Below, piece by piece: positions 1 to 33,214 of a stretch of 33,214 nucleotides of DNA (within the stretch, counting starts at the first letter, position 1; each line of letters starts with the position of its first letter). The translations under genes were made by a program, and so were the position numbers. The DNA lies in the NCBI GenBank assembly GCA_029977825.1, contig JAPOKD010000006.1, positions 1 to 33,214 on the forward strand, written 5' to 3'. The DNA comes from Planctomycetota bacterium (GTDB lineage: Bacteria; Planctomycetota; Planctomycetia; Pirellulales; Pirellulaceae). Below the pieces are notes generated by a model. That model ran no database searches. It saw only the letters and a list, made by a program, of their open reading frames with translations, and was not told where the DNA came from.

Positions 1-105
1 AGAAAAAAGATTCTCGAATCACGAACAGAATTCACGCCACAAGTTCACGATTACAATCGTGTCCAGGAACCGGCACATTGATGACGATTTACACGAATCC
101 AGTAC

Positions 106-1494
106 ATGCGTGTCTACATGAAAAGACAAATCAAATTTCTGTCAGTCACCCGTATCACGACCAGCGAACCATCATTGAATCGCGTGATGATGTTGAGAAT
201 TCTGCTGACATTAATCTTCTTGACTGCAACAGCACCTGCTGCTGAAAAACCGAACATCTTGATCATCTTTACCGACGACCAAGGCTACGGAGACTTGAAC
301 TGCTATGGAAGTGCGCAAAACAAAACACCACGCCTGGACCAACTTGCGTCGGAAGGGACACTGTTCACTTCGTTTTATTCACAGACGGTTTGTGGTCCTT
401 CCCGCTCGGCATTGCTAACGGGGCGACATCCAATCCGCAGTAAAGGCTGGGGTATGCCGGCCAGCGAAATCACCTTCGCCGAAAAAATGCGTGGCGTGGG
501 CTACCAAACAGCTTGTATTGGTAAATGGGATGTTTCCAACCGGAAGCCGATCATCGAGCGCATGCCAAACGCACAAGGTTTTGAATATTACTTCGGGACG
601 TTGGGTGCGAACGATGGCGGCGGGGTGACTTTTCACGAAAACAATGAGAAGGCTGGATCTACCCGGGACATGGGAAGTCTGACCACCCTGTATACAAACA
701 AAGCAATTGACTACCTCGAAAATCGGCGTGATCCGAAGAAGCCATTTGTTTTGTACGTAGCTCATACAATGATGCATACCATCATCGATGCCTCTGAACG
801 ATTCCGCGGCAAATCAGAGGGTGGCCTGTACGGCGATGTCGTTGAGGAATTTGATTACGAAACCGGACGTCTGCTTGACACCCTTGATCAGCTTGATTTG
901 AGGGCCAACACACTTGTCATCTATACAAGCGACAATGGACCCTGGAATCAGGACAAGTACACAAAAAAGAAGAAGGGTCATCCCGCAGGTTCTGTTTTCT
1001 GGGGTGACGCAGGGCCACTACGCAACGGAAAAGGTTCTCCATATGAAGGTGGTTATCGCTTGCCTTGCATTGTTCGCTGGCCGGGACGGGTTCCGGCAGG
1101 AAGAACCTGCGATGCAATCTTTGCCACCATCGACTTCTTACCAACCTTTGCGCACCTGACTGGGTACACCGTCCCCGAGGATCGCCACATCGATGGCATC
1201 GATCAAACACCACTGCTGACTGGAAGGCAGGAAGCCGGGCGAGAACAATTTTATTTTCAAGGTGCTGGGATCCGTGTCGGCAAGTGGAAGTATCTGAAAC
1301 CCAATGCATTCTTCTATGGCTATGCAGTGGAAGATGATCGTCAAAAGGTGGATGAACTTTACAATCTGGAATCCGACATTGGGGAAACGACAAACCTTGC
1401 ATTGAGAAACCCGAAAAAAGTCAAAGAGCTCAAAGAACGAATGATCTCGGTGGAGGGAGCGGATCAGCTTCGTTCGGCAGATAGCAAACGATAA
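106..1494 (+). CDS. Secreted sulfatase (arylsulfatase family); true start probably near 184-190 (MMLRILLTLIFLTATAPAAEKPN signal peptide)
   Basis: Translation has PNILIIFTDDQGYGD, the formylglycine motif CGPSR (VCGPSRSALLTGRHP) and VIYTSDNGPW, all typical of type I sulfatases; hydrophobic signal peptide starts at the internal Met. Confidence 0.93.
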   Translation: MRVYMKRQIKFLSVTRITTSEPSLNRVMMLRILLTLIFLTATAPAAEKPNILIIFTDDQGYGDLNCYGSAQNKTPRLDQLASEGTLFTSFYSQTVCGPSRSALLTGRHPIRSKGWGMPASEITFAEKMRGVGYQTACIGKWDVSNRKPIIERMPNAQGFEYYFGTLGANDGGGVTFHENNEKAGSTRDMGSLTTLYTNKAIDYLENRRDPKKPFVLYVAHTMMHTIIDASERFRGKSEGGLYGDVVEEFDYETGRLLDTLDQLDLRANTLVIYTSDNGPWNQDKYTKKKKGHPAGSVFWGDAGPLRNGKGSPYEGGYRLPCIVRWPGRVPAGRTCDAIFATIDFLPTFAHLTGYTVPEDRHIDGIDQTPLLTGRQEAGREQFYFQGAGIRVGKWKYLKPNAFFYGYAVEDDRQKVDELYNLESDIGETTNLALRNPKKVKELKERMISVEGADQLRSADSKR

Positions 1495-1534
1495 AGCGAC
1501 AAACATTGGGAACAACTGCATTCCACTCGGAAAG

Positions 1535-3124
1535 ATGAGATCCATGACAAGACACACCAGGTCGAGAGCCCAACGCTTTTACGGGGTCGACCGCAGAAAT
1601 TTCATACATTACGTTGCCGCGTTATCAGCAATTCCGTCCTTCGCAGCTGTTGCTGATCAAATCTCCGGCAAAAACCACGAATTCGCTGACTACCCCTTTA
1701 CCTTGGGCGTGGCTTCCGGAGACCCGGAACCGGACGGTGTGGTGATTTGGACACGTCTGGCGCCTTCGCCGCTGACTGGAGACGGTCTGCCACCTATCCC
1801 CATTGCAACTCAATGGGAAGTCGCCACCGACGAATCCTTCACCAACATCGTCCGCAGCGGTACCACGAACGCCACACCACAACTGGGCCACTCCGTGCAT
1901 GTTGAGGTGACGGGACTGCAACCCTACCGCTGGTACTTCTATCGATTTCACGTGGGCAAACAAACCAGTCCAACGGGACGAACCCGAACCGCACCAGATC
2001 TGCAAGCAACACCAGATCAAATCCGTTTTGCATTCACAAGTTGCCAACACTATGAGAGTGGGTACTTCAACGGCTATCCGCACATGCAGCAGGAAGACCT
2101 CGATCTCGTTGTGCACTTAGGAGACTACATTTACGAATACGGAGGGCAAGACAATCGCCCTCGAAAACACATTGGTAATGAAATCGAGACACTGCAGGAT
2201 TATCGCACTCGGTACTCACAATACCGACTTGATACCATGCTGCAGGAAACGCATCGTCTATTTCCGTGGATCGTAACTTGGGACGACCACGAGTTTGACA
2301 ACAACTATGCTAATCTCGTATCCGAGGAACAGGGTGTCTCTCCCGAATCATTCTTGATGCGTCGCAAGAATGCGTATCAAGCTTACTACGAATTCATGCC
2401 GCTGCGACGAAGATCATTTCCTCAGGGGCCTGACATGACTTTGTATCGTGGTTGCCAATACGGAAAACTGGCGAATTTCCATGTGCTCGATACCAGACAG
2501 TATCGCACGGACCAACCGAATGGGGACCACCAAAAACCGATGACAGGCAAGGTCTTTGATTCCAACGCAACCATGCTGGGCAAAACGCAGGAGAACTGGC
2601 TGATGTCGAACCTCGCTGCATCGAAGGCCACATGGAATGTACTGGCCCAACAGGTAATGATGGCGCCGCTGAATCGTGGCGAGGGAAACGACCGACGTTA
2701 CAGCATGGATCAGTGGCCCGGTTACGAAATCAGTCGCCGCCGACTACTGGACTTCTTTCATACCGAGGAAATATCCAATCCGGTTGTGCTGACCGGTGAC
2801 ATTCACGTGAATTGGGTCAATGATCTGCAACTGGATTTCGAGGATCCGGATTCGCCAATCGTGGGGACCGAACTGGTGGGCACATCGATGACTTCTGGTG
2901 GAAACGGTGGCAAGCCAATTCGAGAATATGAGCGAGCAGCATCACAGAATGACTTTGTCCAATGGCACAATACAAATCGCGGGTATGTATCTTGTGAAGT
3001 CACACCAAAAGCATGGAAGACCCATTTCCGAGCAACGCCTCAAGTTGAAAAACCTGACTCTCCGATCACCACCGCTGCTTCTTTCGTGATTGAAGCAGGA
3101 GAACCAGGTGCAAAGCGTGCGTGA
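1535..3124 (+). CDS. phoD: Alkaline phosphatase D family protein (PhoD-like metallophosphoesterase), Tat-exported
   Basis: Tat-like DRRNFIHYVAALSAIPSFA; FTLGVASGDPEPDGVVIWTRLAP; HLGDYIYEYG; WDDHEFDNNYA; VLTGDIHVNWV. Confidence 0.93.
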   Translation: MRSMTRHTRSRAQRFYGVDRRNFIHYVAALSAIPSFAAVADQISGKNHEFADYPFTLGVASGDPEPDGVVIWTRLAPSPLTGDGLPPIPIATQWEVATDESFTNIVRSGTTNATPQLGHSVHVEVTGLQPYRWYFYRFHVGKQTSPTGRTRTAPDLQATPDQIRFAFTSCQHYESGYFNGYPHMQQEDLDLVVHLGDYIYEYGGQDNRPRKHIGNEIETLQDYRTRYSQYRLDTMLQETHRLFPWIVTWDDHEFDNNYANLVSEEQGVSPESFLMRRKNAYQAYYEFMPLRRRSFPQGPDMTLYRGCQYGKLANFHVLDTRQYRTDQPNGDHQKPMTGKVFDSNATMLGKTQENWLMSNLAASKATWNVLAQQVMMAPLNRGEGNDRRYSMDQWPGYEISRRRLLDFFHTEEISNPVVLTGDIHVNWVNDLQLDFEDPDSPIVGTELVGTSMTSGGNGGKPIREYERAASQNDFVQWHNTNRGYVSCEVTPKAWKTHFRATPQVEKPDSPITTAASFVIEAGEPGAKRA

Positions 3125-3166
3125 GTTGAGTCACGTCACGATCGTGATGACGATCAGCTCCTGCAC

Positions 3167-3622
3167 TCAGTCCATGCGAACACCGATCTGCAGCAAAATA
3201 TTTGCATACCGCTGTTGATCGGCAGTCTGAATAGTCAAAACATGGTCGGGCGTACTGACAGCATCGTAAAACTTCCACTTATCGATGGGCTCCAATTCCA
3301 GGTCAATGCCTGCATCTTTGATCGTTTTACGATAGTCATCCCAGACCGGAGGATCGCCATCCAGTGCATAAGGACCGCTTGTTTCAGTCTCCATGGTCTG
3401 GATGGTTTCCACAGGGACAGCTGACAGCACAGCTTCCAGAACTTGATTGCAGGTTGGTACGCCGGGCATCAAATTAAGGCTGATCAATTCGGCACGTGGC
3501 CCCCGTTTGCTGGCTGCAGGATAATTCCCATCAGCGATCAGGACAGTGCTGTGATGTCCTGAGGCGGCCAAAATGGCGTTGATTTGCGGATGAATCAGCT
3601 TGTGACGTAGCATTTCAGGCAC
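3167..3622 (-). CDS. RbsD/FucU family protein (sugar mutarotase-like)
   Basis: MLRHKLIHPQINAILAASGHHSTVLIADGNYPA resembles the RbsD/FucU N-terminus (LxHPxLLxxLAxxGHGxxIxIxDAxYP); C-terminal QTADQQRYANILLQIGV. Confidence 0.82.
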   Translation of the reverse strand: MPEMLRHKLIHPQINAILAASGHHSTVLIADGNYPAASKRGPRAELISLNLMPGVPTCNQVLEAVLSAVPVETIQTMETETSGPYALDGDPPVWDDYRKTIKDAGIDLELEPIDKWKFYDAVSTPDHVLTIQTADQQRYANILLQIGVRMD

Positions 3623-3766
3623 ACTCTTCGTGAAAGTGGGTAAGGACGGTGAACGAACGCATCTCGTCTCATCGGATGTTTTCGCTACGATAGTAGCGAC
3701 TAGCGTCCCTTCACGGTTACGAATCGTAAAGTTGCATTGTGACGGAGACGCGTTTTATCGGAAAGT

Positions 3767-5053
3767 GTGTTGAATCGAAGACTAAAACTTGGCACGTTCC
3801 TCGGGATCGGACTCTATATCCACTGGTCCTTTGGGCTGATGATTGCGTACATCGCTCTGAGTGCATCTGGTGATGGAATGGTGGGCGTTCTGTATTCCGT
3901 CGCGCAATTACTGGGTGTGTATTTTTGCGTCACGCTGCACGAATATGGTCACGTTCTGGCCGCGAGGCGTTTCGGCATCGGAGCGGTCGACATCACGCTG
4001 CTGCCAATTGGTGGGGTTGCTCGGCTGAAATCCATGCCCCGAATTCCGTGGCAGGAACTCGTCGTGGCGGTCGCAGGCCCTGCGGTGAACGTGGTCATCG
4101 TAAGCCTTTTGCTGTGTGGATTCATCCTATTTTCCAATGAAGCACTTTTATACGCTTTCAAAGGTGCCCTGACCTCAGCAATCTCAGGGCAGGGCATGGA
4201 CCAACAGACTCTGCAAACGATGGAGGCTGTGCTGATGCATCCCTCCTTCACGGGCTACGCCATGATGTTGGTCGGCGTCAATTCCATGCTAGTCCTGTTC
4301 AACATGCTTCCAGCGTTCCCGATGGATGGTGGCCGTGTGTTTCGTAGCCTTCTCGCTATGTTCTTGAGTTACCGCCGAGCCACATGGATTGCATCACGGG
4401 TAGGCCTACTTTGTGCCGCGGCAATGGCATTTTTCGCATTGAACTCCACTCCAATCCTTTGGATCCCTGTGTTGATTGCAGTTTTCATTGGATACGCTGG
4501 CTTGGCGGAAGCAAAACAGGTCGACACCATGGAGTCAGTACGCGGCTTAACGGTTCGCCAAGCCATGGTACCCACGAATGCGAGTATTCCAATGGACACG
4601 CCACTGATGCAAATTTTTCGCATCTGGCAATCACATCCGGTACAGGCACTTCCTGTGGTTAGCGATCATGGCATCGTCGTCGGCATGCTCCACCTGCGAG
4701 ATGTAAGACTTGCGCTCACAAACAAACAAGATGGACTTACGCCTGCCAGCGAATTGGTTGATCGCAAGAATTACCTCGGTCCAGCACGGGTCGATGAACC
4801 ACTTGAAAACGCAATTCAACGCGGCAGTCGCCAAACACGGCAAATTCCAGTGGTCGATTCTGATGGCTATTTGATGGGAATCCTTGACTTGGATTCGATG
4901 CTGATGCGAGCTGAATTGGCGAAGGACGATCTACTCCGTCACGAAAACGAAGCCTCAATTGGGCCAGAGGAACTGACCAGTGGCAAGTTTCCAACACCGC
5001 GCAACTTCGCGGACCCTTCCAATGAATTCAGTCACTTTGATCAAACCAACTGA
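3767..5053 (+). CDS. Site-2 protease family (M50) membrane metalloprotease with C-terminal CBS domains; GTG start
   Basis: HEYGH (HExxH) in LHEYGHVLAARRFGIGAVDITLLPIGGVARL, second motif NMLPAFPMDGGRVFRSLLA, several TM segments, then two CBS-like segments (AMVPTNASIPMDTPLMQIF...LPVVSDHGIVVGMLHLRDV; QIPVVDSDGYLMGILDLDSML). Confidence 0.92.
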   Translation: MLNRRLKLGTFLGIGLYIHWSFGLMIAYIALSASGDGMVGVLYSVAQLLGVYFCVTLHEYGHVLAARRFGIGAVDITLLPIGGVARLKSMPRIPWQELVVAVAGPAVNVVIVSLLLCGFILFSNEALLYAFKGALTSAISGQGMDQQTLQTMEAVLMHPSFTGYAMMLVGVNSMLVLFNMLPAFPMDGGRVFRSLLAMFLSYRRATWIASRVGLLCAAAMAFFALNSTPILWIPVLIAVFIGYAGLAEAKQVDTMESVRGLTVRQAMVPTNASIPMDTPLMQIFRIWQSHPVQALPVVSDHGIVVGMLHLRDVRLALTNKQDGLTPASELVDRKNYLGPARVDEPLENAIQRGSRQTRQIPVVDSDGYLMGILDLDSMLMRAELAKDDLLRHENEASIGPEELTSGKFPTPRNFADPSNEFSHFDQTN

Positions 5054-5158
5054 TATCAACAAGCTTCTGTTCTGCGCTGATTTTCTGTGTTGATCCTCTG
5101 ATTTGATTTCCCGGGTGACGGGCAAAGTTACTCTTGTTATCCCAGCTGAAATCTGTTT

Positions 5159-6067
5159 TCAGAGCGTCCCTTCGGCGGATTGCCCACAGTCCGCGTCACC
5201 GACAGACCTTTCAATCTGGATTGTGGTGTGGTCGATATTGAACCGTGAATGCAACATAGAACTCGCCTGTGCCAGTAACTGATCGTCATTCTCCAGATTC
5301 GGTCGCACCAGATGGGCTGTCATCGCCACTTCGGTTGTGCTGACGGCCCAGACATGCAAATCATGCACCTCACTGACATTGGGCAACTCCGACAGTGCAA
5401 GATGCACTTCATCAAAATCGATATCAGGTGGCACTGCCTGTAATGCCAGATGAATTGAGTCTTTGAGCAAACCCCAGGTACCGAGAAAAATAACAGCCGC
5501 AATCACAAGACTTGAAACAGGATCAATCCACGACCATTGCGTCCACATGATCACGAAGCCCGCACCCACGACACCAAGTGAAAGCAGAGCATCGGCAGCC
5601 ATATGAAGATAGGCACCACGAATATTGAGATCCGTTTTGCGTCCTCTGACGAACAGCAACGCTGTGCCAGTGTTGATAATCACACCGACCGCCGCCACGA
5701 CAATCACGATTTCAGCAGGAACTTGAGTCGGCTGTACCAGACGCCCAAGTGCTTCCCACGCGATTCCGCCGACGGCAATGAGCAAAAGCAGTCCGTTGAA
5801 TACAGCACCCAATATTGTCGAGCTACGCCAGCCATAGGTGCGCTGCGGACTGGGTGGCAATTTTGCCAGTGCATAACCACCCCAAGCCACCAACAGACCC
5901 AGTACATCGCTCAAGTTGTGACCAGCGTCAGCCAACAAGGCAAGTGATCCGGTATACCACCCAAAAAACGCTTCTACACCAACAAAACCAAGGTTCAAAA
6001 TGACTCCGGTGGCAAATGCCCATCCATAGGACTGACCTGACGGGTGATGATGGGCACATTGATGCAT
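5159..6067 (-). CDS. Cation diffusion facilitator family transporter (CzcD/ZitB-like)
   Basis: LALLADAGHNLSDVLGLLVAWGGYALAKLPPSPQRTYGWRSSTILGAVFNGLLLL and NIRGAYLHMAADALLSLGVV are CDF signature regions; C-terminal cytoplasmic domain VSEVHDLHVWAVSTTEVAMTAHLV. Confidence 0.94.
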   Translation of the reverse strand: MHQCAHHHPSGQSYGWAFATGVILNLGFVGVEAFFGWYTGSLALLADAGHNLSDVLGLLVAWGGYALAKLPPSPQRTYGWRSSTILGAVFNGLLLLIAVGGIAWEALGRLVQPTQVPAEIVIVVAAVGVIINTGTALLFVRGRKTDLNIRGAYLHMAADALLSLGVVGAGFVIMWTQWSWIDPVSSLVIAAVIFLGTWGLLKDSIHLALQAVPPDIDFDEVHLALSELPNVSEVHDLHVWAVSTTEVAMTAHLVRPNLENDDQLLAQASSMLHSRFNIDHTTIQIERSVGDADCGQSAEGTL

Positions 6068-6225
6068 GAGCGTCTACCTGCAAACTAACTGATCAAGACA
6101 TGAGTGATTGGTCCATCAATGCTGTAACGGAAGTTTGTGGAAGTCGACCAGCAGGACTTGATCCGGTGAAAAAACCTCGCCTCACAATGCCTCCACCAAC
6201 TGCATCTGATGAATTTCCGATGTAT

Positions 6226-7263
6226 TCAAATCGGCTCGAATGCTTCCTGGTAGAATCCGAGCACGACTGACAGGATTCGGAAAATCGTGTAGAGAAAAAA
6301 GAATGCGACCGACACAAGAATCGCTCCCGAGATTGTACGGGAAATGATCTTCATCGCCCCTTGCGCACGCTCATCATACTCAGCAGCAAGAAAAGCAATG
6401 GACTCGGAATCTGTTCCCGAATGTTCTGCAATTTCAATCTTGCCAATGAAGTCATCCGGAAAAATCCCGGTCTTATCCAAAGCAGTGGAGAGTGTTGCAC
6501 CCTCCAAAATCGATTGTTCTGTATCATCGCGAGCTGCACGATAGTAATCGCTGTCAGTTGCATCGAGTGCCAATGCGATCGATGCCGTTGGCTCCAGACC
6601 TGCTCCCAAAGCAATCGACAAGGCCCGACAGAATCTGGCAATTGTGATCGTCTGAATCGACTGCCCAAGCTTTGGAACCATGTAGATCAATGGCACCATG
6701 TTTTGCACACCAGCAACATTTCGGAAGAAACAAAAACTCGCACCCCCAAGAATCCCAAAGAACATCAGAAGATATCCCCAAAAGATCAAAACACCCGTTC
6801 CCCCGCGCAGCCCCCAACCGAGCAGATCAGTCATTTGGCCGCCACCAGGTGGTGTGAGAATCCCCATGAGATAAATCAACAGCGAGATGACGCAAATCGC
6901 TGCTGTAAGCATGAAGGCGGGATAGGCGATAGCCCACAAGAATCCACGACGCAATTGTTGCTGTTTGTGGTAATGCTCGCTGAGTAAGGAAAGCAGGTAT
7001 TCCAACTTGCCGGTTAATTCCCCGACCCTGACCATGCTTGTCATCAACGCGGGGAAGAATTTATTCTCGCCCATAAGCACATGCAATTGCTCACCCTGCT
7101 TCACTCCGGTGATGAGTTGCTTGATTGCAGCCTGTTGTCGTGCAGAGCCAATCCTGCTTTCACTTTCCAACAGAACGAGAATGTCTGCACCTGCATGCAA
7201 GCCCGTGCCAAAGCGATGGCAGAAAGCAGCGGCTGCAGAAAAGGACATTCGATTCAAAAACAC
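6226..7263 (-). CDS. Type II secretion system F family protein (GspF/PilC-like), apparently orphan
   Basis: Repeated GspF-like halves (MSFSAAAAFCHRFGTGLHAGADILVLLE; TIARFCRALSIALGAGLEPTASIALALDAT), FPALMTSMVRVGELTGKLEYLLSLLSEHYHKQQQLRRGFLWAIAYP, C-terminal TM. Confidence 0.88.
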   Translation of the reverse strand: MFLNRMSFSAAAAFCHRFGTGLHAGADILVLLESESRIGSARQQAAIKQLITGVKQGEQLHVLMGENKFFPALMTSMVRVGELTGKLEYLLSLLSEHYHKQQQLRRGFLWAIAYPAFMLTAAICVISLLIYLMGILTPPGGGQMTDLLGWGLRGGTGVLIFWGYLLMFFGILGGASFCFFRNVAGVQNMVPLIYMVPKLGQSIQTITIARFCRALSIALGAGLEPTASIALALDATDSDYYRAARDDTEQSILEGATLSTALDKTGIFPDDFIGKIEIAEHSGTDSESIAFLAAEYDERAQGAMKIISRTISGAILVSVAFFFLYTIFRILSVVLGFYQEAFEPI

Positions 7264-7351
7264 GCGAAGGACGCCTCATACGACCAAAGTGGACGGGACA
7301 CTAGCTGTATTGTGGCCATTATGACTGATCAATGGGTAGAGGCTACCTGTT

Positions 7352-7660
7352 TCACGCCGCTCGTTTCCCAACTTCCTCAGCATGATGGAGCTCATGGCCA
7401 GAGCGAGCTTCGTAAGCACGAAGTGTTTCCTCGACCTGCTGAAGTTGTTCAGACGCGGTTTGAGACAAATCGACGAATAGGGTTAGGACCCCTGAAATGA
7501 CACACCAGGAAGCCTGTTCATCATCCAGGACTTCCATTCGCACCTTGAAACCGGTTGCCCGGGCATCATGAAGCCGTTGCCGCAGTCTAGAAACCACATT
7601 ATCACAGGGCAAATCGCCATTTTGCGATCCACCGGAGGCAAATTTTCCTTTTGCAATCAT
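7352..7660 (-). CDS. Hypothetical small protein (about 102 aa)
   Basis: Same strand and just upstream of the GspF-like gene; plausible composition; no family recognised. Confidence 0.5.
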   Translation of the reverse strand: MIAKGKFASGGSQNGDLPCDNVVSRLRQRLHDARATGFKVRMEVLDDEQASWCVISGVLTLFVDLSQTASEQLQQVEETLRAYEARSGHELHHAEEVGKRAA

Positions 7661-7873
7661 CGGGCGTCCTGTCGTTTACGGGCCAAGCAGCGCAGCCACT
7701 GCAAGCGAAACAAATTACCCACCCGCCGAGGTCACACACGGACGTGGCAAACTGTGCGGGATCGATCTTTCCGTCTGTAGCAAATGAACCGACTTCGACG
7801 ATAGATCAGGTGAGGGACAGGGCAAGTACGTGCTGTTGTCAAAATTTCATTTTTCCGGGCCGGCCAAGTCAAC

Positions 7874-8704
7874 ATGCAGTCGCAGCATTCCAGCAACACA
7901 AGTCACTCGCCAGCCAGTCCCGTCCCCCCCCGAGCGACGGCTGCCGATACCGTCGATCCACAGCATCAGATTCAATATCTGAAAAGTGAACTGAAAAAGA
8001 CTCAGGCACTGGCGGCACTGGGCGAGTTGACCAGTACAGCGACGCATGAATTCAATAACGTCCTGATGACGATTATCAACTATGCACGACTTGGTATAAG
8101 AAACCGCGATGACGCCAGTCGTGATAAAGCTCTCAGCAAGATCCTGGAAGCTTCGGAGCGTGCGGCCAAAATCACAGCAACGATCCTTGCGCAAGCCAAG
8201 AATCGAAGTGAGAGCATGGAACCGACAGACCTGGGTGCAATCGTTACTGATTCGCTCGTCTTGCTCGAACGGGAAATGCGAAAGTATCGTATAGCGATCG
8301 AAACCCAACTTGACCCCAACGTCCCCAGAGTCGTGGCTAGCGGAAATCAGATTCAACGCGTGCTACTGAATCTTCTGATTAATGGACGCCAGTCCATGCC
8401 GGAAGGAGGCACTATTCTGATTCGCTTGAGCCCAAGCAGTGATGGTGAATTTGTGGAATTGGTGGTACGTGATTCTGGATCTGGCATCCCACGTGAGGCT
8501 TTGCCACACATCTTTGATGCCTTTTACACCACCAAAGATGGTCCTGATGAATCTGGAAAAGGTGGCACAGGCTTAGGACTGGCAGCCTGCAAAGAAATTA
8601 TCGATAGTCACAACGGGCGTATCCGCGTAGAAAGCACGGTAGGACGTGGCACTGCCTTCATCATCCGTCTCCCATTGAGCAAAGACCCAAAGACTGCCGG
8701 TTGA
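7874..8704 (+). CDS. Soluble sensor histidine kinase (HisKA + HATPase_c)
   Basis: H-box ALGELTSTATHEFNNVLMTIINYARLG; N-box VLLNLLINGRQSMPEGG; G1 VRDSGSGIP; G2 GKGGTGLGLAACKEIIDSHNGRIRVES. No TM segment visible. Confidence 0.93.
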   Translation: MQSQHSSNTSHSPASPVPPRATAADTVDPQHQIQYLKSELKKTQALAALGELTSTATHEFNNVLMTIINYARLGIRNRDDASRDKALSKILEASERAAKITATILAQAKNRSESMEPTDLGAIVTDSLVLLEREMRKYRIAIETQLDPNVPRVVASGNQIQRVLLNLLINGRQSMPEGGTILIRLSPSSDGEFVELVVRDSGSGIPREALPHIFDAFYTTKDGPDESGKGGTGLGLAACKEIIDSHNGRIRVESTVGRGTAFIIRLPLSKDPKTAG

Positions 8705-8807
8705 GGGCGTTCACCGATTCACGCAATCAACACTGCAAGACGATACGCATCAGCTTGCACAGTCCGTACCTTGTCACTCGCTTTTTCGCTGCAGTTGAAC
8801 CATGCAA

Positions 8808-10046
8808 TCACTGAGTGAATCGGAAAATTCGTCCTCCTCCTGACATCGTGCTCATCAGGACTTCACCATCATCGGTTTGACCAAATGTAAATACTGGAAG
8901 GTTATCCCAAATGATGGGACGATTTTCGGTCACCGTGGCTTTGGCCGAATTGTATTTCAATGCCCAAATTCGCCCGCTAATGTAATCACCATACAGGTAG
9001 TAACCATTGAGAATTGGTGTCTTGCTACCCCGATAAACAGCACCACCTGTGATGGACTTGCCCCATGCTTCCGTGTGGGGATATTCAGCGATGGGGTCAA
9101 TTAGCTCCGCACTGGGACCTGAACCCGGGCCACCTGCAAGTGTGAAAGCATGGGCAGCCTCCCGCAGATTCCAACCGTAGTTTCCACCCGCACGAATCAG
9201 ATTGACTTCTTCCCATTCGTTCTGCCCCACATCTGCTGCCCACAGATCACCTGTCTTTTGGTCGAATGCCATCCGCCAGATATTCCGGATGCCAAAAGCA
9301 TAGATCTCAGGACGCGCCTTCGGCTTCCCCACCAGTGGATTGTCAGTCGGTATGGCATAGGGCATTTCACCGGAAGCTTTGTCCACATCGATTCGCAAGA
9401 CTGAACCCAGCAGCGTACTGACATCCTGGCCACTGCCCAGAGGATCATTTGCTTTTCCTCCATCACCCAACGCAACATAAAGGTAACCATCAGGACCGAA
9501 CACAATCGTCCCTCCGTTGTGATTCCAAAACGGTTGTTGGATCTCGAGTAATTTCACTTCACTCGCCAAATCAACCGTTGTTCCATCGACTGCGAAGAAG
9601 CGGCTTATCACGGACGTGTGAGGTTGCTCCCTGGTTGTGTAGTAAACATAGAAGTAGCCGTTAGTTTTGAACTGAGGGTGAAATGTCAGTCCCAGCAATC
9701 CTTCTTCATTCTCACGATCTTTGTACGACACGCGTTTGGATAGATCGCCGAACAAAGTTGGTTGCTCAACATCTTGATCAGATGCATCAATGAAGAAAAT
9801 CTTCCCTCGTTGTCCTGCTATGAAAAGTCGTCCACTGCCATCACCTGCACCGGTCAGAACGATTGGCCGATCCACTCGCAGACGAGGATAGGCATCCACC
9901 ACCTTCACGGGCATCGGCTTGTTATCCAGCGTCGAAGGAGGCTCAGCAAGATTCACTGTGGACTGCCCAAGCAAAGCCGCACTTTGGATCATCGTCAGGC
10001 CGAACCACACAAGGCAGAAACGGAACGTCATTACAAAACCTGTCAA
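8808..10046 (-). CDS. PQQ-dependent sugar dehydrogenase-like (Gdh beta-propeller) secreted protein
   Basis: ENEEGLLGLTFHPQFKTNGYFYVYYTT, WNHNGGTIVFGPDGYLYVALGDGG, EIYAFGIRNIWRMAFDQKTGDLWAADVGQNEWEEVNLIRAGGNYGWN; N-terminal signal peptide. Confidence 0.93.
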   Translation of the reverse strand: MTGFVMTFRFCLVWFGLTMIQSAALLGQSTVNLAEPPSTLDNKPMPVKVVDAYPRLRVDRPIVLTGAGDGSGRLFIAGQRGKIFFIDASDQDVEQPTLFGDLSKRVSYKDRENEEGLLGLTFHPQFKTNGYFYVYYTTREQPHTSVISRFFAVDGTTVDLASEVKLLEIQQPFWNHNGGTIVFGPDGYLYVALGDGGKANDPLGSGQDVSTLLGSVLRIDVDKASGEMPYAIPTDNPLVGKPKARPEIYAFGIRNIWRMAFDQKTGDLWAADVGQNEWEEVNLIRAGGNYGWNLREAAHAFTLAGGPGSGPSAELIDPIAEYPHTEAWGKSITGGAVYRGSKTPILNGYYLYGDYISGRIWALKYNSAKATVTENRPIIWDNLPVFTFGQTDDGEVLMSTMSGGGRIFRFTQ

Positions 10047-10144
10047 TCAAGGGAGTGAAACTGGGATAATGTTCCGCCAGTGCAATGAATACGCACCAGC
10101 ACACTCATGTTACCCATAACTTGTTATCTGGCATGTGCAACTTG

Positions 10145-12319
10145 TCACTCCGCAGCAAGCGTTGGAATAATCGTTGGCAACTGGCGGACAATGAATCTTG
10201 GCAACAACATTAACGCACGATCGCTCGTTTCATCAATTGCCAACCGATACTTGAGCGGGGATGAACCTGCCATGACTTTCTTTATTCGCTCAACAAAATC
10301 AGCCCTTGCTGGGCCCAGTGGGGGTGTCCAAACAAAAATCGGCAGACGGTCATAAGTAGCTTCCGTACCGACCCACCAGTGTTTTGAGTCTACTTCTCGG
10401 ACTTGCAAACCCATCGGCGACAGTGTGTTTCGGAGTGTAGTTCCCGCATCCACTTCCGTGTGAGGCATCAATAAATGCTCAGGTGGAGCACCACGACGAA
10501 CAGCATCCTGCCAATTGAAAACGCAAGTGGCTTGATTTCGTTTCGCGGCCCTACGCAGCAATCCGGCAACGCTCATGGGTGCATCCAACTGCGGTCCAAA
10601 ATCGCCACCTGCCAGCACCGTCCATTCTGTCTGTGGATCGTTAACCTCAGTGGCCCAGCGCCCAAATCTCGCGTCCTCCATTTGGGGTGGAATCCCGCGC
10701 ATCCGCCTTAATGCCTCGGTTGCAAAGCAAACCATCTGGCTAGCTTCTCGTGGATTTACATCGGCATTGTCTCCGGCAGCAAATTGCGTCAGAAACTTCT
10801 CAGCCGAAGCACTACCTGCACCAAAATCATCTAATGACTTTAAACGACCGACCGATTCATCAAAAACATCATCCCTCGGCGTTATCAATAACAAAGTTGG
10901 CTGTTCGCGAATCTCCGCCTTTAACACACCTGCGGCTTCTTCAAGTAACTCTCTGGCAGAACGCCACTCCTTTGCCGTAGGCACCTGCTGCTGGATGTCT
11001 GCTCCGGCCAAATCGAATGAAGGCCAGTCCATTTGAATTGGAACCCCGGTGACCTGACTGACCAGTAACATCAAGTCAGTAGCGGGATATCCATCTGATG
11101 CAAGAGCAAGTCGAATTGCAAGGTCGGCTCTCAAGTCAAGTTCTTTGGGAACAATCTGTATACGAAGGTCTTCATCCTCTTCGACTGCCGCTGATTCCAG
11201 TTTCACCTCCTCCATAGTGGGTGGAGCTTGCAGGGTAGGCTTCGCCTGAGCTCCATCGTCGAGGAGGAACTGAGTGTATTGGGCAAGTTCTGGAGGCAGC
11301 TCCTGCATCCCGGGTCCGAGATCAGGTTCTTCGGTATCCTTGGCAGTTGCCGAGTCAACACCCGCCGAATCATCAGTCGAGACAATCGCTTCTGAATTGT
11401 CGGGTGGACCGAGCACTGATGGTGGCAACAAATCGCTTGGTATCGGCTGGCCCGTGGCCTCGTTGCCTGTTTCTGCATTGCTCGGGGTCACATCAGAAGT
11501 CGTCGCTGGTGGGCTGTCCGGTGGGCTTGCTACTTCATTCAGGCCATTCACCTCGGATGGCTGATGTCCACGATCAGGGCCAGTGGACTCGTTGAGATTT
11601 CCTTCATTTGGATCTGTCGAGGGCGTTTGATCCTGACTGCTTGCTGTGTCCCCCGACAGAGGATCGTCCTTCACTTGGTCGGTGCCAGAGCTTCCTTGCG
11701 GCTGCGAAGTCTGATCAGAATCGCCAGATGAAGCATTCCCAGCGTCATTCGACTGAGCCTCAGCCGTTGTCCTTTGCTGCCCCCAAGAACTAACAAACCA
11801 GCCAAAGAACATGACTGCGGTAATCAATCCTGTTGCAGCGAGAGCGACAACGAGGGCAATCTGACGTGATTTTTGAGTCTTCGCATTCTGCCAATCTGGG
11901 TGCATTGCTCCCGAAAGGCCATCCCCGGATTCTGGAAGAACAGACTCCGAACCTGCAAAGCCCTCCTCAGCGGTAGGCGGTATCGCACCCGTGGCAAGGC
12001 CGGGTTCGGCGGCGATCGCTTCCTCGGTAATTGCCTGGCTATCGACACCCGAACGCCCAATTTCAACTTGACTCTCCGGGCGTTTGATCTCCACCATCGA
12101 GCCGCACTTTGGGCAAGCGGCGATCGTGCCAACGATTGCTGCGTCCGAAACCCGGAGTTGACTCGCACAGGTCAGACACTGGACTGCAAATGGCTTAAAA
12201 GACAATGGAAATGCTCGAAAAAGAGTTCCGAAACGGTGATCTGATTCAATCCAACACTCGGCAAGATCAAAAACAGGCCCGCTCAAAATCCACGGTTTGC
12301 TTCCGGTTCCCGCAAGCAT
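10145..12319 (-). CDS. Zinc-ribbon, single-TM protein with long low-complexity linker and C-terminal STN/secretin-like segments; true start probably internal (TTG before SFKPFAVQCLTCASQ, around 12207)
   Basis: CLTCASQLRVSDAAIVGTIAACPKCGSMVEI (CxxC...CxxC); TM RQIALVVALAATGLITAVMFFGWFVS; S/T/P/D/Q-rich linker; PATDLMLLVSQVTGVPIQMDW...SARELLEEAAGVLKAEIREQPTLLLITP. Confidence 0.8.
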   Translation of the reverse strand: MLAGTGSKPWILSGPVFDLAECWIESDHRFGTLFRAFPLSFKPFAVQCLTCASQLRVSDAAIVGTIAACPKCGSMVEIKRPESQVEIGRSGVDSQAITEEAIAAEPGLATGAIPPTAEEGFAGSESVLPESGDGLSGAMHPDWQNAKTQKSRQIALVVALAATGLITAVMFFGWFVSSWGQQRTTAEAQSNDAGNASSGDSDQTSQPQGSSGTDQVKDDPLSGDTASSQDQTPSTDPNEGNLNESTGPDRGHQPSEVNGLNEVASPPDSPPATTSDVTPSNAETGNEATGQPIPSDLLPPSVLGPPDNSEAIVSTDDSAGVDSATAKDTEEPDLGPGMQELPPELAQYTQFLLDDGAQAKPTLQAPPTMEEVKLESAAVEEDEDLRIQIVPKELDLRADLAIRLALASDGYPATDLMLLVSQVTGVPIQMDWPSFDLAGADIQQQVPTAKEWRSARELLEEAAGVLKAEIREQPTLLLITPRDDVFDESVGRLKSLDDFGAGSASAEKFLTQFAAGDNADVNPREASQMVCFATEALRRMRGIPPQMEDARFGRWATEVNDPQTEWTVLAGGDFGPQLDAPMSVAGLLRRAAKRNQATCVFNWQDAVRRGAPPEHLLMPHTEVDAGTTLRNTLSPMGLQVREVDSKHWWVGTEATYDRLPIFVWTPPLGPARADFVERIKKVMAGSSPLKYRLAIDETSDRALMLLPRFIVRQLPTIIPTLAAE

Positions 12320-12470
12320 TCATCGTGGACCACGCAAATCCAATTCTACGGGGATTCGACCCAACTTGCATCACTTTTATGCCAGAGTCATCTGAAGGAA
12401 TCAACGAAAGCAACTATTTGGCTTTGATAAATAAACAAAATTTGCAAGCGATCAAGGTTCCATTGCGAGC

Positions 12471-12505
12471 AAAAAAAATCGGACTGACCCCGAGGGGTCA
12501 GTCCG
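12471..12505 (-). terminator. Rho-independent terminator downstream of the 1684-aa gene
   Basis: Perfect 12-bp stem CGGACTGACCCC (12480-12491) / GGGGTCAGTCCG (12494-12505); on the minus strand it is followed by a run of eight T (a-run at 12471-12478). Confidence 0.88.
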
Positions 12506-12539
12506 CAAGAAATTCAAGCTGTATCACGAAAAAAGGAGC

Positions 12540-15500
12540 TTAACTCCAGACTTGATCGACATCATCGGCCAAGAGATCGAGTAATGCGTTTTCTTCCTCT
12601 TCGTCACGCATATCAGAAGCGATAGCGGCTTCGGTTGGGTCCAGAACTTCCGGTGCCTTGGGACAGTCAGTGATAGCAATTTTCTCCACGGAGCTGATCT
12701 GGCCATTTCCTAAGCCAGCGAAGACGTCGTCCGCTGAAATCACAGTCGCGGAGTCGCTACTGACCTGACCGACAACCTGCTCACCCTCGCCTTCGTTGGA
12801 GCCTTGCAGGAGTTCAAGCAGCACCAGATTAGCGTCCATGGCAGTGACACGGCCATCACCGTTTACATCCGGATAGATCTTCGATGCAGAGTCACTACGA
12901 CTGCTCTCGCCCTCACCCACGAGTGACAACTGGTTGATGACTAAAAGAGCGTCGATCGGACTTACGAATGAATCGCCGTTAACATCCGCGTTGTTGCTTT
13001 GATTCTGCTGCCCAGAACCTGCAGAGCTGATGGTGATTGACAACACGTCGTGACGAATCTCGTCGACAGCAATAGGATCATTGTCCCCGAAAAGAAGCGT
13101 GTCGTGTTGGGGTGACAGATCAGCCGGCGAACCCTTGAACTGGACTGTTCCAGGCGCGGTGGCCTCAAAATAGATCGTAACTAGTTCAGCTGGATTATCG
13201 TCCGTGTAAGGTAAATTGAAGTCCGTCCCAGTCCGAAAACTTCCGACCTCGTCGATGACGCCCGGTGTTGCTGCGGTACCAGAGCCAGCAGCCGCGTTGA
13301 ATAAATCGCCGAAATCGTGATCGAAGTCGAACGCCCCGCTGGTCGGCTGAACAGGTGTAAGATGATCAGCTGAGTAGAGAACATCCAAGAAACCGGCATA
13401 CACAAGGGTATGCGCCAAAACTGGTCTCAGATCATCAACTATGACTTGAAGACCAATCTCATCATTTACGGTAACCTGAGACGGATCCAATGCATCGCCG
13501 GCCCGATTAACCAGTGCGAAGTCATACGCAACACGTGCAGTTCCTTCCGGTGCTGCAAGTTGCTGATTGCCCAGGGCGATCGTGACGTTCGCCGATGTGA
13601 ACACACCGTCAGTCGTGACGACGAAGTAGCTGAACTGCTCCAAGCCATTGGCGTTGTTGTTGGGCTGATAGCTGAGGTAGTCATCACTAAGATCGTTTGG
13701 TGTGCCATTGTCTTCAACCAGGACAACACCCAAGGAAGAATTATCAAGCAGACCGAACTCAGTAATGGTACCGTTTTCGCCGAGATTATCATTCTCCAGA
13801 ACATTCAATACGCTACGTGGTGATGACAGGCTACCGTTGTTCACAATCACATTTCCGTTGGAGTCGAGCCCATCGGGAAATGAATCATCAACCGCCGCAG
13901 TCGGAAACTCCGAATCCGGCAGAATCGTCAACTGGGTCGAATTGAAACGCAACTGCTGAATGGTTAAAGCGTCATTTTCACCAAAGAGAACGCATTCAGA
14001 TTGCAGTGTGTTTGCAGGATCACCGGAGAATTCGGCAATGCCTGATGCGTTTGCACGCATGGTCGCTTCAAAGAGAACCACCGCACCTGCGTGTTGCTGC
14101 TGGTCATCGACACTGAATGGCTGAGTGCTTCCAACCTCATTCAACACACCTGGTACCGCAGCATCACCCGAGCTGAATGTTCCAGGTTTACTGAAGAGTG
14201 GGCCAAACGTAACATCGAAATCAAGACCATCATTCGGCGTGCTATCGACTGTTGAAACCAAAGCCGACGTGTAAAGCAAATCCATGAATGCCGAAATGAC
14301 ACCGTTTGGTATGCCCGGTCTCAGATCATCAACCGTCACACGGACGGTGAACTCATCGCCAACAGAAACATTCTGGATTGGGTTTCCGTTAGTGCCATCA
14401 AGGATCTCGACATCAAATTCCATCAGGTCATCGTCTTGAGCACCGGGCAACATGTTGACCGTGACGGTTGCCTGATCAACCAGTCCAGCCCCATCCTGAA
14501 TGGTGTACAGAAACTGCTCAGTTCCGGAAAATCCGTCTTGAGGGGTATATCGGATGGATTGCCCACCGGCAACAACCGAGATGATACCGCCATTTGTACC
14601 GGCACTGACGCTCGTAATCGCCGACCCTCCATTGATACTCGCGATATCGTTATCCAAGACTGCCAGCGGCCAATTCACAGAATTCGTGGGGATGTTGTAG
14701 ATATCATCTACGGCGAGCGGCACATTTGACTGGAACTTAACGTCTACAAAAACAGATGCCGTGGCAACATTGCCAAACGGATCGCGCACAGTGTAACTGA
14801 ACGAATCCAGTCCGATGAAACCGCTTGGCGGGGTATAAAAGATCTGATTATTGGTCGGCGGTGGCACGATACCGCGTGTGCCAGTGGTATTCAGGCTATC
14901 GATGATTAACTGGCTACCAGCCAACTGGAAGTCGTTTGCGAGGACATCCAAAGGCACGCTGATGGAATTTCGTGCGACGTCAAAGTAGTCATCGTTTGCG
15001 ATGTCGGAACCCGTGAGAATAGTCACTTTATGGTCCTGCACCTCACCCGTTCCGGCGAATCCACCAGCTCCAAGATTCCCGGTTTTACTGAGCCGTAGAC
15101 GCAAGTAGGTCTCACCGGTCAGAGCACTGGAAGGCACGGCCACTGGGACTGAATAGACGACGTTCGTCACGCCTGTGTTGATTGCACGATTACTCAGAAA
15201 CTGCTCACCGGCGTCTTCAAAGTCACCATCCTGATTGAAGTCGAGAAAGGCCTGAAGATAGGCAGTCGATCCCGTGTTGTTGGTAATCGTCACATCGAAA
15301 TTCGACGTGCCACCTGGAGACAATGGAGCTGTCTGCAGGACACCATCTTCATCATTGACCGACTGGTTCAGATCATCACCATCTGCGTTGATCGATGGAA
15401 AGCCGTCGACATCACGGTCAGGTGCTGTACCAATCGAAAGCCCATCAACAATCCCATGTCGAGCACCATCAGGAAGTGAAGTGCCATAGGAATTTGGAGC

Positions 15501-17594
15501 ATCCCCGAAATCCAGGGTCGAGCGGAACCCAAAATTGTACTCGTTTGAGGCTGCAACCCCATTGTAAAAAATGTTGTGCTCACCGCTTGCAGGACTCGAA
15601 ACCTGATATCCAATCGGTGCAACAGCCCGTATGGTGTAATTTCCTGCCGTGCCGAAGTTGAAGTAGTAGCTGCCATCCTCATCAGAGCGAACGTTTGTCT
15701 CACCCACGTCCGGACGATCGTCGTTATCGGTATCGAGGAAGATATAAACTCCTTCGAGTGGTGCTTCGTTGGCATCCATAATGCCATCTCCGTCAGCATC
15801 ATCGAATGCGACGCCCGTTTTCACACCACTGACAATACCAAAACCAAACTCGACTCCGCTGACTGTCCCTGAATTCGGAACGTTGACAGTTACGACAGAC
15901 GGAGTTGTCGCGAGGTAGGTTGCTGGTGCAGCAGCGTACAACTGAACAACGCCTGCACTGACACTCAGCGAGAACGTTCCATCAACACCGGTCGTGGTAG
16001 TCGGTTCACCGGTGCTGTACACGCCGTCCCCATTCGTATCGGCAAAGACAGTCGCGCCGATGAGACCACCATCGCCGGAACTGTTGCCATTCAGATTCTC
16101 ATCAAAGAAGACCCTGCCGCTGACCGAGCCACCACCTTGGGTACCGGATGAAAGCAAGTGAGCCAACGTGTTGGTAATTTCACTCTTACCAATGAAGCCC
16201 TCTGCAGCGCTGTAAAAATCATCCGCAAAGACTGGTGCTACGTCATCTGACGTACCGTAAATACCATCAGGTCCTATGGATTGGAAATATGGGATGGAGT
16301 TGGCAGAACCTTCGTCAGAAAGCGTACCGGTGAAGTTGTTCCCATCTGTGTGAGCCATCCCCAAGACATGGCCAGCTTCATGTGCGACTACCGCTGCCAG
16401 GAAGTCACCGATGAAGTCAACTTGACTGTTGTTGGGGCTAATCCCACCATCGACAGCATCCTGAGCATCCTGACCAAAAGCATCAAGCGCGAAGAAGCCG
16501 TACTCTGATAGATCAAAGTTGCCCAAGTCCACGCTCTGAGCATATCCGTAAACACCGTCATTATTGATATCAAGTCCGCTACCACCAATCATCAGACGCG
16601 TAAGACGCGGATCATTCATTGAAATCTGACCACCATGGTCGCGGCTATTCAGGATACGTACCGCGTACTCACCAGGGACTGACGACTCAGCGTAGTCGCC
16701 GTTCTCCCCAGTATCGGTCAAGTCCTCAAAGATCCGGACCGTTCCATCAATTACCCGATCGATGATGTTGTTTGCTGCATTCAAATCGCCGGCCTCAATG
16801 CCCAGCAGAGGCAGAGACTCAACCAGACTTGGGATCCTCACGAACCCAGTCAAACCAACCAGATTCCCGTCGAGCACGTCGCCGTCAAAGTCCAGATAAA
16901 TAATCTGTGTATCACCAACTGCCAGCTCTTCGGTGACCGGCCGGTAAGCTCGCAAACCAACTTGATAGGTATTAACGACGCTGAGCACATCGGGCGCTAC
17001 CGTGAGATGATAAGTACCATCCCGAGGAATGACTGTCGTCCCAGTAGCATTTCCCAAGGTCTGTCGGGGCGCGTGGTCTCCGAAGGGCGGGTCGCTGAAT
17101 GTTGTTGCCGAACTTCCGAAGATCGCTTGCCCGCTGGAATCACGGATGATGAACTGGTTGGCAGCCCCCAAAACAGCAACATCAAGGATGTCACCGCCGC
17201 GGAGTGTCATCGCGAACGTATCCAAGTCAGCCGCAAAGCCAGATTGAGTCTGCTCTGTACGAACCGGTAATGTGCCAAAGACGTCGACAGTGTCCTGTTG
17301 TCCGAAACCGGTACCAATCGGAACCGCGTCAGCGTTGGCGATTGAATCGTTGAGCCCCATGTCAAGGAAGCTCTCCGACTCTGTGAATGTGTATGACTGA
17401 ACCGAGCCCACGTTCCGATTGAACGTGTATTCCGTCAAGTCCGGGGCAGGAGCAGTGGGCAAATCCGTCAGGACCGCAAGCAATCTTCGCTCCTCCAATC
17501 CTTCCATGTTCAGACGCCGCCTCTTGGAGAGGGCCTTCGCACGCTTGGTATTCTTGTCGGATCGTAGTTTTTTAGGTTGATTTCGTTTGATCAT
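12540..17594 (-). CDS. Giant exported surface protein: planctomycete LEGLEERRLLA-type N-terminus, PPC-like region, metzincin-type zinc motif, SdrD-B-like, GEVED-like, Ig/cadherin-like, two cohesin-like segments and a C-terminal dockerin
   Basis: RRRLNMEGLEERRLLAV; HEAGHVLGMAH; VSGRVFFDENLNGNSSGDGGLIGATVFADTNGDGVY; LDFGDAPNSYGTSLPDGARH...DEDGV; NDDYFDVARNSISVPLDVLAND; ADVNGDSFVSPIDALLVINQL and DVNGDGRVTAMDANLVLLELL dockerin repeats. Confidence 0.93.
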   Translation of the reverse strand: MIKRNQPKKLRSDKNTKRAKALSKRRRLNMEGLEERRLLAVLTDLPTAPAPDLTEYTFNRNVGSVQSYTFTESESFLDMGLNDSIANADAVPIGTGFGQQDTVDVFGTLPVRTEQTQSGFAADLDTFAMTLRGGDILDVAVLGAANQFIIRDSSGQAIFGSSATTFSDPPFGDHAPRQTLGNATGTTVIPRDGTYHLTVAPDVLSVVNTYQVGLRAYRPVTEELAVGDTQIIYLDFDGDVLDGNLVGLTGFVRIPSLVESLPLLGIEAGDLNAANNIIDRVIDGTVRIFEDLTDTGENGDYAESSVPGEYAVRILNSRDHGGQISMNDPRLTRLMIGGSGLDINNDGVYGYAQSVDLGNFDLSEYGFFALDAFGQDAQDAVDGGISPNNSQVDFIGDFLAAVVAHEAGHVLGMAHTDGNNFTGTLSDEGSANSIPYFQSIGPDGIYGTSDDVAPVFADDFYSAAEGFIGKSEITNTLAHLLSSGTQGGGSVSGRVFFDENLNGNSSGDGGLIGATVFADTNGDGVYSTGEPTTTTGVDGTFSLSVSAGVVQLYAAAPATYLATTPSVVTVNVPNSGTVSGVEFGFGIVSGVKTGVAFDDADGDGIMDANEAPLEGVYIFLDTDNDDRPDVGETNVRSDEDGSYYFNFGTAGNYTIRAVAPIGYQVSSPASGEHNIFYNGVAASNEYNFGFRSTLDFGDAPNSYGTSLPDGARHGIVDGLSIGTAPDRDVDGFPSINADGDDLNQSVNDEDGVLQTAPLSPGGTSNFDVTITNNTGSTAYLQAFLDFNQDGDFEDAGEQFLSNRAINTGVTNVVYSVPVAVPSSALTGETYLRLRLSKTGNLGAGGFAGTGEVQDHKVTILTGSDIANDDYFDVARNSISVPLDVLANDFQLAGSQLIIDSLNTTGTRGIVPPPTNNQIFYTPPSGFIGLDSFSYTVRDPFGNVATASVFVDVKFQSNVPLAVDDIYNIPTNSVNWPLAVLDNDIASINGGSAITSVSAGTNGGIISVVAGGQSIRYTPQDGFSGTEQFLYTIQDGAGLVDQATVTVNMLPGAQDDDLMEFDVEILDGTNGNPIQNVSVGDEFTVRVTVDDLRPGIPNGVISAFMDLLYTSALVSTVDSTPNDGLDFDVTFGPLFSKPGTFSSGDAAVPGVLNEVGSTQPFSVDDQQQHAGAVVLFEATMRANASGIAEFSGDPANTLQSECVLFGENDALTIQQLRFNSTQLTILPDSEFPTAAVDDSFPDGLDSNGNVIVNNGSLSSPRSVLNVLENDNLGENGTITEFGLLDNSSLGVVLVEDNGTPNDLSDDYLSYQPNNNANGLEQFSYFVVTTDGVFTSANVTIALGNQQLAAPEGTARVAYDFALVNRAGDALDPSQVTVNDEIGLQVIVDDLRPVLAHTLVYAGFLDVLYSADHLTPVQPTSGAFDFDHDFGDLFNAAAGSGTAATPGVIDEVGSFRTGTDFNLPYTDDNPAELVTIYFEATAPGTVQFKGSPADLSPQHDTLLFGDNDPIAVDEIRHDVLSITISSAGSGQQNQSNNADVNGDSFVSPIDALLVINQLSLVGEGESSRSDSASKIYPDVNGDGRVTAMDANLVLLELLQGSNEGEGEQVVGQVSSDSATVISADDVFAGLGNGQISSVEKIAITDCPKAPEVLDPTEAAIASDMRDEEEENALLDLLADDVDQVWS

Positions 17595-18071
17595 CGAGTG
17601 TCTCTACCAAATTCGCGACTGACGGCGTTTCAGCGGTTTTGTCGGAACGGTTTATAAGGATGAACAGGGTCACAGATTGATCGGCAATTCCGTAAGAGTC
17701 GGTATTACCCTAGTCTTAACGGCATTTGGCGGCTTGCGCATTGTCTAGCATCGGTAAAAAGGTTCACTAGCGTTTGCCAAACAGTCGGTAGCTCCCAATG
17801 CACCCGTCAGGCAACATAGGAAACTTAGGGGACAAGGGTAAGCCGAGCGTGCGATTCTAATTACGCCCGTAAGGGTGTCAACGAAACGCATGTTATCGGA
17901 TGCATCGCAGGTGCCAAAGTTCCGAGGAGTCACCCAGAATCCTATTAATCGGACCAACCGGATTACCGGTGGCACCGACAAGATGGTGTATTTATGTACA
18001 CAATCGAGCAAAATGAAGGGATTCTTCTCGGCACGAAACATAGATTGCGGCGGATCCAGGTCTTACCAACG

Positions 18072-18104
18072 CAAAAAAACCCGCCTCGGTACACCGAAGC
18101 GGGT
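18072..18104 (-). terminator. Rho-independent terminator downstream of the BBP7-like gene
   Basis: ACCCGCCTCGGT (18079-18090) / ACCGAAGCGGGT (18093-18104), one mismatch, followed on the minus strand by a T-run. Confidence 0.85.
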
Positions 18105-18148
18105 GAATGGAGTCTTAGCAGGTAGTTTTTCTTCCAAACGAGGTCTGC

Positions 18149-19612
18149 TTACCAGTTGTATTCGGTACCGAACGAGAAACCTTGCACAACCAAGTCATCG
18201 AGCACATACGCAGGATTAATGACGGTTCCGCCAGCTTCAAGGCTCAAGACCGTGTCTTGGTCGATTGAACCGAATCCAATGTCCTCGGCAGCAATCACAT
18301 AATAGGCGGATCGGAACTTCCAGGAATGATTGAATTGCCAAATGAATTTGAGTTCAAACTCGCCCAGAAGATCGCCCCCGCGTCGCGTGTCGGTAATGAC
18401 GGTGTCTGGGACCGAGTTTGCATCCACAGCAAAAGAGCGTTTGATCTCGTTTTGGACCCAAGCTGCTTTCAACCCCATGCCCAGCCTGACCCCGGAGTGG
18501 ATGTTCCACCAGACGTCGCCCCCCGCCTGAGCTCCGAACATGTGATTTCGTACTCGGTCCGACGAGTTGAAGAAGCGAGTGGGTTCCCCGAAGGTTGAGT
18601 ACTTCATCTCGTTCTTGAACTGAAGATAACGAAGACCAAACAACCATGAGCCTTGGAAGCGGCAGTAAGGTCCCATCGTCCGCCGTCGATAATTCAATTC
18701 GATGCTGTGCAACTGACTTTCAATGCCAATGCTTTGTGAGATCGAGCGGTCGACATCGTCCAGCTCGGCAGGATCGCCAAAGTCACTGATAAAGGAGAAC
18801 AGGTCAGGTGCGTCAGAAGTCACTCCGGCAGTGGCGTTCCACTTGTTTCCACCCATGTAAGTTGCTTCGACGTTACCACCGACGCCACAGATCAACGCCC
18901 CCGAAAGTCGGATACCCGCAGCCAGCTCGTCGCCACCGTCAGCATCACCTGATGTTAAAACGACGTTCGGAGGAGGATTACCAGAACCCCGACTCGTAAC
19001 AGGAAAATTAGAACCTCCCTGCGTGTGCCCAAGAAACACAGCCTCAGCTGAAAGATCGTACCAACGTAATCCACAAATCTCACCGTAAGGGCGGCACTTG
19101 TGCAGGTTGCTACCGAGGTAGCGAAGATCAATCGATTTGCATGCCAAGCAACCGCTGCCGCGACAGAAGAAGCAATATTTGCTAAGTGAATCCAGACAGC
19201 TGCCACCACCACACAAACCACAGCCGCACAGCCCGTTGCCATTCATGCAGGAGCCAATCACGCCTCCGCGAGAGTTGCCACCGCAGGCACCTGAACCAGT
19301 GTCGCAAGTACCGCAATTTCCGTCACACTGACCGCCGGACATGAAGCCGACTGGCATGACGCCGCCCGGGAACGCAGCAGGGCCGTAGCCTTGCATTCCA
19401 GGCGAGAAAGCCATTCCTGCGGGAACAACACCACCCTGGTACATGGATGGGTGGGCCATCCCAGCTGGGGTGACATACCCGCTAGCGTCGTAATCCGCGT
19501 CTGCCATCGGCATCTGAGCGGCGGCCGGTAAAGCGAACAGTGCTGCACATACAGCAATCGCTCTGAGGCTCGATGAGCGTGTGAAAAGTCGTGATTGAGT
19601 CATTCGGTGCAT
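18149..19612 (-). CDS. BBP7-family (DUF1551-like) outer-membrane beta-barrel protein with Cys/Gly-rich N-terminal region
   Basis: Signal peptide SLRAIAVCAALFALPAAAQ; Cys/Gly-rich segment; GLRWYDLSAEAVFLGH; SIELNYRRRT...GSWLFGLRYLQFKNEM; aromatic C-terminus GFSFGTEYNW. Confidence 0.82.
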   Translation of the reverse strand: MHRMTQSRLFTRSSSLRAIAVCAALFALPAAAQMPMADADYDASGYVTPAGMAHPSMYQGGVVPAGMAFSPGMQGYGPAAFPGGVMPVGFMSGGQCDGNCGTCDTGSGACGGNSRGGVIGSCMNGNGLCGCGLCGGGSCLDSLSKYCFFCRGSGCLACKSIDLRYLGSNLHKCRPYGEICGLRWYDLSAEAVFLGHTQGGSNFPVTSRGSGNPPPNVVLTSGDADGGDELAAGIRLSGALICGVGGNVEATYMGGNKWNATAGVTSDAPDLFSFISDFGDPAELDDVDRSISQSIGIESQLHSIELNYRRRTMGPYCRFQGSWLFGLRYLQFKNEMKYSTFGEPTRFFNSSDRVRNHMFGAQAGGDVWWNIHSGVRLGMGLKAAWVQNEIKRSFAVDANSVPDTVITDTRRGGDLLGEFELKFIWQFNHSWKFRSAYYVIAAEDIGFGSIDQDTVLSLEAGGTVINPAYVLDDLVVQGFSFGTEYNW

Positions 19613-20237
19613 CGCAAACGTCTCCGCGGCATCTGCCGCATGGCTATAGGCCGATCATTCATTTGCGGGGCAACGCACTCGGAACCCAGATTCGCTCTGA
19701 GCACGCAATGGAAACCAGCAGACAGATCACGCCTACTTCGCTTCCTGACCTTGAGTGCATCCGACAACAAACGTGTTGCCGAGGCAAACAAAGACACTCC
19801 CCCCCTGATTGTTTTGCTTTGAGCGGTTATTCAGCATTGGCCTGTCGTTGGGACCTCGCCCAATCAACCAGCGCCTACAGAACAACCGCGTCATGCGGAT
19901 TTATCGGCACAAGTGGCCACCGGCATTTGGTTATTCCACTCGATCACCCTAGGAAAACTTTGCGGACATCAAAAATGGAACACTCAGGCAATGCCAACAA
20001 ATAAGGGTAATAACCACTGAACTCCCTTAATTCACGACACTTGGGGCTTCGAAATCTGCAAAACACAAAGCCCAGCTCAGGGCAGAAATTCAGCTCAAAA
20101 TCATGGCGAAAGCAACGTGAACGCAGCAATAACTGAGCCCCTTGATCATTTCTTGGATGCTAGCAACCCAGAATCCGTTGCCGCATGACACCCAACAAGG
20201 GTGACAGGGCGGACAAACAGGCGACGGGAATCGGAGA

Positions 20238-20966
20238 TCAGAGAAGTTCTTCGAAAGACCGCAGCGTTACCTCGGTACTGACCCTGGCTGAGTTGGCCCC
20301 CAGAGCTACAGCACCTACATACCCCGACCTTGGTTCAAACGACAGAAAGCTCCAGAGAGTCTTCGACTTGAGTGTCGGATTGAGAAACCGAATCTCAGGT
20401 TTGGTGGAGTCGAGTTTTTCAAATGCAAAATCAGCCAGGGGTGTTTGTAGACCGGTTCCGATCGCCTTGATGAAAGCTTCCTTGAGTGTCCAGATTTTCA
20501 AAAAAGTGTTCCGCCGATCGGTTTCAGAGACACACTTTTCAAGATGATCGATTTCTGGCTGGGAGAAGTAACGCTTGGCGAGTGCAGGATCTGTCCGACG
20601 ATCCAGCTTTTCAACATCAACACCAAGAAGATCATCCGTTTGGCTATCGATCCCACACATTACCAACCCGTCGGTATGTGCAATATTGAATGCACGGCGT
20701 GCCTCAGCCGGTTGGGTGACATAAGGTTTGCCGTTTTTTTCGATTGCGAAGACAATCAGGCAAGGATCAATTTGTTCGCGTCCCAAAAGTCGCCGCGCCA
20801 TTCCTCGACCGACGATGTGCTGATTACGGCTAGTAGCAATCCGGAATCGATCCGCTCGACGCCGTTCATCCTGACTGAGCCAGTTTTCACAGCATCGTTC
20901 CAACATTCCAGGCTCGGAAGATGAACTACCTGCGTGCCAAACTTGGATACCGTGAGGATCTTCCAT
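20238..20966 (-). CDS. 4'-phosphopantetheinyl transferase superfamily protein (Sfp/AcpT-like)
   Basis: FNIAHTDGLVMCGI, LLGVDVEKLDRR, FLKIWTLKEAFIKAIGTGLQTPL: canonical P2/P3 motifs. Confidence 0.93.
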   Translation of the reverse strand: MEDPHGIQVWHAGSSSSEPGMLERCCENWLSQDERRRADRFRIATSRNQHIVGRGMARRLLGREQIDPCLIVFAIEKNGKPYVTQPAEARRAFNIAHTDGLVMCGIDSQTDDLLGVDVEKLDRRTDPALAKRYFSQPEIDHLEKCVSETDRRNTFLKIWTLKEAFIKAIGTGLQTPLADFAFEKLDSTKPEIRFLNPTLKSKTLWSFLSFEPRSGYVGAVALGANSARVSTEVTLRSFEELL

Positions 20967-21075
20967 GGTGACGAAATCTAGAGTTCAAAAGGGACGAGTC
21001 ATAGTTTTGATCAACGACAGACTCTACGGGCTATTGGATTCTGTGTATCAATCGAAACAGATTCAAGCGAACAAC

Positions 21076-21120
21076 GCTGGCAACCTAGTACCTGGCAACC
21101 TAATAGCTGGCAACCTAATA
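21076..21120. repeat. Three tandem 15-bp units (G/C)CTGGCAACCTA(G/A)TA
   Basis: GCTGGCAACCTAGTA, CCTGGCAACCTAATA, GCTGGCAACCTAATA read directly from the sequence. Confidence 0.93.
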
Positions 21121-21278
21121 GTCGGGACAAACCCGAGTAACGTCAGAGCCAACATAGTACGAACAAAAGCAAACTGCTTCCTGCCATGATAGCTCGCGGT
21201 TCGATACTTCGGGATAGCCAGTAATGTGCAAAAGGTGCTGGCAAACAGCACCATCAGTCGCCAACGAAGGTAGATGTC

Positions 21279-21779
21279 ATGTCTCCGAACCTGATTGCTG
21301 AGACCTCAGAGGGGTCCACCATGCAAGCCGCCCAGTTTCTGATGGTGGGCGGATTCGTGATGTTGGCATGGGTCCTGGCACGGCGGAAAATCCGAGCTGG
21401 AAAGAAGGTCCACCGCGAAACGAAACGTGCCAACCATGAAATCAAGTTGATGCGGGAGCACAAGGAACCCTCAATTCCGCTGAGCGGAGCCCCTCCTGAA
21501 ACACAACGCTGGCAGGCTGCGATGTTTGATCTGCAGCGTGAACTCAAAGCCGAACTGGATACAAGGATTATCGTGGTTCAAACCCTGCTCAATCAGGTCG
21601 ATGAAAAGATCAACCATTTGAACAAGTTGCAGTCAGAATTAGAACCCGCGCAGGCAACTGAACATTTCATGAAAAGCAAGATTCAAAATCTACTGCAACG
21701 TGGTTTGAATGCCAGAGAAATCGCCATAAGAATGAGTTTGCCTCTGGATCAGGTGGAACTCACGATCGCCAAACTGTGA
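21279..21779 (+). CDS. Membrane-anchored coiled-coil protein with C-terminal HTH-like tail (hypothetical)
   Basis: N-terminal TM QFLMVGGFVMLAWVLA, charged/helical middle, C-terminal LLQRGLNAREIAIRMSLPLDQVELTIAKL resembling the DUF2802/DUF6115-type tail. Confidence 0.72.
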   Translation: MSPNLIAETSEGSTMQAAQFLMVGGFVMLAWVLARRKIRAGKKVHRETKRANHEIKLMREHKEPSIPLSGAPPETQRWQAAMFDLQRELKAELDTRIIVVQTLLNQVDEKINHLNKLQSELEPAQATEHFMKSKIQNLLQRGLNAREIAIRMSLPLDQVELTIAKL

Positions 21780-21874
21780 GCGATTCTGGCAATCACTCGC
21801 AAGTCCACGTCAGCCGATGGTGGCATGAGCAGCCAGATCTTTTAAGAGTCGAGAGTTTGAATCCCTAGTGGATT

Positions 21875-23509
21875 CTATTGCGATCTTGCCTTGATCCACT
21901 GCCTCGTTTCGGCAGCCAAGAAGAACGAACCACAGACAACGAGAATGCCACCCGGCGAAACCAGGGCTAACGCCTGTTCGCAAGCGACGATGGGATCCGC
22001 GATCACCTCAGTAGTCCCCGACCAACCTGAGGGTAACACCGGGACAAGTTCGCGTGGTTCGACAAATCGTGGGTTGCCGTGGAAACGGGTCAGCACAATA
22101 TCATTGCTGACAGCAGTCAGTTGCCCCAGCATCACTTCTGCTGACTTATCAACACTGGTCCCGAAAACAACGGCGATTTTGCGATTGGCACGACGATTTC
22201 GCAGACAGTCGCACAGCGCAGCGACTGAATCTTCATTGTGGGCAACATCAACGACTGCCATGACACCATTCGCCAGCGAAAAAGGCTCTATGCGGCCAGG
22301 GCAGGTCAAACCCGCCAATCCCTCATCAACTGCAGCATCTGTAACTGGGATTCCCTGCCTCCCCAAGGCTTCTACGGTTGCAATCGCGATCGCAGCATTA
22401 CGACATTGATGAGTCCCCTCAAGCGGCACAAAGGTTTCGGTTCGTTTTGCTGGAGCACCCGGTCCTGTGTAGACCAGACGTGAGCCCCAGAAGGAGTCTT
22501 CCGAATCCTGAAACTGAAAATCACGCCCCAGCTGCCAAAGAGTGCAGCGATGTTCGTCAGCAGTCGACTCAATCACCTTTTGTGCCGCTGCGTCCACCAC
22601 CCCACTCACCACCGGTACACCATTTTTTATGATCCCGGCTTTCTCAGCAGCAATCTGAGCCAAGTCATTTCCCAGCACGTGTTGATGGTCGAGCCCAATG
22701 GAAGTCACCACCGAGATGCTCGGGGCACAGACATTGGTACTGTCCAACCTGCCACCTAAGCCAACTTCCAGAACGATGGCTTGGCAAGCTGAACGTTCGA
22801 AATGCAACAGGGCCAAAGCTGTTGTGAGCTCGAAAAAGGAGGGGCCATCGGTTGGTGAGGATGAATCACTGGCTGAAGAATGTAGCACTACCTGCCTGAG
22901 ATCCTGCACAAGGCTGGAGAGCGTTTCCGGTGGGCAGGCCTCACCATCCACTCGAAACCGCTCTTCCAATCGATGCAAATGGGGAGAAGTATAGAGTCCA
23001 GTCCGAAGGCCGCTGGCAGTCAGCATGGCAGCAACCATGGCTGCTACAGAGCCTTTTCCTTTCGTACCCGCAATATGAATCAACGGGACTGGTGGTGTCG
23101 AAGACGAAGAGGAATACAGATAACGTCCCAAACCCAGTTGTTGCAGAAGTTCAGACATTCTCTGAAGCCGAAATCGATATCGATTCGCGTTCGAGACAGT
23201 CATTTTCTCGTAGTTGATCCGCTCATAGAGGAAGGTCAGAGCCTTCTCATAGGCGTCGTCCGGCGTTGTTTGCCGAGGGGATGTCGAATCGTTCAACGGA
23301 GCGGGCAATCCGGAAAAAGCACAGAACGGGGAAAAGCCGAAAGACTGGCCTTCGCAAATTGATTGATGATTCAGCTCTGATTTGCAAGCCCCATTCGCGA
23401 AAAGAAGAGGTTTCCCGTGCCAGAAAGGCCCAGCCAACCTGCCAAAAATCAAGCGATACAACTGTCCTGACAGGTGAGATTGCCTCTGTTTATCTGAAGA
23501 AACAACCAT
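21875..23509 (-). CDS. folC: Bifunctional folylpolyglutamate synthase/dihydrofolate synthase; true start probably internal (TTG around 23296)
   Basis: AYEKALTFLYERINYEKM, IHIAGTKGKGSVAAMVAAML, LYTSPHLHRLEERFRVDG, VLEVGLGGRLDSTNV, SIGLDHQHVLGNDLAQIAAEKAGIIKNGVPVV. Confidence 0.93.
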   Translation of the reverse strand: MVVSSDKQRQSHLSGQLYRLIFGRLAGPFWHGKPLLFANGACKSELNHQSICEGQSFGFSPFCAFSGLPAPLNDSTSPRQTTPDDAYEKALTFLYERINYEKMTVSNANRYRFRLQRMSELLQQLGLGRYLYSSSSSTPPVPLIHIAGTKGKGSVAAMVAAMLTASGLRTGLYTSPHLHRLEERFRVDGEACPPETLSSLVQDLRQVVLHSSASDSSSPTDGPSFFELTTALALLHFERSACQAIVLEVGLGGRLDSTNVCAPSISVVTSIGLDHQHVLGNDLAQIAAEKAGIIKNGVPVVSGVVDAAAQKVIESTADEHRCTLWQLGRDFQFQDSEDSFWGSRLVYTGPGAPAKRTETFVPLEGTHQCRNAAIAIATVEALGRQGIPVTDAAVDEGLAGLTCPGRIEPFSLANGVMAVVDVAHNEDSVAALCDCLRNRRANRKIAVVFGTSVDKSAEVMLGQLTAVSNDIVLTRFHGNPRFVEPRELVPVLPSGWSGTTEVIADPIVACEQALALVSPGGILVVCGSFFLAAETRQWIKARSQ

Positions 23510-23757
23510 TTCCGGCCCGTCAACGTAGCATCAGGGTGGAAAGACGGGCACATCTGGGGTCAGATCAGGTCCTGCTCAAGGCATCCGCTACAAAAGATAC
23601 GAACACTTCGCCCAGTCGTGGCGTAGCGTACCAATCTCCGGTGATAGGGTCTGCGAGCGTTGAGCACGACAATTCGTAACACTTTGGCATCGGAAGCCTT
23701 GTCGCATTCCGGTGTCTGGTCGGTCCATTTGCCTGAAATGGCTGATTCTCCCCATGT

Positions 23758-24813
23758 ATGCCCAATTTTGCCCTCTCCATACGGAAGTCTTTAACCGTGG
23801 ATACTGATTCAACTGTGGTCGCCGAATCGGAGACCGCCAACGCAGCACAAGCTGGCAACGGCGATTCCGATTCGGGAGTTGTCATTGAAACCCGCAACCT
23901 GAGCAAGATTTATCGGGATTTCTGGGGTCGAAAGAAAGTCAACGCACTGAAGTCATTGGACATCGAAGTCCGGAAAGGTGAGGTGTTTGGATTGTTGGGG
24001 CCAAACGGCAGCGGCAAATCAACCACCATCAAGTTGATCCTGGGCTTGCTTTTTCCGAGCAGCGGCCGCGTGCTGGTTTTTGACAAGGACGCCAGCGAGA
24101 CCAGCAAGAACGAGAGGATTGGCTACCTGCCGGAAGAATCGTACCTGTACAAATTCCTGACTGCGGAAGAGACGCTTGATTTTTATGGTCGCCTGTTTGA
24201 CATGTCAGGTGCGGCAAGAAAGCAGCGTGTGAGCGAGCTGATCGAACTGGTAGGGCTTCAGGGTGCGAAGCATCGCCAACTTCGTGAATACAGTAAAGGA
24301 ATGACTCGTCGTGTTGGTTTGGCTCAGGCGTTGATCAACGATCCTGATCTCGTGCTTCTGGACGAGCCAACCACGGGCCTTGACCCGATCGGTTCGCGGG
24401 AAATGAAGGATCTGATTCTTTCACTCAAAAAACAGGGCAAGACTGTTCTGCTTTGCAGCCATCAACTTGCTGACGTTCAGGACGTCTGTGACCGAGTGGC
24501 AATTCTTGATCAGGGAGAATTAAAAGAACTGGGTCGCGTTGCAGATCTGCTGAAGGTTCAGGATGTCACTGAGATACACACCCAACGGCTGAGGCCTGAG
24601 GTGGAAGCTGAGATCAAGGCCATTATCGAACGCGAGGGCGGTACTTGTACGATCGATAATCCAACAGCGACGATGGAAGACTTGTTCTTGAATATCGTGC
24701 GTGAGAGTGAAGCTCGCCCCGGTGCAAGACGTGTTTCCGGGACAGGCACGCCACAGGAAGCAGCAAAAGAAGACCAAAAGACTGAAGAAAGTCAGGGAGA
24801 AGCTGGTCAATGA
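23758..24813 (+). CDS. ABC transporter ATP-binding protein; start may be GTG at 23797
   Basis: Walker [21 protein letters not shown], signature [37 protein letters not shown]-loop [11 protein letters not shown]. Confidence 0.95.
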
Positions 24814-26729
24814 TTCTGCAACCTGAAGATTTCTGGTCATTCTATGAATGGCTCATGCGTCCTGAATCATTTCTGGAGAGCGCGTTCCTGCAGGGAATTG
24901 TGCTGTTCGTTCTGGCCATCGTGATCGGCTTGATGGTTGGATACATCATCTCGGCGAATCGATATGGTCCGGGAGAGGGTTTTTATGCCGTCGCACGTGC
25001 AGTCCGCGATCTGATACGTTTCGACCTTCCAGGAACCTCCGCACACCGCGTATTCGCACTTGCGAAACTCGCATTCAAGGAGGCAATCCGTCGGCGTGTC
25101 CTGTTTGTCGTGTTCTTGTTCGTTGGATTGCTGTTGCTGGCAGGATGGTACCTGAACCCTGAAAGCAGTGACCCTGCGAGACTGTACATCAGCTTTGTCC
25201 TAACAGCGACCAACTATCTGATTTTGGCATTAGCCTTATTCATCAGCGCTTTTTCGCTACCCAACGATATCAAAAGTCGAACGATCTACACGATCGTCAC
25301 AAAGCCGGTCAGAGCGACAGAGATCGTGCTCGGTCGGATGCTAGGCTTCATGGCAGTGGGAACTGTGATGCTGGTCCCCATGGGAATGTTCAGCTATCTG
25401 TTTGTCAGTCGCGGCCTTAATCATCAGCACTCCGAAGTGGTTGATGTCGTCGAAGAGGCAGATGGCACCCTTGTGGGTGAAACAGACTTTGTCCAGGATC
25501 ACAAACACAGTTTCACTCTCTACAGCGACATCGATGCCGAAGGCAATGCACTGGGGACCTACTCCGGGCTCACTGACGTGGTACGCGGGCACCGTCATAT
25601 TGTCAGACGCGACGCCGATGGGAATTTTGAGATCCTGTCTCCTGAGCCTCTTCGGGCCAGGATTCCTTCCTACGGTGAAATTCAATTCTACGATCGCGGG
25701 GGCAACAACAAAGACGCTGGTGTCGACATTGGTGCAGAGCGACTGGACGCTGGCGGGTATGGCAGCGCAGGTATCTCCCGCGTGATTGGATTGTCGCGAG
25801 GAAGCAGGAAAATACAGCACGGCTACGTCGAAGGCGGAACTCTTGGGAAAGCTGAATTTACGTTCCAAAACGTAACACCTGAGCGTTATCCCAACGGCCT
25901 GCAACTTGACTTGTCACTCCGTGCTTACCGTTCCTACAAAGGTGACATTGAATCTGGAATTCGTGGTTCCGTAACCATGAAGCATCCGACAAAAGATATC
26001 GAGAGCAACCCCAAGACGTTCGTGATCAACGAATATGAGGTTGACGAACTCAACCTGGAAACCGACGTCCAAGGGACCGATAACAACAAAACACGTGACC
26101 TGAACGTCTTTGAAGATCTGGTAGACGAGAATGGCCAACTTCTGGTCATCATTAAATGCCTGGATCGCAGCCAGTACCTTGGAGTAACCCAGAGTGGAGT
26201 TTATCTCCGTGCCGGCGACAATCCATTCTGGTGGAACCTGACAAAAGCCTACGTATCCATTTGGCTGCAGATGGCAATGGTCATTGCGTTTGGCGTGATG
26301 TTCAGTACGTTTCTGAGCGGCCCGGTTGCCATGGTAGCGACCTTCGCATGCGTCTTGCTGGGCTTTTCTGCTGAACAGGTCTATGACACACGGCACTTCA
26401 TTGACAGTGGCATCGAACGAGGTGGTGGACCGATCGAATCAATGGTTCGCCTGCTCCGGCAAGATGCCATGACAACGCAGTTGGATGTTGACACAACTGC
26501 CGCAAAGGTAATCAAGACTACCGACGCCGGCATTGTTTATTCCCTCGATGCAATTGCAACGGCTCTACCCAACCTGCCCAAGATGGTGGGGACGGCGGAG
26601 TACGCAGCCAGTGGTTTCGACATCTTCGGAGCCCTCCTGTTACGGCACGCAGCGGCGACCTTGGGTTACTGTCTCTTGGCGTTCATTATCAGTTACTTCT
26701 TCCTGAAATCGCGTGAGATCGCGGCATGA
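24810..26729 (+). CDS. ABC-2 type transporter permease with large extracytoplasmic domain
   Basis: Multiple TM segments, including [63 protein letters not shown] overlap with the upstream ATPase gene. Confidence 0.85.
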
Positions 26730-28603
26730 ATCGTACAAAAAGCCTTTGGCGAAAACTTACCTATCTGGCAATTCTGCTAGCCATGTTGATTCCTCTGTTC
26801 CTTCTGGGACAGCCATCAGGTGGCAAGGGTGATCCAGGTGGCCAACTTTCCGTGATGAGACACGAGTACAACATCGCAGAAAGTGATCTCGGTGAAATCA
26901 GTCCCGCCAGTGAAACCATGAAACTCGCATCCCTCGGGATGCGTGGTGTTGCGGCAACGCTTCTCTGGAACAAGGCACACACCTACAAAGTGATGCACGA
27001 GTGGGATCGTTTGAAGGCAACTCTGAATAACATTGCCCTGCTGCAACCTCACTTTGACAAAGTATGGGAGCATCAGGCTCACAATCTTGCGTACAACGTT
27101 TCCACGGAGTTTGACGATTACCGACAACGGTACGAAATGGTGCGGGAAGGAACAGAATTCCTGACTCGTGGTGTGCGGCAAAATACAAATGCCCCGAGGC
27201 TGGTGTGGTACACCGGGTGGTTTTACGGGCAGAAACTGGGCATGTCTGACGAGAAGGTTCAATTCCGCCGCTTGTTTTCAGACGACGAAGTTCTGCATGA
27301 GGCTCTTTTGGCAGAAGACATCGCTGTCGACAGTCCCGAGGCTAGAGGACCACTGGGAAAACCGGACAACTGGCTCGTTGGTCGGCTTTGGCTGAATCAC
27401 GGTTATGAGATTGTTGATAGTGGGGTCAAAATCCGACGGCAAACACCACTCAACTTTTATGAGACTGGCCCCAAGTGGCGTATCAAGCACGCGGAATCGA
27501 TTGAATCCGAAGGAATCCTTGACGAGCGAGCCCAGAACGCATGGCAAATGGCGGATGATGATTGGCTGGGATTCGGAAACAGAAGCATTCCGACGACATC
27601 GCCATTTACGATCAAACTGAATCATCTGGAAGATCTGGAAAATCAGAGAGACGAAAAGATCGAAGAGTTCCGACAACTCAACAAAGAGGCTTTTGCTGCT
27701 GCCAGACAGGCCAGAATTGACTCTCTGCCCGACGCGATCCGTGAGTACTGGCAAAAACCGGAATCGGAATTGACGCCCGAACAGCGTCAGCTGATGCCTT
27801 CCATTATCAAAGGGCTGGTGCCTGATCTGGCTACTCTGGCAAAAACCTCAGATGAGTCAGTTCGATTGGAATCAGTCAGCATCGCCGGACAGGTGAAGGA
27901 TTTGAACGCTCGGATTCAAAAAACCATCGGGTACCGGAACCAGATCAACTACGCTTACTGGAAAACACTCGCACAAGCGGAACAGGAAGAAAGAACAGTA
28001 ACCGCCAGAAGATTGATTTACGAAGCCGAGCAAGCAAACAAAAATGCTGAACTCGATAAAGCGATTGAACTTTACGAACAAGCATTTGTGGTCTGGGCTG
28101 AGATCTTCGACGACTACCCGTTGCTGACCATTGATGACACCGCAGAGGACCTGTTCACTTCTGTAAGACGCTACATGGTCGCCATTGACTCGCAGGAGAT
28201 CCCTGAGGATTTCCCTCTTGCCACCTTTGTCAACATGATGGGTGAGTTTGGTCAAGTTGATGCTCGGATGTACGAGACCGTGCGACAAGAGAGCAAAATT
28301 GCTGCTGAGAAGCGGCGTCTTGAACTCGAAGAAGAGGAGAAGAAGCGGCAGGATGAGGCTGACAAAATCGATGCAGCAGAAGACGCCAGCAAGCCGGACC
28401 AGAGTGCATCAGAAAAGAGCGACTCAGAAAACTCCGAAAAGACCCCCAAGCTTGGCGACGGAGCCACCGATGGCGATAAGGCAGCAGCATCGGGAAAGGC
28501 CGAACCCGAGGGCGAAGCGGCCAACAACGATACAGGTGGCGACGATGATCAGCCTGCAGCACAGGAAGGGACCAAGCCAGCGGACGCTTCAGAGCAAGAG
28601 TAA
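26726..28603 (+). CDS. Membrane-anchored hypothetical protein, TPR-like helical region and acidic low-complexity C-terminus
   Basis: N-terminal TM LAILLAMLIPLFLLG; helical body; tail EEEEKKRQDEADKIDAAEDASKPDQSASEKSDSENS...; ATGA overlap with the permease gene. Confidence 0.8.
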   Translation: MNRTKSLWRKLTYLAILLAMLIPLFLLGQPSGGKGDPGGQLSVMRHEYNIAESDLGEISPASETMKLASLGMRGVAATLLWNKAHTYKVMHEWDRLKATLNNIALLQPHFDKVWEHQAHNLAYNVSTEFDDYRQRYEMVREGTEFLTRGVRQNTNAPRLVWYTGWFYGQKLGMSDEKVQFRRLFSDDEVLHEALLAEDIAVDSPEARGPLGKPDNWLVGRLWLNHGYEIVDSGVKIRRQTPLNFYETGPKWRIKHAESIESEGILDERAQNAWQMADDDWLGFGNRSIPTTSPFTIKLNHLEDLENQRDEKIEEFRQLNKEAFAAARQARIDSLPDAIREYWQKPESELTPEQRQLMPSIIKGLVPDLATLAKTSDESVRLESVSIAGQVKDLNARIQKTIGYRNQINYAYWKTLAQAEQEERTVTARRLIYEAEQANKNAELDKAIELYEQAFVVWAEIFDDYPLLTIDDTAEDLFTSVRRYMVAIDSQEIPEDFPLATFVNMMGEFGQVDARMYETVRQESKIAAEKRRLELEEEEKKRQDEADKIDAAEDASKPDQSASEKSDSENSEKTPKLGDGATDGDKAAASGKAEPEGEAANNDTGGDDDQPAAQEGTKPADASEQE

Positions 28604-28650
28604 ATCGCGTTACCGGCAAAACTCAATGGGCCAGTCTCATTGGCAATGAA

Positions 28651-28688
28651 AAAACGCGGCTCACCGTGACAGGTGGGCCGCGTTTTTT
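28651..28688. terminator. Bidirectional Rho-independent terminator between convergent genes
   Basis: AAAACGCGGCTCACC (28651-28665) / GGTGGGCCGCGTTTT (28672-28686) with A- and T-runs on the two sides. Confidence 0.9.
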
Positions 28689-28716
28689 TGTATCTGATTC
28701 GACGCCTGTTCTGGCA

Positions 28717-29427
28717 CTACTGAATGCCAAGCAATTCCACTTCGAATACGAGCACTTCATTTGGCCCGATTGCTGGCTGGCTGCCACGCTCACCATAGGC
28801 GAGTTCTGACGGAATGTAGAGCATCCACTTGTCGCCAACCTTCATCTTCTGCAAAGCCATTTGCCAACCTTTAATGACCTGGTTTGCCTGAAAGCTCGCT
28901 GGTTGTCCTCGTTGAACCGAACTATCGAAGACACTTCCATCGATCAATTTTCCGGTGTAGTGCACTTTGACTGTATCATCAGGCTTTGGAGAAGGACCAC
29001 TTCCGGCTTTCAATACTTTGTACTGAACGCCACCGTCCAGAGTTTTTACTCCTTCTTGTTTGGCATTATCAGCAAGGAACTTGACACCCTTCGCCTTCTG
29101 GGCAGCTGACATCTCGGCTTGCCGCTTGGTAAGCAATGCCTGAATTTTTCCTTGAGTGGCCTGTAGCTGCTCAGATGTCAAAGTGGGCTCTTTCAGTGCA
29201 ACACCTTCCTGAAAACCCTTCAAAAAGGCCTCCAGCTTCATGTCCTCTGCCTTGAAGCCGCTTTGCCCCATGTTCTGACCAACAGAGAAGCCAAGGAAGT
29301 AACCTATCAGCTCGTTGTCGGACATACCGGGATTGGCGGCGGGCGGGGGTTCTTGTGCCATAACAGACTGGACAATTGCAACTTGGCAAATTGTCATTGC
29401 TCCTGCGATCAGGAATGATTTGAACAT
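28717..29427 (-). CDS. Exported FKBP-type peptidyl-prolyl cis-trans isomerase (Mip/FkpA-like)
   Basis: Signal peptide; N-terminal dimerisation-like helical region; VKVHYTGKLIDGSVFDSSVQRGQPASFQANQVIKGWQMALQKMKVGDKWMLYIPSELAYGERG. Confidence 0.95.
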   Translation of the reverse strand: MFKSFLIAGAMTICQVAIVQSVMAQEPPPAANPGMSDNELIGYFLGFSVGQNMGQSGFKAEDMKLEAFLKGFQEGVALKEPTLTSEQLQATQGKIQALLTKRQAEMSAAQKAKGVKFLADNAKQEGVKTLDGGVQYKVLKAGSGPSPKPDDTVKVHYTGKLIDGSVFDSSVQRGQPASFQANQVIKGWQMALQKMKVGDKWMLYIPSELAYGERGSQPAIGPNEVLVFEVELLGIQ

Positions 29428-29660
29428 CTTGGTTTCCTAGGGAACGCTCGGTCACCGTGTCCACGATGCCCGATCCGGGGAGAGGATAGCGGCGCGATCA
29501 TGGCCGCAACATCAAAATGGCACTTCCGAGGCCATCAACCTTACAGCAGGATAACAACGTGGCTAGAACCGCACATAGCCCCCAAACAGTGGTTTCAATC
29601 TCAAATGAGCTATTCACAGGGTTTGAGGCCGTCGGATTGGGGAAACCTTGCCGCCGGGCG

Positions 29661-30686
29661 TCAGCGGCCCAGAAAGGAAGCAAAGACGATCACGGCGAGC
29701 ACAACAGCTACCAGAACAACCAATCGCCCCCAACTGACCTCGTCCGAATGAGAGACTGACGCTTCGCGTATTTCTTGCCGCAACAGCTCTTTCCCGCGAG
29801 CGGTGACGTCCTCTGCACCAATATCCTCGTCTGTCTGCGGTGCCGGATTTTTCAGATCAGCATCCACTTTTTCATCCAACTGCAACATCAAAGCCTGAAC
29901 CTGCCGAGCATTGAATGGCCGATCTTCAGGATTTTTTTCGAGCAACCGACTCACAAGGGTATCGAGTTCGAGCGGGCAAGAACCGGAAAAATCACGAACA
30001 TGAGGAGCATCAGTACGCAGGTGCTGCTCAAAAAGCTGGGCAAAATTATCACCCTGAAACGGTGTGCGGCCAACCAGCATTTCAAATAGACAGCAACCAA
30101 GTGAGTACAAATCAGCTTTTCCTGAAACAGCCTTATCCCCGGTAATTTGCTCAGGTGCCATGTAGGCGTGTGTTCCAACGGTCATCCCATTGGTTGTGAT
30201 ATCACTTCGATCGAGATCACGCGCAATTCCAAAGTCACCAAGCTTGATTTCACCCGACTTGGTCAAGAACAAGTTGCTAGGCTTGAGATCACGATGAATG
30301 ACTCCATTGTTATGGGCATACTGCAGTGCCGAGCAGATTTGACGAGTCACCTCGACGACGATCGGCCAATCGAAGACACCTTTGATCTGCAGCAATCCTT
30401 TGACAGTACCACCATCCACGAGTTCCATGACATAGAACAGCGTTCCATCATCCTCACCACCACCGTAGTAGCGGACGATGTGCGGGTGATTCAAACGCTC
30501 CAGAATCGCCATTTCACGGCGGAAGCGAGCACGGATCAACTGATCCTGAGAAACTCCGGGGTGCAGCTTCTTGACGGCGAAGTGTTCCCCCGATGACTTC
30601 TCGGTGGCCCGATGGATAGTGCCGACAGTTCCGACACCAAGCACATCACCCACTTCAAATTCAGAAATCTGTCGGAACGTCTGCAT
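29661..30686 (-). CDS. Serine/threonine protein kinase, C-terminally membrane anchored
   Basis: LGVGTVGTIHRA, FAVKKLHPG, VIHRDLKPSNLFL, LGDFGIARDL, YMAPEQ; C-terminal TM LVVLVAVVLAVIVFASFLGR. Confidence 0.95.
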   Translation of the reverse strand: MQTFRQISEFEVGDVLGVGTVGTIHRATEKSSGEHFAVKKLHPGVSQDQLIRARFRREMAILERLNHPHIVRYYGGGEDDGTLFYVMELVDGGTVKGLLQIKGVFDWPIVVEVTRQICSALQYAHNNGVIHRDLKPSNLFLTKSGEIKLGDFGIARDLDRSDITTNGMTVGTHAYMAPEQITGDKAVSGKADLYSLGCCLFEMLVGRTPFQGDNFAQLFEQHLRTDAPHVRDFSGSCPLELDTLVSRLLEKNPEDRPFNARQVQALMLQLDEKVDADLKNPAPQTDEDIGAEDVTARGKELLRQEIREASVSHSDEVSWGRLVVLVAVVLAVIVFASFLGR

Positions 30687-30806
30687 GACTGGCTAAATCT
30701 CCATCACCTGCACATGACGCCGCAATGGACCACACGCAAACAACTCTTCGCCAGATAAGACGGACGAAGGGCTCAGCAGAGCCCTCACCAGACTACAAAG
30801 GTCAGC

Positions 30807-31121
30807 CTAAACGCCTGCAATCTTCTCAATACGAACGCGAGTATGGATCTGGCGATGACCCGTTCGGCGTCGGCTATTCTTACGACGTCGAAATTTCTGA
30901 ACATAGATTTTTTTGTCCATTTTTGGACCAATGATCGACGCAGTGACAGACGCACCATCAAGCGTTGGCGATCCGAGTTTCAATCCCTCGTCGCCACTGA
31001 CGGCCAGCACTTTTTCAAACGTAAGGCTCTCACCCTGGGGGACATCGCGATAATCGACATCAACCTCCATGCCAGGCTCGACTTTATATTGGCGACCGCC
31101 GTCGACGATGATGGCGTACAT
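30807..31121 (-). CDS. rplU: 50S ribosomal protein L21
   Basis: MYAIIVDGGRQYKVEPGMEVDVDYR...GSPTLDGASVTASIIGPKMDKKIYVQKFRRRKNSRRRTGHRQIHTRVRIEKI. Confidence 0.96.
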   Translation of the reverse strand: MYAIIVDGGRQYKVEPGMEVDVDYRDVPQGESLTFEKVLAVSGDEGLKLGSPTLDGASVTASIIGPKMDKKIYVQKFRRRKNSRRRTGHRQIHTRVRIEKIAGV

Positions 31122-31261
31122 AGGACTATCTCTCTACAAGTTTGGTATCTGTGTTTTCGGGCCGCGTAGTCTAACGCCCCCTGCTTCTGGCGCACAGGCC
31201 TTCCTGGGTGTCTTTTGTGGGGTTATCGGGTTGTTTTTGGCAGCAGCGGGGGTCTTTTCCC

Positions 31262-31293
31262 GATTTCACTGGTGAAATCAATGCCGGGCCCGG
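31262..31293. promoter_or_regulatory. Adjacent palindromes in the rplU upstream region (possible operator or leader structure)
   Basis: GATTTCAC-TG-GTGAAATC (31262-31279, perfect 8-bp arms) then CCGGGCCCGG (31284-31293). Confidence 0.3.
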
Positions 31294-31445
31294 GTCAGAC
31301 CTGCCCACCGTCAACGCTGCGGCTATCGGTAAATGCTGCTTTTTTCGGAAAAAGCACCGCGGGAAGCCCTCGCAAAGCAGCAAGTCAGGCCTCACAGAAC
31401 GTTGGCATCACGATCGTGTCAGGTGATCAGCTGCCTCGAAAAATA

Positions 31446-32237
31446 CTATTTTGGCCAGATCGGCTCGCGATTATCCAGAAATGCCTGAATCCCCTCGCGG
31501 GCAGATTCTGTTGTACAAGCCGTCGCACTCCCAGCGGCGCCTGCCGAAAGTTGACTCAATAGCAATTCGCCAACACTCTCGTTGAGCAAACGTTTGGTCG
31601 CCTGAATCGCTTCCTGAGGAGCTGCGGCACATTGGGCAGCCAACTCGGTGGCTGCCACCCAGATTTGCTGGGAATCGACAGGTTCATCGCATAATCCCCA
31701 ACGACTCGCCTGTGCGGCACTGACCGTTTGACCGGTCAAGACCATCCGGGCTGCGGTCGCCCCACCCGACCGGAATGACAACAACGCCGCGGTTGCCCCA
31801 CCAACCAGCCCACGACGGACAGCAATCGCTCCAAACGTTGCCTGTTTTGAAGCCACAATCAAATCGGCAGCCAGAGCCAGGCCGAAACCGGCCCCCAAAG
31901 CACTGCCGTCCACTGCAGCAACAATCGGTTTCGGAAAGCGAAGCATGGCCTCGTACAGTTCCGTTAGATTCCGCCAGACTGCCAACCACTCTGGCAAAGC
32001 CGTATTTTCTGGCATCTGGGCAATCTCTGACATGACATTGAGATCGATCCCAGAACAAAAATGCTCTCCGCTTCCTGTCAGGACAACCGAAGTCACTCGC
32101 TTTTCCTGATAGACGTCTGAGAAAGCTGTCGTCAGATCTTCAATCAGTTGTGGGTTCAACGCGTTTCGCGTTTGCGGGCGATCCATCAGGATCGTAGCCA
32201 CGTTTGCATGAACTTTGACATCGACGTACTGCACCAT
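31446..32237 (-). CDS. Enoyl-CoA hydratase/isomerase family protein
   Basis: VATILMDRPQTRNALNPQLIEDL, VLTGSGEHFCSGIDLNVM, PIVAAVDGSALGAGFGLALAADLIVASKQATFGAIAVRRGLVGG, AQASRWGLCDEPV. Confidence 0.94.
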   Translation of the reverse strand: MVQYVDVKVHANVATILMDRPQTRNALNPQLIEDLTTAFSDVYQEKRVTSVVLTGSGEHFCSGIDLNVMSEIAQMPENTALPEWLAVWRNLTELYEAMLRFPKPIVAAVDGSALGAGFGLALAADLIVASKQATFGAIAVRRGLVGGATAALLSFRSGGATAARMVLTGQTVSAAQASRWGLCDEPVDSQQIWVAATELAAQCAAAPQEAIQATKRLLNESVGELLLSQLSAGAAGSATACTTESAREGIQAFLDNREPIWPK

Positions 32238-32323
32238 GAACCTCCGGTCACAAACTCAGGATCGAAGCGTCCATGATGCCGTAATTGAGAACAGCAGACC
32301 AGCCATGCTGAACCCAAAGAAAA

Positions 32324-32357
32324 CCCCACGGGCTATCTTCAAAGACAACTCGTGGGG
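32324..32357 (-). terminator. Probable terminator downstream of the repeat-protein gene
   Basis: CCCCACG (32324-32330) / CGTGGGG (32351-32357) with an inner TCTT/AAGA pairing; the minus-strand side continues TTTTCTTT. Confidence 0.6.
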
Positions 32358-32392
32358 CTTGATTTCAAAACCGATCATGCAGTTTGTGCAAA

Positions 32393-33214
32393 TTACTTGC
32401 AGCAACCGCAGGAGACTTCGGTGGTCACAGGCTTGCACACGCGAACCTGTACTTCTTTCATCGTGGTGACAGGAACACACACGGTGTATTCCTCTGGCAC
32501 CTCTTCGGAAACGGTATCGTAAACAGTCACGTTGCAGGTACGAGTCCGTTCCTCAGGAACGCACACGGTATACTTGACCTCGCGAGTCTTTTCCTGAGTT
32601 TCCATGCGAGTCCGGTTCACGGTGCGAGTCCGCTCCTCAGTCTTGCATGTGGTCTGTGAGACCATGCGAGTACGATCTTCCATGCGTGTCTTGGTAACAG
32701 GAACTTTTCGAGTCCGTGTTTCCTTGACCATCTTCGTCACGGGAACCGTACGCGTATTCTCTTCAGCACGGCACTTCGTCACGTCCCGAGTCCGCTCTTC
32801 TTCTCGCATCTTGCACACGTCAACCATGCGCTTTCGCTCTTCAACCACCATCTCACAGTAAGCGACTTGGCGAGTGCGAGTCTCCATTCGTGTTTTACAA
32901 ACAGGAACGGTCCTGGTTCGTGTTTCACGACGATAGGTTGTAACGGGCACTTCACAGGTCCGCTCTTCAAGACGAGTTTTGCAAACCGGAACTTCACGCG
33001 TTCGTTGTTCAGTCTGGTATTTGGTAACCACGCAATCGCGAGTGCGTTCCTCCGCACGACACTTCTGGACTTGAACCATCCGTGTTCGCTGCTCAGGACG
33101 GCACTTGGTGACGCTGACTTTGCGAGTACGCGTCTCGGTCTTGCAACGCGTCACTGGCACCTTCCGGGTGCGAGTTTCCGTATTGCAACGTGTCACTGTG
33201 TAGGTGTACGGCAC
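32393..33214 (-). CDS. Repetitive Thr/Arg/Val/Cys-rich planctomycete protein (degenerate 14-aa repeats, YTV-like), probably truncated at the window edge
   Basis: Consensus about VTKC+xExRTR+VP repeated more than 15 times, ending VSCGCCK; the ORF runs to the last base of the window. Confidence 0.82.
   Translation of the reverse strand: MPYTYTVTRCNTETRTRKVPVTRCKTETRTRKVSVTKCRPEQRTRMVQVQKCRAEERTRDCVVTKYQTEQRTREVPVCKTRLEERTCEVPVTTYRRETRTRTVPVCKTRMETRTRQVAYCEMVVEERKRMVDVCKMREEERTRDVTKCRAEENTRTVPVTKMVKETRTRKVPVTKTRMEDRTRMVSQTTCKTEERTRTVNRTRMETQEKTREVKYTVCVPEERTRTCNVTVYDTVSEEVPEEYTVCVPVTTMKEVQVRVCKPVTTEVSCGCCK

Follow-up and report, generated by a model that had tools for sequence, protein, structure and literature searches.

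The window analysed here, a stretch of 33,214 nucleotides of planctomycete DNA, closes with a reading frame on the minus strand that appears to consist almost entirely of degenerate 14-aa repeats of a TRTR type. Which protein do these repeats belong to, and how would they fold?

A YTV-family gene at the contig end

The translation of 32393-33214 (minus strand) is free of stop codons and ends in SCGCCK followed by the stop. The contig terminates at position 33214 and thereby truncates the gene; as judged from orthologs, about 395 N-terminal codons are missing, and the GTG at the edge of the reading frame plays no role as a start codon. The following features were located:

32393-33214, minus strand: 3' part of a YTV-family gene, encoding the C-terminal 273 aa plus stop; orthologs comprise 661-866 aa from stop to stop
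32414-33214, minus strand: C-arm (TRTR arm), fragment residues 1-267, in a continuous 14-aa register with one 12-aa unit; corresponds to residues 395-661 of the reference ortholog L072, within the strand 378-662 predicted by AF2
32459-32560, minus strand: match to Pfam YTV (PF07639), where TRTR units pass into YTVCVP units; 28.1 bits, cut-off 21
32783-32818, minus strand: lone 12-aa unit VCKMREEERTRD; relatives that differ by 2 aa here show a 2-aa difference in the N-arm's mirror unit as well
32396-32413, minus strand: C-terminal Cys cluster SCGCCK, read from the translation; most homologs have Cys-ended C termini

The fragment is made up of 18 units of 14 aa and a single one of 12 aa (VCKMREEERTRD), all 19 being in register, where the first-pass annotation had claimed at least 15. 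The degenerate 14-aa repeat that it described was confirmed by identity at lag 14, which amounted to 116 matches; 31 were expected, and the highest value among 2000 shuffles was 50. Strong signals were also obtained at lags 28, 42, and 56. Conservation of this periodicity had been named there as a test, and it is kept in all aligned homologs. A search for DNA-level tandem repeats in the repeat region detected zero arrays; hence, the 14-aa repeat is apparently old and has been preserved at the protein level. The YTVCVP units and the terminal CGCCK were likewise recovered. A protein built almost wholly from TRTR repeats, as first proposed, describes the visible fragment correctly, but this fragment is the C-terminal arm only, cut by the contig end. 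Cys makes up 19 of its 273 residues. Downstream of the YTV gene lies an enoyl-CoA hydratase gene, an adjacency conserved in relatives L071-L080.

The match to PF07639 in the window scored 28.1 bits in one search and 24 bits in another, both above the cut-off of 21, and a full-length ortholog reached 66.7 bits over nine stretches, so that the early impression of a YTV-type protein proved right. The length of this model corresponds to some three 14-aa units on a single strand, and most of the TRTR arm escapes detection by it. Units of hybrid type, e.g. YTVCVPEERTRTCN, combine TRTR and YTV features and thereby show that TRTR and YTV units are variants of one 14-aa unit. YTV proteins were found in 190 of 199 Planctomycetia genomes and in none of the 14 control genomes to which the search outside the class extended, and restriction to Planctomycetia has been reported (PMC8567305, PMC10632474). 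The family is thus near-universal in the class. Within the genus, 20 of 22 genomes carry YTV homologs, which are much longer than the present fragment. The fragment is the C-terminal part of a presumably secreted YTV-family protein of about 670-860 aa. It shares with known Planctomycetia YTV proteins the family match, a signal-peptide-like N terminus (judged by eye in orthologs, the fragment itself being devoid of an N terminus), Cys richness, and the class-wide distribution; family membership itself is ordinary. On contigs titled Candidatus Kuenenia stuttgartiensis (L118, L119, L124, L139, and L141), YTV proteins similar to those found in Planctomycetaceae MAGs are encoded; these contigs are probably mislabelled MAGs rather than cases of YTV in anammox bacteria.

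Full-length relatives begin with a signal-peptide-like segment; the YTV arm comes next and is separated by a Cys/Gly loop from the TRTR arm, after which the chain closes with terminal Cys. The reference ortholog L072 (667 aa, about 90% identical to the fragment, from a MAG labelled Rhodopirellula sp.) starts with the signal-peptide-like MRSRLKHFMLGILAAFLCSLGAEAA and a Cys cluster. These are followed by an N-arm of about 20 YTV-type units (YTVxVPYTEQVEQT), a loop (RDxGxYxC...CGGCTRGCRNGCNDGCGG...VPNLVTEEV), and a C-arm of about 20 TRTR-type units ending in SCGCCK, the fragment corresponding to its last 273 aa. Each arm measures about 285 residues. Loop length varies freely among relatives, from 31 to 147 aa, and in many members the loop is rich in Cys. 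The net charge of the L072 arms is +30 (C-arm) and -3 (N-arm); in other members it ranges from +19 to +37 and from +2 to -25, respectively. These opposite leanings fit charge pairing between the arms.

Length, indels and covariation of the two arms

Arms were delimited in 67 proteins by composition only, free of any alignment. The lengths of N-arm and C-arm, ranging from 161 to 394 aa, were correlated with r=0.987 and a slope of 0.999. Size changes were further counted as residues between conserved anchors in 54 proteins; in 48 of these, both arms had changed by exactly the same number of residues, these changes taking 15 distinct values between -56 and +108 aa; random matching would yield about 14% equal changes. 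Across 27 aligned full-length homologs, each N-arm indel was accompanied by a C-arm counterpart of equal net change (+2/+2, -2/-2, -14/-14, -16/-16, -28/-28, +28/+28, and -42/-42). All matched indels were of even size (2, 14, 16, 28 and so on), so that the faces described below would be preserved. Matched indels were located at mirror, i.e. antiparallel, positions (13 events, r=-0.93), the standard deviation being 21 for the position sum versus 113 for the position difference; the remaining scatter is to be expected because whole-unit indels can slide in a repeat alignment.

Six of the 54 proteins deviated from an exact match. The arm changes of L125, L129, and L136 differ by a constant 12, and L145 and L151 belong to other subfamilies, for which the anchors may not apply. 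L109, from an uncultured Pirellulaceae MAG, is the sole close family member with differing changes (+56 versus +28) and looks like either a true exception or a repeat collapsed in the assembly. In the distant YTV protein L190 (G214:C22:18000-22500), N-arm units run 16,16,16,16,14,16,14... and C-arm units follow in exact mirror order (16/16); pairing the arms in parallel with a shift of three units gives a fit as well (14/14), so that mirror order is not decisive in this protein.

Covariation was analyzed as APC-corrected mutual information (MI), averaged over inter-arm antidiagonals S=i+j in L072 numbering (48 sequences, Neff 31). The inter-arm peak was found at S=713 (z 5.6), followed by 711 and 715; parallel inter-arm diagonals of the same 48 sequences gave just a broad, weak hump. 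Among the top 20 inter-arm pairs, 55% fell within |S-713|<=2 as compared to 1.8% expected by area. The same-phase alternatives S=699 and S=727 were absent among the leading values; hence, the signal at 713 reflects more than the 14-aa phase. Charge compensation peaked at S=715, 713, and 711 (z 7.0, 6.1, and 4.3), and static counts of opposite-charge pairs were weaker than covariation. Antiparallel peaks were also obtained for a loop-less YTV subfamily (26 proteins; S=471 for a length of 474, z 5.0) and a shorter-armed one (21 proteins; S=517-519 for a length of 516, z 4.5). The group of paralogs with 16-aa units yielded no clear peak with its 14 sequences. This group includes L070 (G000:C269:11500-17500), the second YTV-family gene of the same genome, which encodes 529 aa; its two arms are close to equal in length (162 and 174 aa), and it has a long tail devoid of repeats.

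Residue alternation was unbroken over both arms. In the N-arm, V and Y occupy even positions and T, P, C, and M odd ones; in the C-arm, V, R, and K are found at odd and T, P, C, and M at even positions. Val was counted 2494 times at even and 60 times at odd positions of the N-arm, and 92 and 1845 times in the C-arm; Pro was counted 0 and 914 times, and 676 and 0 times, respectively. With S being odd, pairing would result in two consistent ribbon faces, V/Y/R/K/E and T/P/C/M. Disulfides within the hairpin were considered and rejected: 0 facing C-C pairs were observed versus 14 expected (p=0.007), and the Cys residues of the C-arm are most often placed opposite Pro. The periodic Cys highlighted in the first-pass annotation are thus relevant, but they are left unpaired across the arms. 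Being confined to one face and never facing each other, they would form disulfides that join neighbouring ribbons.

Hairpin model and alternative readings

These sequence patterns suggest, with a probability of roughly 0.78, that in the complete protein the YTV arm and the TRTR arm are the two strands of one giant antiparallel beta-hairpin. The fragment would then be the C-terminal arm of a secreted YTV cell-envelope protein of a Rhodopirellula/Rubripirellula-like planctomycete; the hairpin is drawn from relatives, the N-arm of this genome's own protein lying beyond the contig end. N-terminal YTV arm and C-terminal TRTR arm would pair residue by residue according to i + j = 713 (L072) and be joined by the Cys/Gly loop at the tip. 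An extended strand rises by 0.33 nm per residue; at full extension, arms of about 285 residues would therefore form a ribbon about 94 nm long. Side chains of V/Y and R/K/E would lie on one of its faces and those of T/P/C/M on the opposite one, and the N- and C-terminal Cys clusters would lie together at the ribbon base.

For full-length L072, AF2 predicted a beta-ladder of strands 51-335/378-662 and 338-347/366-375, with all pair ends summing up to 713. Confidence was low (pLDDT 56, pTM 0.19) and AF2 draws on an overlapping alignment; hence, the prediction is taken as agreement with the covariation and not as independent proof. AF2 applied to the fragment alone (pLDDT 40) placed long strands in the first 49 and last 47 residues, which was treated as an artefact of the missing partner.

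An obvious alternative is the beta-solenoid or self-contained beta-fibre of the first-pass annotation, each 14-aa unit forming a coil or hairpin of an independent stack. Strong 14-aa periodicity, beta-branched residues, and periodic Cys would all fit, but distant arms covary at residue level on one antidiagonal, indels are mirror-matched between them, the even/odd alternation leaves no turn position, the AF2 strands are uninterrupted by coils, and a search by sequence found no relative in the PDB. We consider this reading quite improbable: the TRTR array would be one arm, its YTV partner being N-terminal and outside the window. Stacked short coils with contacts between neighbouring units were rejected likewise, the contacts being antiparallel between arms as far as covariation indicates and the AF2 strands continuous. 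Of the proposed long beta-structure with charge zippers, beta-structure and charge pairing are retained, but charges would pair between the arms and not along a solenoid. Highly improbable, in our judgement, is a low-complexity and largely disordered cross-linker whose periodicity is a by-product of repeat expansion. Low pLDDT in both AF2 models agrees with it; conserved faces, compensated indels, covarying charges, and the absence of a DNA-level tandem repeat argue against it, and expansion alone gives no mirrored equal indels in two arms of different composition.

It is harder to separate the hairpin from an antiparallel pairing between molecules, in which the N-arm of one would pair with the C-arm of another and polymerise into open-ended beta-ribbons. 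Covariation alone fits an intramolecular hairpin and such a swapped pairing equally, as does the indel evidence; the free loop length (31-147 aa) makes a swap sterically possible, and open-ended ribbons would suit an insoluble network. Nevertheless, the AF2 ladder continues into the loop base (338-347/366-375), and exact equality of the arms within one gene is explained most simply by a hairpin, which renders intermolecular pairing unlikely.

A search of the PDB by sequence revealed no relative even at E<=10, and no solved structure found there by sequence or by fold resembles the giant two-arm hairpin. Foldseek ranked the lysenin pore and the phi29 tail complex first with TM-scores of about 0.05-0.09, probably because they contain long two-stranded beta-ribbons; the search by fold thus yielded nothing beyond generic long hairpins of pore-forming and phage tail proteins. 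Earlier contact-based modelling of the same family has produced a trRosetta model for the YTV repeat (PF07639, D5SU36; quality 0.59, template none), which, in the accessible part of that article, is a table entry with the fold undescribed in the text (PMC8078820). Modelling of repeat units in this way would miss the pairing of two distant arms. In the YTV literature covered, the main YTV paper (Mahajan 2020) excepted, a two-arm or hairpin architecture is absent; the giant-hairpin architecture appears to be new to this literature.

Putative role in the cell wall

Planctomycetes were long thought to be protein-walled, and YTV proteins are the best known wall constituents. The envelope link suggested in the first-pass annotation agrees with the literature on relatives: among the major components of the SDS-boiled Gemmata obscuriglobus wall are YTV proteins (PMC5287468), and the same holds for wall preparations of Tuwongella immobilis and Rhodopirellula baltica (PMC8567305, citing Hieu 2008, Mahajan 2020). 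Furthermore, the essential gene set of Planctopirus limnophila includes a YTV gene (PMC10632474), and PMC2754498 refers to a disulfide-bonded protein sacculus. The YTV protein most likely acts as a ribbon-shaped structural element in a protein layer held together by disulfides. The Cys face, the Cys cluster of the joined termini, and the Cys-rich tip would be positioned to link neighbouring molecules, and disulfides from one face and both ends would cross-link ribbons into an SDS-insoluble protein wall. With its net positive charge, the C-arm may in addition bind anionic polymers of the envelope.

Three other genes of the window, all on the minus strand, encode exported-looking or surface proteins. 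The product of 18149-19612 is a secreted-looking protein of 487 aa with a Cys/Gly-rich N-terminal half (CDGNCGTCDTGSGACGG...) and no Pfam or NCBIfam match; its C-terminal half may be an outer-membrane beta-barrel, and it could be a putative wall-linked partner. An exported-looking FKBP-type peptidyl-prolyl isomerase (28717-29427) is encoded about 3 kb from the YTV gene and is syntenic in close relatives. It is possibly a folding helper for the Pro-rich repeats or a chance neighbour, the latter because the two genes are separated by those for ribosomal protein L21 and a kinase. A surface protein of 1684 aa with cadherin-like, Ig-like, GEVED, SdrD_B, and dockerin domains is encoded at 12540-17594.

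With some reserve, we lean towards extending the model to YTV proteins as a class, which would be giant two-stranded antiparallel hairpins of about 50-130 nm. Their two arms would differ chemically, Cys would be placed at both ends and along a single face, and disulfides would link the hairpins into a protein 'sacculus'. If true, such ribbons would to our knowledge be far longer than any known beta-hairpin, and the 'sacculus' would work like glycan strands and cross-links. An uninterrupted beta-hairpin with arms of 285 residues would exceed what is otherwise seen among protein folds and might serve as a template for materials. The pairing rule, namely constant i + j, equal arms, even indels, two faces, and Cys never facing Cys, provides a concrete atomic hypothesis; it predicts the ribbon length of each protein from its sequence and would make the architecture of the wall testable.
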